Source: an uncultured bacterium (lineage in GTDB: Bacteria; Bipolaricaulota; Bipolaricaulia; UBA7950; UBA9294). From it: a stretch of DNA of 47,031 bases. Position 1 is the first letter of the stretch. The number at the start of each line of letters is the position of its first letter. The position numbers and the translations under genes were made by a program. Positions 1 through 47,031 of this stretch are shown here, one piece after another. The notes below the pieces were generated by a model, which was given only the letters and a program-made list of their open reading frames with translations, was not told where the DNA came from and ran no database searches. The stretch covers positions 1 through 47,031 of the forward strand of contig CAJVYM010000006.1 in the NCBI GenBank assembly GCA_913009415.1, written 5' to 3'.

Positions 1-127
1 TGCGGGAAAGATCATAGTGACTGGTGGTCGTACGCTCCTTAAGGTGGCGCGTGCGGTGTGGGAGCGGTTGAACCTCCAGAAGATCTGGGACCAAGCCAAT
101 TCGCCTCCGGTGGCTGCTCTGGTCTGA
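1..127 (+). CDS. Transposase, C-terminal fragment (5' part outside window)
   Basis: Frame 2 encodes the last 41 or so residues of a DDE transposase, including RTLLKVARAVWERLNLQK, and stops at TGA 125-127. It is identical base for base to the end of the complete transposase at 43053-44474. It is cut by the window edge, so it may well be intact in the genome. Confidence 0.85.
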   Translation, partial: AGKIIVTGGRTLLKVARAVWERLNLQKIWDQANSPPVAALV

Positions 128-175
128 CTCAAGCCCGAAATCGATGCCAACACAGTTTTCCGCAACTGTCTACAG

Positions 176-200
176 GGAGGGTGTATCTCGACGGCCCTCC
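176..200 (+). other. Stem-loop in the IS 3' tail
   Basis: GGAGGG at 176-181 pairs with CCCTCC at 195-200 across a 13-base loop. The same stem is kept in the second IS copy just after its transposase gene although the sequence between and around differs. It could be a transcript end or a structure used by the element; no T-run follows. Confidence 0.4.
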
Positions 201-323
201 ATAAGCTGATCTGTTGCCGGTCGGTCGACGTTACCGACCACATCTTACCGAGTAATAGCTTGTCCACCACATCTTGCTCAGAAAAGCGACCACCGGCACA
301 GCGTGCGATCAACAATTGTTGCT

Positions 324-341
324 GAATCGCTCAGATTAGGT
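324..341. repeat. Terminal inverted repeat (right end) of the IS
   Basis: GAATCGCTCAGATTAGGT is shared exactly with the right end of the other copy (44670-44687). It is the reverse complement, with three mismatches, of that copy's left end at 42908-42925. Confidence 0.75.
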
Positions 342-342
342 A

Positions 343-765
343 TCAATGCCCTGAGATCTGCACCCGGCGCGCTTGATCGTCGAGCAGCTCGATTCTGATG
401 GTGATGTCGCTCACTTCAACGATACCTTCTACTCGCGATGGCCACTCCACTGCGGTGACACCGCTCGTCGGTGGAAGGAGTTCATCGAGCCCGACCTCGG
501 CGAGCTCCTCCAGGCTCGATACCCGGTACGCATCGATGTGATGGAGCGCCATCCTCCCCTGATACTCGCGCGCTAATAGGTAGCTGGGCGAGACGACGAT
601 GTCTGTTACCAACAGCCCGCGCGCCAGGCCTTTGACGAGGGTGGTCTTGCCGGAGCCAAGCGGACCGATGAGCGAGATGACCGTGCCATCGATGACAATC
701 GGCGCGAGGTTCACCCCGATCTCCTCCATCTCAGCAGGAGTGCGCGCGATGATCGTCTTGTTCAT
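343..765 (-). CDS. tsaE: tRNA t6A-modification ATPase TsaE
   Basis: 140 residues, normal length for the TsaE (YjeE) family. A Walker A loop GPLGSGKTT lies at about residues 34-42, followed by the family segments HIDAYRV and VEWPSRVEG. Known role: ATPase partner of TsaD/TsaB in making N6-threonylcarbamoyladenosine at position 37 of ANN-decoding tRNAs, in the cytoplasm. The ATG directly abuts the pheT stop (765/766), so the two are one minus-strand operon with related tRNA roles. An IS ends one base from its stop codon; the C-terminus looks complete, but the last residue or two could have been set by that insertion. Confidence 0.93.
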   Translation of the reverse strand: MNKTIIARTPAEMEEIGVNLAPIVIDGTVISLIGPLGSGKTTLVKGLARGLLVTDIVVSPSYLLAREYQGRMALHHIDAYRVSSLEELAEVGLDELLPPTSGVTAVEWPSRVEGIVEVSDITIRIELLDDQARRVQISGH

Positions 766-3150
766 CTACGATCGCAGGCTGACGCCGATCTTCGCCAGTC
801 TCTTCTCCACGCGGGCGATCGCCTTTGCCACCTCTCCGTCGGTGAGGGTGCGATCGCTTGCGCGCAGCGCTACCTCGTAGGTCAGGCTGCGCTGCCCGGA
901 CCCCACCTGCTCGCCCTGATACTGGTCGTACAGCAAGACCTGCTCGACCATCTTCTCCGATTCTATCCTCTCCCGTATCTTCCCCTCGGGAAGGGCGATC
1001 GGCGCGAGGAGCGATAGGTCGCGCTTGCTCATCGGGAAGCGCGGTAGTGGCGTGAACGAAGCGTGCTCCACAGTGAACTTGCGAGCCTTATCAAGGCGGG
1101 CCTTATCAAGATCGATCTCAAAGGCGATCACGCGCGGCTGAGCGGGGAGCGAGGCCGTGATTTTCGGGGCGATCTCCCCGAATAGTCCGATCTTCTCTTT
1201 AAAAGCGATGATCTCACCCGATCGTCCGGGATGAAGGAAGGACACTTGCGTGGGTTCGATCTTCATCGGGACCTGAAGGGCACTTAGCAGGTGCGTGATG
1301 ATTCCCTTTGCCGCCAAGAGATCGACCTCTTCCTTACCATGCAAGGGGAGGTTCGTGCGACCGAAGAGGACACCGGCGAGCGATTCGCTCTCCCCGCGCG
1401 ATGCTGAGAAGATGCGCCCCACCTCGAAGATCATTCCGCCATCGACCCGCTGGTTCAAGTTAGCCTCCACCACCGATACCAGTCCCGGAAGGAGGCTCGA
1501 GCGCATCGACCTTTGTGCGGCGATCATCGGGTTTCTCACGCTCACCAGGTCATCGCCGAGGATGCCCAGCCTCTCTCGCCAATCGGTTTTGTCAAACCCG
1601 TCGGTGACTACTTCGTTCATCCCCAAGCCGATGAGGATGTCGCGCACACGATCCTTGTACAGCTCCACCACGTCCTTCCTGCCGAGCCTTAGCATCCCGC
1701 GCGGCGGGACGGTGGGGAAGCGATCGTACCCGTATATCCGCCCGACTTCTTCGATCAGGTCCACCTCGCGCAGAAGGTCGCTGCGGTAGCTGGGGATCGA
1801 CGCGACCAATCCTTCGTTATCGGCTTCGGTCGTTATCTCCAGTCGTCCCAGAAGGCGGGCGATCTGTTCTCGATCGACGTCGATTCCAAGGAGTGACTTG
1901 ACGCGTGTCGTGCGCAGGTGAAGCTCTCTTACTGGCCGCTTTCCCGGAGCGGAGTCGATGAACCCTTTATGCACTCGGCATCCGAACAGCTCTTGCAGCA
2001 GGTGAGCGGTGCGATTGGAGGCGTTGATCACGCCTTGCGGATCGACGCGACGCTCGAAGCGCTGCGAGGCTTCGCTGCGCAGGCCGAGGGAGCGCGAGGA
2101 GCGGCGGATCGTGCTCGCTTCAAACGATGCCGATTCCAGGAGGACGCGCGTCGTGTCCTCCCGAATCTCGCTTCTCTCACCGCCCATCACTCCGGCCACG
2201 GCCAGGCCGCCCAGCTCATCGGTGATCATCAGCACGTCCTCGCTGAGCTCGCGATCGATGTCGTCCAGCGTGCGGAATCTGTCGCCGCCGCGTGCGCGGC
2301 GGACGGTGATTATCTTTCCGATGCGGTCGGCGTCGAACGGGTGCAGCGGCTGGCCCAACTCGAGCATGACGTAGTTTGTAACATCGATCACGTTCGCCAG
2401 CGGCCGCATCCCCGCCTTAAGCAGGCGGTGCTGCAGGCGAAGGGGCGATTCTGCGATGCGCACCCCGCTCATCAACCGGGCGGTATAGCGTGGGGTATCG
2501 CTCTCATCTTCCACAACGACGGAGAAGCCCTCCTCCTCGATCGATGGTTCGCTCTCTTCGACCGAGAGATCGAGTGAGCGCAGTTCCACGCCTGTTATCG
2601 CCGCCACCTCGCGGGCGATCCCATAGAGGCCCGTGCAGTCGGGACGATTGGACGTCACCTTGATCTGGAGGACGTAGTCGTCGTATTCGAGTAGCTCATT
2701 AATGTCGGTTCCCAGCGGCAGGTCGAGCGAGTCATCGAAGTTCCAGATGCCGTCGGACTTTGCTTCCAGGCCGAGCTCGGCCTTGGAGCAGATCATCCCG
2801 TGCGAAGTCACGCCGCGCAGCTGGCGCTCGGAGATTTTGAACCCGCCGGGAAGCTCACCGCCGACGGTGATCACCGGGACGAGTTTCCCCTCGACCACGT
2901 TATCCGCGCCACATATGACATCGACTTCATCGTGACCGATGTCCAGGTGGCAAAGGGAGAGGTGATCAGAGTTCGGGTGAGGGGCGCTGCTCAGTACGCG
3001 CCCGACGAACGCCCCACTCACACCGGGAACGTAGGTCATCTCCTCGACCTCGAGACCAGCAAGGGTCAGACGCTCGGCAAGGCGAGCAATCCCCTCTTCT
3101 GTGAGATCGATATCGACATATTCAGCGAGCCAGCGGCATGGAACCTTCAT
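766..3150 (-). CDS. pheT: Phenylalanyl-tRNA synthetase beta chain
   Basis: 794 residues, full length for bacterial PheT. Order seen: N-terminal EMAP-type tRNA-binding domain (about 40-150, with HPNSDHLSLCHLDIG and ICGADNV), B3/B4 editing domain (with NRPDCTGLYGIAREV and NVIDVTNYVMLELGQPLH), B5 (about 405-475, with EEVGRIYGYDRFP), and a C-terminal FDX-ACB anticodon-binding domain (about 705-794, with PRFPMSKRDLSLL). It charges tRNA-Phe as an (alpha beta)2 enzyme. The alpha-chain gene pheS, usually just upstream, is not in the window: upstream lie a repeat-filled gap and an unrelated peptidase gene. The SD-like AGAGGTG precedes the ATG. Confidence 0.95.
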   Translation of the reverse strand: MKVPCRWLAEYVDIDLTEEGIARLAERLTLAGLEVEEMTYVPGVSGAFVGRVLSSAPHPNSDHLSLCHLDIGHDEVDVICGADNVVEGKLVPVITVGGELPGGFKISERQLRGVTSHGMICSKAELGLEAKSDGIWNFDDSLDLPLGTDINELLEYDDYVLQIKVTSNRPDCTGLYGIAREVAAITGVELRSLDLSVEESEPSIEEEGFSVVVEDESDTPRYTARLMSGVRIAESPLRLQHRLLKAGMRPLANVIDVTNYVMLELGQPLHPFDADRIGKIITVRRARGGDRFRTLDDIDRELSEDVLMITDELGGLAVAGVMGGERSEIREDTTRVLLESASFEASTIRRSSRSLGLRSEASQRFERRVDPQGVINASNRTAHLLQELFGCRVHKGFIDSAPGKRPVRELHLRTTRVKSLLGIDVDREQIARLLGRLEITTEADNEGLVASIPSYRSDLLREVDLIEEVGRIYGYDRFPTVPPRGMLRLGRKDVVELYKDRVRDILIGLGMNEVVTDGFDKTDWRERLGILGDDLVSVRNPMIAAQRSMRSSLLPGLVSVVEANLNQRVDGGMIFEVGRIFSASRGESESLAGVLFGRTNLPLHGKEEVDLLAAKGIITHLLSALQVPMKIEPTQVSFLHPGRSGEIIAFKEKIGLFGEIAPKITASLPAQPRVIAFEIDLDKARLDKARKFTVEHASFTPLPRFPMSKRDLSLLAPIALPEGKIRERIESEKMVEQVLLYDQYQGEQVGSGQRSLTYEVALRASDRTLTDGEVAKAIARVEKRLAKIGVSLRS

Positions 3151-3162
3151 CGTTCACCTCTT

Positions 3163-3300
3163 TTGGCAATCAGCTATCAGCTTACAGGAGTCAGCACCTT
3201 GCAGTTCGGCACCTCACCTGTTCATGTTGTGGACACACACCTGCGCCCCGTCCTGCTTTCCGATGCTTGTGGCTGTAAGCTGACAGCTGACAGCTGATCG
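3163..3300. repeat. Degenerate TAGCTGA-type heptamers in the pheT leader
   Basis: The gap before pheT carries diverged heptamer repeats at both ends: about 3168-3183 (CAGCTATCAGCTTA) and 3277-3298 (AAGCTGACAGCTGACAGCTG). They belong to the same family as the perfect arrays upstream of ffh and rpsP. No gene, tRNA or clear promoter was seen in the middle part. Confidence 0.55.
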
Positions 3301-6051
3301 CTACAGCGAAAATCCGAAGTAGAAAACGCCCAGTCCATTTCCAAGGATCGGAGTGGCGTATCCGACCACCACCCTAAACGGGAGAAGCCCGCCGAGTGCT
3401 GATACGTCTAACACTTCTTCTACTCCAGCCTCGATATTGGGGCTAGTTTTACCGAATTCATCGAGGCTTGTCCAACTCGTCCCTCCGGCGATGAACACGC
3501 GAGTGCGCGCGCGATCGATCATCACCACATTCGCCAGGTTGTACGGGGTGACCCCATCGTTTGGTAGCTCCAAGGCCAAGCGGCCATAGAGCTTGTGCGT
3601 GCCGTAGAAGTGGGTCGGGACCCACTTTCCCTTCGACATCACCCCAAAGCTAATAAGCTCGGTGAGGTCGAACTCTAGCGCCTTAGGAAGCGCACCAAAC
3701 CCGGTTCCCATGATGGCTGTTCCTTGCAGGTAGATCCGCGGGAAGATGCGCACTTCATCTGAAACGGCAAGTGAGATGCGTCCTGCTCCCCGCGGTGTGA
3801 CGTCTATCCCCATCCGCGTTTCACGACTGTAGTCCATCGTCGGCAGCATAGCGATCCCGAGGTGGATGTACTGCACCGGCCCCTGCTTTGAGATAACCCG
3901 GTGGCCGGAGATGGTGATCACCTCTGTTGGGCCTAAGAACGTCCCCGCAGAGCCCGTCGGGATTGGGGAGAAGATCGTGTGAGAGTATCCGAGCGTGCCT
4001 CCGAGATCAGAGCCACTGAGCGACGCACTAAGGAAGATGTGATCTGATCTTCCTTGGAAGACATCGGCGCTCAGCTTCCCTTCGGCGAGTGTCAGCCGGA
4101 TGCGGTCGAGATAAGTGAGCGTTATTCCCTTGGAAATCGGGTCCGGGTGAAGGATGTACGCGTCGAGCGGAAAGGCGTTCTTGTCTGTCACGATGACGAA
4201 TTTGACCGGATCATTGTTGTTTAAGCGATCGCGATCGAGAAGGAGGTGATCGGGGTCGATGGTCACGCGTTCCAAGCGATCGGCGGTGATGAAGGTGATC
4301 GTCGACGTCTTGTCCTTGCCGTCCCACTCCTTGCGAAGCGTCTTTCCCTTACTCATCAATGCCTCCACGATAACGGGCTGCATTACTCCACCATCGCGCG
4401 TCACCTGCACGGTCGTCTCGTGCTTGTCACCATCGCGCGTGCGGGATAGGATCTTCACGCTGTAGTCTACGGTCGTCTCATTGCGCAGCCAGGCATCGAA
4501 CAGGGCTGATAGCGAACGCCCTGATGCCTTTTCCATGACCTTCTGAAAATCGGCGAGCGTGATCTGCTTGTGCATGTACTGAGTCGCTGCATCGTGCAGC
4601 CCTTGCTGAAATTTGTCCTTCCCGATCGCGGAGGCGATGGTGCGAGCGACGAGGTACCCCTTGTCGTAGATGCGCTCGGCAGTGGCGTTATCGTATTCAA
4701 CCTTGTTCTGCGGCTTGATGATCGCCTCATCGAACCCGCGCTCCACCTGCTCGATGTAGGGTAGCTCGATCTGGTCCTCGCGCAGGTTCATAAACCCAAA
4801 CTGCGAGGCCACGAAGTTCTCCAGCAGGCCCTTTCCAGAGGTGTCAAACAGGTTCGGCCCAAACTCCCCGTACTTCCCCTCGAAGTAGGTTATGGAGAGG
4901 TACTGCGCCATCCCTTCCGAGAGCCAGTTCTGCGCGTTCAGATCGACCCCAATGCCGATTCCCCACCACTGGTGGGCGATCTCGTGCGCGAGGACGAACT
5001 CGCTTAAGCGGTTGAGCATCCCCGGGAGAGTGACGTTGCGGTGGCTGAAGAAGAGATCGGAGAGCCAGACTATGCCATCGGCGGCCATCGATAGGCCCTG
5101 CTGATTCGGGTTTTCCACGATCGTCAACCGCGTTCGCGGGTACGCTCCGTAGCGCTTGACGTAGTTTTTCAGGATATCATCCGCGTAAGTGGCGAACAAC
5201 CGCGCCGTCTCGTCGTGCCCGGGCAGATAGTACACCTCGATCGGAATGGAGAGATCATCGAGTGAGAACCGCTTGTAATCCTTCGATGCGGCTATGGCGA
5301 TCGTTCGCACCGGTGCGTCGTTCGACACGTGATACGTCACGTCCTTCGTATCCTTATCGCTCGATGCCGTGGGATCACTGTGATCTGCTCCACACGCAAG
5401 CGTAACATCAGCGGGGACGGTTATCTGCGCTGCGTAATCGGCAGCGGGAATCTCGAGAGGGAAATCCTTTGTTGGAGGCTGAAGCGTTCCATCCTTTTCT
5501 TTCCATGCCTGATCAGGCGGAAGGAGGATCGGGTTCCATCCAAAGCGCCAGGTGAGCACCCCTTGGTAGATCCCTTGGTCACCTGATGCCATGCGGGGAA
5601 CGTGCGTTGTAAAGTGCACCCGCAGCGTTACTTTAGCATCGCCGAGGAGGTCGACGGCAAGAACGGTTTTATCGAGCGAATACGTTTGCCATGCGGGAGG
5701 GATGGACAAGAGTCGGAAGGAGACCGCACCGGAACTCCCACTTTGCACCGTCTCTACGCTGTCGATCGTTGTCGATGATGGCTCAAAGCCCGACGGATAA
5801 ATGGAATCGATCGATCGATCGCTTTCGTAAGGGTTCTGTTCGCGATTGAGGTTGGCCAGTAGCAGAAAGTAGAGATGCCCTCCGCTTGGTGTACATGTCA
5901 CATCCTCGTATCCCTGAATCGTTTGCTTGTCAAGATCGATCTTCACGGACATGTTATAGCTTGCTCCAAACACACCTATCGACAGGCCGGCAAGCAGAAA
6001 CGCCATCACAAGAAAAACGCTTCCGATACGCAATCCCCTCTCCATCTCCAT
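3301..6051 (-). CDS. Secreted M1-like (gluzincin) metallopeptidase with barrel-like C-terminal domain
   Basis: 916 residues. Residues 8-30 form a signal peptide or anchor. The zinc site is HEIAH at 356-360 with Glu379 exactly 18 residues further on, in a WLSEGMAQYL context: the HEXXH-X18-E pattern of M1/gluzincin peptidases. The usual GxMEN exopeptidase motif is replaced by GLSMAADG at about 319-326, so aminopeptidase activity is uncertain. After about residue 600 the chain becomes alternating beta strands and ends in FYFGFSL, a terminus typical of outer-membrane barrels. I infer export and possible outer-membrane anchoring. SD GGAGGAGA lies a few bases before ATG 6051; a second ATG at 6045 is possible. 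Confidence 0.82.
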   Translation of the reverse strand: MEMERGLRIGSVFLVMAFLLAGLSIGVFGASYNMSVKIDLDKQTIQGYEDVTCTPSGGHLYFLLLANLNREQNPYESDRSIDSIYPSGFEPSSTTIDSVETVQSGSSGAVSFRLLSIPPAWQTYSLDKTVLAVDLLGDAKVTLRVHFTTHVPRMASGDQGIYQGVLTWRFGWNPILLPPDQAWKEKDGTLQPPTKDFPLEIPAADYAAQITVPADVTLACGADHSDPTASSDKDTKDVTYHVSNDAPVRTIAIAASKDYKRFSLDDLSIPIEVYYLPGHDETARLFATYADDILKNYVKRYGAYPRTRLTIVENPNQQGLSMAADGIVWLSDLFFSHRNVTLPGMLNRLSEFVLAHEIAHQWWGIGIGVDLNAQNWLSEGMAQYLSITYFEGKYGEFGPNLFDTSGKGLLENFVASQFGFMNLREDQIELPYIEQVERGFDEAIIKPQNKVEYDNATAERIYDKGYLVARTIASAIGKDKFQQGLHDAATQYMHKQITLADFQKVMEKASGRSLSALFDAWLRNETTVDYSVKILSRTRDGDKHETTVQVTRDGGVMQPVIVEALMSKGKTLRKEWDGKDKTSTITFITADRLERVTIDPDHLLLDRDRLNNNDPVKFVIVTDKNAFPLDAYILHPDPISKGITLTYLDRIRLTLAEGKLSADVFQGRSDHIFLSASLSGSDLGGTLGYSHTIFSPIPTGSAGTFLGPTEVITISGHRVISKQGPVQYIHLGIAMLPTMDYSRETRMGIDVTPRGAGRISLAVSDEVRIFPRIYLQGTAIMGTGFGALPKALEFDLTELISFGVMSKGKWVPTHFYGTHKLYGRLALELPNDGVTPYNLANVVMIDRARTRVFIAGGTSWTSLDEFGKTSPNIEAGVEEVLDVSALGGLLPFRVVVGYATPILGNGLGVFYFGFSL

Positions 6052-6066
6052 CTTCTCCTCCCAATT

Positions 6067-6090
6067 GAAAGGGGGGCAGGCCCCTCTTTC
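6067..6090 (-). terminator. Hairpin between the CorC-like and peptidase genes
   Basis: On the minus strand GAAAG-A-GGGG pairs with CCCC-C-CTTTC around a four-base loop, starting at the CorC-like stop codon. No T-run follows and the peptidase SD comes soon after, so it may reduce read-through rather than end all transcription. Confidence 0.4.
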
Positions 6091-7382
6091 TATTCTTCTG
6101 CTGTTTTCCGGTCGCGGTCTACGAGAACGCGCACGGTCGTGATCTCTCGCTCGGTCGTCTCCTTCACGGTGAGTGAAACCGGGCCCACTTGCACCTCGTC
6201 TCCCGCGTTGGGCATCGCCTCCAGGCGGTGCAGGAGAAGGCCGGTCACGGTCACTCCTTCGTCCCCAGGCAGGTCGATATCCATGGTGCGGTTCAGATCG
6301 TGCACGGACACCTCGCCGCTCACGAGGGCTTCGTCCGGCGAGATGCGCTTGATAAGTATCGCCGGGCTGTCGTACTCGTCCTCGATCTCCCCGACGATCT
6401 CTTCGATGATGTCCTCCAGGGTGACGATTCCCGCCATCCCCCCGAACTCGTCGATTACCACCGCCATGTGCACCCGCTCGCGTTGGAACTCGCGTAGAAG
6501 GACGTTAATCGGCTTGGTCGTTGGTGTGTAGTAGATCGGGCGAAGGAGGCTGTGCAGACTCGTCTGCGGGTTGTCCACCTCCGCTAGGAGGTCCTTGGCG
6601 TACAGCGTTCCCACCACAGTATCTGGAAGCTTGTCATACACTGGAAAGCGGGAGTGTCCGTCCTCAGCAACGATCTCTCGCGCCCGTCGCGGCGACGTTC
6701 TCACCTCGATCGCCTGCACATCCATGCGGGGAACCATCGCCTGCTCGGCTGTTATCTCGTCGAAGTCGAGGATGCGGCGGATCATCTCCCCGTCCTGTGC
6801 ATCGATCAGGCCGCTCTCCTCACTGGCGTCGATCAGCGTTTCAATCTGTTCGTCGCTGACGGCGAGCGGTTTTTCCTGTGCAAGATCCTCCCCGAACATG
6901 CGCATGATCAGGGAGGCGATGCCACGGAAGACGAAGATCAATGGCCGCAACACGCGCGTTAACAGGTAAATCTGATTGATCGTGGCCAGGGTGAAACGTT
7001 CCGCGTTATTCTTGGCGAAGTTCTTCGGTGTTATCTCGCCGAAGATGAGGATGGACACTGTCATCACTCCTGTCGCCAGGAGTCCCGCCTGATAGGCAGG
7101 AAGGCCCTTGGCCATAACGCGCACGGCAAGCAGCGTCATCAACGAACTGGCAGCGACGTTTGTCAGGTTATTTAAGATGAGAAGCGCGGTGATCATTTCG
7201 TTTGGCTCATCAAGCAGCAGCGACAAACCACGCTTCTTCTTCCTGTGCGCGTTGACAAGGTAGTGCAGACGCCCCTCATCAAGCGATGTGATCGCTGTCT
7301 CTGTGCTGGAGAAATATGCTGAACAAACAATCAAAAAGACAAGTAGCGCAATCTGCGCGCCTATTGACACGGTAATACTCAC
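6090..7382 (-). CDS. CNNM/CorC-HlyC family membrane protein (DUF21-CBS-CorC)
   Basis: 430 residues. An N-terminal DUF21 region has about four membrane segments (residues 1-150), including ILIFGEITPKNFAKNNAERF. A paired CBS module follows (about 200-325, with VPRMDVQAI and HMAVVIDEFGGMAGIVTLED), then a C-terminal CorC/HlyC transporter-associated domain (about 335-425). Homologues act in Mg2+/Co2+ efflux or Mg2+ homeostasis in the inner membrane; older annotations call them hemolysins. Translation seems to start at GTG 7380-7382, tightly preceded by AGAGG; no nearby ATG offers an alternative. A good divergent promoter lies just upstream. Confidence 0.88.
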   Translation of the reverse strand: MSITVSIGAQIALLVFLIVCSAYFSSTETAITSLDEGRLHYLVNAHRKKKRGLSLLLDEPNEMITALLILNNLTNVAASSLMTLLAVRVMAKGLPAYQAGLLATGVMTVSILIFGEITPKNFAKNNAERFTLATINQIYLLTRVLRPLIFVFRGIASLIMRMFGEDLAQEKPLAVSDEQIETLIDASEESGLIDAQDGEMIRRILDFDEITAEQAMVPRMDVQAIEVRTSPRRAREIVAEDGHSRFPVYDKLPDTVVGTLYAKDLLAEVDNPQTSLHSLLRPIYYTPTTKPINVLLREFQRERVHMAVVIDEFGGMAGIVTLEDIIEEIVGEIEDEYDSPAILIKRISPDEALVSGEVSVHDLNRTMDIDLPGDEGVTVTGLLLHRLEAMPNAGDEVQVGPVSLTVKETTEREITTVRVLVDRDRKTAEE

Positions 7383-7394
7383 CTCTAAAAGAGA

Positions 7395-7422
7395 ATTATA
7401 GAAGTAGCGTCCATGATTGCAA
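7395..7422 (-). promoter_or_regulatory. Sigma70-type promoter of the CorC-like gene
   Basis: Minus strand: -35 TTGCAA (7417-7422), 16-base spacer, -10 TATAAT (7395-7400, perfect). The expected start site leaves a leader of only a few bases before GTG 7382. Confidence 0.6.
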
Positions 7423-7468
7423 GATGAGGAAGAGAGTTCCTTCCTAACACTAATGTTTAAGAGCCTTC

Positions 7469-7498
7469 TTGCCCCACCCGTGAACGGGGTGGTAAAAT
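7469..7498 (+). promoter_or_regulatory. Putative accBC promoter with a palindrome in its spacer
   Basis: -35 TTGCCC (7469-7474), 18-base spacer, -10 TAAAAT (7493-7498). The spacer is filled by an imperfect palindrome, CCACCCGTGAACGGGGTGG, which could be a repressor site or just a structure. It faces away from the promoter of the CorC-like gene. Confidence 0.45.
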
Positions 7499-7526
7499 AA
7501 AAGGATGATTACTAGGAGGCAACGGA

Positions 7527-7937
7527 GTGGATCTGGAAGAACTGCAGCAAATCATCCGCCTATTGAAGGAAGAGGGGCTTACCGAGATAACGGTCTCAAA
7601 CGGGGACAAGAGGATCACCGTCCGTCGGGAAGGGGATAATCGGTTACTACCACGTGCTGCCGAATCCGAGCCAGGGACTGAAGAGCAAGACAAAGATGCC
7701 AATGTCATCACCGCCCCGCTTCTCGGGACATTCTATTCCCGTCCCAGCCCGGAGGATGATCCATTCGTCAGCGAGGGTGACCAGATTTCGCCCGGTGATA
7801 CCCTCTGTATCATCGACGCGATGAAGGTGATGAACGAGATCAAGGCCGAATTTGCAGCCAAGATCGTGAAGGCCCTCGTGGAAGACGGCGATCCGGTGCA
7901 GTATGGGCAGCCGCTGTTCCGATTCGAACGGATATGA
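7527..7937 (+). CDS. accB: Acetyl-CoA carboxylase biotin carboxyl carrier protein
   Basis: 136 residues. The N-terminal segment (DLEELQQIIRLLKEEGLTE) is the usual AccB leader. The C-terminal biotinyl domain (about 60-136) has the lysine motif AMKVMNEI, the site of biotinylation. It carries the biotin-CO2 group between AccC and the carboxyltransferase in fatty-acid synthesis. The start is GTG 7527, six bases after AGGAGG. It overlaps accC by four bases (ATGA). Carboxyltransferase genes accA/accD are not in the window, so a role with another carboxyltransferase cannot be excluded. Confidence 0.93.
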   Translation: MDLEELQQIIRLLKEEGLTEITVSNGDKRITVRREGDNRLLPRAAESEPGTEEQDKDANVITAPLLGTFYSRPSPEDDPFVSEGDQISPGDTLCIIDAMKVMNEIKAEFAAKIVKALVEDGDPVQYGQPLFRFERI

Positions 7938-9274
7938 CGTTTCACAAGGTTCTTATAGCCAATCGAGGGGAGATTGCCCTACGCATCCTCGAGGCCTGCC
8001 GTGAGCTCTCCGTCGATACCGTCGCCGTCTTCTCTCAGGTCGATGAGCAGATGCCCTATCTGAACCTCGCTGGTGAGCGGCTGTGCATCGGCCCAGCCAA
8101 TCCGGCCAAGAGCTATCTTTCCATTCCCGCGATCATCAGCGCCGCCAAGCTGTCCGGTGCGGAGGCGATCCATCCCGGTTACGGATTCCTCGCCGAGAGC
8201 CCGGACTTCGTCGAGGTCTGTGAGGATGACGGCCTTGTGTTCATCGGACCGCCGAGCGAAGTGATGGCCCTTCTGGGAAACAAGGTCGCAGCCAGAGAGG
8301 CGGTCGCCGCGGCCGGAGTGCCCATACTTCCCGGTGAGGCGATCCCCAAGGACGGAGATGCCGCATCGGCCGGAGAGCGCATCGGCTATCCGTTGTTGGT
8401 GAAGGCGACATACGGAGGAGGGGGGCGCGGGATGCGCCTCGTTCCTGACGGCGATGCACTTGAAGGCGCGGTCCTCGCCGCGCGCGCTGAGGCGAAGGGA
8501 ACGTGTGGTGATGGCAGCCTGTACCTGGAACGGGCGGTGGAGAGCCCGCGGCACATCGAGGTACAGATCCTCGCCGATGCGTACGGCAACATCGTCCACT
8601 TTGGCGAGAGGGAGTGCTCGGTGCAGCGGCGCCATCAAAAGCTGATCGAGGAATCGCCCGCATCGTACCTCGACAAAGAAACGAGAAGTGCTCTACACGC
8701 ATCCGCGATCGTTGCGGCGCACGCCGTCGGCTATCGCAACGCTGGCACGGTGGAATTCGTCCTCGATTCCGATGACAGGTTCTACTTCATCGAGATGAAT
8801 GCTCGTATTCAGGTTGAACACTCCGTGAGCGAAGTCGTGTCCGGGGTAAACCTGGTCAAGGAACAGATCCGCATCGCCTCTGGAGATAAGCTTCGCTTCA
8901 CCCAAGATGAGATCGTTCTTCGCGGACACGCGCTGGAGTGCCGCATCAACGCCGAGGATCCAATGCACGGATTTCTCCCCTCCGCGGGGAGGGTGACGAT
9001 CGATGAACTTCCGAATGGATTTGGCATTCGCGTGGACACACACCTGTACAACGGCATGGAGGTCGGCCCCTACTACGACTCGCTCCTAGCCAAGGTCATC
9101 TCATGGGGAGAGGACAGGGAAGAGGCCTGTATCCGCATGTACACAGCGCTCGAACGCTTCCGAGTGCGAGGAATCAAGACGACGCGCTCGTTCGCGCAGG
9201 AGATTGTCTCCCACCCATCGTTTCGCCACGAGCGAATCACCACCGACTTCCTCTCCAATCTCGCGGCGGATTGA
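7934..9274 (+). CDS. accC: Biotin carboxylase
   Basis: 446 residues, full length. Domains: N-terminal biotin-carboxylase fold (KVLIANRGEIALRIL at the start), ATP-grasp (about 115-320) with the glycine-rich loop KATYGGGGRGMR and the active-site stretch EMNARIQVEHSVSE, and the C-terminal domain with ALECRINAEDP. It catalyses ATP- and bicarbonate-dependent carboxylation of the biotin on AccB. It is translationally coupled to accB through an ATGA overlap. Confidence 0.96.
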   Translation: MTFHKVLIANRGEIALRILEACRELSVDTVAVFSQVDEQMPYLNLAGERLCIGPANPAKSYLSIPAIISAAKLSGAEAIHPGYGFLAESPDFVEVCEDDGLVFIGPPSEVMALLGNKVAAREAVAAAGVPILPGEAIPKDGDAASAGERIGYPLLVKATYGGGGRGMRLVPDGDALEGAVLAARAEAKGTCGDGSLYLERAVESPRHIEVQILADAYGNIVHFGERECSVQRRHQKLIEESPASYLDKETRSALHASAIVAAHAVGYRNAGTVEFVLDSDDRFYFIEMNARIQVEHSVSEVVSGVNLVKEQIRIASGDKLRFTQDEIVLRGHALECRINAEDPMHGFLPSAGRVTIDELPNGFGIRVDTHLYNGMEVGPYYDSLLAKVISWGEDREEACIRMYTALERFRVRGIKTTRSFAQEIVSHPSFRHERITTDFLSNLAAD

Positions 9275-9293
9275 TTGCGGGACAGCCATCAGC

Positions 9294-9322
9294 TTGACAT
9301 CCAACCGACTTTTCGCTAGCTT
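9294..9322 (+). promoter_or_regulatory. Putative ffh promoter
   Basis: Perfect -35 TTGACA (9294-9299), 17-base spacer, then TAGCTT (9317-9322) as a weak -10. The same TTGACA-N17-TAGCTT layout, followed by TTAGCTGA repeats or a TTAG remnant, recurs before rpsP. That recurrence supports it more than the -10 match does; TTTATC slightly downstream is another -10 candidate. Confidence 0.45.
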
Positions 9323-9327
9323 TATCT

Positions 9328-9368
9328 TAGCTGATAGCTGATAGCTGATAGCTGATAGCTAATAGCTA
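9328..9368. repeat. TAGCTGA heptamer array before ffh
   Basis: Four perfect head-to-tail copies of TAGCTGA (9328-9355) are followed by two variants (TAGCTAA, TAGCTA). The array starts just after the putative promoter and ends about 18 bases before the ffh ATG, so it should lie in the transcribed leader. Confidence 0.9.
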
Positions 9369-9386
9369 CAATCACAGGGAGTGAAA

Positions 9387-10712
9387 ATGTTTGATTCTCT
9401 TACCGATAGATTAACGTCCGTCTTCTCTCGCCTCAAGGGGAAAGGGAAGCTCTCCGCTGATGATGTGAAGGCCGGGTTGCGCGAGATCAGGCTGGCCCTC
9501 CTGGAAGCCGACGTCAACTATAAGGTCGTCAAGGATCTCATGGCCCGGGTGCAGGAGCGGGCGGTGGGCGAGGAAGTGCTGGAGAGCCTCACTCCCGGCC
9601 AGCAGGTTGTAAAGATTGTTCGCGACGAGCTGACCTCGCTTATGGGCGGACAGAACGCCGCGCTCAACCTGTCGCACCATCCCGCGGTGATCATGCTCGT
9701 CGGTCTGCAGGGATCTGGAAAGACGACGAGCGCGGCCAAGCTCGCCCTTCACCTGCAGAAAGGGGGGCACAAACCGGTCCTCGTTGCCGCCGACGTCTAT
9801 CGCCCGGCCGCCATCGCCCAGCTGCAGACCCTCGGGGACAACCTGGAGATCCCTGTCGTCACTGGGGATAGCTCACATCCGCTACAGATTGCATCCGCCG
9901 GTGTTGACTGGGCAAAGGAGAACCTGCGCGATGTCGTCATCATCGACACCGCCGGTCGCCTGCACATCGACGAGGCGATGATGGGTGAGCTGAAACAGAT
10001 CAAAGCGGCAGTCGACCCCGATGAGATCCTGTTCGTGGCCGATGCGATGACCGGGCAAGAAGCGGTGAACATCGCGCGCACGTTCAACGATGAGATAACC
10101 TTCTCCGGTGTGATCCTTACTAAGCTCGACGGCGATGCACGCGGTGGCGCGGCCCTTTCAGTCAACCACGTCACGGGGAAATCGATCAAGTTCGTCGGGA
10201 TGGGTGAGAAGATCGCCGATCTGCAGCCGTTCTATCCGGAGCGGATGGCCGACCGGATCCTCGGCATGGGGGATGTTCTCACCCTCATCGAGCAAGCCGA
10301 GACCCAGATGGACAAGAAGAAGGCCGAGCAGCTCGCGCGCCACATCAAGAAGAATCAGTTCACGTTGCAGGACTTCCTGGAACAGCTTGAAGAGATGCGC
10401 AAGCTTGGCCCCCTCTCTGGCATCCTGGATAAGCTCCCGTTGAAGAAGAAGATGAAGGGAAATGTCGACGTCGATGAACAGGAACTGACCAAGACGCTTG
10501 CCGTCCTGCGCTCGATGACGATTGCTGAGCGCTTGAACCCATCGATTATCGGAGGGAGCCGTAAGAAGCGGATCGCGCGGGGGAGCGGAACGAAGGTGCG
10601 CGACGTGAACCGGGTCCTGTCGCGGTTCAAGGACTCGAAGAAGGCGATCAAGGCGCTGAGCAGCAGGAGGGGTGGCAAGGGGCGCTCGCCGATCGACATG
10701 TTGGGGATGTGA
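9387..10712 (+). CDS. ffh: Signal recognition particle protein Ffh
   Basis: About 441 residues. N domain (1-85); GTPase G domain with GLQGSGKTT, DVYRPAAIAQL, DTAGRL and TKLDGDARGG; and a methionine-rich M domain (about 300-441). It binds 4.5S RNA and signal sequences and docks with FtsY for cotranslational membrane insertion. The first possible start is GTG 9381, but the SD AGGGAG (9376-9381) would overlap it; ATG 9387, five bases downstream, is the better start. It precedes rpsP in the same order as in Thermotoga, here separated by a repeat-rich gap with its own promoter-like signals. Confidence 0.96.
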   Translation: MFDSLTDRLTSVFSRLKGKGKLSADDVKAGLREIRLALLEADVNYKVVKDLMARVQERAVGEEVLESLTPGQQVVKIVRDELTSLMGGQNAALNLSHHPAVIMLVGLQGSGKTTSAAKLALHLQKGGHKPVLVAADVYRPAAIAQLQTLGDNLEIPVVTGDSSHPLQIASAGVDWAKENLRDVVIIDTAGRLHIDEAMMGELKQIKAAVDPDEILFVADAMTGQEAVNIARTFNDEITFSGVILTKLDGDARGGAALSVNHVTGKSIKFVGMGEKIADLQPFYPERMADRILGMGDVLTLIEQAETQMDKKKAEQLARHIKKNQFTLQDFLEQLEEMRKLGPLSGILDKLPLKKKMKGNVDVDEQELTKTLAVLRSMTIAERLNPSIIGGSRKKRIARGSGTKVRDVNRVLSRFKDSKKAIKALSSRRGGKGRSPIDMLGM

Positions 10713-10769
10713 GAGAAGCTATCAGGTCACAGATCACAGCTATCTAGCTATCAGCTTACAACCACAAGC

Positions 10770-10798
10770 TTGACACAGAAGCGAGTGTCGGCTAGCTT
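10770..10798 (+). promoter_or_regulatory. Putative upstream promoter for the rpsP operon
   Basis: TTGACA (10770-10775), 17-base spacer, TAGCTT (10793-10798), then TATCTTAG. This is nearly the same arrangement as before ffh. A second TTGACA at 10889-10894, with AGCTT about 18 bases on, precedes the perfect heptamer array. The two look like successive copies of one promoter-plus-repeat unit. Confidence 0.4.
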
Positions 10799-10923
10799 CT
10801 ATCTTAGTTGTTCCGCCTTTCGGATCACGACAAAATGGGGTAACATTCATGAGAATGCCGCCGGCTGTAGACGGCACAGTGCGGCGCCTTGACAATTAGA
10901 CGCCGAGCGGGAAGCTTATTTCT

Positions 10924-10993
10924 TAGCTGATAGCTGATAGCTGATAGCTGATAGCTGATAGCTGATAGCTGATAGCTGATAGCTGATAGCTGA
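10924..10993. repeat. Ten perfect TAGCTGA heptamers before rpsP
   Basis: Exactly ten uninterrupted copies of TAGCTGA fill 70 bases. Because 7 is not a multiple of 3, the reverse strand reads as a repeating SAISYQL-type peptide, which creates a false ORF. The array ends 20 bases before the rpsP ATG. The rest of the 300-base gap (10713-10923) holds degenerate heptamers at about 10724-10760 and the promoter-like signals described separately. Confidence 0.95.
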
Positions 10994-11013
10994 TCAAAAC
11001 ACGAGGTGAAGCA

Positions 11014-11304
11014 ATGGCAGCAAAGATTCGACTGAAGAAGGTTGGAAGAAAGGGGCAGGCCTCCTATCGAGTGGTCGTCCTCGACGGGCGCAAGCCGCGA
11101 GACGCAAAAGTGGTCGAGGATCTCGGGTTCTACGACCCGAAGACCGATCCGGCGACGTACGAAGTGAAGAACGACGCCGCGTTGAAGTGGCTCATGGACG
11201 GTGCTAAAGCGACAAGCGCCGTGCGTGACATCCTGTCTCGAGCTGGCGTCATGGCCGCTTGGGATGCGGCCAAGAGGGAACAGGTAGCTAGCAAGGGCGA
11301 GTAG
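11014..11304 (+). CDS. rpsP: 30S ribosomal protein S16
   Basis: 96 residues. It starts MAAKIRLKKVGRKGQASYRV and contains DGRKPRDAKVVEDLGFYDP and LKWLMDGAKATSAVRDILS, all hallmarks of S16, an early-binding protein of the small subunit. SD-like GAGGTGAA precedes the ATG. First gene of the operon rpsP-khpA-trmD-methylase-rplS-lepB. Confidence 0.97.
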   Translation: MAAKIRLKKVGRKGQASYRVVVLDGRKPRDAKVVEDLGFYDPKTDPATYEVKNDAALKWLMDGAKATSAVRDILSRAGVMAAWDAAKREQVASKGE

Positions 11305-11306
11305 GT

Positions 11307-11540
11307 ATGCTCTATCGTCTGTGCCTGTTCCTCGTGCGTTCGCTCGTTGATCTTCCCGACGCGGTGCGGATAGACCGGATCGAGACCGAGAAGGTCGACA
11401 TCTTCTTTCTGCACATCGGGAAGGAGGATCGCGGACGCGTGCTGGGGCGCGGCGGACGGACGATCGGCGCGCTGCGCACGTTTCTCGAAGGTGTGGCCGC
11501 GCGTCTCGATCGGGAGGTTGTGGTCGAGATTGTCGACTGA
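11307..11540 (+). CDS. khpA: KH-domain RNA-binding protein KhpA
   Basis: 77 residues. A single KH fold contains the loop LGRGGRTIGALRTFL, which holds the GxxG motif that grips RNA. Family members (YlqC/KhpA) form RNA chaperone complexes and sit between rpsP and rimM/trmD in many genomes. It begins two bases after the rpsP stop. The next gene here is trmD, eight bases on; rimM, the usual neighbour, is absent. Confidence 0.9.
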   Translation: MLYRLCLFLVRSLVDLPDAVRIDRIETEKVDIFFLHIGKEDRGRVLGRGGRTIGALRTFLEGVAARLDREVVVEIVD

Positions 11541-11548
11541 TCCATAAG

Positions 11549-12397
11549 ATGCGCTTTGACGTACTCACCATTTTTCCAGAAGCACTCGCAGGATTTCTCT
11601 TTGTAGGAGTCCTTGGCCAGGCGATAGAAAATCGCTTGGTCTTTGCTCATTTGCACGATCTGCGTGACTTTACCGATGATCCGCACCGCGTTGTGGACGA
11701 TCGCCCCTACGGTGGCGGTCCGGGGATGCTTCTCAAGGTGGAGCCGCTCGTGCGCGGAATCGAGGCGATCAAATCCGGTGGGGTCAAGTCTTGTTTCTTG
11801 CACGAAGAGTGTGATGAGGTACCTAAAATTCAAGAAACAAGGTCTGACCCCAAGAGACAGCGCAGCAAGTGGGACCCCAACAAGTGGCGGACGGTTCTCC
11901 TCTCCTCGCAGGGAAGGCTGTTCACGCAGAACGACGCCATCGAGTGGGGGAAGCTTGATGGGCTACTCCTTGTCTGCGGGCGCTATGAAGGGGTCGACGA
12001 GCGGGTTGTGCAGTTTGTCGATGACGAGGTGTCGATCGGGGACTATGTCCTGACCGGAGGAGAGGTCGCCGCTGCGGTGGTCATCGAAGCGACGGCGCGG
12101 ATGCTGCCGGGCATAGTTGGCCGGTTCGAGTCGGTGACGAGCGATTCATTCTACGAAAAGGATCACCTCGGTCCGCCACAGTACACGCGTCCGCCGGAGT
12201 ACCGCGGCCTGCGCGTACCGGAGGTCCTCCTTTCGGGCGATCATGCTCGGATAGAACGCTTCCGCGAGGAGCGGGCATGGGAGAAAACGATGCGTAACCG
12301 GCCTGATCTCATCGGACTGGAGCACGCTCGGGAACGAGTTCCCGAGCGTGCTCCGGAACAGAAGCGGGATCTTGACAGGGTGGAAGACGATGGGTAA
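11549..12397 (+). CDS. trmD: tRNA (guanine37-N1)-methyltransferase, with two palindrome-encoded additions
   Basis: 282 residues; relatives are around 245. SPOUT-knot motifs are present: GGGPGMLLKVEP, LLVCGRYEGVDERV and SIGDYVLTGGE. It makes m1G37 in tRNAs and prevents +1 frameshifting. Two parts look foreign. Residues 77-102 (in VKSCFLHEECDEVPKIQET) fall between the usual IEAIK and TVLLSSQGR and are encoded by an inverted repeat (11779-11852). The C-terminal residues after RPDLIG contain ARERVPERAP, encoded by a perfect palindrome (12319-12354). The frame stays open, so the enzyme is probably made. The 3' end overlaps the next gene by eight bases. Confidence 0.93.
   Translation: MRFDVLTIFPEALAGFLFVGVLGQAIENRLVFAHLHDLRDFTDDPHRVVDDRPYGGGPGMLLKVEPLVRGIEAIKSGGVKSCFLHEECDEVPKIQETRSDPKRQRSKWDPNKWRTVLLSSQGRLFTQNDAIEWGKLDGLLLVCGRYEGVDERVVQFVDDEVSIGDYVLTGGEVAAAVVIEATARMLPGIVGRFESVTSDSFYEKDHLGPPQYTRPPEYRGLRVPEVLLSGDHARIERFREERAWEKTMRNRPDLIGLEHARERVPERAPEQKRDLDRVEDDG
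11779..11852. repeat. Palindromic element inserted in frame in trmD
   Basis: The left arm (11779-11800) and right arm (11831-11852) are inverted copies, with three adjacent mismatches inside otherwise matching 22-base arms: TGGGGTCA...CTTGTTTCTTG against CAAGAAACAAG...TGACCCCA, with a 30-base middle. The GGGGTCA ends recall palindromes linked to REP-associated tyrosine transposases (from memory, unverified). The segment encodes extra residues missing from ordinary TrmD. Confidence 0.75.
12319..12354. repeat. Perfect 17-bp-arm palindrome at the trmD 3' end
   Basis: GGAGCACGCTCGGGAAC (12319-12335), two bases, then its exact reverse complement (12338-12354). It codes for the tail of TrmD just past the normal family end, and lies a few dozen bases before the start of the next gene. 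It is not followed by a T-run, so a terminator role is unlikely. Confidence 0.85.
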
Positions 12398-12950
12398 CCT
12401 CTACGTTGCTCTATTGCACTTCCCGATGCGCAACCGTCGCGGCGAAATCGTCGCCACGGCGATGACATCGATCGATGTGCACGATATTGCGCGTTCGGCG
12501 CGTACCTATGGAGTGGTGCGCTATTTTGTCGTGACGCCCTTGCCCTCCCAGCAGCGGATAGGTTGGCGGATTAGGGGCTTTTGGACGGAAGGGGAGCGTG
12601 CGATGGAGGCGAGTCGGCGTGGTGATGCGCTGGAGATCGTGACTATGACGCAAGATTTGGAGGAATCGATCTCCTGGATTCGCGATGCCGAAGGGCGTGA
12701 GCCCCTTGTAGTGGCGACATCGGCGCGGCAGCACGCGGGGCGATCGGTGAGCTACCAGAAGTTGCGTGCTGAGATTGCGCAGGGCGAGCAGCCGGTGTTG
12801 ATCCTGTTTGGAACGGGATGGGGGATGGTTGATGAGGTCATTGAGGCCTGCGACCTGCTCCTTCCACCGATCATGCCTGAGAGTGATTTTAACCACCTCT
12901 CGGTGCGGGCAGCAGCGGCGATCACTCTCGACCGCGTGGCTGGGGAATAG
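12390..12950 (+). CDS. TM1570-type SPOUT RNA methyltransferase
   Basis: About 186 residues starting MGNLYVALLHFPMRNRRGE. It matches the family I know from Thermotoga TM1570 (PF09936-type), predicted S-adenosylmethionine-dependent SPOUT methylases. The middle SISWIRDAEGREPLVVATSA and the knot region ILFGTGWGMVDEVIEACDLLLPPI are typical. The RNA target is not established as far as I know. An in-frame upstream ATG at 12348 would add residues read from the trmD palindrome; ATG 12390, after AGGGTGG, fits the family start and overlaps the trmD stop. Position between trmD and rplS is the Thermotoga arrangement. Confidence 0.85.
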   Translation: MGNLYVALLHFPMRNRRGEIVATAMTSIDVHDIARSARTYGVVRYFVVTPLPSQQRIGWRIRGFWTEGERAMEASRRGDALEIVTMTQDLEESISWIRDAEGREPLVVATSARQHAGRSVSYQKLRAEIAQGEQPVLILFGTGWGMVDEVIEACDLLLPPIMPESDFNHLSVRAAAAITLDRVAGE

Positions 12951-12968
12951 AATAGGAGGATAAAGAAG

Positions 12969-13292
12969 ATGGATAGCATCATTAGAGCGGTGGAGAAGGA
13001 TTACCTGCAAGAGAGAGATACCGCATTCACGAGCGGTGATATCATTCGCATTCACGAGCGGATCTCCGAGGGAGCCAAGGAGCGAATTCAGGTCTTTGAG
13101 GGGATCGTCCTCAAGCGAAGCGGGTCTGGAACGAATGAGATGATCACCGTGCGGAAGATCTCGTCTGGTATCGGGGTGGAGAAAACATACCCGGTGCACT
13201 CGCCGAAGATTGAGAAGATTGAGCTGGTCAAGAAAAACCGGACGCGCCAATCGCGCCCGTATTTCCTGCGTCGACTGCGGCGGATTCGGTGA
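12969..13292 (+). CDS. rplS: 50S ribosomal protein L19
   Basis: 107 residues, normal size. Contains the L19 core: SGDIIRIHERISEGAKERIQ, VFEGIVLKRSG, GIGVEKTYPVHSPKIEKIEL, and the basic C-terminus ARPYFLRR-like (SRPYFLRRLRRIR). L19 lies at the 30S/50S interface. SD AGGAGG precedes ATG 12969. A 340-base repeat-containing gap follows before lepB. Confidence 0.97.
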   Translation: MDSIIRAVEKDYLQERDTAFTSGDIIRIHERISEGAKERIQVFEGIVLKRSGSGTNEMITVRKISSGIGVEKTYPVHSPKIEKIELVKKNRTRQSRPYFLRRLRRIR

Positions 13293-13334
13293 CAAAGCAC
13301 AGGTGCGCTTGCATGTATAGTGAGAATGACAGTC

Positions 13335-13545
13335 CTGTAGCGGAATCTTGTGTAGCGTCGGAGCCCTATCTGCACCCCAGACAGGCGGACTCCGAAGTTG
13401 CGCTTTTGGACTTGTGCGACAACATGGCAGACCCCAGTGGAGTAAGACTTCACAGGGCAGGCAAGCTGTCACGCTACGCAAGGCTGTTCTTCTGTAGTGC
13501 TACACCTTGTGTGCAACGTTTCGCTTGTGATCTGCGCCTTTGCAC
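13335..13545. repeat. Stem-loop interspersed repeats between rplS and lepB
   Basis: The 340-base gap contains a unit at about 13458-13537 whose sequence (CAAGCTGTCACGCTAC ... CTGTAGTGCTACACCTTG) can fold on itself. It aligns by eye along about 80 bases with units at 27006-27085 and 27093-27172. A partial unit sharing CTTGTGTAGCGTC lies at about 13335-13372. I see no gene here; the forward ORF across it is a by-product of the repeats. Confidence 0.65.
13432..13462. repeat. 31-bp palindromic repeat, also found inside the IS transposase
   Basis: Starts CCCCAGTGGAGTAAG and continues ACTTCACAGGGCAGGC. The core TGGAGT-AAG-ACTTCA is an inverted repeat flanked by CCCC and GGG. 28 of 31 positions are identical to 43187-43217, inside the transposase gene. 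Confidence 0.8.
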
Positions 13546-13632
13546 GCGGGGACTGGCTCGTTTTCTCGCGTCAGATCGTGCGAGAAAAAGTGCCTGTCCC
13601 CTTTTATCCGCCCTGAGGCCATGTAAGAGCAC

Positions 13633-14490
13633 ATGATGCGCAAAAAAAAGCAAAAAAAAACCGCGCTTATCCTGCGATTAGTGCGACATTTCGGATGGAA
13701 CCCGGGCCGCGTGATGAGGGAGGTCCTAGAATGGATCGAAGTAATCATCGTTGCGGGCGGGCTTGCCTTCCTTGTGATGGGTTATGTCACCGTGCGCATG
13801 CACGTGCCGACGGGTTCGATGATTCCAGCGATCGATCCCAGGGACTCCTTCTTCGTCGACGAGATTTCGTACCACTTCCGCAGCGCTAAACCGGGCGATA
13901 TCGTCGTCTTCTGGCACACCGATTCGGTCTTGATAAAGAACGTGAAGTCGGGATCTCCTGCTGAGAATGCCCGCGTAACTGAGGGAGAACGCCTGATCTA
14001 CATCAACCGTCAACCGGTCTTCTCCGCTGCCGGCGCCGATCAGATCATCGCCTCGCTCCCGGTGGGGACGATGGTCGTCCTTAGCCTGGTCAACGTTCCC
14101 CAGCTTGACCTAGGAACGAAACTGAACGGAATGAACTCACTGGCCGACTTCGGGATCGCCCTGCGTGATAGGCGGGTCCGCTACGTTAAGCGCTTGATCG
14201 CCGTCGGCGGGCAGACAGTGCAGGTAAAGGACGGGAGCGTCTACGTAGATGGAAAGAAGTTGACCGGGCCGAGGTTTGATCGCCAGTACACATCAGGCGA
14301 CCCCCGCATGCTCTTCGGCATGACTCCCACACTTGTCCCGCAGGGGAAGTGGTTCGTTATGGGAGACAACTCCGCGAACTCGTGGGACTCGCGCTACTGG
14401 GGCTTTGTCGATAAGAAGGACTTCATCGGCGAGCCATACCTGCGCGTATGGCCGCTCAGTCGCTTTGGCCCGATGAACGGCTACTTCTAG
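13633..14490 (+). CDS. lepB: Signal peptidase I with an embedded PDZ-like segment
   Basis: 285 residues. A lysine-rich N-terminus and one membrane anchor (about 33-55) precede the catalytic serine in VPTGSMIPAI (Ser62). The general base lysine is in RYVKRLIAVGGQ (Lys186), and the box GDNSANSWDSRYWGFV follows. It removes signal peptides on the outer face of the inner membrane. Between VVFWHTD and RYVKR lies an insert of roughly 80 residues that reads like a PDZ domain (SGSPAENARVTEGERLIYIN, then PVGTMVVLSLV). ATG 13633 is followed at once by a second ATG; runs of A near the start are unusual and could slip. Confidence 0.92.
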   Translation: MMRKKKQKKTALILRLVRHFGWNPGRVMREVLEWIEVIIVAGGLAFLVMGYVTVRMHVPTGSMIPAIDPRDSFFVDEISYHFRSAKPGDIVVFWHTDSVLIKNVKSGSPAENARVTEGERLIYINRQPVFSAAGADQIIASLPVGTMVVLSLVNVPQLDLGTKLNGMNSLADFGIALRDRRVRYVKRLIAVGGQTVQVKDGSVYVDGKKLTGPRFDRQYTSGDPRMLFGMTPTLVPQGKWFVMGDNSANSWDSRYWGFVDKKDFIGEPYLRVWPLSRFGPMNGYF

Positions 14491-14531
14491 GCAGTTGCCT
14501 TTCCTCCTCTTCTGCGCGGGATCAAACTTTG

Positions 14532-14548
14532 TTGTAGGTGTACTACAA
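14532..14548. promoter_or_regulatory. Perfect inverted repeat TTGTAG-N5-CTACAA, possible operator
   Basis: The 212-base gap between lepB and the DUF922-like gene (which converge) holds this 17-base inverted repeat and little else. It could be a repressor site or a weak bidirectional hairpin; no gene obviously depends on it. Confidence 0.3.
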
Positions 14549-14702
14549 TCTGTGCTATTTAGATTATTTGCGCAATTTTTGACAAGCTGTGCCCATTGAA
14601 GCCGCTTGCCCGGTTCGCGTCATTCGTGATTCAAGCGAAGCTGCATGCGTTCCTGTACCTTTTCGCGTTTGGTCGCTCTGTGTTCACCGTTCTGTCGTCG
14701 CA

Positions 14703-15332
14703 TCACGGCGCTTGCAGCGGGCTTGCCAGCCAGGCATCGATCTTTGCTGCCCAACTTGCTTGCACAGCGGGGTTCGTGCCATGAGCTGTCTCATCATCGT
14801 AGCGCGACTGCATTTGAGAGGCCATGTTGAGGACAGCCGATGCCGTAGCATTTATCTCTTTTCGTAGAGCAGTTCGCACCTCATCTGTCGTCGCGCCCGT
14901 CACATGCGGGCGAGCAAGAAGGATTGCGAGCTTGCGCGCGTAGACCTCGTTTAGATCGAAGTGTCGCTGTTCGTGGTTTAGAACATTCGGGGATTTTCCC
15001 TGCGCGGCGGCCCAGGAGAGAAGCGGGTCCATCGTGTTTGTCACCTTGATCATCGACTCATCGACGTATCCGTACCAGTCACCCCTGGTTCTGTCGTAGT
15101 CGAGAACGTACGATACGGACCAGTTGATGGTCATGTGTATCGCCGCGGCCTCTGCCTGCAGGCAATCACCCTGCGGATACGCTGCCAGGAAGAGATTCCA
15201 GGTTATCGGCTGACTCGCGCTCCACGGTACGTGTTCAGGAACCTGCGCCGTGGCTCTACTTGCAGCCACAAGACCGATAAACATGAAGACTACAACGATC
15301 AATGCTGCCCTCTTGCTGAGCGCAGTTCGCAT
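14703..15332 (-). CDS. Secreted DUF922-like putative zinc protease
   Basis: About 209 residues from ATG 15332, with SD GGTGGGGG just upstream; the longer in-frame start at 15473 lacks support. The signal peptide MRTALSKRAALIVVVFMFIG...ATAQ is clear. The motif HEQRHFDLNEVYARKL contains an HEXXH-type sequence in the setting I associate with DUF922 predicted secreted Zn proteases. A preceding Trp-rich beta segment (VPWSASQPITWNLF) also fits. Activity is not proven for the family. Transcribed away from rex. Confidence 0.72.
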   Translation of the reverse strand: MRTALSKRAALIVVVFMFIGLVAASRATAQVPEHVPWSASQPITWNLFLAAYPQGDCLQAEAAAIHMTINWSVSYVLDYDRTRGDWYGYVDESMIKVTNTMDPLLSWAAAQGKSPNVLNHEQRHFDLNEVYARKLAILLARPHVTGATTDEVRTALRKEINATASAVLNMASQMQSRYDDETAHGTNPAVQASWAAKIDAWLASPLQAP

Positions 15333-15568
15333 CTTACCCCCACCTTTTCCGTAAGTGATGATCAGGATGATAGCAGATAGTGAATCACGGTGCGACCGGA
15401 ATATATCAGCAACTCCATTCACTTGCGTGAAGGGCACGTCTTCTCCAACGCTCGCACGGTCAAGATAGCTCATCGGTCTTCAGTCATCAGCATTCCCAGT
15501 ACTCGCTGTTTCTTTCTGCATATTCCACATCGGTCTCTTGTTTCCACAGAGCTAATGGCTCCCACGGC

Positions 15569-15597
15569 TTGACAACCTAGCTCGTGCGTGCTATAAA
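15569..15597 (+). promoter_or_regulatory. Strong sigma70-type promoter of the rex-Mbx operon
   Basis: Perfect -35 TTGACA (15569-15574), 17-base spacer, -10 TATAAA (15592-15597). Transcription should start at about 15604, exactly where the Rex operator begins. Confidence 0.8.
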
Positions 15598-15603
15598 TCG
15601 GAT

Positions 15604-15621
15604 TTGTGATCGTGAGCACAA
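15604..15621. promoter_or_regulatory. Rex operator
   Basis: TTGTGATCGTGAGCACAA matches the Rex consensus TTGTGA-N6-TCACAA with a single mismatch in the half-sites (GCACAA). It covers the predicted start site, so bound Rex should block transcription. It lies 17 bases before the rex ATG, giving autoregulation and control of all downstream genes on the same transcript. Confidence 0.78.
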
Positions 15622-15638
15622 GCACAAAGGAACGGTCG

Positions 15639-16265
15639 ATGGTAAAACACATGGATGTGCCGGAAGAGACGATGCAGCGTATGCTTGCTTACCTGCGTGA
15701 GCTCGACTGCTTATGGAACGAAGGCAAGGAGAAGTTCTCTTCGCAAAGCTTGGCCAAGGCACTCCATATGAACCCAGCTCAGATCCGCAAGGATTTCTCG
15801 TACTTTGGCGAGTTCGGAACACGTGGTGTTGGCTACGCTACCAAGCAGTTAATACAAGAATTGCGAGCGATACTAAACCTCGATCGCACTTGGCGATTGG
15901 CGCTGATCGGTGTTGGGAACATCGGCTCAGCGCTTCTACGCAATCCCGAGCTAAAGCGACAGGGTTTCGAGATCGTGCTGGCGTTCGATAAGGATCCTCG
16001 CCGGATCGGAAATAAGATTGGGCCGTTGACAGTGGAGGATGTGGTAAATGTCAAGAGGCGGATCCGCGAGGAAAAGGTGCAGCTAGCGATCATCGCCACG
16101 CCCGTTGAATGCGCGCAGGAGACGGCTGACAAGCTGATTCAAGCAGATATAAAGGGATTCCTCTGCTTCGCCCCCTGCCACCTGAGCATCCCGGACGAAA
16201 TAAGGATCGTACCGATCGATATTCCCATGGCGTTGGGAAAGCTGGTCTACCATATGGAGGTGTAG
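15639..16265 (+). CDS. rex: Redox-sensing transcriptional repressor Rex
   Basis: About 208 residues from ATG 15639, with AAAGGA seven bases upstream; the upstream GTG (15606) falls inside the operator. N-terminal winged helix (about 18-75, with SSQSLAKALHMNPAQIRKDF and GEFGTRGVGY) and a Rossmann domain (GVGNIGSALLRNPEL, FDKDPRRIG). Rex represses when NADH is low and releases DNA when NADH binds. It is the first gene of the operon; its stop region contains the SD (GGAGGTG) of the next gene. Confidence 0.95.
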   Translation: MVKHMDVPEETMQRMLAYLRELDCLWNEGKEKFSSQSLAKALHMNPAQIRKDFSYFGEFGTRGVGYATKQLIQELRAILNLDRTWRLALIGVGNIGSALLRNPELKRQGFEIVLAFDKDPRRIGNKIGPLTVEDVVNVKRRIREEKVQLAIIATPVECAQETADKLIQADIKGFLCFAPCHLSIPDEIRIVPIDIPMALGKLVYHMEV

Positions 16266-16267
16266 CG

Positions 16268-16780
16268 TTGGACGCACAGGGTGAACATCGAACTCAGCGT
16301 TACTTGACCGCGTTTGTCGTCTCGTACGGGGTGTGGCTTGCCCTTGTCGGGACACTCAACTGGCAGGAGCTTCTCATGGGGGGAGTGCTGTCGGCGATCG
16401 TCGCCGCGTTCGGTTGGCGTTACTTCTCGCAGGTGGGATTCTCCCGCTTGAGCGTGAAGAAACTTCTGTATTTGATCGTCTACATCCCGGTCTTCTTCTG
16501 GGCGATGATCAAGGCGAACTTTGACGTCGCCTACCGCGTGATCCATCCGCGCATGCCAATCCACCCGGGTGTCGTCCTCATAAAGACTGATTTGAAGTCG
16601 GACAGCGGGAAGCTTGCGTTGGCCAACTCGATCACACTCACTCCGGGGACGCTGACCATGGATGTTAAAGGGAACAGCATGCTCGTCCATTGGATCAACG
16701 TTAAGAGCACTGATACGGAGGAAGCCACAAGGATTATCAGCAAGCGATTCGAACGGTACCTGAAGGTGATCTTCTCATGA
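16268..16780 (+). CDS. mrpE: Mrp/Mbx complex subunit, MrpE type (MbxA-like)
   Basis: 170 residues with two or three N-terminal membrane helices, followed by the MrpE signature LTPGTLTMDVKGNSMLVHWI. Starts at TTG 16268, about six bases after GGAGGT inside the end of rex. MrpE is a small structural subunit of the Na+/H+ antiporter module. First structural gene of the Mbx-like complex; overlaps the next gene by ATGA. Confidence 0.88.
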   Translation: MDAQGEHRTQRYLTAFVVSYGVWLALVGTLNWQELLMGGVLSAIVAAFGWRYFSQVGFSRLSVKKLLYLIVYIPVFFWAMIKANFDVAYRVIHPRMPIHPGVVLIKTDLKSDSGKLALANSITLTPGTLTMDVKGNSMLVHWINVKSTDTEEATRIISKRFERYLKVIFS

Positions 16781-17034
16781 CAGCGCTATGGTTATTGTTC
16801 CTGTCGTTTAGCGCCGCGGGGATTGCTCTCTGCCTGGTGCGTGCGGCAGCAGGGCCCACTACCCCCGATCGGGTTGTGGGAGTGGATGGTATGGCTACCA
16901 TCAGTATCGCGCTGATGGTTCTCCTTGCTTCATTCTTCGATCGTCAAGTCTACCTGGACGTGGCGCTGGTGTACGCGGTCCTCGGGTTTATCGGGGTCCT
17001 CGCGGTGGCCCGCTACATGGAACGGGGTGTGTGA
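16777..17034 (+). CDS. mrpF: Mrp/Mbx subunit, MrpF type (MbxB-like)
   Basis: 85 residues, three predicted membrane helices. Contains RAAAGPTTPDRVVGVDGMATI and the ending DVALVYAVLGFIGVLAVARYMERG, both typical of MrpF. Part of the ion-translocating module; overlaps both neighbours. Confidence 0.9.
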   Translation: MTALWLLFLSFSAAGIALCLVRAAAGPTTPDRVVGVDGMATISIALMVLLASFFDRQVYLDVALVYAVLGFIGVLAVARYMERGV

Positions 17035-17381
17035 TGCGCATCTTCGGCGAGATCTTGATTGGAATCGGAACGGCGTTCCTCTTCCTGGGAGGGCTGGGGA
17101 TTTTTCGCCTTCCCGACGTGTACAACCGCCTGCAGGCGGGAACGAAGTGCACAACGCTGGGAGCGTTTTCCACCATCCTGGGTGTGGGATTCGTCCATCC
17201 GAACTGGATGCTGAAGGCGATTGTCATCGCGGTGTTCATCCTGCTCACCAACCCGATCAGCGCACATGCCCTGGCACGGGCAAGTTACAAGAGCGGGGTA
17301 AAGCTGTGGGACAAGAGCGTGGTCGATCGCTGTAAGGAGTTCGAGGAGTGCCAGGAGATAGGAAAGGAGGAGGAAGGATGA
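17034..17381 (+). CDS. mrpG: Mrp/Mbx subunit, MrpG type (MbxC-like)
   Basis: About 115 residues, three membrane helices. Contains GGLGIFRLPDVYNRLQAGTK, the MrpG signature, and TNPISAHALARASY. Starts at ATG 17034, which overlaps the mrpF stop; GTG 17031 is an alternative. A charged tail follows the last helix. Confidence 0.9.
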   Translation: MRIFGEILIGIGTAFLFLGGLGIFRLPDVYNRLQAGTKCTTLGAFSTILGVGFVHPNWMLKAIVIAVFILLTNPISAHALARASYKSGVKLWDKSVVDRCKEFEECQEIGKEEEG

Positions 17382-17614
17382 TCTACATCGCCATTCTCAC
17401 TGTAGCGATGCTCATCGCCGGGGTAGGGGCCTATTTCTTCCGCGACTTAATCGCCGCGGTCGTCGCCTGCGCCGCGGTGAGCCTGATCGCTTCTGTCCTG
17501 TTTTACCTGTTGCAGGCACCGGACGTGGCGATGGCGGAGGCGGCGATCGGTGCCGGGCTGACGACAGCCATCTTCGTGATCGCCATCCGCAAGACCGGGA
17601 GGTATGAGAAATGA
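17378..17614 (+). CDS. Mbx subunit, MbhD/MbxD-like (DUF4040, MrpA C-terminal part)
   Basis: 78 residues, three membrane helices. LLQAPDVAMAEAAIGAGLTTAIFV is the MbhD/MrpA-type motif (APDVAxTEAxxG). Start ATG 17378 after a long purine SD (GGAGGAGGAAGG), overlapping the mrpG stop. An upstream in-frame ATG (17348) lies inside mrpG and is rejected. Confidence 0.87.
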   Translation: MIYIAILTVAMLIAGVGAYFFRDLIAAVVACAAVSLIASVLFYLLQAPDVAMAEAAIGAGLTTAIFVIAIRKTGRYEK

Positions 17615-18330
17615 GGGCATTCGTAAGCTTCAGCGTCCTTGCCCTGATCGTTGTCGGGCTGGCGCTTTCCCTCTCTCACATCCCCTTCGGCAACAGCACG
17701 GCTAACACGGACCGGATGCATGTAGCCAAGTATTACCTAAATAACGGGGTAAAAGACACCGGAGCGCCGAACCTGGTTACCGCGGTGGTCCTGGATTACC
17801 GTGCGTTGGATACACTAGGAGAGGTCACGGTCCTGTTCATCGCCTCGCTCGGGCTGGGTATATTCCTCTCCTGGCCGAAGAAAGAAGGCTCAGAAGACGA
17901 TGACAAGCGCGGGCTGCCACCGGCGAGCTTGATCGTCCGTCGCGGATCGCAGTTCCTCTTCCCGCTCATTCTTTTGTTCGGGGGATACATCTTTCTCCAT
18001 GGGCATCTCACCCCTGGCGGAGGGTTCCAGGGCGGCTCGGTAATCGCCTCGGCGTTCCTGTTAATGTTCCTCGGCAACACCGGGTATCGCCTGCGTCAGA
18101 AAACACTTGCAGTGACGGAGAGCCTGGCCGGGATCACGTTCGTCATCATCGGCCTGATCGGGCTGGGGGTCGGCGGATACTTCCTCAACAACTTCCTTCC
18201 CAAGGGGAGCGTCTTCGCCCTGTTCAGTGCCGGTGTTATCCCCATCCTGTACGCGGCGATCGGACTTAAAGTAGGCGCGGAACTGGCGGGAATCGTGGCT
18301 AACATGTTTGGAAGCGGGAGCGAAGGATGA
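17611..18330 (+). CDS. Mbx subunit fusing MbhE-like and MrpB-like parts (MbxF-like)
   Basis: 239 residues. The first half has a helix, then GAPNLVTAVVLDYRALDTLGEV, as in MbhE/MrpA C-terminal segments. The second half has HGHLTPGGGFQGGSVIASAFL, the MrpB motif. In hydrogenase-type clusters E and F are separate; the fusion matches what I recall of the archaeal Mbx cluster. It belongs to the Na+/H+ translocation module. Confidence 0.87.
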   Translation: MRAFVSFSVLALIVVGLALSLSHIPFGNSTANTDRMHVAKYYLNNGVKDTGAPNLVTAVVLDYRALDTLGEVTVLFIASLGLGIFLSWPKKEGSEDDDKRGLPPASLIVRRGSQFLFPLILLFGGYIFLHGHLTPGGGFQGGSVIASAFLLMFLGNTGYRLRQKTLAVTESLAGITFVIIGLIGLGVGGYFLNNFLPKGSVFALFSAGVIPILYAAIGLKVGAELAGIVANMFGSGSEG

Positions 18331-18683
18331 CAATCGGAAATCCAATGATGTACGTTGGGGCAGTCGGACTGATCATGATCGGTCTGTTCACTGTCCTTAG
18401 TAAGCGAAACCTGATCAAGATCATTGTTGGGTTGACGCTTCTGGATACGGGAGTGAACGTTCTGCTGATCGCGATCGGTTACATCCATAACCGGACAGCG
18501 CCTATCGTCACCCGGACGTACACCGATCCAACCAAGATGGTCGACCCGATCCCTCAGGCGCTGGTCCTCACGGCGATCGTTATCGGCCTCGGGGTGACCG
18601 CCCTCGCCCTCGCCCTGGCGATCAGGGTGTACGGGCACTACAAGACGCTCGATACGCGCAAGATTAGGGGGCTTAAATGGTAG
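18327..18683 (+). CDS. mrpC: Mrp/Mbx subunit, MrpC/NuoK type (MbxG-like)
   Basis: 118 residues, three membrane helices, with the NuoK/MrpC features KIIVGLTLLDTGVNVLLIAIG and DPIPQALVLTAIVIGLGVTA. Membrane-embedded channel-forming subunit. ATGA overlap with the previous gene; slight overlap with the next. Confidence 0.9.
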   Translation: MTIGNPMMYVGAVGLIMIGLFTVLSKRNLIKIIVGLTLLDTGVNVLLIAIGYIHNRTAPIVTRTYTDPTKMVDPIPQALVLTAIVIGLGVTALALALAIRVYGHYKTLDTRKIRGLKW

Positions 18684-20152
18684 CCACGTTACTCATCGCT
18701 CTTCCGTTTCTCGGCGCGTTTCTGATCCCTCTCGTTGCCCTGGCCAACAAGAAAGCCTCCCACTACATACCGGCACTGGTCATGCTCAGCAATCTTGGGA
18801 TCTCGCTCGCCCTCCTGCCGCAGGTGATGCGTGCGCCGATCGTGATCTCTCTAAGCGGGTGGACGGCGCCCATCGCCATCAACTTCGTGGTGGGGCCGCT
18901 CGGTTTAGGACTGGCGATTCTCATCTCTCTTGTTGGCTTCCTCGTCTCTGTCTACGGAGTGGGCTACATTCATGAGGAGCCGAAGGAGAAGTATCACATG
19001 CTCGTCCTTACCCTCCTCACCGGGGCGACGGGGATGGTCCTTACGGGCGATATCTTCAACCTGTTTGTCTTCTTCGAGATTCTCAGCCTTTCCTCGTACG
19101 CCTTAACAGGATACAACCGTGACCGTGGTGGGACGGAGGCGGCGATCAAGTACCTCATTCAAGGATCGATCGGCTCGGCGTTCATCCTGATCGGTATCGC
19201 TCTGCTGTACGGAACCACGGGCACACTGAACATGGCCGACATCGCTGCGCATGTCGCTGGAGTGGATCCGACACTGTTGTTCATGGCCATGTCTCTTCTC
19301 ATCGTTGGGTTCGGGGTGGAGGCGGCGATCTTCCCGCTCAACGCCTGGCTTCCCGACGCGCACTCTTCGGCGCCATCGTCGGTGAGCGCGATCCTCTCGG
19401 GGATAGCAATCGAGACCGGAGCATACGCCGTGGCACGGATCGTGTACACCGTCTTCGATGGACACGGGATCATGCTCGTTCTCGCTATTCTAGGAGTAGT
19501 AACACTCCTACTCGGAGAGATGTCGGCTTTCAGACAGAAGGATGACATAAAGCGGCTGCTTGCCTATTCAAGTATCGGGCAGATGGGATTGATCATGCTC
19601 GCCTTCGGGATCGCTAGCGATGCCGGTGTGTTCGCGGCGCTCTTTCAGCTCGTCAGTCACACCCTGGCTAAGGCCCTGTTGTTCCTTGCTAGCGGCTACA
19701 TCATCTACCGCGTGGGATCGAAGAAACTCTCGGCCCTCGCTGGCCTGGGGCGGAAGATGCCGTTCACCGGAGCGATGATCTCGGTCGCTGTCCTGTCGCT
19801 CATCGGCGTACCCCCGTTTGCCGGGTTCATGAGCAAGTTCTCCATCGTGCGGGCGGCGCTAGCACAGCACAGCGCCTCCTACACCGGGCTCATCGTTCTC
19901 GTGCTGTTGGCGACGGTGATCGAGGTGGGATACTTCATGAAGTTACTACAGATCATGTTCTTCACGCAAGCCGAGGGGGAGGAATCGGTGAAGGAGCTGC
20001 CGCTGTCGGCGTTGATTCCGATCACCATCCTCGCGGCGCTGATCATCATTATCGGGGTTTACCCGCACATGATCTCCGGGCTACTGCAACAAGCGGCAAG
20101 CGGGCTGGTGGAGAGATCGGCTTATATCCAAACAGTGTTGGGAGCGCAATAA
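18677..20152 (+). CDS. mrpD: Antiporter-like subunit, MrpD/NuoN type (MbxH-like, first copy)
   Basis: 491 residues with about 14 membrane helices. Contains the ion-channel motifs of the family: the glutamate in FVFFEILSLSSYAL, a lysine after the middle helix break (KYLIQGSIGSAF), and SIGQMGLIMLAFG. It should pump Na+ or H+. A second, longer relative follows directly. Confidence 0.9.
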   Translation: MVATLLIALPFLGAFLIPLVALANKKASHYIPALVMLSNLGISLALLPQVMRAPIVISLSGWTAPIAINFVVGPLGLGLAILISLVGFLVSVYGVGYIHEEPKEKYHMLVLTLLTGATGMVLTGDIFNLFVFFEILSLSSYALTGYNRDRGGTEAAIKYLIQGSIGSAFILIGIALLYGTTGTLNMADIAAHVAGVDPTLLFMAMSLLIVGFGVEAAIFPLNAWLPDAHSSAPSSVSAILSGIAIETGAYAVARIVYTVFDGHGIMLVLAILGVVTLLLGEMSAFRQKDDIKRLLAYSSIGQMGLIMLAFGIASDAGVFAALFQLVSHTLAKALLFLASGYIIYRVGSKKLSALAGLGRKMPFTGAMISVAVLSLIGVPPFAGFMSKFSIVRAALAQHSASYTGLIVLVLLATVIEVGYFMKLLQIMFFTQAEGEESVKELPLSALIPITILAALIIIIGVYPHMISGLLQQAASGLVERSAYIQTVLGAQ

Positions 20153-20153
20153 C

Positions 20154-22010
20154 ATGATCCTAGAAATACTTGTTATCATCGGACTCGCCGCCCCATTGTT
20201 GGGGGTCGCCATTGGCTACCGCAGGCCGCGGGTGCGAAGTGTCTATTCGCTTCTAGTGGCGCTCTTCCCGCTCGTTGCTCTCTCTACCATGTATGGGCGA
20301 ACGATCGCCGTTAACTACGCGTACCTTCCCTTCTTGGGAATCGACCTGTCGCTTCGCCTGACACCTCTTTCCTGGTTCTTCGGGATTGCTATGACCGCGA
20401 TCGGCCTGTTGGCGCTCGTCTATTCGTTTGCCTATATGAAGGACCGCAAGCGGCTCGATCTATTCTACTTCCTGTTCCTGCTCGTGAACGGGGGGATGCT
20501 CGGGGTGGTGCTGAGTGGCGATATGTTCACGTTCTACATTCTGTGGGAGATCATGAGCGTGGCTACGTTCATGTCGATCAGCTTCAACGGAAAAGGGGCG
20601 CTCTCAGCGGGGATCAAGTACATTCTGTTCTCGATCGCCGGGTCATCGGCGATGCTGCTCGCCATCGTCAGCCTGTACGTGAACTTCGGGACGGTCGATA
20701 TCATCGCCCTAACCACGGCCATGTCCGGTGCGACCGTCGGCTACGCGGTCTTTATCCTGATGATGTTCTCTCTTGCCTTCGGGATCAAGAACGCTCTTCT
20801 GCCGCTTCATCCGTGGCTTCCAGCGGCGTACGCGGAGTCACCGACCCCGTTCACCGCGGTCCTGGGAGGGATGCTCACCCGCTTGGGGGTGTACGGGTTC
20901 CTGCTAGTGATGTATGTGATGATCGGCATGCCGCTCGTCCATCGGATGAGCTACGGTCTGGTGAACTATCAAATAATTCTCGCCTGGATCGCCGGGATCA
21001 CGATCCTGTTTGGGGTCTTCGTTGCGGTGTTCAAGGACGATGCCAAGCAGGTCCTCGCTTGGTCGTCGATCGGGCACGGCGGGTACATGATCCTCGGGCT
21101 GGCTCTCTTCTCGACATTGGGCCTGGCCGGGGGGATATTCCACATCCTCAACTACGCGATGTGCGTCTCCCTCCTCTTCCTCGCGGTGGGGGCGGTGGAG
21201 TACCGCACCGGAACGCGCGACTTGACGAAGCTAGGCGGGCTGCACAAGCGGATGCCGGTGACGTTTGTCTCCGCGATGATCGCCGTCTTTGGGATGATTG
21301 GAGTTCCGTTGACCAACGGGTTTGTCTCCAAGTGGCTGATCTACAAGGGATTGATCCTCGGCGGGCACCCGTTCCTCACGTTCACCGCGTTGATCGGTAC
21401 CTGGGGGACTATCCTCTACGGCTACAAGCTGATTCACAACACGTTCCTGGGCCGCTTGCCGCAGCGCTATGCGCAAGTTAAGGAAGTTCCGTGGCTGATG
21501 CAGGCTCCGATGATCACTCTGTCGAGTCTGATCGTGCTGTTCGGTATCCTCCCGGGAATTCCGCTCAAGGCGGTCGCCCTGATCGAGAGTTCGTTCGGCG
21601 TGAAGCCGATCGTAACCGGGCTGGTGGGAATGCCGCAGGGAGTGGGGGAGATGAACCTGCTAAACATCTTCGGCGGGATCGTCGCGGCTACGCTTGTTAT
21701 GTACGCCCTGTTTTCCCTCACCGCGCGTCCGCGCCGAGCCGGCCCACAGGACACGTACACCGCTGGTGGGCCGACTCCATCTGATAACTACAACTATGCT
21801 TCACGCTTCTACGATCCAGCAGAGCATGTGCTGAAGCCCTACCTGCACGATTGGGCGGATTCGTTCTACGCCTGGGTGGGAAGACAGAGCACGGCGTTGT
21901 TTGAGAGTGCGCGCAAGGTCTATTCGGGGAATATCAACACCTACGCGTTATGGATCGTGATCCTGCTCGGGGTGTTTGCAACGATGAATCTACTGGGGTG
22001 GAGGCCATGA
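20154..22010 (+). CDS. Antiporter-like subunit, second MrpD/NuoL-type copy (MbxH'-like)
   Basis: 618 residues. The core (about 1-510) repeats the MrpD/NuoL plan, with FTFYILWEIMSVATFMSISF, GIKYILFSIAG and SSIGHGGYMILGLAL. The extra C-terminal 100 residues, from the Arg/Pro-rich RPRRAGPQDTYTAGG to a final helix NTYALWIVILLGVFATMNLLG, form an amphipathic arm plus anchor, like the lateral helix of NuoL-type subunits. Two adjacent copies distinguish Mbx/Mbs clusters from the single-copy Mbh hydrogenase clusters. Confidence 0.87.
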   Translation: MILEILVIIGLAAPLLGVAIGYRRPRVRSVYSLLVALFPLVALSTMYGRTIAVNYAYLPFLGIDLSLRLTPLSWFFGIAMTAIGLLALVYSFAYMKDRKRLDLFYFLFLLVNGGMLGVVLSGDMFTFYILWEIMSVATFMSISFNGKGALSAGIKYILFSIAGSSAMLLAIVSLYVNFGTVDIIALTTAMSGATVGYAVFILMMFSLAFGIKNALLPLHPWLPAAYAESPTPFTAVLGGMLTRLGVYGFLLVMYVMIGMPLVHRMSYGLVNYQIILAWIAGITILFGVFVAVFKDDAKQVLAWSSIGHGGYMILGLALFSTLGLAGGIFHILNYAMCVSLLFLAVGAVEYRTGTRDLTKLGGLHKRMPVTFVSAMIAVFGMIGVPLTNGFVSKWLIYKGLILGGHPFLTFTALIGTWGTILYGYKLIHNTFLGRLPQRYAQVKEVPWLMQAPMITLSSLIVLFGILPGIPLKAVALIESSFGVKPIVTGLVGMPQGVGEMNLLNIFGGIVAATLVMYALFSLTARPRRAGPQDTYTAGGPTPSDNYNYASRFYDPAEHVLKPYLHDWADSFYAWVGRQSTALFESARKVYSGNINTYALWIVILLGVFATMNLLGWRP

Positions 22011-22915
22011 GCATAGGACTACAGATTGCGTGGATGATAAGCTTGCCGATCGTGACGATACTGCTCGTTGCAGTGCTGTTCACTGGAATATCTCTCAAGG
22101 TAACCGCGCGCATCGACCGCCGCTACGGGCCGCCGATCTACCAGCCGGTGATCGACCTCGTAAAATTGGTCAGCCTGAAATCAAACGTGTCACACGGGCT
22201 GATATTCAATTGGGGACTTTTGGTCGCAATCGGTGGATCGACCGCGGCACTGTTGATGGTGCCGATGGGGGGAATACACATCTTCTCCGGATCGGGCGAC
22301 CTGTTGGTATTGATCTATCTGATGCTCGTCTCCTCCCTTGGGGTTGGCCTTTCCGTCGGGGCATCGGAGAACCCGAATGCATCGATGGCCGCATCACGCA
22401 GCCTGATGCTCGGTCTGGGGTACGAGGTTCCGTTCCTGCTGATACTGCTGGCGATGATGACTTATTATCATACGACATCGCTCATGGATCTCGTCATGCT
22501 TCAGCGAGCAGGGGGAATGCTGGGTGTACTGCGTTTCCCGCTCTCGGCGATCGCCGGGCTTCTTATCATGCCGGCGATGCAGGGGGTGCGCCCGTTCGAC
22601 ATCGTGACCGCACCACAGGAGGTGGCCTCCGGGACGATGGTCGAGCTTGGGGGAAAGTTCCTCGCCCTGTCGGTGATCGAGCATTCGCTGCACGCGATGG
22701 TCGTTCTTTCACTTTACGTGGACATATTCTTCGGTGGAGCGACCAACCTGGGGATCTTTTTCCTCAAGGTGACGGGGCTGTTCCTAGCTGGTGTACTGAT
22801 AAACGCGGTCTATCCCCGCTTCAGGGTGGAGCAGGCCCTACGCTACTGCTGGCGCTGGCCAACGTGGTTTGCCCTTGCTGGGCTGATCATGGCCATGGTG
22901 ATAAAGGGAGCGTAA
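22007..22915 (+). CDS. mbxM: Membrane-arm linker subunit, NuoH/MbhM type (MbxM-like)
   Basis: 302 residues from ATG 22007, which overlaps the previous stop; the longer upstream start lies inside the previous gene. About eight helices. ARIDRRYGPPIYQPVIDLVKL matches the NuoH/MbhM cytoplasmic loop, and GVRPFDIVTAPQEVASGTMVE matches the conserved quinone- or cofactor-side loop. It joins the peripheral arm to the antiporter-like arm. Confidence 0.92.
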   Translation: MSIGLQIAWMISLPIVTILLVAVLFTGISLKVTARIDRRYGPPIYQPVIDLVKLVSLKSNVSHGLIFNWGLLVAIGGSTAALLMVPMGGIHIFSGSGDLLVLIYLMLVSSLGVGLSVGASENPNASMAASRSLMLGLGYEVPFLLILLAMMTYYHTTSLMDLVMLQRAGGMLGVLRFPLSAIAGLLIMPAMQGVRPFDIVTAPQEVASGTMVELGGKFLALSVIEHSLHAMVVLSLYVDIFFGGATNLGIFFLKVTGLFLAGVLINAVYPRFRVEQALRYCWRWPTWFALAGLIMAMVIKGA

Positions 22916-22920
22916 GAAAA

Positions 22921-23484
22921 ATGGAAAAATACAAACGCGGTAAGATGTGGGCGACGCACCCGTACAAGTGGGGGCAGAAGTACTCCATATGGCCGATCCA
23001 CTTTTGCACCGGGTGCGGATCGATCGAGATGCCGCCAACGATGCTCGCCCCGTATGATGCGAGCCGGTTCGGGATGGGACCAATGGCCAGCCCGCGCCAG
23101 GCAAATCTGTTGATGATCACCGGGTATCTGACGCCCAAGACATTGAAGTACGTCATCCGTACGTACGAGCAGATGCTGACCCCACGCTACCTGGTCTCGT
23201 TCGGTTCCTGTCCGATCGATGGCGGAATGTATTACACCTCCTACAACACGATCAACCACCTCAAGTGGTACCTCCCGGTCGATGTGTGGATCGCGGGATG
23301 CATGCCCCGGCCGGAGGCGTTCCTCATGGGAATGAACAAGCTGATGGAGGAGATCGAGAAGGGGACTGCCGATGGCTACCTGCGCTACGAACGGGACCGC
23401 GAGTACTACCGCGAGCACCAAGAACGCGCGTTGGGGAGCAATTTCTTGGAAGACCTGAAACAAGTGGAGTGGATCACGGAATGA
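22921..23484 (+). CDS. mbxJ: Small Fe-S subunit, NuoB/MbhJ type (MbxJ-like)
   Basis: 187 residues from ATG 22921; the long upstream extension in the same frame is inside mbxM. Ligands for the proximal [4Fe-4S] cluster are visible: Cys29 and Cys32 (HFCTGCGSIEM), Cys97 (SFGSCPIDGG) and Cys127 (IAGCMPRPEA). The CxxC pair is the hydrogenase/Mbx form rather than the CC pair of true complex I. It passes electrons between the ferredoxin-type subunit and the large subunit site. Confidence 0.92.
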   Translation: MEKYKRGKMWATHPYKWGQKYSIWPIHFCTGCGSIEMPPTMLAPYDASRFGMGPMASPRQANLLMITGYLTPKTLKYVIRTYEQMLTPRYLVSFGSCPIDGGMYYTSYNTINHLKWYLPVDVWIAGCMPRPEAFLMGMNKLMEEIEKGTADGYLRYERDREYYREHQERALGSNFLEDLKQVEWITE

Positions 23485-23948
23485 AAGAAGAGGCTCTAAA
23501 AGAAAAACTGGAGGCTCGCTTCGCCGGAGTACGTGCTGATGTCAAGCGTCAACAGCGGGTGGTTGCCTTTTTGCCACTGGATAGCGTGAGTACGGTCCTG
23601 ATGTGGCTTAAGGACGAAGGATATCATCAGCTCACGCTTATCACATGCGTAGACTGGATCGAAGAGGGGCAGTTCGAGCTCGTGTACCATGTCGCCTCGC
23701 ACGCCGACGGAATCCACGTCATGCTCAAGGCCCGGGTCGATCGGGAGAACCCGGTTGCATTGAGCATCACCTCGCTCTACGAGAACGCGCAACCCTACGA
23801 GCGAGAGATTCACGAGTTCTTCGGGGTCGACTTCACCGGGAACGGTAACCTGACTCCTCTCTACCTAGATAACTGGGATGATATTCCCCCGATGCGCCGT
23901 GATTTTGATACGTTAGCCTATTCAGAGAGGAAGTATGACTATGAGTGA
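23481..23948 (+). CDS. mbxK: NuoC/MbhK-type subunit (MbxK-like)
   Basis: 155 residues from ATG 23481 (ATGA overlap with the previous gene). Contains TCVDWIEEGQFELVYHVAS and the NuoC signature YEREIHEFFGVDFTGN, and ends PMRRDFDT. Structural subunit of the peripheral arm. It is separate from the NuoD-type gene. Confidence 0.9.
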   Translation: MKEEALKEKLEARFAGVRADVKRQQRVVAFLPLDSVSTVLMWLKDEGYHQLTLITCVDWIEEGQFELVYHVASHADGIHVMLKARVDRENPVALSITSLYENAQPYEREIHEFFGVDFTGNGNLTPLYLDNWDDIPPMRRDFDTLAYSERKYDYE

Positions 23949-25065
23949 CGAACAAATCGCCAGCAGGGAAAGGGAAGTGGATCTCCTTTTTGGACCACAG
24001 CACCCGGGGGTATCGGGAAACTTCAACATCACCGTTACCGTGGAAGGGGAGACGATCCGCCACATCGAGATGAATCTCGGCTTTCTTCATCGTGGTTTCG
24101 AGAAGATGTTGGAGAACGTCGGTTATCTGCAGGGATTCCCGTTTGTCTGTCGGATGAACGTGATGGATCCAGACCCCAACGAACAGGTGTATGCCATGGC
24201 GATCGAGGAGCTGGCCGGGATCGAAGTCCCCCCACGGGCGCACTACATTCGCTCGTTGATTCTAGAGATGTCACGCCTGTCCACCCACCTTCTATGGTTA
24301 AACGGGATGGCCGGAGCGATGGGGTTCTACACGATCAACCACTGGGCGATGCTCGCCCGCGATGAGATCCTCGACATGTTCTCCCAGATTGCCGGGGCGC
24401 GCGTTTATCACATCTACATCCTCCCTGGCGGAGTGCGTCGTGATGTCCCCGAGGGCTTCGCCGGAAAGATGACCGCTTTCCTCGACGACTTTGAGAAGAC
24501 GCTGCACGATTTTGATGCGGTGATGTTCAACAACCGTGTCTTCCGCAAGCGCACCGATGGAGTTGGAATACTCACGCGTGAGGATGCTCTGCGTTGGGGA
24601 GTAACCGGAGCAAACCTGCGTGCAACAGGCATCGCCCGCGACGTGAGGGTGGAGGAGCCGTACGCGGCCTACGCCGAGCTGGACTTCGAGATTCCCACAC
24701 GAACCGAATGTGATTCGTACGCGCGGTCGATGGTGGTTCGCGCTGAAGTGGACCAGAGCGTATCCATCATCCGCCAGGTCCTGAAGAAGATACCGGCGGG
24801 ATCGGCGTGGAACCGGACGCCCAATCCGTTCAAGTGGAGAATACCAAGGGGTGAGGCGTATGCGCGCGTGGAGTCAGGACGAGGGGAGCTCGGAATGTAC
24901 GCCGTCTCCGACGGATCAAACAAGCTTCGTCGGTTGTCCTATCGCGGCCCATCGCTCCCGCACGGGCTTGTCGTGTTGCCAAAGCTGCTTGTCGGAATGA
25001 GCGTGCCGGACATCGCACACATGGCATCGAGCTTGAATATCTCGGTCCCGGAAATAGACCGCTAG
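23941..25065 (+). CDS. mbxL: Large catalytic-type subunit, NuoD/MbhL family, without Ni-Fe cysteines (MbxL-like)
   Basis: About 374 residues from ATG 23941, seven bases after GAGAGGAAG; ATG 23935 is too close to that SD. LLFGPQHPGVSGNFNI and EMNLGFLHRGFEK are typical N-terminal motifs. Where nickel-iron hydrogenases have an RxCxxC pair the sequence is FVCRMNVMDPDPNEQ (only Cys70). Where they have DPCxxC near the end it reads LLVGMSVPDIAHMASS, with no cysteine. Only one other Cys (TEC) occurs. It therefore cannot build a Ni-Fe site and is not a hydrogenase; Mbx/Mbs-type sulfur or ferredoxin redox activity is the best guess. Confidence 0.9.
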   Translation: MSDEQIASREREVDLLFGPQHPGVSGNFNITVTVEGETIRHIEMNLGFLHRGFEKMLENVGYLQGFPFVCRMNVMDPDPNEQVYAMAIEELAGIEVPPRAHYIRSLILEMSRLSTHLLWLNGMAGAMGFYTINHWAMLARDEILDMFSQIAGARVYHIYILPGGVRRDVPEGFAGKMTAFLDDFEKTLHDFDAVMFNNRVFRKRTDGVGILTREDALRWGVTGANLRATGIARDVRVEEPYAAYAELDFEIPTRTECDSYARSMVVRAEVDQSVSIIRQVLKKIPAGSAWNRTPNPFKWRIPRGEAYARVESGRGELGMYAVSDGSNKLRRLSYRGPSLPHGLVVLPKLLVGMSVPDIAHMASSLNISVPEIDR

Positions 25066-25075
25066 AGGAGGGATG

Positions 25076-26935
25076 ATGAGTAAAGGAAGCATGCTGGGGT
25101 CATTTGTCGGGCTTAAGTACCTGTTTGCGAAGCCGCGCACTGTGGCCTATCCCTACGAGAAGCGGGAGATCGCCGAGCGTTACCGCGGGTTTCACAAGAA
25201 TGACCTTGAGGAGTGCATCGGCTGCGGAAACTGTGCCGATATCTGCCCGTGCGCGGCAATCACCATGGTCAAGGTGCCCGGGATCGAGGCCGATCCGAAG
25301 AAAGGGTCGACCAATGAACGGCCGCAGATCAACTACGGTCGCTGTACGTACTGTGGGCTATGCGTGGACGTCTGTCCGACCGGAAGCTTGAGCCTGTCGC
25401 GGGACTTCATCCACAACGACGATAACCCTGACACCTTCGTTGCCCTGGCACGCGATGAGAAGGTGGCGAGCGAGGTGTTCATCGATGGTTTGAGCGACTT
25501 TGACGCCAGCCTCGATCACCGCAAGAAGGATGACAAAGGATACGCCAGCGACCTTGCTTTCTGTCTTGCCGACTTCGACGGTCATGCCAAGGAGATGGAG
25601 ATCCTCCCTGCGGAGGAGCGGTTAGGTTCGTTCCTGGAGATGGTGCGCGGGTTCACTCGCGAGCAGGCGATCACCGAGGCGTCGCGCTGCTTCGAGTGTG
25701 AGGTGTGCGAAGAGGCCTGTCCGGCGCACATGAACGTCGCCGACTACATCCGCGACATCTGGAGCGAGGACCACGATCAGGCGGCGCGCGACATCTACAA
25801 GACCAACCCCCTTCCTGAGGTGTGCGGCCGCGTGTGCACGCACGACTGCGAAACGGCGTGCGCCCTGTCCCATCGCGGGGATGCTGTCTCCATCCGCTGG
25901 CTCAAGCGCTATGCCATGGATCAGATACCGCGCGAGGACTACAAACGCATTCTTGGGACCCAGATCGTCAAGTCGAACGGCAAGAAGGTAGCGATCGTCG
26001 GTGCCGGTCCATCCGGCCTCTCCGCCGCTTACTACCTGGCGCTGATGGGTTACAAGGTGATCGTATTCGAGGAGAAGGATAAGCCCGGAGGGATGATGCG
26101 CTACGGGATTCCCGAGTACCGCATGCCCTACGACGCGCTTGCTAAGGACATCGACTACATCGAATCGGTAGGGGTGGAGATCCGTTGCAACACCCAAGTG
26201 GGAAAAGACGTCACTCTGGAAGACCTGCAGCGCGATTACGGAGCTGTCTTCGTCGGAATCGGCCTGCAGGGAGGGCGGAGCACGCGCGTTGAGGGAACGG
26301 ATCATCCCCGTGTCTTTCAGGCGATCGACCTCCTGCGTCGCATCACCCGCGGCGAGGAGATCGAGCTTACCGAGAAGATCGTGGTCATCGGTGGAGGGAA
26401 CGTCGCCATGGACATCTCGCGCAGCATCGCTCGCCTGCAGAAGGCGCGCTACGGCGTGGTTGATCTGACGACCACCTGCCTGGAGACCGAAGACATCATG
26501 CCCGCCGACGTGGAAGAGATCGAGGAGGCACGCGAGGAAGCGATCGTGATCATCCCCGGGCGCTCTCCGCAGAAGATAGAAATCGTGGACGGTGAGATAA
26601 CCGGATTGCACACGGTTCAGTGCGTATCAGTATTCGATGAAGAACATCGCTTCAACCCGCAGGTAAACGAGGAGGACAAGCTGTTCATCCCCGGAACGAT
26701 GATCGTCGAGGCGATCGGTCAGAGCGCTGACGACTCGCTGATCACCGATGAGATCAAACAGACCCTGGAGTACGCTGGCAGACGGATCAAGGTGAACGAA
26801 TACAACCAGAGCAGCCTTCCGTGGCTGTACTTTGGCGGAGACTTCGTCAAGGGGCCGGACGTGATCACCGGGATTTCCACCGGCCATCAAGCGGCACGCG
26901 GAATCGACGCCTACTTGAACGAAGTGGACGAGTAG
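25076..26935 (+). CDS. Fusion of NuoI/MbxN-type ferredoxin subunit with GltD/NfnB-type NAD(P)H flavoprotein
   Basis: 619 residues. Residues 1-115: MbxN/NuoI-like protein with two [4Fe-4S] motifs, Cys47-50-53-57 and Cys90-93-96-100. Residues about 180-290: the GltD-type N-terminal Fe-S region, Cys205-208-211-215 and Cys250-254-258-262. Residues 305-619: two dinucleotide folds, the FAD site GAGPSGLSAAYYL (309) with GGMMRYGIPEYRMP and the NAD(P)H site GGGNVAMDISRSIARLQ (439), then YFGGDFVKGPDVITG. This joins the electron-entry subunit of the membrane complex to a pyridine-nucleotide oxidoreductase. ATG 25076 is four bases after AGGAGG; ATG 25073 is too close. Last gene of the operon. Confidence 0.92.
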   Translation: MSKGSMLGSFVGLKYLFAKPRTVAYPYEKREIAERYRGFHKNDLEECIGCGNCADICPCAAITMVKVPGIEADPKKGSTNERPQINYGRCTYCGLCVDVCPTGSLSLSRDFIHNDDNPDTFVALARDEKVASEVFIDGLSDFDASLDHRKKDDKGYASDLAFCLADFDGHAKEMEILPAEERLGSFLEMVRGFTREQAITEASRCFECEVCEEACPAHMNVADYIRDIWSEDHDQAARDIYKTNPLPEVCGRVCTHDCETACALSHRGDAVSIRWLKRYAMDQIPREDYKRILGTQIVKSNGKKVAIVGAGPSGLSAAYYLALMGYKVIVFEEKDKPGGMMRYGIPEYRMPYDALAKDIDYIESVGVEIRCNTQVGKDVTLEDLQRDYGAVFVGIGLQGGRSTRVEGTDHPRVFQAIDLLRRITRGEEIELTEKIVVIGGGNVAMDISRSIARLQKARYGVVDLTTTCLETEDIMPADVEEIEEAREEAIVIIPGRSPQKIEIVDGEITGLHTVQCVSVFDEEHRFNPQVNEEDKLFIPGTMIVEAIGQSADDSLITDEIKQTLEYAGRRIKVNEYNQSSLPWLYFGGDFVKGPDVITGISTGHQAARGIDAYLNEVDE

Positions 26936-27005
26936 CTGGATTCCGCTCAGCAAATGGAGTTTCTAGCTACGTACCGTGAATCGGGCATGCGATGGTCCAA
27001 CGGGG

Positions 27006-27175
27006 CAGACAAGCTGCCGCGCTACAAAAGATACGTTCTTGTGTAGCGTCACAGCTTGTTTGCGACGTTAGGTTGTGGACTTATGCTGGCCACAACGTGG
27101 CTGCCGCGCTACGAAAAGCATGATCTTGTGGAGCGTTGATCCCTGCGCTCGACGCTGCGTTGTGGGCTGGAAGTG
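27006..27175. repeat. Two tandem stem-loop repeats after the Mbx operon
   Basis: Unit 1 (27006-27085): AAGCTGCCGCGCTACA (27011-27026) is inverted at 27042-27057 with two mismatches. Unit 2 (about 27093-27172) shares GGCTGCCGCGCTACG, CTTGTGGAGCGTT and CGACGCTGCGTTGTGG with it. Both resemble 13458-13537. The rest of the gap, 26936-27424, holds no gene I can support; the minus-strand 82-codon ORF at 27081-27329 is partly repeat. Confidence 0.7.
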
Positions 27176-27424
27176 TGTCAGATTGAAGATCAAATGATGT
27201 TTTATCATTTACGATCAGAAGTTTGCTGCCCACCCAAAACGGCAAGGAGCCAATCACACTTCTCGCGATGTGTCCGACAAGCTTGCGACGGCCCAGGGTC
27301 ATCTCATGCTTATCCCACATGAGAAACACATCTTGGCTTCATGCGCATCTTGTATGGGACAACTCCCCGCGTAAGGATGTACAATGTGGCCGCAGCAAAA
27401 GCGACAGACCCAAGGTGGCGTGAA

Positions 27425-28087
27425 ATGATCGAAGAGAACGTGAGAAGAATCCTCGCCGAGCTACCATCCGGAGTCACGCTCGTCGCCGCGGCGAAGACGC
27501 GCACCCCAGATGAGATCCTGCGTGCAATAGCCGCCGGGATCACGATAATTGGGGAAAACTACGTGCAGGAGGCGCGGGAGGCGTTCGCCGCCATCGGAAG
27601 TAAGGCAAAGTGGCACTTCATCGGCCACCTGCAGAAGAACAAGGTGAAACACGCCGTTGAGATATTCGATGTGATCGAGACGGTCGACTCTATGGAGCTA
27701 GCAGAGAGGATCGAGCGTGCCTGCGTGGCGCGGGGACGTACGATGCGGGTGTTGATCGAGGTAAATTCGGGCCGCGAGCCGCAGAAGGCGGGCGTGTTGC
27801 CCGAAGAGGCGGAAGACCTGCTGCGCGAGGTATCCACGCTTGAACACGTCAGTGTGCAGGGATTGATGACGATGGGGCCACGCTTCGGCGATCCGGAGCA
27901 AGCGCGTCCTTACTTCAAGGAGACACGGGATCTGTTTGTTCGACTAGGGCAGGAAAAACTGCCGAATGTTGAGATGAAGATCCTGTCCATGGGGATGAGC
28001 AACACGTACAATATCGCGATCGAAGAGGGAGCAAACATGGTACGCATAGGCACAAAGCTATTTGGGGCAAGGGAGTACAAGAAATGA
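27425..28087 (+). CDS. yggS: PLP homeostasis protein, YggS/PLPBP family
   Basis: About 220 residues. It has the PLP-lysine region TLVAAAKTRTPDEI, then GENYVQEAREAF, WHFIGHLQKNKVKHAV and the C-terminal SMGMSNTYNIAIEEGANMVRIGT. It binds pyridoxal phosphate as a single TIM barrel and tunes vitamin B6 and amino-acid pools. ATG 27425 has AGGTGG six bases upstream and fits the family start (MIEENVRRIL); the longer upstream start adds unrelated residues. ATGA overlap with the next gene. Confidence 0.92.
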   Translation: MIEENVRRILAELPSGVTLVAAAKTRTPDEILRAIAAGITIIGENYVQEAREAFAAIGSKAKWHFIGHLQKNKVKHAVEIFDVIETVDSMELAERIERACVARGRTMRVLIEVNSGREPQKAGVLPEEAEDLLREVSTLEHVSVQGLMTMGPRFGDPEQARPYFKETRDLFVRLGQEKLPNVEMKILSMGMSNTYNIAIEEGANMVRIGTKLFGAREYKK

Positions 28088-28902
28088 GCGACAACAAACA
28101 GCGTCCGACGGTGCACGCGCAGAACCCGACCAAGGGGATCGAAGACGCGATGAAGCGGATCAAGCACCGTGTGGTCGTGTTCAGCGGCAAGGGCGGAGTG
28201 GGAAAGACGACGGTAGCGGTCAATCTAGCCTACGCGTTTGCAGGTAGCGGCCTACGTGTCGGCCTACTCGACGCGGATATCACCGGCCCGAACGTTCCTC
28301 AGATGACAGGCCTCACTGGCGGCCTAGCTACGCAAGGCGGCATGATCGTCCCCAGCGAGGTCAACGGAATCAAAATCATCTCCATCGCCTCGATGATCGA
28401 AGGAGGGACACCGATCATCTGGCGCGGACCGCTGCGCTCGAAGGTGATCGATCAGTTCCTCGGGGAAGCGAACTGGGGCGATCTTGACATCTTGATCGCC
28501 GATCTTCCGCCCGGCACGGGAGACGAAGTACTGACGATCGCTCAGCGCACTTCACCCGAGATGGCAATCGTCGTTACGACCCCACAGGAAGTTGCCCTGA
28601 TCGATGCGCGACGGGCGGCGAACATGGCAAAGAAGCTGGAGATCAAGAACATCGGGATCGTGGAGAACATGTCAGGATTGATCTGCCCGCACTGCGGGGA
28701 GCGGATCGACCTGTTCGGCTCGGGCGGTGGAGAGGAAGAGGCTAAGAAACTCGACGTGCTCTTCCTGGGGAAGGTGCCAATCGATCCACAGACGCGTGCC
28801 GAGGCCGACAACGGACGACCGATCGTGCTGCAGTCACCGGATTCGCCGATATCGCAGGTGTTCATTGCGATGGCCGCGAAGATCCGTGAGACACTGAAAT
28901 GA
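28084..28902 (+). CDS. apbC: Mrp/ApbC (NBP35-type) Fe-S cluster carrier ATPase
   Basis: 272 residues. Deviant Walker A FSGKGGVGKTTVAVNLAYA (about 33-51), DADITGPNVPQMTG, DLPPGTGDEVLT, and the bridging CxxC in LICPHCGERIDLFGSGGG. It carries [4Fe-4S] clusters to apo-proteins, fitting a window rich in Fe-S enzymes. Overlaps both neighbours by ATGA. Not to be confused with the unrelated Mrp antiporter. Confidence 0.93.
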   Translation: MSDNKQRPTVHAQNPTKGIEDAMKRIKHRVVVFSGKGGVGKTTVAVNLAYAFAGSGLRVGLLDADITGPNVPQMTGLTGGLATQGGMIVPSEVNGIKIISIASMIEGGTPIIWRGPLRSKVIDQFLGEANWGDLDILIADLPPGTGDEVLTIAQRTSPEMAIVVTTPQEVALIDARRAANMAKKLEIKNIGIVENMSGLICPHCGERIDLFGSGGGEEEAKKLDVLFLGKVPIDPQTRAEADNGRPIVLQSPDSPISQVFIAMAAKIRETLK

Positions 28903-29381
28903 AGATCGGGATCATCTCGGACACGCACGACAATATGCCCAAGATCGCCGCTGCCGTGCACCTGTTCAACGATGAAAAGGTCGATCTGGTGCTGCACGCC
29001 GGCGACTTCATCTCGCCGATCACCGCAGATAAGTTCGCCACTCTTGAATCATCGTTCATCGGCGTGTTTGGAAATAACGATGGTGAGCGGCTCTACCTGA
29101 CCAAGCGGTTCGAGAAGATCGGGCCGATCTATCCCGACTACCATGAATTCGAATTCGACGGCAAGCGCGGGGTGATCATGCACGAGCCGAAGTTCATCGA
29201 CGCACTCGTGAAGAGCAGTGCCTACGATCTGATCATCTACGGCCACACTCACGAGATCGACATCAGAGAAGGGAAGACGCTTGTCATCAACCCCGGAGAG
29301 GCGTGCGGCTGGATCAGCGGGAAGGCGACCGTGGTCATCCTCGACACGGGCACAATGCACCCGCGAGTGATCGACATCTAA
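28899..29381 (+). CDS. YfcE/MJ0936-type metallophosphoesterase
   Basis: 160 residues. The calcineurin-like metal motifs are all visible: IISDTHDN at the start, LHAGDF, FGNNDGE, and YGHTHEI, with GEACG near the end. Relatives are Mn2+-dependent phosphodiesterases of unknown natural substrate. Coupled to the Fe-S carrier gene by a four-base overlap. Confidence 0.9.
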   Translation: MKIGIISDTHDNMPKIAAAVHLFNDEKVDLVLHAGDFISPITADKFATLESSFIGVFGNNDGERLYLTKRFEKIGPIYPDYHEFEFDGKRGVIMHEPKFIDALVKSSAYDLIIYGHTHEIDIREGKTLVINPGEACGWISGKATVVILDTGTMHPRVIDI

Positions 29382-29390
29382 AAGCCTCTA

Positions 29391-29451
29391 AGGAGACCAA
29401 GAAACCATGAGTGTCGTATTGCAGGCAAAGCCGTACCATTCATGGTCTCCT
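29391..29451. other. Stem-loop between the phosphoesterase and radical-SAM genes
   Basis: AGGAGACCA (29391-29399) is perfectly inverted at 29443-29451 (TGGTCTCCT). An inner CCATGA/TCATGG pair (29405-29410 and 29440-29445) competes with it. No T-run follows. It could be a leader structure or another mobile palindrome. Confidence 0.4.
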
Positions 29452-29504
29452 GGCTTCCTAAGGAGTGAGCAACAGCCTATGCCAAAGCACAAGAGGTACT
29501 CACA

Positions 29505-30474
29505 ATGGAGCGAAGGATGAGCATCGTCTACGGTCCGGTCCCATCCCGGCGGTTGGGAATGTCTCTCGGGATCGATCCGATTCCTCGACTCACCTGCACG
29601 TTCGATTGTATCTATTGTCAGCTCGGCAAGAAGCGCTACATCGTGTTCCGGTCCGGAGGAAGTGAAGGAGAGCTTTCCCACGCCACAGGAGATTGCATCA
29701 GCCGTGGAGGAGGCTCTCGCTCGCCGGACACACGTCGACTACATCTCGTTCTCCGGCTCCGGCGAGCCGACACTCAATCCACGCCTCACCGACGCCGTGG
29801 CCGAAATCCGCAAGATCACAGACATCCCGATCGCTCTGATCACGAACTCCTCCCTCCTCATCCGACCCGCTGTTCTGGAGGCCGCGGCGCAGTTTGACCT
29901 TGTGCTCCCATAGCTCGACGCCGGCGATCAGGAAACATTCATCCGCATCAATCGCCCCGCGCCCGGGTTTGACACCAACGATATCGCTCAGGCAATAGAA
30001 AAGCTTGCGCGGCGCGTGCCGATCTGGCTTGAGGTGATGCTCGTTCAGTCCACGGCGCACGAATCGAACATCAGCGATGGCTCGATCTCGTATATCATCG
30101 AGAAGATTGCCTCGATTCACCCCCATGAGGTGAACCTCAACACGTGCGTCCGCCCGCCGGAAGAGGACGTCGATCCGGTTTCCGACGAAAAGCTGCATGA
30201 GATCAGCGCACGGATGAGAAGAGAGCTTCCGAAGATCCCGATCATCATCGTCCCCAAACGGACCACTTCCCGATCGAAGCTGTTGCGAGAAGATGAAATA
30301 TCAACAGAGATTTTGCGCATGCTCTCCGTGCGGCCGTGCACGCCAACCGACCTCTCCGATTCGCTGGGGATCAATCCCGCTGAAGTGGGGAAATACCTCG
30401 CTCGCCTCTCTGAGAGGGATGAGATCAGCCGTCGCGTGAGAGAAGGAAGAGTATACTATGCGGTTGACACCTAA
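29505..30474 (+). pseudogene. Broken radical-SAM Fe-S oxidoreductase (COG0731-like with C-terminal winged helix)
   Basis: Three ORF pieces add up to one protein of about 320 residues. Piece 1 starts [20 protein letters not shown] and holds the radical-SAM CTFDCIYC. The frame shifts at about 29645-29665, after KKRYIVF. Piece 2 continues [13 protein letters not shown] ... [14 protein letters not shown] up to FDLVLP, then an in-frame TAG at 29911-29913 where relatives would have a residue such as Ser (LP-x-LDAGD). Piece 3 runs on in the same frame to 30474, with LEVMLVQ and a winged-helix end (TPTDLSDSLGINPAEVGKYL). The total length, 970 bases, is 3n+1, as expected for one single-base indel. Two separate lesions argue for a decaying gene unless the assembly is wrong. 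Confidence 0.85.
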
Positions 30475-30485
30475 GGAGGAGAGGA

Positions 30486-31205
30486 ATGGCTGGTGATAAG
30501 ATCTTAGTCCTCTATGACAATCGCTCCGAACGCAACGACCTGCAACCCGGCTGGGGATTTTCAGCCTTGATCGAGATCGGCGGGCATCGCGTGCTGTTTG
30601 ATACCGGAGCAGACAAGCTTGTCCTCGAACACAATGCCGCCGCGCTCGGTGTCGACCTGAGCGCGATCGACACGCTCGTTCTGTCACACGAGCATTGCGA
30701 CCATATCGGAGCGATCTCCTCGGTGCTCCACAAGGATCTTGACGTCTTCTACCCCGCGTCGTTCTCGGTCCTGTTTAAGGGAGAAGTGGAAGAAAAACTC
30801 GAACGAGCCCCGTGGCACGCGCACGTCGTCTCCACATCGGAAGAGATCGTACCAGGGATCACTTCCACGGGAGAGATGGGAAAGGAGATCGTGGAACAGG
30901 CCCTGATAATCAGCACTTCCGCGGGGCCGATACTCATCACGGGCTGCGCGCACCCCGGGATCGTCGGGATCGCCCGCGTGACGACGCAGATCGCCAAGAA
31001 GCCCCTTTCACTGGTCATCGGTGGGTTCCATCTATACAAGAGCAAGGATGACGAAATCAAGAACATCGTCGACGCCTTCCGAAAGCTCGGCGTGCAGCAG
31101 ATCGGCCCCTGTCACTGCACCGGCGAAAGAGCGATCGTGATCCTGCGGGAGGCCTTTGGCCCGGGCGGCCTGGAGGTCATGGCGGGGACGCAGATTGCCC
31201 TGTAG
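30486..31205 (+). CDS. Metallo-beta-lactamase-fold hydrolase (MJ0301/RFAP-synthase-like)
   Basis: 239 residues. Metal motifs: LFDTGAD, SHEHCDHIGA (HxHxDH with Cys as the middle residue), a later GCAHPGIV, and GGFHLYKS. The overall plan resembles the subfamily annotated as 7,8-dihydropterin-6-yl-methyl-aminobenzene-5'-phosphate synthase-like; the true substrate is unknown. SD AGGAGGAGAGG precedes the ATG; it lies 11 bases after the broken radical-SAM gene and was probably co-transcribed with it. Confidence 0.87.
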   Translation: MAGDKILVLYDNRSERNDLQPGWGFSALIEIGGHRVLFDTGADKLVLEHNAAALGVDLSAIDTLVLSHEHCDHIGAISSVLHKDLDVFYPASFSVLFKGEVEEKLERAPWHAHVVSTSEEIVPGITSTGEMGKEIVEQALIISTSAGPILITGCAHPGIVGIARVTTQIAKKPLSLVIGGFHLYKSKDDEIKNIVDAFRKLGVQQIGPCHCTGERAIVILREAFGPGGLEVMAGTQIAL

Positions 31206-31216
31206 CAGGATGTGTC

Positions 31217-31645
31217 TCAGACAGAGAACCTGATGCGAACAGTGCTATCGTTCTTCATCGAGTAGCTCTTGATCCGGAACTGTCCCACCTGCGCGGTGTG
31301 CTCAACGTGCTCCCCGGAACAAGGTGTAGCATCGAAACCTCCGATGAAAACGATGCGGATCGTCTCCGCTCCCGGCGGGACCTTCCACAGATCGTAGGAT
31401 GCCCTCGCAGCTTCGATCGATAGCACTTCGAAGCTCACCCGGTCATCCTTCATGATCTCCGCGTTGACCGCACGCTCGATCGCAGCGACGTCTTTATCTA
31501 AGATCGGGCGCGGCACAGCGTAGTCGCACTTCGACTTCTTCTCCCCCAGATGCATCTCCAGGTTGCGGGGCGAGCCGAAGAGCCGTCGCATCACTGCGGT
31601 CAGGATATGCTCGGCGGTGTGCATGCGCGCTTTCTGGTTCATCAT
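31217..31645 (-). CDS. Stand-alone alanyl-tRNA editing domain (AlaX-like)
   Basis: 142 residues. Zinc ligands of the AlaRS second editing domain are visible: HTAEH near residues 9-13 and CSGEHVEHT near residues 109-117. Such proteins remove wrongly charged Ser or Gly from tRNA-Ala. There is no N-terminal glycine-rich or extra domain, so it is a short AlaX type. It overlaps the MFS gene upstream by four bases. Confidence 0.87.
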   Translation of the reverse strand: MMNQKARMHTAEHILTAVMRRLFGSPRNLEMHLGEKKSKCDYAVPRPILDKDVAAIERAVNAEIMKDDRVSFEVLSIEAARASYDLWKVPPGAETIRIVFIGGFDATPCSGEHVEHTAQVGQFRIKSYSMKNDSTVRIRFSV

Positions 31646-33036
31646 CTTGATCGCTCGGGCTGTGCGCGCATGTGCACAGACGCGTGTTCATCGTCTGTCA
31701 TCGAATCATCGACCGGTTTCGTCGTGCGTCTTGGTATGGGCAAGCGCGCTACAACGAGCATTGCCGCGACCGCAAGGATGGCCGAGGTAAACAATGTGGC
31801 AGCATAGCCCAAGTGTTGCGCCATGAGACCACTCGTAACACCGGCGACGATCGTCCCCAATCCGGCGACGGCATTGTACAACCCAAGGGCCTGACCGCGA
31901 TACTCCGGCTGAGCGAGGCGCGATATCATGGCGACGCTGGAAAGCTGGAAGAAGGACCAACTCACTCCGACCCCGAAGAAGAACAACGATAGAAGCAATC
32001 GCGACGGAGCGACGGGCCATGCAAGGAGAGATGCACCCCCAAGCGCGAACAGCAGAACACGTGCCAGGAGTGATCCTGTCAGCACCGATTTATTCCCCAG
32101 ACGCTTGACACGCCGCATGGCAAGCGGATAAGCGATGACGATCGCCCCGTTTAAGACAACAAAATACGAGAAGACCGTCGATGAGGCAAACCCGAACCTG
32201 TCAGCAAGGAGGATAGGAAGCGGGACAAAGAAGAAACCGAATGCGGCGAACGCAAGGAGCATCGCCACGAGGAAGCTCTTCGTCTCACGTTTCAATCCCC
32301 CTTCTCCCCACAATAGCGCGGGAAGCCGACGGGGATTGAATCGGTGATAGAGATGAGACGGGGCAAACCGGGCTCGCTCCACGATGAAGTTTCCAAGTGC
32401 CAGAATTGTCCCACGAAAACGCCTATGGATAAATCTCGGACGAGTGCGAGGAATCAGGCGCGCAGCGAGAATGGCAGCCACCAGTCCGCCAAAGGCAAGG
32501 GCCCCAAAGACGGACCGGATTGCCGCTGCCTCACCCATCCGCGGTGATGCCACCGCCAAAGCCACGCTTCCAAAGATCAACCCGGATACCCAGCCGAGCG
32601 CCACCATCTGGTTAATATGGCCGATCTTTCCTTCCCACACTGACTCGTCGCGATTCTCGATCACGAGGAGAATGCTCACGGAAGCGTTCGCCACCCAGAA
32701 TAGGTTAAGCATCATGTTCAGCAGGACGATCGCCGTAAGCGATTGAGCAAACGCGATCCCGGCGAAACTCGCCGCCACCATGGTGTAACTCATGATCACA
32801 AACGGCTTTCGCCGGTGGGCGACGTCGGACAACCTTCCCCAAACGAGGCTTCCGACCACTCCCATCAAGCTCGCAAGACTCGATATGATCCCAACATTCT
32901 CCACCGTGCCACGCAAGACCTGCGCGACCATCAGCGGCACGAGGATTGATGATGTACCGACAACAAGGCTGGCAAGCCCCATCGCCCCATACCAGGGTTC
33001 GGTTTCCCTTCGCCATTTTCTCATTAACGCGAGCAT
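31642..33036 (-). CDS. Major facilitator superfamily transporter
   Basis: About 464 residues with 12 predicted helices. The MFS loop motif GRLSDVAHRRKPFV follows helix 2, and a long central charged loop (RFIHRRFRGTILALG ... GGLKRETKS) separates the halves. Substrate unknown; the plan resembles drug or sugar-phosphate permeases. ATG 33036 has GGAGG eight bases upstream; ATG 33057 is a weaker start. The basic and acidic C-terminal tail (about the last 40 residues) is not part of the fold. Co-transcribed with the AlaX-like gene. Confidence 0.88.
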   Translation of the reverse strand: MLALMRKWRRETEPWYGAMGLASLVVGTSSILVPLMVAQVLRGTVENVGIISSLASLMGVVGSLVWGRLSDVAHRRKPFVIMSYTMVAASFAGIAFAQSLTAIVLLNMMLNLFWVANASVSILLVIENRDESVWEGKIGHINQMVALGWVSGLIFGSVALAVASPRMGEAAAIRSVFGALAFGGLVAAILAARLIPRTRPRFIHRRFRGTILALGNFIVERARFAPSHLYHRFNPRRLPALLWGEGGLKRETKSFLVAMLLAFAAFGFFFVPLPILLADRFGFASSTVFSYFVVLNGAIVIAYPLAMRRVKRLGNKSVLTGSLLARVLLFALGGASLLAWPVAPSRLLLSLFFFGVGVSWSFFQLSSVAMISRLAQPEYRGQALGLYNAVAGLGTIVAGVTSGLMAQHLGYAATLFTSAILAVAAMLVVARLPIPRRTTKPVDDSMTDDEHASVHMRAQPERSR

Positions 33037-33082
33037 GCCCTTGGCCTCCGGTCCCATGTAAGGACGATCACTGAATCACGGG

Positions 33083-33110
33083 AGTCTACAACCAAGACCT
33101 GTATTGTCAA
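33083..33110 (-). promoter_or_regulatory. Putative promoter of the MFS-AlaX pair
   Basis: Minus strand: perfect -35 TTGACA (33105-33110), 16-base spacer, -10 TAGACT (33083-33088). Confidence 0.55.
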
Positions 33111-33141
33111 GCAAAACGTCCAACTTAGGATCAATCGCCAG

Positions 33142-33600
33142 TCAGTATCCCGATTGTCTCCCCGTCATCGACGAAATCGCTATCCTCACTACCGCTGCCT
33201 CCTTCAGAGCAGCATCGGGGTAGGAAGCTACGCTTACCACATAGTGCCCGATAATGACATCCATTCCTTTTCGCTTCTCCGCAAGGTCCTTCAGAATAGC
33301 TGATGTCCCGAATCCGACGACACTGCGGTAGTGGAATGTGTACGAACACGGCTCCCGTCCCGCCACGAGAGCGTGATCGATATCCACCTCGAAGGAGACC
33401 AGAGGGTTTCTTCTCAAGATATCGAGCTTCGTGCCCTCAAGCGCGCTGTGTATGTACAGACATCCACTGTCATAGCCGAAGTTCACCGGCACAACGTAGG
33501 GCGCCCCGTTGTCGCACAGGGCGATGCGGCAGACGAGCGCACGCTGCATAATGTCGTCGATAGCTGAGCGGTCGACGATCTCCTTTTCGCTTCTCCTCAT
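33142..33600 (-). CDS. NimA-like pyridoxamine-5'-phosphate-oxidase-fold flavoprotein
   Basis: 152 residues. Split-barrel features: VCRIALCDNGAPYVVPVNFGYD, IHSALEGTKLDILRRNPLVSFEVD, the GYD/GREPCSYTFHYRSVVGFG segment, and the family C-terminus EAAVVRIAISSMTGRQSGY. Relatives bind FMN or heme; some reduce nitroimidazoles. Overlaps the next DUF3795 gene by four bases (ATGA-type). Confidence 0.85.
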   Translation of the reverse strand: MRRSEKEIVDRSAIDDIMQRALVCRIALCDNGAPYVVPVNFGYDSGCLYIHSALEGTKLDILRRNPLVSFEVDIDHALVAGREPCSYTFHYRSVVGFGTSAILKDLAEKRKGMDVIIGHYVVSVASYPDAALKEAAVVRIAISSMTGRQSGY

Positions 33601-34181
33601 CTCTTCTTCCTCCGCAGTGATAGATCGATATCGAGCTTCCGCGCTAAATCTTCGATGGCCACGCGCATGTGCCTAGCAAGCTCTTTGCGATCGTCGCTGT
33701 TGATCTTCCCGACCAAGACCTGTCGCTCAACCCGCGTGATCGCCTGCGTGATCACTCGCGTGGGGAGAAGCGCACAGGTTGTGCAGTAGAACGTCATCGA
33801 TCTTCCGGCGTTGTAGCCTACGATCAGACGCTTGGCAAGGAGGCGTCGCTCCCTCTGTTCGCTCAAGAACGATTCCATGCCGAACTTCCTGATGTGATCG
33901 AGGTTCTCAAATGCCGCTCTGTGGCTGATAAAGCTATCGAGCTCCTCATCGATCTTGAGCGCTCGCTTCAGGCGCGTACACGGATACTCTGGACACTCGG
34001 CACAGGTGAGATACCCGCGCTTGGTCACGCAGCGGAAGACACCGCAGTACGCCCCCATCCGCCCGAAGGAACACCCAGAGCAGCGGCTCTTCGCTTGTGA
34101 CTGGTAACGCGGGCAGAGGCCGCAATACAGACCACAGGCCCCGACAAGTCTTTTCTCCTCAGAAAGCGTCGACTCTTCCAA
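33597..34181 (-). CDS. DUF3795 protein, longer form
   Basis: 194 residues. The first 90 are Cys-rich, with CGLYCGLCPRYQ, CSGCSFGR, YCGVFRCV and CAECPEYPCTRL, the metal-binding pattern of DUF3795. The rest is a charged helical region with TFYCTTCALLP. Function unknown; the cysteines suggest zinc or Fe-S binding. Sits between a second DUF3795 gene and the NimA-like flavoprotein, with gaps of seven bases or less. Confidence 0.82.
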   Translation of the reverse strand: MEESTLSEEKRLVGACGLYCGLCPRYQSQAKSRCSGCSFGRMGAYCGVFRCVTKRGYLTCAECPEYPCTRLKRALKIDEELDSFISHRAAFENLDHIRKFGMESFLSEQRERRLLAKRLIVGYNAGRSMTFYCTTCALLPTRVITQAITRVERQVLVGKINSDDRKELARHMRVAIEDLARKLDIDLSLRRKKR

Positions 34182-34187
34182 CGGTAT

Positions 34188-34541
34188 CTACAGATTCTGT
34201 CTGATCTGATCGAGCGCGGCCTGTGCATGCGGGGCAAAGGAAAAGAGCCCCTTGAGTTCGCTACAGGGGTAATCCGTGCAGTGGGCGCAGTTGCGCACCT
34301 TCTTATCACTGGCACAAACGCGGATCTTGCATTCATCCCAGTGTCCTATATGCCGATCGGTTGTCGCCAGGCAACCGTCACACACGCAGTCATCGGCGGT
34401 TAGCGTAGCGTCGTACTCCACGCTCCACTGCGCCGCAACCTTTACCAGTTGCTCCCTGTCGTCCGCTTGTGTCGCAATGTAGGCCGGGCACTCTGTGCAG
34501 ACGAGTCCGCAGTAGGCGATCATTTTCTCCATCTTCTCCAT
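34188..34541 (-). CDS. DUF3795 protein, short form
   Basis: 117 residues, essentially the domain alone: AYCGLVCTECPAYIAT, CVCDGCLA, CKIRVCASDK and CAHCTDYPCSELKGLF. The SD AGGAGGAGGGG fixes the start at ATG 34541 ahead of two later in-frame ATGs. It looks like a paralogue of the following gene. Function unknown. Confidence 0.83.
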   Translation of the reverse strand: MEKMEKMIAYCGLVCTECPAYIATQADDREQLVKVAAQWSVEYDATLTADDCVCDGCLATTDRHIGHWDECKIRVCASDKKVRNCAHCTDYPCSELKGLFSFAPHAQAALDQIRQNL

Positions 34542-34611
34542 TTCATCCCCTCCTCCTTATCATCCTACCCGCTGAATGAGCGTAAGCAAAACGCGCATCG
34601 CTCGAATAAGG

Positions 34612-35550
34612 CTACCGCGGGTTGATTCCATCTGGGAAATAGTCGGACCTGTACGCGATCAGTGACCCCTTGTCACTCGAAGCGATAAGGGCCAGGAACT
34701 CGTCGCCCTTGGCCAGGAGTATGCTGTTTCCGACGTTGCTTGTGAGGTTGTACTTATCGACGAGAACCTCATGTGATCCGACCGTGATCGGTGCAACACC
34801 GGCTCGCTGTACGCGTAGGATGATGGGCTGATCGTTCTTTCGCGGATCGTCTTCTTTCCCCTTGCCCCCAAGCAGTGGAATCACCTGAAACTTCGCCACA
34901 CCCCCATCCTCAAGTAATCTGAAGAGTAGAGGGATAAAGGCGTAGGTACTGAACGTCCCCAACACAAGCGGGTTATCCGTCCCGATTTGTGTCTCCTCTT
35001 TCTCGTCGCCCGCTGTCAGGTGCACGACACTGCCGACAACCGTCCCTTCAACATGGCGACTCCCGATCCCTAGCGGGCCATTGATGTCGAGCGTGTACCG
35101 ATTGGGGCGAAGATTGCGGTCCAAGGAGATGTTCTGCGAGAAGACGGCCTTGACCGTCGCGAAAAGAACCTTGAACGAGAAGGTTCCATGGGATGTCATA
35201 TTAACCCCACGATCGCTCGATACCTGCAGTTCGTAACTCTCCTCGCCGAACTGCTTGCCGTTACCGATGATCGCCAGCGTCCCGGACACGTTCTTGTCAG
35301 GGAGCTGTACCCGTTCCTCGGGCTTGAGAGACTCGATCTTCCCTGGTGCTGGGAGCGATTCGGTCTGGATGGGAGGAGTGACGAGCCAGCCCGATGGTAT
35401 CTCTCTTGTCTCCACGGGAACCTCTTCACCCGGCGGAGTACGAGAGGAGATGACAATAAGGATAATTGCGGCACAGGACAGCAGCAGAAGCAGTATTCCT
35501 AAGAAGAGGGCGATGCGCTTCCACGTGCGGCGACTCGTCGTGTTCCTCAT
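34612..35550 (-). CDS. Membrane-anchored exported protein, function unknown
   Basis: About 312 residues from ATG 35550; the longer ORF upstream runs into murE and is rejected. A basic N-terminus (RRTWKR) is followed by one helix (IALFLGILLLLLSCAAIILIVIS), then a Pro-rich linker and a beta-rich extracytoplasmic region with no motif I recognise. It repeatedly has strand-like pieces ending near YKS/YLTSN and DKGSLIAYRSD. Located 58 bases after murE in the same direction. I can assign only location, not function. Confidence 0.7.
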   Translation of the reverse strand: MRNTTSRRTWKRIALFLGILLLLLSCAAIILIVISSRTPPGEEVPVETREIPSGWLVTPPIQTESLPAPGKIESLKPEERVQLPDKNVSGTLAIIGNGKQFGEESYELQVSSDRGVNMTSHGTFSFKVLFATVKAVFSQNISLDRNLRPNRYTLDINGPLGIGSRHVEGTVVGSVVHLTAGDEKEETQIGTDNPLVLGTFSTYAFIPLLFRLLEDGGVAKFQVIPLLGGKGKEDDPRKNDQPIILRVQRAGVAPITVGSHEVLVDKYNLTSNVGNSILLAKGDEFLALIASSDKGSLIAYRSDYFPDGINPR

Positions 35551-35608
35551 CTTCGCTGCGGCGAGGATATGCGAACGCGCAACCCGTGGCAGGCGCCAAC
35601 TTGGGGTC

Positions 35609-37126
35609 TCATTCTGCCAGTCCAGCCTGGCGCAGGAATTCGGCGTCGTTGTACGGGACGAATTCATGCCCAACGATCTGATAGGGTTCGTGTCCTTTTC
35701 CCGCGATGAGGATGACGTCACTTGGACCGGCAAGTACAATCGCTCGCTTGATCGCCCGCTGCCGGTCTACGATGCGCTCATGTACGCTGCCCGCTGGAAT
35801 TCCCGCGGCGATGGCGTCGATGATCTCCCGAGGATCCTCGCCCTTAGGATTATCCGTTGTGACGATGGTGATATCGGCTAGGCTTCCGCTGATCCTTCCC
35901 ATAATTGGGCGCTTGTCGCGATCGCTCTCCCCACCGCAGCCGAAGACACAGATGACCCGCTCGTAGTACGGACGCAGCGATGTAAGCATCTTTTCCAGCG
36001 AGTCCGGGCTGTGCGCGAAGTCGACGACAATCCTCGCGCCGCTCGCAGATCTCATAAACTGATAGCGTCCGGGGACACTGCGCGCGGTAGCAAGCCTGCT
36101 TGCAATTACAGGAAGAGGTATCCCCGCCTCCGCGCTTGCAGCCGTCGCGGCAAGCGCGTTGTACACGTTGTGCTCCCCGGGTAGAGCGATACTCACCGAA
36201 AAGCGTTCCTTCCCATGCGCGATAGTAAATCGCGTGGATTCCAGTGAATGCTCGATATCTGTCGCCCTGTAAGTCGCCTTGTTGGCAATGGCGTAGGTGG
36301 TCACCATACCGCGTGCAGCAGCGATGACCTGCTCGGCCACGGGGTCATCGGCGTTGATGATCGCTCGCGCTTCCGGCTTCAGGTTCCGGAACAGGAGGAG
36401 TTTCGCGCGCAGGTAGCCGCCACGGTCGGAATGGAAGTCGTAGTGGTCGTGAGTGAGGTTGGTGAATACAGCCGTATCGAAGTCTATGTTATCCACGCGG
36501 TGCAACGCCAGGCCAGCGGAGGAGGCCTCAAGGATGAGGTTTTTCTTCCCCGCGGCACGCGCATCCGAGGCAATCCGCTGCACGATCGGGCTCTCCGGGG
36601 TGGTGACCGCATGCAGTCCTCTCGCCTCGTTACTGACCGTGCCGACGATGACGCTCTCATCATCTCCAAGCAGATGAGCGATCAGGTGGCAGACCGTGGT
36701 CTTTCCGTTTGTTCCAGTCACCCCAACGGTGAACAAGTCGCGCGACGGGTGAGAGAAGAACGCCGCCGACAGCGTAGCGAGCGCACTCCTGGCATCATGC
36801 ACACGGAGCAACGGGACGCTGCTGCAAGGAGCATCCTCGCAAGCGACCACGGCGGCCGCGCCGCGAGCAACAGCATCGGCAATGAAGCGCTGCCCATCAG
36901 CGACGAATCCCTTGATAGCGACAAATAAATACCCTTCCTGCACCTCGCGCGAGTCCCGGGTGATACCAGAGATGCCAACGTGCTCCCACCCTGGTTCAGG
37001 CTTCAGTCCGACCGCTATGGCAAGGAAGGTAAGGGATTTGGAGATTGAGCGATTTTGCGATTTTGCGATTTTGCGCCGGCCAAGATCCTGATCTTTACCT
37101 GACTCGATCACTGCGTTATCGCTCAT
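35609..37126 (-). CDS. murE: UDP-N-acetylmuramyl-tripeptide synthetase
   Basis: About 505 residues. Mur-ligase domains in order: N-terminal UDP-binding (GISGITRDSREVQEGYLFVA), ATP loop GVTGTNGKTTVCHLIAHLL, TTPESP, TNLTHDHYDFH, and the C-terminal domain with DFAHSPDSL and FGCGGESDRDKRP. It adds the third amino acid to the peptidoglycan stem. The substrate motif reads DNPKGEDP, not the DNPR of meso-diaminopimelate enzymes, so the amino acid is open. The first 30 residues include a stretch (RRKIAKSQNRSISKSL) encoded by a GCGATTTT tandem repeat. TGATG overlap with the upstream methyltransferase gene. Confidence 0.92.
   Translation of the reverse strand: MSDNAVIESGKDQDLGRRKIAKSQNRSISKSLTFLAIAVGLKPEPGWEHVGISGITRDSREVQEGYLFVAIKGFVADGQRFIADAVARGAAAVVACEDAPCSSVPLLRVHDARSALATLSAAFFSHPSRDLFTVGVTGTNGKTTVCHLIAHLLGDDESVIVGTVSNEARGLHAVTTPESPIVQRIASDARAAGKKNLILEASSAGLALHRVDNIDFDTAVFTNLTHDHYDFHSDRGGYLRAKLLLFRNLKPEARAIINADDPVAEQVIAAARGMVTTYAIANKATYRATDIEHSLESTRFTIAHGKERFSVSIALPGEHNVYNALAATAASAEAGIPLPVIASRLATARSVPGRYQFMRSASGARIVVDFAHSPDSLEKMLTSLRPYYERVICVFGCGGESDRDKRPIMGRISGSLADITIVTTDNPKGEDPREIIDAIAAGIPAGSVHERIVDRQRAIKRAIVLAGPSDVILIAGKGHEPYQIVGHEFVPYNDAEFLRQAGLAE
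37040..37075. repeat. GCGATTTT tandem repeat in the 5' end of murE
   Basis: Three direct copies of GCGATTTT (37049-37072) follow GGAGATTGA. A related sequence in the opposite orientation lies at 37144-37171, at the end of the neighbouring methyltransferase gene. Both are translated. Confidence 0.8.
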
Positions 37127-37692
37127 CACGTCTTTCTCCCGACCGCTAAATCACTGAATCTCTCAATCTCCGGATTCTCCGGTATACGGTAGAGGTAGAT
37201 AGGATACCCGGTCTTGGCAGTGCCGACCTTATCTGGCGTCCACCCCCACATCGGATGGTAGTAGGAGACGATGCGCGCCCCGGGGCGAAGCTCCCGCAGC
37301 AGTTTATCTTGCAGCTTAAAGTTCGCATCAGGAGATAGGAAGAGGACAACGACATCGGCGTCATGCAGGTCGGCCTTGTACATATCCTTCCATAGGATGC
37401 GCACGCGACTGTGCACTCCGGCGAGGCACGCCCATGTTCGCGCCCACAACACACGCGCCGGGTCAATCTCGATCCCTATCCCTTGTGCACCGAGCGCACG
37501 TGCAGCAGTGATCACAATTCGCCCGTCACCACAACCCAGATCGACGACGGTCTCTCCTCTCTTCACTTGGGCAAGAGACAGGATCCGGCGCACGCTCACC
37601 CGGTCGGTCGGCTGCCACAGCGCATCGAGGGTAAGGTTCCAGCCTACCCAGATGGCACTCAGCGCACCTAAGATCGCAACGCCGATGAGCAT
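37126..37692 (-). CDS. Membrane-anchored class I SAM methyltransferase
   Basis: 188 residues. An N-terminal helix (LIGVAILGALSAIWVGWNL) is followed by the methyltransferase motif I VVDLGCGDGRIVITAARAL, an acidic end of strand 2 (IGIEIDPARV), and VVVLFLSPDANF. Resembles small membrane-linked methylases of unknown substrate. The last 16 or so residues (ENPEIERFSDLAVGRKT) are encoded by a repeat and are probably not part of the ancestral fold. Starts three bases after the preceding barrel gene ends and overlaps murE. Confidence 0.82.
   Translation of the reverse strand: MLIGVAILGALSAIWVGWNLTLDALWQPTDRVSVRRILSLAQVKRGETVVDLGCGDGRIVITAARALGAQGIGIEIDPARVLWARTWACLAGVHSRVRILWKDMYKADLHDADVVVLFLSPDANFKLQDKLLRELRPGARIVSYYHPMWGWTPDKVGTAKTGYPIYLYRIPENPEIERFSDLAVGRKT
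37144..37171. repeat. Inverted relative of the murE repeat at the methyltransferase 3' end
   Basis: Read on the minus strand it begins GGAGATTGAGAGATT, matching the plus-strand copy at 37040 (GGAGATTGAGCGATT) and ending GATTTAGCG against GATTTTGCG. It encodes ENPEIERFSDLAV at the protein's C-terminus. Confidence 0.7.
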
Positions 37693-37695
37693 CTA

Positions 37696-38157
37696 CTAGA
37701 ACGAGAAGCTGATACCGCCCTCGTAGATCGGCCCGTAGGTGATCACCGCTGAGAATCGCACAACGTAGTGGATGTCGAAAAACAGGCTCGCCGGCTCAGA
37801 AATGGCGATGTGCGTTCCAGCTAGCGCGTCGAGTGTCCATCCCAACCGGTTCTGCACGCCAGACGGGGTTAGGACGACTCCTCCTCCCAACCCGATGAAC
37901 AGCGCGAACGGGGGGAGCGGATAGTAGCCGCACAGTGTCGCATTCATCGTCATCAGGCCAGAGATGCCGGAATTAACGGCGACCGACAGTTGTGCCCGCA
38001 GGCCAAGGAAGTCGATTAACGGCGTCTCGGTAATCGTCCCAACCATGATCATCCCCGTCGGGTCGATACCTGCGCCAATGCCAATCGACGTCGCACTTGC
38101 CCACACCGGCACGATCAAAAGCACAATGATTGCAACAACAAGTGTTCGCTTCTTCAT
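37696..38157 (-). CDS. Small outer-membrane beta-barrel protein
   Basis: About 153 residues from ATG 38157, with AGGAG upstream. Signal peptide MKKRTLVVAIIVLLIVPVWA with cleavage near ASA. The mature part is alternating hydrophobic strands and glycines (FALFIGLGGGVVLTPSG) and ends GGISFSF, the aromatic C-terminus recognised by the barrel-assembly machinery. Function unknown. Three bases separate it from the methyltransferase gene. Confidence 0.72.
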   Translation of the reverse strand: MKKRTLVVAIIVLLIVPVWASATSIGIGAGIDPTGMIMVGTITETPLIDFLGLRAQLSVAVNSGISGLMTMNATLCGYYPLPPFALFIGLGGGVVLTPSGVQNRLGWTLDALAGTHIAISEPASLFFDIHYVVRFSAVITYGPIYEGGISFSF

Positions 38158-38226
38158 CTTCACTCCTTTTCTTGACTCTACCACCGCCGAAAAGAAAATC
38201 AGCAGCATAGGTCCGAAAAAGAGGGG

Positions 38227-40158
<1,932 letters not shown>

Positions 40159-40318
40159 TAACCGGCCCTTGCACCGCGACGCATGTGAGCCCTTCAACCT
40201 GAGATTTAATATCTGTAAATTAGAAAAGTATTAGTGTTAAATACTATCGATACAAGGAATATAGCAGCAACGGCGCTGGATCCATTGAAGCAGAACACGA
40301 GATGCTGACGGACATGAG

Positions 40319-40342
40319 CGAGGGGCGTATCACCGCCCCTCG
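40319..40342 (-). terminator. Hairpin after the aldehyde oxidoreductase gene
   Basis: A nine-base perfect stem CGAGGGGCG/CGCCCCTCG with a six-base loop starts about 13 bases after the stop codon. There is no T-run, so it is a moderate terminator candidate. The rest of the 240-base gap up to gyrB (40159-40318) is AT-rich, with nothing I recognise. Confidence 0.5.
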
Positions 40343-40354
40343 CTTGGAACACCC

Positions 40355-42511
40355 CTATTGATAAGGCTTTATGACCTTGATGACATCAGGGAAGTCGATT
40401 CCTAACCGCTCCAGCGTTGCGAGCGTGGGAACGCCGTCGTTTGTCCAACCGCGCCGCTGGTACGCCGCGTCGCACAGCTTATCGTACTGCTCCTCACGGA
40501 ACGCGCGCAGGACCTTCACCTTCTCCGCTGTACTCATCCCAGTCGGATCTACTTCCACCTTCTCCTGCAACTGCTTATCGTATCGCTCGGCGCGGGACTC
40601 GTACTCCTCCTCGGTCACCGGGCCAACGGAACGATAAGGAATCCGGTCGTGCTCGCGGCGGCCATAACCCAGGCGCAGGTTGAACACTCGCTGGAAGTTA
40701 TAAACCCGCTCGGACTGGATGATGAGATCATCAGGAGTAACCTCAATTCCGGTAACACCGGAGAAGAGATCACAGTAGTTCTGCACGTGCTCCGGCACCT
40801 TGGCACTGTCGATCCCGTTGTAACGAGTGCCATTGTCCGCCGGTTCGATGTCGTTCCACGGAAGCTTGCACAACCCCATCAGACCAAACCAGGTGCGCCA
40901 CATCGGGAAGTAGTGGAGCGCTTCCGCCTTATCCTCGAACGTCGGGATCTGGTTATTCACCATGTCCATGAAGATCAACCACGCCTCGTCGTGCTGCGGT
41001 CCTTTCAACGCCAGGCCGTAGCCGCCCTGCATAGCCAGTGACTCCTTGGTCACATACTCGGAGTACTCCATTCCCTTGCACTCCATTCCGATATCGTTTA
41101 AGAAATCCGGATCAGCGCCGTACTCCTTTACGAAATACTCCTTCATCCGTCTGATCCCCTGACCGGCGATCGCCCCGAACCCCTCTCCGCGACCGATCTG
41201 GTGCAGCACTTCGAGCGCATCGTTAGCCTTTCCAAAGTGCAAGTCGAGGCCGCCGGTCTTCTCCTTGTCCAGAATTCCGGCCTCGTAGCACTCCATGACA
41301 AACGCCATCCCCGTTGTGTAGGAGATGGTATCGAGCCCGTAGGTATCGCAGTAGAAGTTCATCTCCAGGACAAACTCGGGGTCGAAAATTCCCATGTTCG
41401 CCGAGCCACCGGCCGTCTCGTATTCCGGGCCGTCCACAACGACATGCTGCCCCTTGTACGGTCCCGTGTGCAGCTCAAAGCCATCGACGGCGTGCGAGCA
41501 GGACATGGTGCAACCCATCCAGCAGCCGTCCGGCGTCCCTTGCGTAAACTTTTCGCGCCACACAGTGGATGAGATCTTGCCCGTATCGGGGTGAGATCCA
41601 AACCTATAGTTTGTCACCGGTAGCAGGTCGAACTCGTCCATGATCTCCACCAGATGCGCCGTCCCGACATGGCGCATGTCGCACTGCGAGGAATCGAGAG
41701 TGAGGATCTCCTTGTTGATCCGCTCCCCCGCTCGCTTCAACTTCTCCATATCCGCCGGGCCGTTGGCATCAGGCTTAACGCCGGTGTGCTTCACCACCAG
41801 CGCGGCGATCCCCTTGTCGCGAAAGACCGTGCCGATCCCCCCGCGACCGGCCTGCTTCACACGCGGGACCCTACGCTTCATATCGAAGAAACTGAAATTC
41901 AGGCAACCGATGTACGCATGCTCCGCCCCGACGCCGGCCGAGACAGTAGAGATGGCCAGAAGATCGCGCGGAGAGTCGGATTCGGCAAACTGATGCAGCA
42001 ACTTATGTGCGAGGACGTGCGTGTTCAAGTCGGTCTCGGTCGACTCGAGGATCTCCACCGTTCTCGCATCCCCATCGATGAACACGATGACATCGCGATC
42101 GCTCTTACCCTGAATCTCGAGCGAGTCCCAGCCGGAGAACTTAAGGTACGGGCCGAAGTATCCCCCGACGTTGGAGTCGATCACGCTTCCCGTAGTGGGA
42201 GAAAGGCTAACGACGAGCGACTTCCCCGCACCAGGATAGGTAGTGATCCCGCCGATCGGCCCCGCCCCGATCACGATCTCGTTCTCCGGATCGTTCCACT
42301 TTGTATCCTTCGTGACCGCGTTCCACAGGCGCCACAGGCCAAACCCACGCCCGCCGATGAACTTCTCCTTCATCATTTGGGTCACTGGCCGCGCCTCGAT
42401 CTTCCCCGTACCGACGTTCACGTAGAGCGTTTGATTCGCGTAGCCATGCTTCAACTGCACCGACTCGTACGACATCTGAGAAATGACCCTGTACCCCTCA
42501 TGTTCTGCCAT
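40355..42511 (-). CDS. aor: Tungsten-type aldehyde ferredoxin oxidoreductase
   Basis: About 718 residues from ATG 42511, with AGGAGGG four bases upstream; the upstream ATG (42532) overlaps that SD. AOR N-domain: GGRGFGLWRLWN, GAGPIGGITTYPGAGKS, SNVGGYFGPYLKFSGWD, VKQAGRGGIGTVFRDKGIAALV. The Fe-S cysteines near the centre are Cys330, Cys334, Cys338 (GCWMGCTMSC), and a later one is in MGLCKLPW. The enzyme oxidises aldehydes to acids (or the reverse) with ferredoxin, using a tungsto-bispterin cofactor in the cytoplasm. The Cys spacing, CX3CX3C, differs from the CX2CX3C of characterised AOR, so the subfamily and substrate are uncertain. Confidence 0.9.
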   Translation of the reverse strand: MAEHEGYRVISQMSYESVQLKHGYANQTLYVNVGTGKIEARPVTQMMKEKFIGGRGFGLWRLWNAVTKDTKWNDPENEIVIGAGPIGGITTYPGAGKSLVVSLSPTTGSVIDSNVGGYFGPYLKFSGWDSLEIQGKSDRDVIVFIDGDARTVEILESTETDLNTHVLAHKLLHQFAESDSPRDLLAISTVSAGVGAEHAYIGCLNFSFFDMKRRVPRVKQAGRGGIGTVFRDKGIAALVVKHTGVKPDANGPADMEKLKRAGERINKEILTLDSSQCDMRHVGTAHLVEIMDEFDLLPVTNYRFGSHPDTGKISSTVWREKFTQGTPDGCWMGCTMSCSHAVDGFELHTGPYKGQHVVVDGPEYETAGGSANMGIFDPEFVLEMNFYCDTYGLDTISYTTGMAFVMECYEAGILDKEKTGGLDLHFGKANDALEVLHQIGRGEGFGAIAGQGIRRMKEYFVKEYGADPDFLNDIGMECKGMEYSEYVTKESLAMQGGYGLALKGPQHDEAWLIFMDMVNNQIPTFEDKAEALHYFPMWRTWFGLMGLCKLPWNDIEPADNGTRYNGIDSAKVPEHVQNYCDLFSGVTGIEVTPDDLIIQSERVYNFQRVFNLRLGYGRREHDRIPYRSVGPVTEEEYESRAERYDKQLQEKVEVDPTGMSTAEKVKVLRAFREEQYDKLCDAAYQRRGWTNDGVPTLATLERLGIDFPDVIKVIKPYQ

Positions 42512-42634
42512 CGATCCCTCCTCAATGGACACTTACTAAGCTTGATTGGTTACTACAACGCGTGAGTTTAGGAAACGGACTACGAATTCGCAACTGCCCT
42601 TCCTTTGGGTTCATACCTTTGAAAGCGCCGTCAA

Positions 42635-42830
42635 AAGCAGGCGGTGTGTAGTTGGTGAAAGTCCGACCTGCCTGTGCCGGCACGGCAGACAGGTACAGGG
42701 AAGGATGAGCGATCCACTCTGAACCCTCGGGGGGGGTGTAGTAAACAGGATCGACTACTACACCCCCCGAGGGGCAATATCGGGCGTACCGTTAAAGAGC
42801 GAGGTACATTCAGACCCTGCGCGGTCTGAG
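42635..42830 (+). ncRNA. Structured noncoding region with a group-II-intron-like start (remnant?)
   Basis: The 396-base gap between aor and the IS holds GTGTGTAGTTGGTGAAAGTCC (42640-42660), resembling the 5' region of bacterial group II introns. After it come an imperfect hairpin (42666-42694, ACCTGCC...CAGACAGGT), an 18-19-bp hairpin (42724-42773) and a small perfect hairpin, CAGACC/GGTCTG (42811-42828). No intron-encoded protein or catalytic domain V was recognised. It may be a truncated intron or another structured RNA. Confidence 0.35.
42724..42773. repeat. Long GC-rich hairpin
   Basis: CCCTCGGGGGGGG-TGTAGTA (42724-42743) pairs with TACTACACCCCCCGAGGG (42756-42773) around a 12-base loop; two extra G residues bulge in the left arm. 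The arms are long enough to block polymerases and suggest a strong RNA structure or a mobile palindrome. Confidence 0.85.
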
Positions 42831-43052
42831 ACCCCGTGCGCGCATCGAAGCACACTTAAACACCGATTTTCGCGTCCGCTTTGAGGCAACAGTTTGAACT
42901 GATAGACACCTTAGTTGAGCGATTCCCTTACTAGAACAGGAGTGCCTCCTGGCGTATAATGCAGTATACAAGCACAATACAGAGCATTTAGGGCTCTGCG
43001 TTGTGTATCACCCAATGGGTGAAACGAATCCACACCAGGAGGTGTAGTCATT

Positions 43053-44474
43053 ATGTCCCATCCGCGAAGAAAGAACAAGATCGATCGTATCGAACCCACC
43101 TCTGAAAACTTGACCGGCAGAGCCGGCCTGACCCCGTGGGTGCGCTACCTGGAACGGATCAACATCTACCAGTTGCTGGACCGCTACCCCAATGAAGTAA
43201 GACTTCACGGGGCAGGCTTCGGCTCGATCCGGAAATCATCTAAAGGGATCAAGGTGGCAGAAGCGTTCAAGCAGTTGTTGTGCTTCTTCCTCGATGGCAC
43301 GGATCCGCACCTGACCTACTTTGACCACCTGGCTGCCGACAGCGGGTACGCGTCCACCATCGAGACGGACCCTGGGGATATGGTGTCATCGCACCAGATG
43401 AAACGGTTCCTCAACGGGTTCTCCTTCTGCAGGAACTTCCTGTTTCGCCGGCTGTTGCAAGATCTGTTTGTGTGGCGGCTGCAGGCACAGAACCCCCCGG
43501 TCGTGTTGTTGGATCTGGATACGATGGTGATGGACAACGACGATGCGCGGTGCAGAGAAGGGGTAGACCCCACCTACAAAAAGCGTAAAGGGTTCCAACC
43601 CTTACAGCTGAAGTGGGGACCGTACGTGGTGGATGCGGTATTCCGACGAGGCAAGAAACACTCTAACCATGGCCAGACGGTCATACGTACGATGACTCAC
43701 ATCGTAGACAGAATCAGGAAAGAGTACGCTCCCAATGTGCCGATCGTGCTTACTGTAGACGCTGGTTTCTTCGACCAAGAGAACTTCCGTGCGTTTGAAA
43801 AGTTAGGTAGCGGTTACGTATGTGGAGGCAAGGTATACAACGATATCGAACAACGAGCCCAGCAGATTCCTGAACAGGACTGGCAGCCCTTGGACAAGGA
43901 AGACGGCCGTTGCTACCTTTGTGCCTCCTTTGGTGACCAACGGGGGACGTGGGACAAGCCAAGGAGGGTAGTGTTCACCCGGCTGATCAGGAAGGATTAC
44001 CACGGGGTGTTGTCCTTTGCCCAAGACCGGAAAGTGTACTACACCAACCTGGGGGAGGGTGATCCGTTGGATCAGTTGCTCAAGGCGGTCGGGAAGGCCA
44101 GTTGGCTAACGCCTCCCGGGGTGGCGGACCTGGCCCATGGCCGGGGCAAGGATGAACTACGTCACCGTGCGCTGAAGGAGTTCGGTACAGAGAAGCTTCC
44201 GTTCAAGAGGTTTGAACCGAACACTGCCTTCTACTACACGATGGTCGTTGCATTCAACCTGCTGGAGGCGTTCAAGCGGGACGTCACCGAGGAGAGCATC
44301 TGTCCTGACGTGTATCCCGCCACCTTCCGCCGGATGTTTCTGGACATTGCGGGAAAGATCATAGTGACTGGTGGTCGTACGCTCCTTAAGGTGGCGCGTG
44401 CGGTGTGGGAGCGGTTGAACCTCCAGAAGATCTGGGACCAAGCCAATTCGCCTCCGGTGGCTGCTCTGGTCTGA
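43053..44474 (+). CDS. DDE transposase (IS1380/IS4-like)
   Basis: 473 residues. Candidate catalytic acidic residues: VVLLDLDTMVMDNDD (first D), VLTVDAGFFDQENF (second D), and the E region ELRHRALKEFGTEKLPF with FEPNTAFYYTMVVAFNLLEAFK, as in IS1380-type enzymes. SD AGGAGGTG precedes the ATG. Residues 45-55 (around NEVRLHGAG) come from a palindromic repeat that seems to have been added between DRY and GSIRKSSKG. The ORF is otherwise intact, so it may be active. Confidence 0.9.
   Translation: MSHPRRKNKIDRIEPTSENLTGRAGLTPWVRYLERINIYQLLDRYPNEVRLHGAGFGSIRKSSKGIKVAEAFKQLLCFFLDGTDPHLTYFDHLAADSGYASTIETDPGDMVSSHQMKRFLNGFSFCRNFLFRRLLQDLFVWRLQAQNPPVVLLDLDTMVMDNDDARCREGVDPTYKKRKGFQPLQLKWGPYVVDAVFRRGKKHSNHGQTVIRTMTHIVDRIRKEYAPNVPIVLTVDAGFFDQENFRAFEKLGSGYVCGGKVYNDIEQRAQQIPEQDWQPLDKEDGRCYLCASFGDQRGTWDKPRRVVFTRLIRKDYHGVLSFAQDRKVYYTNLGEGDPLDQLLKAVGKASWLTPPGVADLAHGRGKDELRHRALKEFGTEKLPFKRFEPNTAFYYTMVVAFNLLEAFKRDVTEESICPDVYPATFRRMFLDIAGKIIVTGGRTLLKVARAVWERLNLQKIWDQANSPPVAALV
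43187..43217. repeat. Palindromic repeat inside the transposase gene
   Basis: CCCCAATGAAGTAAG then ACTTCACGGGGCAGGC. CCCC...GGGG and TGAAGT...ACTTCA form nested inverted arms. 28 of 31 positions match the intergenic copy at 13432-13462. It is translated in frame. Confidence 0.8.
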
Positions 44475-44766
44475 TTTAAGCACGAAATCGATGCCAACAC
44501 AGTTTTCCGCAACTGTCTACAGGGAGGGTGTGCCTTGACGGCCCTCCACGAGCTGGTCTGTTGCCCGTCAACCGGATTCTCTAGGCGTTATGGGTCGCAT
44601 CTTAGCGGGCGGTAGCTTGTCCACCACATTATGCTCACCAAATTGATCACCAGCACATGGTCTGATGAAGAATCGCTCAGATTAGGTAATAAGCATTGAG
44701 TGATTGATTCATCGGAAGATCGGATCACTCAGGCGCAACAGATACCAGATGTCTTGCCGCAAGACC

Positions 44767-45063
44767 TCAGATTTCTTTGCGCCCCAACAGGTCGTAGATA
44801 TCCTTACGATGTCCTACCAGGATGATGAATACCTCCTGTTTTTCCTCAACAAGCTGGTAGATAAGTCGGTACTCGCCCTCTGTTGTCCCGATGCGTTTGC
44901 TTCGCACTCCAGAATATTCATGTAGTGGCTTACCTGAGTATGGTCTTTCTTGTAGCACCTCAGCCGATTGTTTGATCCTGCGGATTACGTCCGTATTCCG
45001 GATTTTCTGCAGCTGTTTTCTCACACGCGGGTCGTACTTGAGTCTCCACATGAATTGCCTCAC
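44767..45063 (-). CDS. RelE/ParE-family toxin
   Basis: 98 residues. Typical RelE-fold sequence: WRLKYDPRVRKQLQKI, the middle LQERPYSGKPLHEYSGVRSKRIGTTEGEYRLIYQL, and the end VFIILVGHRKDIYDLL. Such toxins cleave mRNA on the ribosome or target gyrase. The antitoxin gene lies ten bases upstream in the same operon. It starts at ATG 45063 and ends 79 bases from the IS right end. Confidence 0.87.
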   Translation of the reverse strand: MRQFMWRLKYDPRVRKQLQKIRNTDVIRRIKQSAEVLQERPYSGKPLHEYSGVRSKRIGTTEGEYRLIYQLVEEKQEVFIILVGHRKDIYDLLGRKEI

Positions 45064-45073
45064 AGTTGGTGGG

Positions 45074-45298
45074 CTAGACTAGGTCTTTGAAAGTCTCCTC
45101 ATGGGAAAAGGTCTTGCCTTCGCTGTAATTCTTGGTTGATTCTTGCAGCAGGTCATCAAGCGTTATCTTGCGAAGAATTAGCCGCTCGCCATCCAAAGCC
45201 ATTGCCACGGGATCACCAGGCTGAAGCCCCAGCTTTTCTCTTAAGCGTTTTGGGATAACGATCTGACCCTTGGTGGACATCTTGGTCGTCGATATCAT
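45074..45298 (-). CDS. AbrB/MazE-type antitoxin
   Basis: 74 residues. The swapped-hairpin DNA-binding domain is clear: TTKMSTKGQIVIPKRLREKLGLQPGDPVAMALDGERLIL. The C-terminal acidic tail (DDLLQESTKNYSEGKTFSHEETF) would bind and neutralise the toxin. SD AAGGAGGA precedes the ATG. It probably represses its own promoter via the repeats described next. Confidence 0.88.
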   Translation of the reverse strand: MISTTKMSTKGQIVIPKRLREKLGLQPGDPVAMALDGERLILRKITLDDLLQESTKNYSEGKTFSHEETFKDLV

Positions 45299-45315
45299 GG
45301 CTGTCCTCCTTCTTG

Positions 45316-45337
45316 CTTACTAGTAAGATTATCTTAC
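45316..45337. promoter_or_regulatory. Operator with three alternating CTTAC/GTAAG half-sites
   Basis: CTTACTAGTAAG (45316-45327) is a perfect palindrome overlapping a second one, GTAAGATTATCTTAC (45323-45337). The arrangement suits cooperative binding by dimers of the AbrB-type antitoxin just upstream of its own start codon. Confidence 0.65.
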
Positions 45338-45359
45338 CTCGCGTAAAGGAGAAAGTCAA
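45331..45359 (-). promoter_or_regulatory. Toxin-antitoxin promoter
   Basis: Minus strand: -35 TTGACT (45354-45359), 17-base spacer, -10 TAAGAT (45331-45336). The -10 lies within the palindromic operator, so repressor binding would block it. Confidence 0.5.
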
Positions 45360-45467
45360 CTCTCAAACCTGCGTGAAGAGGCCGGTACATAACGGCGCAG
45401 CAAGACATCCTTGCGTTGCAGATCTCTATGGTATCTAGCAGCACCTCAAGACCAGGACGCTGTATCT

Positions 45468-46406
45468 TTAAAAGGTCTTTCTAAGCAAATTACCAAACCA
45501 GCGAATTGACTTGATTAGCTCTTCGGCAAGAGAACTCGTTCTCTCGTAGCTCAAGGAGACAATGTAGCTATCCGGAAGCGCGTAGTGGAGAAGGTACGCT
45601 ACGTCTATCCGCAAATCCTTCCAGTGGACTGATACGCCCACACTGCTCCAATCCCGGTTGGTCCCTGCACGGAGAACAATAGGATCAAAGCCCGTATACT
45701 CGCAACCCATCCGCACGCAACGAATATCACCACGGGTAATCAGGTTCTCGGTGAAGTCAATGCAGTAAGTGAGTTTGTCAAATCGCCAGGCCAGACCTAC
45801 GGCCATATTTGATATCCAGGGTTCACTGTGGCCGTCGCTGAATCGAGTGCCTGTGTTCAGCATATTTCGCCACACGATTCCATAACTGCGAGGACCTTCG
45901 TGAAAGAGAACCGATGGACTGAGTGCAAGTCCGAAACCCTTTATAGGAGAAGCAAGGCCATAACCTTTAATTTGTAGGCCGAGGGAGAAGCTGCCGGTCA
46001 GTTGACGTCCCCATCCCAAGAGAAGCCCGGTGCTTGTGTAACGAAAGTTACCAATCGGATTCCCGTAGAGGTCACGTTCCTCCAAGGTATCCGAGTCGAG
46101 GATCAAGAGGTAGCCTCCCCAGCCTCGTTCGGCAGCTCCTAATACCCCATAGGAGTAAGCGCCGAACGGTCGGGTGAAGAGGGAAGAGTATTTCGTCTCT
46201 GATAGTTGCGGAAGCCCTGCGGGGTTGTAGAATACGGCACTCTCATCGTCGGCCAGGGCAATGAAAGCTCCGCCTAATCCAAGACTTCGCGCTGACACTC
46301 CAAACTCGAATATCGAGGCGGTGCTGATGTAACTATCAGCAGCCAAAGAAGGTAGTACCATACAAAGGCTCAAGATGAGCCCGATTCCTACCCACGCCCC
46401 CCGCAT
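45468..46406 (-). CDS. PorV/PorQ-like (UPF0164-type) outer-membrane protein
   Basis: 312 residues. Signal peptide MRGAWVGIGLILSLCMVLPSLAADS. The N-terminal pattern SARSLGLGGAFIALADDESAVFYNPAGLPQL is the FadL/PorV hatch signature. Repeated amphipathic strands follow. The end (SIRWFGNLLRKTF) is more basic than usual for a barrel. SD GGAGG precedes ATG 46406. It follows a FlgD-like-tail protein by 15 bases, so both are probably one operon. Confidence 0.82.
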   Translation of the reverse strand: MRGAWVGIGLILSLCMVLPSLAADSYISTASIFEFGVSARSLGLGGAFIALADDESAVFYNPAGLPQLSETKYSSLFTRPFGAYSYGVLGAAERGWGGYLLILDSDTLEERDLYGNPIGNFRYTSTGLLLGWGRQLTGSFSLGLQIKGYGLASPIKGFGLALSPSVLFHEGPRSYGIVWRNMLNTGTRFSDGHSEPWISNMAVGLAWRFDKLTYCIDFTENLITRGDIRCVRMGCEYTGFDPIVLRAGTNRDWSSVGVSVHWKDLRIDVAYLLHYALPDSYIVSLSYERTSSLAEELIKSIRWFGNLLRKTF

Positions 46407-46421
46407 TACAGTTGCCTCCTT

Positions 46422-47031
46422 TTATCTCTGAATTACCATCTTCTGAGCTTTGGAATACGTTATGGTCCCATCTGCATGCTCGATCTCCACAAGGTAGATG
46501 TACAACCCGGTTCCGAGCAGCCTTCCTTGATCGTCTTCTGGAATCCATCGTCCGGCTGCTGGATACCGATCGGCCGTTGCGTCAAGGGGGATGCTCACCA
46601 GCAATGCTCCCTCAATATCGAAGATCTTGAGGGTAGCGCCCACAATGTCATCCGGAAGATCGAGCCAGAAGACGCAGCCTTCGGATGGGACGGGGTTAGG
46701 ACCGTAGGTGATAGATTCAGAAACGGGACCAGAAGCACCGCCTTTTGACAAGTCGGGGAAGCGCTTTTCGTCAATTACCCCGTCACCGTCCTGATCTATT
46801 CTCAGCACCGGATTAGTAAAGTGTTCAGATAGGTAAACCGTGGCCCTTGTGTTTTTTTGGGTTGCAATACATTCGAAAATTGCTATTCGTACACTATTAG
46901 CTGGAGCCTTTAGAGGTTGTGCAATCGCCAGAGAAAAGAACCCTGCTTCATACGCTTCAATGTCGATAGAGTAAGCAGTGCCAGGCGGGAGCGAGAAAGT
47001 TAGCGGTTCATCTCCTACTACCGTTGCTCCT
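46422..47031 (-). CDS. Secreted protein with FlgD-like C-terminal domain (5' part outside window)
   Basis: The frame is open to the window edge, giving at least 202 residues; the GTG at 46806-46808 is internal, not the start. Visible order: a beta-rich segment (PLTFSLPPGTAYSIDIEAYE), a Ca2+-loop-like DQDGDGVIDE, then a C-terminal FlgD/T9SS-type Ig domain: YGPNPVP, LKIFDIEGALLVSIPL, GRLLGTGLYIYLVEI and a final KAQKMVIQR. Such domains terminate secreted or surface proteins in PorV-containing bacteria. Confidence 0.75.
   Translation of the reverse strand, partial: GATVVGDEPLTFSLPPGTAYSIDIEAYEAGFFSLAIAQPLKAPANSVRIAIFECIATQKNTRATVYLSEHFTNPVLRIDQDGDGVIDEKRFPDLSKGGASGPVSESITYGPNPVPSEGCVFWLDLPDDIVGATLKIFDIEGALLVSIPLDATADRYPAAGRWIPEDDQGRLLGTGLYIYLVEIEHADGTITYSKAQKMVIQR

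Follow-up and report, generated by a model that had tools for sequence, protein, structure and literature searches.

The trmD locus and its insert

How an inverted repeat with the look of a mobile element came to lie in frame within an essential gene, and whether any of it has become part of the protein, are the questions raised by the trmD gene in a 47,031-nt stretch of DNA (the window) from an uncultured member of the Bipolaricaulota. The genome containing the window (G000) comprises 2.32 Mb in 180 contigs. The gene has the following features (window positions).

11549..12397, + strand: trmD, tRNA (guanosine(37)-N1)-methyltransferase, 282 aa, with profile and structure matches
11780..11851, + strand: in-frame TIR-dimer insert, 24 codons (residues 78-101), at the same place and in the same frame in the genomes G001, G002, G007, G008 and G017
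11780..11800, + strand: left arm, 18/21 to the family consensus, encoding GVKSCFL and then HEEC, apparently kept as protein
11831..11851, - strand: right arm, 21/21 to the family consensus, encoding QETRSDP, apparently near-neutral at the protein level
11846..11887, + strand: partial tandem duplication with a 27-nt period at the right border of the insert, 9 codons added relative to G001 and G002

The product scored 178.6 bits with PF01746 and 268 bits with NF000648 (cut-off 220) and represents a plain TrmD fold (structure matches at Z about 22, best 22.4 for 8b1n); its closest named relatives are Candidatus Bipolaricaulota MAGs. The first-pass annotation had described a 74-base inverted repeat in frame within trmD that adds about 25 residues, and this description holds: the insert is a 72-bp inverted repeat plus flanking T/A, with arms TGGGGTCAAGTCTTGTTTCTTG ... 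CAAGAAACAAGGTCTGACCCCA of 22 nt each and 3 mismatches, and the residue count is right for the palindrome itself (24), after which the window protein has 9 further codons. The tandem duplication units begin GACCCCAA at 11846 and 11873 and are present in the window species, the two congeners G001 and G002 being without them. Folding of the inverted repeat gave a z of -3.7, with 0 of 200 shuffles equally stable, and a scan across the whole window, set to arms of 22 nt with no more than 3 mismatches and a loop of up to 60, returned three places, the trmD insert included, and none in 6 Markov shuffles. An assembly artefact is ruled out by the homologous inserts at one place in six separate genomes.

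Several other repeats were observed in the window. The part of trmD that encodes the C-terminal tail contains, also in frame, a second near-perfect palindrome (12314-12359; arms of 22 nt, no more than 3 mismatches). G001 and G002 lack it and the genome shows no other convincing copy, which suggests a local inverted duplication. Heptamer tandem arrays of TAGCTGA sit in the gaps either side of ffh (9328-9367, 5.7 copies; 10924-10994, 10.1 copies), and related units occur near 3160-3300. Positions 1-316 match positions 44348-44673, repeating (95% over 222 nt) the 3' part of a transposase-like ORF (43053-44474), and are presumably an IS-like copy at the contig edge.

The family of ends and its transposases

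A 74-bp query located copies of the ends on six contigs of the same genome (C65, C151, C87, C152, C56 and C71). On C151 two ends make a 103-bp palindrome; on C87 and C152 a Y1 transposase ORF lies between paired ends some 925 bp from each other. The search for arm copies and a REP-type tyrosine transposase, which the first-pass annotation proposed, thus turned up arm copies and RAYT-like genes in the genome.

C87 2537-3460: Y1 element, left end GGGGTCAG, right end GGGGTCAA, one letter off
C152 2204-3129: Y1 element, both ends GGGGTCAG

A third RAYT-like element (L029 1418-2330, on C3) has the left end GGGGTCAGGTCTTGCAATCC and a shortened right end, beside which lies an ORF that we take to be IS110-like. 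The C152 element appears to break up a SLFN_AlbA_2 gene. The Y1 (IS200-like HUH) transposase domain PF01797 scored above its cut-off in all three (C87, 45.9 bits; C152, 55.4; C3, 48.7), and motifs that we take to be HYH and YIALNPVRA were noticed by eye. With NF047646 (REP_Tyr_transpos, cut-off 80) two of the transposases reached 79 and 77.3 bits, missing membership by 1.0 and 2.7 bits, and they are therefore termed 'RAYT-like' and not filed as RAYT members. HTH_3 gave a weak C-terminal match (19.7 bits, cut-off 23) at residues 249-278 of the C87 protein. A search of the PDB returned no sequence relatives of the C87 transposase at E 0.01, and a search of phage records returned no match to the insert peptide.

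The signature GGGGWSAS fits the ends beginning GGGGTCAG around the Y1 genes; a TTGTTTCTTGCA-type end is common to the C87 element and the left arm of the trmD insert, and two further end subtypes are ..TTAGGATTTT and ..TTGGTGTTTT. The ends of the trmD insert, TGGGGTCA/TGACCCCA, contain no GTAG and thus do not qualify as GTAG REPs. The earlier suggestion of a REP/MITE family stands as regards a mobile repeat family, with arm copies genome-wide, but the family has GGGGWSAS ends of the TIRYT type (TIR-associated tyrosine transposases). A degenerate end pattern occurred in 26/60 related genomes, and a second end pattern at 66 places in 7/9 genomes given, each with 0 control matches. Gene-free dimers of ends numbered 8 (76-125 bp) in 48 loci and 4 (93-94 bp) in 20 loci. 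Judged by its sequence, the trmD insert is a dimer of TIRYT-type ends, non-autonomous and MITE-like.

Between rplS and lepB the window holds another TIR-like dimer (13548-13601, GGGGACTGGCTCGTTTTCTCGC / GGGGACAGGCACTTTTTCTCGC, z -4.2), whose right end also matches GGGGWSAS; four further ends of this type lie as two pairs on C11 and a few in G002 and G003.

In-frame reading at other loci

The first-pass annotation had compared the insert with the coding palindromes (RPE) of Rickettsia and suggested a similar process. Read-through was surveyed in 48 loci with 64 ends and 20 loci with 24 ends, a part of all end places. The sole other recognisable gene read in frame was that of a DUF5615 protein in genome G031 (contig C336; L238 1257-1343), in which an 87-bp TIR dimer forms the C-terminus and is read in the same frame as in TrmD (GVRSCFLRGL...MQETRPDPK). 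With this one C-terminal case in 68 further loci, an RPE-like process is not borne out, and a general RPE-like habit in the window's genome is rejected by the scan; the trmD insert is an exception rather than a habit, because only one further in-frame gene was present among the 68 loci.

Distribution among relatives

Searches for trmD gave a match in 49 of 60 relatives and in 27 of the 33 genomes from the Bipolaricaulota family to which the window belongs. Six of these 27, the window's genome included, carry inserts that agree in loop and frame; they are listed here with the match of the left and the right arm to the family consensus (of 21).

G000 (genus g1): left 18, right 21
G001 (genus g1): left 14, right 15
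G002 (genus g1): left 12, right 20
G007 (genus g5): left 20, right 18
G008 (genus g6): left 17, right 12
G017 (genus g6): left 14, right 11

In the other 21 of the 27 a short linker occupies the site, with 0-36 nt between the two trmD pieces matched by tblastn. The comparison with close relatives proposed in the first-pass annotation thus yielded insert-free genes; empty sites and copies elsewhere both exist, which is the reverse of extra residues in all relatives with no copies elsewhere. In g1 the 24-codon insert occurs in all three species and aligns without gaps; among the lengths in the other genera are 54 nt (G008) and 87 nt (G007), again in frame. In G007 the loop differs from that of the other carriers and the insert starts two codons earlier, a point against the single old insertion. 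The loop residues HExC next to the left arm, which are not part of the TIR, are common to g1 and g6, which favors one origin.

The insertion is, as far as the alignments indicate, old and not recent, since six species from three genera share it and the left half shows protein-like evolution. A recent insertion is further weakened by the homology of the inserts across carriers and by the synonymous-only change in CFLH described below.

Different fates of the two arms

The residues CFLH are identical in 6/6 carriers, and every one of the four codons varies. All five alternative nucleotides in these codons are synonymous (P 5e-5 to 1.7e-3 for kappa 1-4), and with the preceding serine codon included there are 7 synonymous changes and 1 non-synonymous, counts that carry no weighting by tree. 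Within g1 the pN/pS was 0.07-0.08 for codons 4-11 (left) and 0.74-0.79 for codons 12-24 (right), figures that rest on few codons with nearly saturated synonymous sites; the 77 codons upstream of the insert had a pN of 0.017-0.049 and a pS of 0.59-0.72. The Cys/His segment reads CFLHxxC in five species and CFLHC in G007.

In the AlphaFold model of the window TrmD (built with 46 TrmD sequences) the pLDDT was 85 for residues 81-90 (SCFLHEECDE) and fell to 53 and 62 in the two blocks that follow; the left-arm residues are thus predicted with confidence and the right arm poorly. The model for G008 gave 81 for residues 81-90 and 79 for residues 91-100.

These values bear on the view that the insert is merely tolerated, an unselected flexible loop that gained no role and stayed in frame since frameshifts kill. 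The right half fits this view, with a pN/pS of about 0.75 and low pLDDT, and insert lengths vary by multiples of 3 from 54 to 87 nt; the low pN/pS of the left half, and CFLH fixed in six species despite codon change, make the view as a whole rather improbable. Half of the palindrome seems now to be kept as protein; most likely the element stayed in place and the enzyme took up the left half as a part of itself.

Sharpness of the palindrome and phylogeny

The palindrome is sharp in G000 (z -4.1), G007 (-5.1) and G008 (-7.6) and lost in G001, G002 and G017 (z -0.1 to -0.6). Its self-complementarity was reached by 5, 1 and 2 of 300 codon shuffles in the former three species, respectively, and by 135-251 of 300 in the other three. 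Maintenance of the hairpin as RNA or DNA (mRNA structure, pausing or a binding site) would fit the strong hairpin in 3/6 species, but the other 3/6 are without it, and paired changes on both arms showed no excess over shuffles (2 vs 1.6). A conserved RNA hairpin is accordingly rejected, and we give a role of the hairpin as nucleic acid hardly any credence.

The same distribution, sharp in three carriers and gone in three, is uneven for a single old insertion, and a sharp palindrome in one species per genus, with decayed congeners in g1 and g6, makes re-insertion or conversion conceivable. The trmD loop would then be a recurrent landing pad, repeatedly entered or converted by other TIR copies, and the sharp palindromes of G000, G007 and G008 would be younger than the locus. 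In line with this, both arms of G008 have GGGGTCAGGTCTTGC, a GGTC variant that also occurs at the end of the RAYT-like element on C3 of G000, and the right arm is identical to that end over 20 nt. The arm codons of G000 and G007 are also unusually similar (10/11 alike, where the remainder of trmD predicts 5.5; P 0.004, the most extreme among 18 comparisons). Against repeated insertion, the g1 inserts align gap-free over 24 codons, the decayed forms in G001 and G002 being homologous to that of G000, HExC is common to g1 and g6 outside the TIR, and the paired changes on the two arms stay at the level of shuffles.

Trees bear on the same choice. The genera g1 and g5 were sisters with an UFBoot of 97 for rpoB, an aLRT of 99.8 in the combined tree and a support of 66 in the 5-gene tree. 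With rpoB added, g6 leaned to non-carrier genera (aLRT 76.7 combined, UFBoot 49 for rpoB alone) and thus stood apart from g1 and g5 in two trees, which favors repeated insertion. Neither the 5-gene tree nor the rpoB plus 5-gene tree (computed without the G021 row, branch supports being read by bipartition) recovered the six carriers as a clade. Monophyly of the carriers was not rejected by the AU test (p 0.264 for five genes, 0.075 with rpoB), and a tree of TrmD only, with the linker excluded, grouped them weakly (UFBoot 33). A single old insertion is ranked first and repeated insertion or conversion second, the landing-pad explanation being in our estimate unlikely.

Proposed history

We consider it likely that a TIR dimer inserted in frame into TrmD anciently, and that its left half has since been kept as protein while the right half drifts. 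The family membership of the ends, the shared position and frame, the synonymous-only change in CFLH and the pN/pS contrast are observed. The source would be a non-autonomous palindrome in which two ends of a TIRYT/RAYT-type Y1-transposase element are joined head to head. Y1 enzymes work by a single-strand route, and mobilisation by a TIRYT may have followed it. The dimer would have landed, in a single event, in frame in the TrmD loop that joins the helix following the YGGG motif to the strand running towards the LLSSQG motif, at least before the diversification of g1 and probably before the split from the two related genera. Read in the trmD frame the element is open (GV[KR]SCFL...QETR[SP]DP), which would explain why the essential enzyme survived. 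Purifying selection would later have acted, at the protein level, on the left arm and the loop beside it ([GE][VI][KR]SCFLHxxC), with the left peptide presumably packing on the fold and doing something useful; the right arm, meanwhile, would have drifted and changed length in steps that kept the frame.

A bolder version, in which the palindrome was exapted as a working Cys/His segment of TrmD in several genera (with a structural or redox/metal role in the left arm) while the locus still receives or corrects palindromes, appears doubtful; were it true, a selfish DNA family would repeatedly edit a core enzyme.

Comparison with known systems

Di Nocera and colleagues described, in the accessible part of their report, RAYT-like genes flanked by GGGGWSAS TIRs, often dimers, and named them TIRtrons (PMC3733652); by the corresponding part of a later survey, most TIRtrons belong to TnpAREP subclass 2.1 and have an HTH at the C-terminus (PMC6006769). 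As far as these parts describe them, the elements found here are alike in the Y1 ORF of about 290 aa between GGGGWSAS inverted ends (PMC3733652, PMC6006769) and in the presence of stand-alone dimers of ends (PMC3733652); they differ in that their transposases score 1.0 and 2.7 bits below the REP_Tyr_transpos cut-off. Within the accessible parts of this TIRYT literature no report of a TIR dimer kept as protein was found (PMC3733652, PMC6006769). No paper on palindromes in trmD or on TIRYT in Bipolaricaulota was found by title or abstract, nor was the half-and-half fate of arms across genera found in print, in a search of mostly non-subscription literature with few preprints.

Rickettsia RPEs, compared by description from part of a review (PMC10969869), share with the trmD insert a mobile-looking palindrome in frame inside a housekeeping gene; in-frame copies are much rarer here, and a candidate transposase is present. 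Many in-frame gene copies per genome, as in RPEs, were not found in the loci scanned. In Coxiella, QMITE is likewise an in-frame MITE in coding genes but of another element family, the cases given in the accessible part of that report being genes for hypothetical proteins and an extension at the 3' end of enhC (PMC5896051). Intragenic GTAG/CGTC REPs are dimers adding 20-30 residues in genes for RNA or DNA processing, including truB and recB, with a shared site in Xanthomonas recB (PMC3733652); their ends are GTAG or CGTC, whereas those of the trmD insert are GGGGTCA.

In-gene REPs, RPEs and QMITEs are thus already known, and the trmD case is a new variant. Coding palindromes are known mainly as insertion lists, and the available part of the review calls their contribution in Rickettsia unexplored (PMC10969869). 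The trmD insert can be traced in six species from three genera, lies in an essential enzyme, and is accompanied by a candidate source transposase family in the window's genome, by insert-free sites in near relatives and by a clear contrast between the arms, a combination that makes domestication testable by an ordinary in vitro TrmD assay. Beyond what is described for intragenic REPs, cross-genus conservation and half-and-half selection have been measured for the trmD insert.

Follow-up and report, generated by a model that had tools for sequence, protein, structure and literature searches.

Described relatives of the locus

The best solved match to two core subunits of the operon described here is the membrane-bound sulfane reductase (MBS, or MBX) of Pyrococcus furiosus (PDB 6U8Y). 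MBS sensu stricto has a short, two-cluster N subunit and takes electrons from ferredoxin. In its J subunit, a shortened motif leaves the catalytic cluster with three cysteines (PMC7684303). Older literature gave Mbx a role in electron transfer from ferredoxin to NAD(P)+, but later work identified the Mbx of P. furiosus as the sulfane reductase. The MBX of Thermotoga maritima has been treated as a ferredoxin-dependent MBS homolog (PMC9431562). Homologous modules are found in the group 4 NiFe hydrogenase Mbh, which binds Ni-Fe through CxxC/CxxC motifs and has a single antiporter subunit, and in respiratory complex I (NuoA-N), with which the operon shares the core J, K, L, M, and N subunits, the antiporter subunits, and a predicted NADH module feeding an iron-sulfur wire. 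The GltD fold serves as an electron-input module in StnC of StnABC and in the large subunit of NfnABC, which are NADPH-type and feed a HydBC-like bifurcating unit; the Stn GltD domain is described as a non-bifurcating NADPH input (Stn paper). NfnL (NfnB) of NfnAB, by contrast, is itself bifurcating, is NADPH-type, and needs NfnS.

A thirteen-subunit operon with a fused N subunit

In the window, meaning the whole stretch of 47,031 nucleotides analyzed here, 13 structural ORFs occupy positions 16268-26935 of the + strand in the order A-B-C-D-E(F)-G-H-H'-M-J-K-L-N, which is exactly the MBS/MBX order. The gene content and order had been proposed from the sequence before any search, and Pfam domain calls bear them out. 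The first genes encode subunits A (MrpE; 16268..16780; MNHE), B (MrpF; 16777..17034; MrpF_PhaF), C (MrpG with a conserved P75; 17031..17381; PhaG_MnhG_YufB), D (MbhD; 17378..17614; MbhD), E(F) (17611..18330), in which MbhE and MnhB/MrpB are fused in one ORF (MbhE + MnhB), and G (MrpC/NuoK-like; 18327..18683; Oxidored_q2). Two antiporter-like subunits follow, both matching Proton_antipo_M: H, with 491 residues (18677..20152), and H', with 618 residues (20154..22010). Residues E134, K332, and K387 of H are kept in all 59 aligned sequences, as are E132, H219, and K393 of H' in all 62. These conserved residues indicate an intact Mrp-type ion module and, as far as that module goes, agree with the original prediction of energy conservation as a Na+ or H+ gradient. 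The remaining genes encode the NuoH-like membrane anchor M (22007..22915; NADHdh), the NuoB-like J (22921..23484; Oxidored_q6), the NuoC-like K (23481..23948; Complex1_30kDa), the NuoD-like L (23941..25065; Complex1_49kDa), and N (25073..26935; Fer4, Fer4_20, and Pyr_redox_2). The fused E/F subunit and the two antiporter subunits are features of the MBX/MBS family. Unlike complex I, the operon keeps the Mrp E, F, G, and B modules and has no NuoEFG, its NADH module being non-homologous.

The main departure from P. furiosus MBS lies in N, a single uninterrupted ORF of 620 codons that joins a NuoI/MbsN domain (residues ~1-130, two clusters), a Fer4_20 domain (~173-300, two clusters), and a GltD-type FAD/NAD(P) domain (~301-620). 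The proposal that a pyridine nucleotide module is physically part of the electron-entry subunit therefore holds. A single-chain structure prediction gave a fold match to NfnL (5jca) with a TM score of 0.85 by target length. The fusion is neither a chance event nor an assembly artefact, since the ORF is uninterrupted, the arrangement recurs in 47 other complete loci, the 16 cluster cysteines are invariant in 48/48 proteins, and every domain is under strong purifying selection (dN/dS of 0.05-0.18 wherever dS could be estimated, two linker comparisons being saturated). The fused flavoprotein domains group together in a single clade (99/96), next to NfnABC/Stn and not with NfnL, and K278 of the window N matches K170 of StnC, where NfnL has a Glu. 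The nicotinamide pocket is acidic in 45 of the 48 fused proteins, with an LE motif that points to NADH by a rule that is itself heuristic; the exceptions are L109, which has YRR, and L119 and L120, which lack the pocket motif. YRR is instead found in the NfnL, Xfn, NfnABC, and Stn chains compared. In contrast to StnC, the partner fused to the module here is complex-I-like. A four-cysteine Fer4_20 cluster was also considered as proof against bifurcation and was dropped, as other GltD relatives also have a Cys at the C251 position.

The fused form is not unique and not rare. Among the complete N genes of the loci found, all 47 bacterial ones, spanning ~20 phyla, have the fusion, the sole form found in bacteria, while the 11 archaeal ones are all unfused. 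An NCBIfam model of the subunit, NF010590 (PRK13984), already exists without a function; the window N matches it end to end with 825 bits, under the curated cut-off of 946, and the N of Thermotogaceae scores 1170 bits. Given its spread over ~20 phyla, the system is probably not a peculiarity of a single genome but an ion pump, driven by NADH, that evolved independently. Five Thermotogaceae loci have the same operon and the same N-GltD fusion. No description of this fusion was found in the literature covered, which did not extend to subscription papers such as Schut et al. 2016, and a search for published biochemistry of any fused member also returned none.

The J/L/M chamber and its predicted acceptor

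Three observations place the operon with Mbx/Mbs and not with Mbh, as originally predicted: J and L both have P. furiosus MBS (6u8y) as their best solved match, the J loop is of the MBS type, and L forms one clade with Pyrococcus MbsL (support 100/99), outside both the NiFe hydrogenases and complex I. A placement of L among active NiFe hydrogenases, which would have spoken against the original prediction, is not what the tree shows. J scores 213 bits against 6u8y_J, the next match reaching 111 bits. Its short HFCTGCGSIE motif is three residues shorter than that of Mbh in an alignment with Mbh and NuoB, and C32, C97, and C127 are the predicted ligands of the proximal [4Fe-4S] cluster. The non-ligating first Cys of the motif is substituted in six loci of the family. 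By analogy with MBS, where such a cluster is the sulfane-reducing site, the proximal cluster of J would thus be left with three cysteines.

In L, all four Ni-Fe cysteines are replaced, by N, D, S, and E. It is therefore nearly certain that the complex is not an NAD(P)H-linked membrane hydrogenase, although group 4 ancestry, the Mrp modules, and the presence of a true Mbh close to the operon in some carriers might suggest one: with none of the Ni-Fe cysteines and a position outside the hydrogenase clade, L refutes this reading at the sequence level, as the original prediction had anticipated. We considered whether PMC8542988 had mis-annotated this complex as the group 4g hydrogenase that it reports in Ca. 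Celaenobacter, and rejected the idea, because a true four-Cys Mbh lies a few kb downstream on the same contig.

The same core fold, and an L that is nearer to complex I than to the hydrogenases, could also suit a variant of complex I that reduces quinone and has had its NADH module substituted. However, the equivalents of His38 and Tyr87 of the quinone site are S and V, and J has CTGC where complex I has a tandem CC. In addition, single-family searches for the menaquinone markers MqnA/D-type and MenD gave no match over cut-off in this genome. Of 19 other genomes checked, 18 being bacterial carriers, 17 likewise had no menaquinone marker over cut-off. A quinone acceptor is very improbable and already largely refuted.

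The absence of Ni-Fe and quinone-site residues is thus shared with P. furiosus MBS, but the window L goes further, with N and S at the positions of C85 and C385 of MbsL, the two cysteines that MBS retains. MBS is reported to be active without them (PMC7684303). Their loss nevertheless marks a divergence, and the acceptor may differ from that of MBS. The L subunits of Thermotogaceae, unlike that of the window, keep C85 and C385, and the Thermotoga-type MBX forms a separate branch.

Predicted Rex control and direction of electron flow

The span first assigned to the operon, 15569-26935, does contain the 13 structural genes on the + strand, but a rex gene inside it (15606..16265, +; Put_DNA-bind_N and CoA_binding), encoding an NADH/NAD+-sensing repressor, went uncounted. 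Its start codon is more likely ATG at 15639 than GTG at 15606, and the structural genes start 3 bp downstream of rex. The span begins at the -35 box of a sigma-70-type promoter (15569..15597, +), with TTGACA at 15569, a 17-bp spacer, and TATAAA at 15592. Between the -10 box and the likely ATG lies a predicted Rex operator (15604..15621, +; TTGTGATCGTGAGCACAA), an exact match to TTGTG-N8-CACAA, for which 0.02 sites per window are expected. Orthologous and distant loci alike have the same predicted site at the start of rex, and it is conserved across phyla. Its position at the operon promoter would imply induction by NADH, with Rex keeping the operon repressed until NADH builds up. P. furiosus MBS is controlled by SurR instead, and the Thermotogaceae loci that reach far enough upstream have no rex directly upstream.

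These features bear on the reaction originally predicted, in which the fused flavoprotein reduces NAD(P)+ with reduced ferredoxin and Na+ or H+ is pumped, as was once proposed for P. furiosus Mbx. N does hold a ferredoxin-type NuoI domain together with a nicotinamide flavoprotein. However, this would bring the two reactants together at N, a long way from the J/L/M chamber, which powers pumping in the complex I superfamily, and induction at high NADH has the wrong sign for an NADH producer. Moreover, this genome and 28 of 33 bacterial carriers already have Rnf (ferredoxin:NAD+ oxidoreductase), which runs the same reaction. Within Bipolaricaulota, Rnf is present in 5/7 carriers and 33/93 other genomes, numbers that are too small and too confounded by phylogeny to indicate more than coexistence. 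With the NADH-type pocket, the StnC-like flavoprotein, and the MBS-type chamber also against it, we consider this direction quite unlikely.

A two-donor or branched enzyme is unlikely as well, whether NADH and ferredoxin confurcate to an acceptor in the chamber or the gradient pushes NADH electrons uphill to ferredoxin. N retains a domain of the MbsN type, which in MBS serves ferredoxin, and the GltD fold is able to bifurcate in NfnL. However, neither the operon nor the rest of the window shows an NfnS-type partner, and the GltD-type domain falls with the non-bifurcating subunit of Stn/NfnABC and has K278 at the position of the NfnL Glu.

We give about an even chance to the explanation that bacterial MBX is a complex-I-like, ion-pumping, Rex-controlled NADH dehydrogenase, in which a GltD/StnC-type flavoprotein fused to N passes electrons from NADH to a sulfane- or disulfide-like acceptor. 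The Rex operator, the NADH-type pocket, the StnC-like input flavoprotein, the coexistence with Rnf, and the retained MBS-type chamber together lead us to infer NADH, in preference to NADPH, as donor and a small compound in the chamber as acceptor. NADH would reduce the FAD of N, and single electrons would then pass over four [4Fe-4S] clusters, two in the Fer4_20 domain and two of the NuoI type, to the three-Cys proximal cluster in J. This cluster would reduce its acceptor inside the hydrophobic J/L/M chamber, the acceptor being a small compound of the sulfane or disulfide kind, either polysulfide, as used by MBS, or a related molecule. The energy released would move H+ in H and H' and, in the distal Mrp module, exchange Na+ for H+. 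Among the points against this NADH-oxidizing reading, electron transfer from NADH to polysulfide yields little energy, so that few ions could be moved per electron pair, and the NuoI domain could still serve as a docking site for ferredoxin.

Taken further, and with somewhat less than even confidence, the operon may represent a second, independently evolved NADH-driven complex I in many anaerobic phyla: an MBX pump, induced by NADH via Rex, that carries a StnC-type NADH module as a fusion and reduces a small sulfur compound at a bare Fe-S cluster. Judged by sequence features, its L, without any of the four Ni-Fe cysteines, would then be intermediate between MBS and modern complex I.

If this is true, many uncultured anaerobes own an NADH-oxidizing respiratory pump that annotation pipelines label as pieces of complex I plus glutamate synthase and that the papers covered here treat as ferredoxin-linked MBX. 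Together with Rnf, it would make up a two-site, quinone-free chain from ferredoxin to NADH to a sulfur compound. The presence of the fused form in Thermotogaceae opens the idea to testing in cultured strains. Finally, because an MBX lineage fused a different NADH module, the family would offer a natural experiment on how complex I gained its own.

A bacterial branch of the MBX/MBS family

The operon opens with a TTGACA/TATAAA promoter (15569/15592) and a rex gene (15606-16265), which precedes 13 structural genes ending at 26935. Each subunit was assigned by Pfam, and the genes are arranged as in MBS (A, B, C, D, E, G, H, H', M, J, K, L, N), the fused E/F protein corresponding to the six-helix MbsE of MBS (PMC7684303). 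The gene count, the order and the NuoI-GltD fusion of the original prediction were fully confirmed. The window is one of the contigs of a draft assembly of 2.3 Mb; when genomes were scanned with the J alignment, its nearest named relatives were mostly Candidatus Bipolaricaulota. The window also carries an IS-type transposase gene (DDE_Tnp_1_4; 43053-44474).

The assignment to the Mbx/Mbs family was also right. Among solved structures, Pyrococcus furiosus MBS was the best match for both J (213 bits, next match 111) and L (319 bits, next match 236). In a maximum likelihood tree of L (63 rows), hydrogenases form one clade and complex I another, and an MBX/MBS clade of 52 rows (support 100/99) takes in both the window L and P. 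furiosus MbsL. Nested within it is a bacterial subclade of 39 rows that includes the window (support 100/95). Here, the positions of MbsL C85 and C385 are occupied by Asn and by Ser/Val/Ile/Thr/Ala, so that all four ancestral Ni-Fe cysteines are lost; the C85/C385 equivalents are retained in Thermococcus, DHVE2, Thermotogaceae and a few others. The short MBS-type motif is also present in the window J, and the first, non-ligating cysteine is Gly, Ala or Ser in six other family members, which fits a three-Cys cluster family-wide. Four divergent loci (L109, L119, L120 and L117, including Flavobacteriales and Lutibacter) have Gly at this position. Bacterial fused MBX is widespread and is not a new kind of system. 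A contig labelled Aenigmatarchaeota carries a fused MBX that groups with bacterial sequences in the L tree and was probably mis-binned or transferred.

Other hydrogenase-related loci were observed. A second complex-I-like cluster in the window's genome (contig C36, 563-8084: NuoH, antiporters, fused K-L, NuoB-like J) has NSSE in place of the Ni-Fe cysteines of L, making it another hydrogenase-related complex. Contig C26 of this genome encodes a cytoplasmic NiFe hydrogenase large subunit (17904-19130, 480-aa frame), perhaps NAD-linked, near a 532-aa frame with a weak RnfC match (NuoF-like?). One Neomarinimicrobiota genome has the main fused MBX, a true Mbh and a second, divergent fused MBX whose L, by eye, is missing the Ni-Fe cysteines. 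In Cloacimonadota and a handful of further loci (L087, L085, L076, L047), Mbh-type hydrogenase genes lie downstream of the operon for the fused MBX; in the Celaenobacter genome, the hydrogenase downstream of N keeps all four Ni-Fe cysteines.

The fused N subunit

The window N (620 aa) joins NuoI/MbsN and Fer4_20 domains to a GltD-type flavoprotein. Its AlphaFold2 model has a mean pLDDT of 86 and a pTM of 0.82, and the C-terminal part matches NfnL (5jca) in Foldseek. All 48 full-length fused N proteins share 16 invariant cysteines, a number sufficient for four [4Fe-4S] clusters. The genome scan found 250 relatives; among the best 80, ranked by similarity to the window and hence a biased sample rather than a census, complete N genes are fused in bacteria (47/47) and short in archaea (11/11). 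In a tree whose motif filter excluded some members, Thermotogaceae among them, the flavoprotein domains from fused N fall into one clade (support 99/96), making a single fusion event likely. The architecture is already in databases as a function-less entry, NCBIfam PRK13984 ‘putative oxidoreductase’, for which a Thermotogaceae protein scores 1170 bits and the window 825, below the 946 cut-off.

Predicted nicotinamide preference and Rex control

An acidic residue where the second Rossmann strand ends normally selects NADH. Leu-Glu occupies this position in 45 of 48 fused N proteins, and Tyr-Arg-Arg in NfnL, Xfn, NfnABC and Stn chains, from which we infer that fused N uses NADH. Of the divergent loci, L109 has a YRR pocket (NADPH type), L119 and L120 are without a pocket motif and L117 is truncated before N. 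In the tree, the window flavoprotein groups with the NfnABC large subunit and StnC, a non-bifurcating input module (PMC10482914). StnC K170 aligns with window K278, where NfnL has Glu.

Rnf is encoded in the window's genome and in 28/33 bacterial carriers (0/4 archaeal), so that an additional Fd:NAD+ oxidoreductase is not obviously needed. As Rnf occurs in 38/100 Bipolaricaulota genomes, its link with MBX is coexistence, not proof. An aldehyde ferredoxin oxidoreductase gene in the window (AFOR_N + AFOR_C; 40355-42532) is a likely source of reduced ferredoxin.

Only 3 bp separate rex from subunit A downstream, and an exact TTGTG-N8-CACAA palindrome (expectation 0.02 per window) lies at the rex start. 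Across 336 kb (19 records, some overlapping or repeats of the same contigs), the palindrome has 12 strict matches, every one at this operon's rex start, including loci of Eisenbacteria, Fermentibacteria-type and Neomarinimicrobiota genomes. Where bacterial loci extend that far, about half have rex directly upstream (14 strict and two abutting). Rising NADH releases Rex from DNA; the operon should thus switch on to consume NADH.

Possible ion coupling and electron acceptor

In H, H', M and the small Mrp subunits, the key charged residues are ~100% conserved, as is MrpG proline P75, probably the equivalent of MbsC P83; redox-coupled ion pumping is therefore plausible.

Quinone is an unlikely acceptor, because its ligands are lost (the His38 and Tyr87 equivalents in the window L are Ser and Val) and searches for futalosine-type and MenD genes gave no match above cut-off in the window's genome or in 17 of 19 further genomes. 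The Leu-Glu pocket, StnC-like flavoprotein, Rex operator, Rnf and MBS chamber together indicate that the reaction originally predicted, from ferredoxin to NAD(P)+, probably had the wrong direction and partner. In T. maritima, mbxA is up 4.4-fold with sulfur (PMC9431562), and Thermotogaceae MBX loci share the N fusion, a family-level link. The kept MBS chamber suggests a sulfane or disulfide compound as the acceptor.

Follow-up and report, generated by a model that had tools for sequence, protein, structure and literature searches.

The window analysed here, a stretch of 47,031 nucleotides from an uncultured bacterium of the phylum Bipolaricaulota, contains an operon of 13 co-directional genes on the forward strand (16268 to 26935), several of which overlap by a few bases. 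Profile matches identify mrpE (MbxA-type; 16268..16780), mrpF (16777..17034), mrpG (17031..17381), a DUF4040/MbhD-type membrane subunit (17378..17614) and subunits of the MrpB (17611..18330) and MrpC type (18327..18683). Two pump subunits follow, one MrpD/NuoN-type (18677..20152) and one NuoM/L-type (20154..22010), with chains 6u8y_H (352 bits) and 6u8y_X (248 bits) as their top matches in the PDB and MbsH and MbsH' as their counterparts. Next come a NuoH-type membrane anchor (22007..22915; MbsM counterpart, best score 100 bits against the NCBIfam NuoH models), a NuoB-type subunit (22912..23484), a NuoC-type subunit (23481..23948; a profile match scanned within a longer ORF), a NuoD-type subunit (23935..25065) and finally a gene for a NuoI–GltD fusion protein (25073..26935). 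The NuoEFG input module is absent from these 13 genes; elsewhere, the host genome has three PF01512 genes, one of them at the RnfC place. A rex gene on the same strand (15639..16265) ends 2 bases before mrpE. The gene order is kept in three related genomes, all with rex (G001, G002 and G023), and in three others (G017, G031 and G045) the operon is seen over the part that their contigs cover.

Domain structure of the fusion protein

The fusion gene is a single frame of 620 codons, open throughout; its start at 25073, on which our residue numbers are based, lies one codon upstream of that used in the initial annotation (25076). Pfam places Fer4_7 (residues 48–104), Fer4_20 (186–286) and Pyr_redox_2 (304–597) in order along it, bearing out the proposal that a NuoI-type ferredoxin subunit and a GltD-type flavoprotein share one chain. 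The NuoI-type domain (residues 1–112; 25073..25408), recognised by Pfam and NCBIfam models, carries the cysteines of two [4Fe-4S] clusters (C48/51/54/58/91/94/97/101), and the GltD-type Fe–S domain (residues 190–290; 25640..25942), recognised by Pfam and alignment, holds eight more (C206/209/212/216/251/255/259/263) together with Lys278. All 16 of the cysteines claimed earlier are thus present and, like Lys278, invariant in 60/60 aligned relatives, the alignment comprising 60 of the sequences gathered. The FAD-binding motif GAGPSG (residues 310–315; 26000..26017), within a Pfam match, and the pyridine-nucleotide-binding motif GGGNVAMD (residues 440–447; 26390..26413) are also where they had been reported. 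An AlphaFold2 model of the protein (mean pLDDT 89.8, pTM 0.85) retrieved NfnL first in Foldseek searches (5jca_L, 5jfc_L), followed by Nfn-ABC and StnC.

The architecture as such is not new. The NCBIfam model NF010590/PRK13984, "putative oxidoreductase", aligns over its positions 7–608 of 611 to residues 3–617 of the fusion, with a score of 825 bits that falls 121 short of the curated cut-off of 946; the protein is therefore homologous along its length without being filed as an equivalog. One of 14 control genomes passes this cut-off.

Distribution of the fusion

A missed stop codon or chimeric assembly can be excluded, since intact fusion ORFs occur in related genomes and in other phyla. The fusion is found in seven Bipolaricaulota genomes, the window and six more (five intact, one cut by a contig end), and the stretch between residues 115 and 180, singled out earlier for checking, is open and alignable in these copies. 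Our unbiased check on fused versus unfused forms was a NuoD survey of 100 Bipolaricaulota genomes: 22 gave NuoD-type hits at 1e-60, and the seven of these with at least 50% identity all carry the fusion (one ends at a contig end). A contig search of 84,980 species genomes, with residues 1–246 of the seven fusions as query, returned at least 592 stretches and at least 185 relatives; in the best 80 loci, which were kept, the genes are fused in 80/80, a figure that is biased towards fusions and is not a rate because the query spanned both domains. The possibility that relatives always consist of two genes thus fails for this type of complex. The 80 loci come from Bipolaricaulota, WOR-3, Cloacimonadota, Neomarinimicrobiota, Bacteroidota, Spirochaetota, Thermotogota, Proteobacteria and other phyla; cultured carriers among them are Prolixibacter denitrificans (L062), Thiothrix caldifontis (L090) and Parasulfuritortus cantonensis (L031). 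The fusion ORF measures 560–700 residues in 71 of them; it lies in a longer stop-to-stop frame in three (L031, L033, L042), is truncated at a contig end in five (L056, L072, L079, L089, L095) and is interrupted in one (L030). A same-strand nuoD lies upstream in 76 loci, and no nuoD was found within the examined stretch of L039, L050, L053 and L077.

Six pattern matches in viral contigs included no relative, and the 329 plasmid records with a match all had less than 60% identity; the five listed stood at 29–30% identity, and two of these were named, as GltD and AegA. Neither a paper directly on the function of the fusion nor biochemistry for members of its LE class (see below) was found in the literature searched, whose coverage largely left out subscription papers. 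NfnB-like subunits of bacterial MBX may be mentioned in the 2013 and 2016 reviews of Schut, Boyd, Peters and Adams.

The flavoprotein half resembles StnC

Lys278 occupies, in all 60 aligned relatives, the position at which NfnB has a glutamate ligand; Arg350 is likewise invariant. In StnC the equivalent Lys170 ligates the FAD-proximal cluster, and the FAD is non-bifurcating and passes its electrons to a series of complex-I-type clusters (PMC10482914). Judged by these residues, the GltD part is closer to StnC than to bifurcating NfnB, so that the earlier GltD/NfnB-type label holds for the fold, with NfnL as best structural match, and gives way to StnC as the closer likeness at Lys278. Identity with a bifurcating NfnB is disfavoured by Lys278 in place of Glu and by Cys-Leu-Glu in place of Tyr-Arg-Arg in the window's fusion. 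The fusion has no NuoG/FdhF-like domain; Pfam detects only Fer4-type, Fer4_20 and Pyr_redox-type domains.

By the StnC precedent, the fourth cluster of the fusion is probably ligated by three cysteines and Lys278, in which case not all eight cysteines of the GltD region need be ligands. The series of four clusters predicted earlier therefore stands as to its 16 cysteines and needs amending as to their use, and NuoB adds a fifth cluster. Electrons would likely pass first from the Lys-ligated to the outer cluster of the GltD part, then over both NuoI clusters and on to that of NuoB.

A residue motif predicts NADH specificity

At the place where Tyr-Arg-Arg (YRR) binds the phosphate of NADP, the window's fusion has Cys469-Leu470-Glu471 (26477..26485). 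Among 78 fusions, 24 carry YRR and 54, the window's included, an LE-like motif (ALE 21, SLE 18, CLE 11, and ALQ, AID, VLE and AME once each). GltD, which uses NADPH, has YRR; E. coli PreT, annotated as NAD-dependent, has ARE. In NfnB, YRR accommodates the NADP phosphate, and among DsrL proteins DsrL-2, with YRR, uses only NADP(H), while DsrL-1 proteins without YRR work with, or favour, NAD(H) (PMC7596348). Both Glu and YRR are retained in the NfnB-type protein of the host. Since the DsrL kinetics and PreT tie loss of YRR to NAD(H), we predict NADH, and not NADPH, as the nucleotide of the window's copy, which narrows the NAD(P)H site of the initial annotation to one of its two nucleotides.

The partner complex is of the MBX/MBS type

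An Mrp-type module and NuoB/C/D/H/I-type subunits stand together in one operon, as in MBX and MBS, and sequence comparison assigns the partner complex to this type rather than to complex I. Against solved chains, NuoB scores 213 bits with MbsJ (6u8y_J; runner-up 111) and NuoD 319 bits with MbsL (6u8y_L; runner-up 236); P. furiosus MBS is also the top PDB match of NuoM and MrpD and the best NuoI-type match of the NuoI part. The MBS structure lacks the quinone residues, and one iron of its proximal cluster has no cysteine ligand, C25 being a non-ligand (PMC7684303). The CTGCG motif of the window's NuoB aligns gaplessly to MbsJ and gives the three-cysteine spacing of MBS, placing the proximal [4Fe-4S] cluster at C35/C100/C130. 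These three cysteines are present in 64/64 NuoB proteins of the fusion family; at the position of MbsJ C25, 34 of them have Gly and 30 have Cys. That the spare cysteine is missing from about half of the family and the ligands never vary is consistent with a three-cysteine cluster.

In NuoD, the column of the complex-I Tyr87 is Val in 72/72 fusion-family members, and His38 is kept in one of the 72 (L059), the window having Ser. Complex I is rejected on these missing quinone residues and on the missing adjacent CC pair of NuoB. A group 4 [NiFe] hydrogenase is rejected because the two CxxC pairs are not there (the window's NuoD has VCRMNV and LNISVPEIDR in their stead). The two relict NiFe cysteines that MBS retains are also gone from the window's NuoD (N replaces C85 and S replaces C385; the C85 column is Cys in 57/72), which makes for a more derived chamber. 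C85A/C385A MBS is still active (PMC7684303). The TM8 lysines are altered in both pump subunits, as read in alignments of the window's own MrpD and NuoM. The more derived chamber and the altered lysines both count against the reading that we favour below.

The initial annotation had linked the NuoI–GltD protein to the membrane arm of complex I. The link to a membrane arm persists, as one gene in a membrane-arm operon, with a core of MBX/MBS type instead. Its suggestion of a different solution for coupling pyridine nucleotides is upheld for a nucleotide site on a widespread ion-pumping-type complex without NuoEF, and falls as regards the architecture, already in NCBIfam.

The nucleotide module has been exchanged within the fused gene

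The YRR and LE classes, assigned by motif before any tree was made, form a single split on a quick tree of the whole fusion (support 100; ORFs below 560 residues left out). The split recurs on the GltD half alone and persists with residues 436–499 removed (support 99). On the NuoD tree, by contrast, the classes need 5–6 changes, of which well-supported branches force at least four, and a single clade is rejected (AU p about 1e-44). The NuoI half agrees with NuoD (5 changes, p 0.0007), and the GltD half in turn rejects the deep split of the NuoD tree (p 4e-5). These were likewise quick trees; rows without a NuoD of 330 residues were left out of the NuoD and part trees, the long-branched L059 was dropped from a second NuoD tree, and L059 and L039, also long-branched, from the part trees. 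We claim no root, as the long branches of the six outgroup rows meet. The conflict indicates that the ferredoxin domain has followed NuoD while the nucleotide module was exchanged behind it, which makes the NuoI/GltD join a point of recombination or re-fusion; the trees fit repeated fusion and domain swaps equally.

Rex and its operator-like site

The rex gene product, a redox-sensing (NADH/NAD+) transcriptional repressor, is recognised by two NCBIfam Rex models (238 bits, cut-off 126; 228 bits, cut-off 217). Ahead of the gene lies a promoter-like element, TTGACA-N17-TATAAA (15569..15597, forward strand), which a generic scanner requiring T as the last −10 base had missed. Downstream of it, the palindrome TTGTGATCGTGAGCACAA (15604..15621, forward strand) matches a Rex operator consensus at a conserved position. 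In the window, G001, G002 and G023, the −35 and −10 boxes and their 17-nucleotide spacing are identical (4/4), and the element is followed in each by TTGTGANNGTGNNCACAA; their upstream DNA otherwise differs by eye. In G002 the reading frame that passes through the operator-like site contains a stop codon, so rex must begin further downstream. The match allows 3 mismatches to the consensus, and the window has 2 such sites against a chance expectation of 1.1; a Rex consensus with TTGTTAA found no site.

Among 52 loci with upstream sequence, the operator-like site occurs in four, against 0.99 expected: with rex in L021 (the G002 copy) and in L026, from another phylum, without rex in L086, and at an uncertain place in L069. 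L061 has rex and no operator-like site. Few other loci among the best 80 have rex adjoining the operon, which counts against the favoured reading, and the link to Rex is lineage-specific, not family-wide. Rex usually releases its genes at high NADH, and the link fits NADH disposal.

The host genome and a second architecture

The host genome (91% complete) encodes RnfC (544 bits) and an NfnB-type protein. No futalosine-route family was found in it, and MenD reaches only 67 bits (cut-off 244); with no menaquinone pathway detected, a quinone acceptor is unlikely.

A separate GltD-type gene occurs in 5 of the 100 Bipolaricaulota genomes, and in four of them (G043, G052, G092 and G093) a NuoD-type gene follows it closely on the same contig. 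In G043 and G052 one or two copies of gltD are followed by a frame of 119–120 residues at the place of nuoA, then by nuoB, the place of nuoC, nuoD, nuoH and nuoI; NuoH is named by Pfam and the rest by alignment or place. The cores of these complexes keep His and Tyr of the quinone site as well as the CC pair. With gltD genes at the head of such operons, GltD modules have thus been attached to true complex I too, as separate YRR-class proteins.

Discussion

We propose the following model, in which nucleotide specificity, cluster order, acceptor, direction, pumping and Rex control are inferred. The fusion protein would serve as the electron-input subunit of a 13-subunit, ion-pumping complex of the MBX/MBS type. 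Its GltD-type domain would bind NADH and pass a hydride to a non-bifurcating FAD, from which electrons would travel singly, by way of the Lys-ligated [4Fe-4S] cluster, the outer cluster of the same domain and the pair in NuoI, to the proximal cluster of NuoB. With three cysteine ligands, this last cluster would leave one iron open at the floor of a hydrophobic chamber, and there sulfane sulfur, in polysulfide or another disulfide, may be cleaved; in MBS the proximal cluster itself is the proposed catalyst of polysulfide reduction (PMC7684303). NuoH, NuoM and the Mrp-type subunits would couple the redox step to movement of H+ or Na+. In the lineage of the window, Rex would switch the operon on at high NADH/NAD+, making the complex an energy-saving outlet for surplus NADH. 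An ion-pumping NADH:sulfane-sulfur oxidoreductase is the best fit to input module, core and regulation taken together, and we give this reading about an even chance. No sulfur-specific gene was found among 10 flanking proteins from 7 loci, a point against it.

Its main weakness is energetic. The potential of polysulfide is about −260 mV. That of NADH is about −280 mV in cells (PMC9304861), close enough to leave little driving force for pumping, and MBS itself uses ferredoxin. So small a gap leaves open a disulfide of higher potential as acceptor, or reverse flow in sulfur oxidisers, and it would make the reaction reversible. Run in reverse, an ion gradient would drive electrons from sulfide, persulfide or thiols to NAD+, which would suit LE-class members in sulfur-oxidising Proteobacteria that need NADH. 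The proteobacterial clade of the fusion tree (24 rows, support 100) is all LE, most of its members being known or likely sulfur oxidisers, and the NAD(H) class of DsrL marks sulfur oxidisers, the NADP(H) class being needed for reduction (PMC7596348). For the window we nevertheless think reverse flow unlikely, as its genome has Rnf and an NfnB-type protein, as anaerobes do, and Rex control points towards NADH disposal; a co-expression paper on Endoriftia calls its Mrp-Mbx putative and leaves the direction open (PMC11636981).

Distinctly unlikely, in our view, is a complex with ferredoxin as main donor and the GltD domain as a side inlet or outlet, electrons being split between NAD(P)+ and sulfur. 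P. furiosus MBS does take ferredoxin electrons, through MbsN (PMC7684303), ferredoxin is the assumed donor of T. maritima MBX (PMC9431562), and the fusion retains the NuoI-type clusters. A covalently attached GltD domain, however, would be expected to sit in or crowd the site for ferredoxin, Rnf is already available to the host for carrying electrons from ferredoxin to NAD+, and the fusion gene lies downstream of nuoD in nearly all of the best 80 loci.

That the subunits NuoB, C, D, H, I and the pumps are homologues of those of complex I would accommodate a variant that reduces a quinone, but this becomes very improbable with the quinone His/Tyr and the adjacent CC pair of NuoB missing, a host in which no menaquinone pathway was detected, and true complex-I cores in related genomes that do keep the quinone residues. 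Bifurcation by the GltD flavin, sending one NAD(P)H electron to ferredoxin and the other into the complex, can almost be dismissed: the NfnB fold and the invariant Arg350 would allow it, but Lys278 replaces the Glu ligand throughout the alignment, the same change accompanies a non-bifurcating flavin in StnC (PMC10482914), and the identified operon genes include no NfnA-type partner.

Extending the NADH:sulfane-sulfur model to the family, we tentatively suggest, as a possibility less likely than not, an undescribed and widespread branch of the complex-I superfamily that reversibly couples direct electron transfer between NAD(H) and sulfane sulfur to ion pumping, with NADH- and NADPH-type GltD plug-ins repeatedly swapped behind NuoI. 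The NADH type would then be an outlet in fermenters and a gradient-driven reducer of NAD+ in sulfur oxidisers, so that nucleotide choice would set direction, as proposed for DsrL. The NADH-oxidising module is regarded as a late acquisition of complex I, and which donors feed complexes lacking NuoEFG is described as an open question (PMC11238625). The fusion would represent a second, independent way of placing a pyridine-nucleotide site on complex-I-type machinery, found in MBX-type complexes of many phyla. A clear residue rule separates its NADH from its NADPH form, and the module bears evidence of exchange. The fusion would also change the predicted energetics of bacterial MBX, currently assumed to be ferredoxin-fed (PMC9431562).

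Comparison with known systems

How does the complex compare with systems already described? P. furiosus MBS/MBX (6u8y) shares the three-cysteine proximal cluster, the lack of quinone residues and the nearest solved subunits, as well as the gene order. It differs in that MbsN has no flavoprotein domain and is ferredoxin-fed, whereas the window's fusion carries a GltD domain, and in that MbsL keeps the relict Cys85/Cys385 that the window's NuoD lacks. The MBX operon of T. maritima also encodes 13 subunits and is sulfur-induced, with mbxA up 4.36-fold with S0 (PMC9431562). Two Thermotogota loci (L064 and L065) carry the fusion; the Thermotogota copies examined belong to the YRR class, predicted to use NADPH, unlike the LE-class window copy.

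Among flavoproteins, StnC of the Sporomusa transhydrogenase (8oh5) likewise sets a GltD-like NAD(P)H module on a complex-I-type Fe–S domain, with the same Lys ligand position and a linear, non-bifurcating path, yet it is part of a separate transhydrogenase, is joined to a NuoG-like domain and uses NADPH. DsrL-1 and DsrL-2 are GltD-type proteins with two extra ferredoxin clusters and a YRR versus non-YRR split of measured specificity; their ferredoxin domain is C-terminal and their partner DsrAB, in contrast to the N-terminal domain and membrane complex of the fusion. NfnB (NfnL) has the same flavoprotein fold, but a Glu ligand, YRR, a bifurcating flavin, an NfnA partner and a soluble form. E. 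coli AegA/YgfT also joins an N-terminal ferredoxin domain to GltD (alignment over residues 46–617), although the fusion scores 253 bits against the 1003-bit cut-off of that model; the aegA and ygfT genes are not known to lie in a membrane-arm operon. The nearest architecture on record is PRK13984, in which the NuoI–GltD arrangement is already catalogued under a model that carries no function.

GltD-type genes separate from NuoI stand at the head of complex-I operons in two other Bipolaricaulota genomes, G043 (L133:7000-12759) and G052 (L134:902-8340), and the same arrangement appears to occur in G092 and G093. Each such operon carries one or two of these genes, whose products have the YRR motif for binding the NADP phosphate and an arginine where the lysine (StnC-type) or glutamate (NfnB-type) ligand of the FAD-proximal cluster stands. 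The quinone residues are retained in these operons, and no NuoEFG genes were found in the stretch read. It is possible that they encode an NADPH-fed complex I that, within that stretch, lacks NuoEFG.

Of the NuoI–GltD fusions at the best 80 of 185 relatives, only one is interrupted (L030:745-1623), losing its frame after about residue 250; a broken gene, a sequencing error and a true split are all candidate explanations. Fusion genes from Omnitrophota (L039), Parabeggiatoa (L050) and Thiomargarita (L053) have no nuoD in the available upstream stretch, and may derive from split operons or encode a stand-alone enzyme.

A dihydroorotate-dehydrogenase-like gene lies 3' of the fusion in two Bacteroidota (L062:12023-13006 and L096:11794-12771). 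In Thiothrix caldifontis, a carbohydrate (glycogen-type) phosphorylase gene (L090:12315-14840) adjoins the operon, which might indicate a tie to carbon-reserve use. At locus L086, a perfect Rex-like palindrome, TTGTGAAATATATCACAA, lies 382 bases upstream of mrpE, with no rex gene found adjoining it.

NuoM (20154-22010) in the window is 73-74% identical to its counterparts in the Bipolaricaulota genomes G001 and G002, compared with 92-94% for the flanking MrpD and NuoH, possibly reflecting replacement or recombination of this single subunit. When aligned to the P. furiosus MBS, MrpD (18677-20152) has Glu246 at the TM8 lysine position (MbsH K250), and NuoM has an arginine at the corresponding position (MbsH' K248); these changes in both pump subunits may affect the identity of the ion moved.
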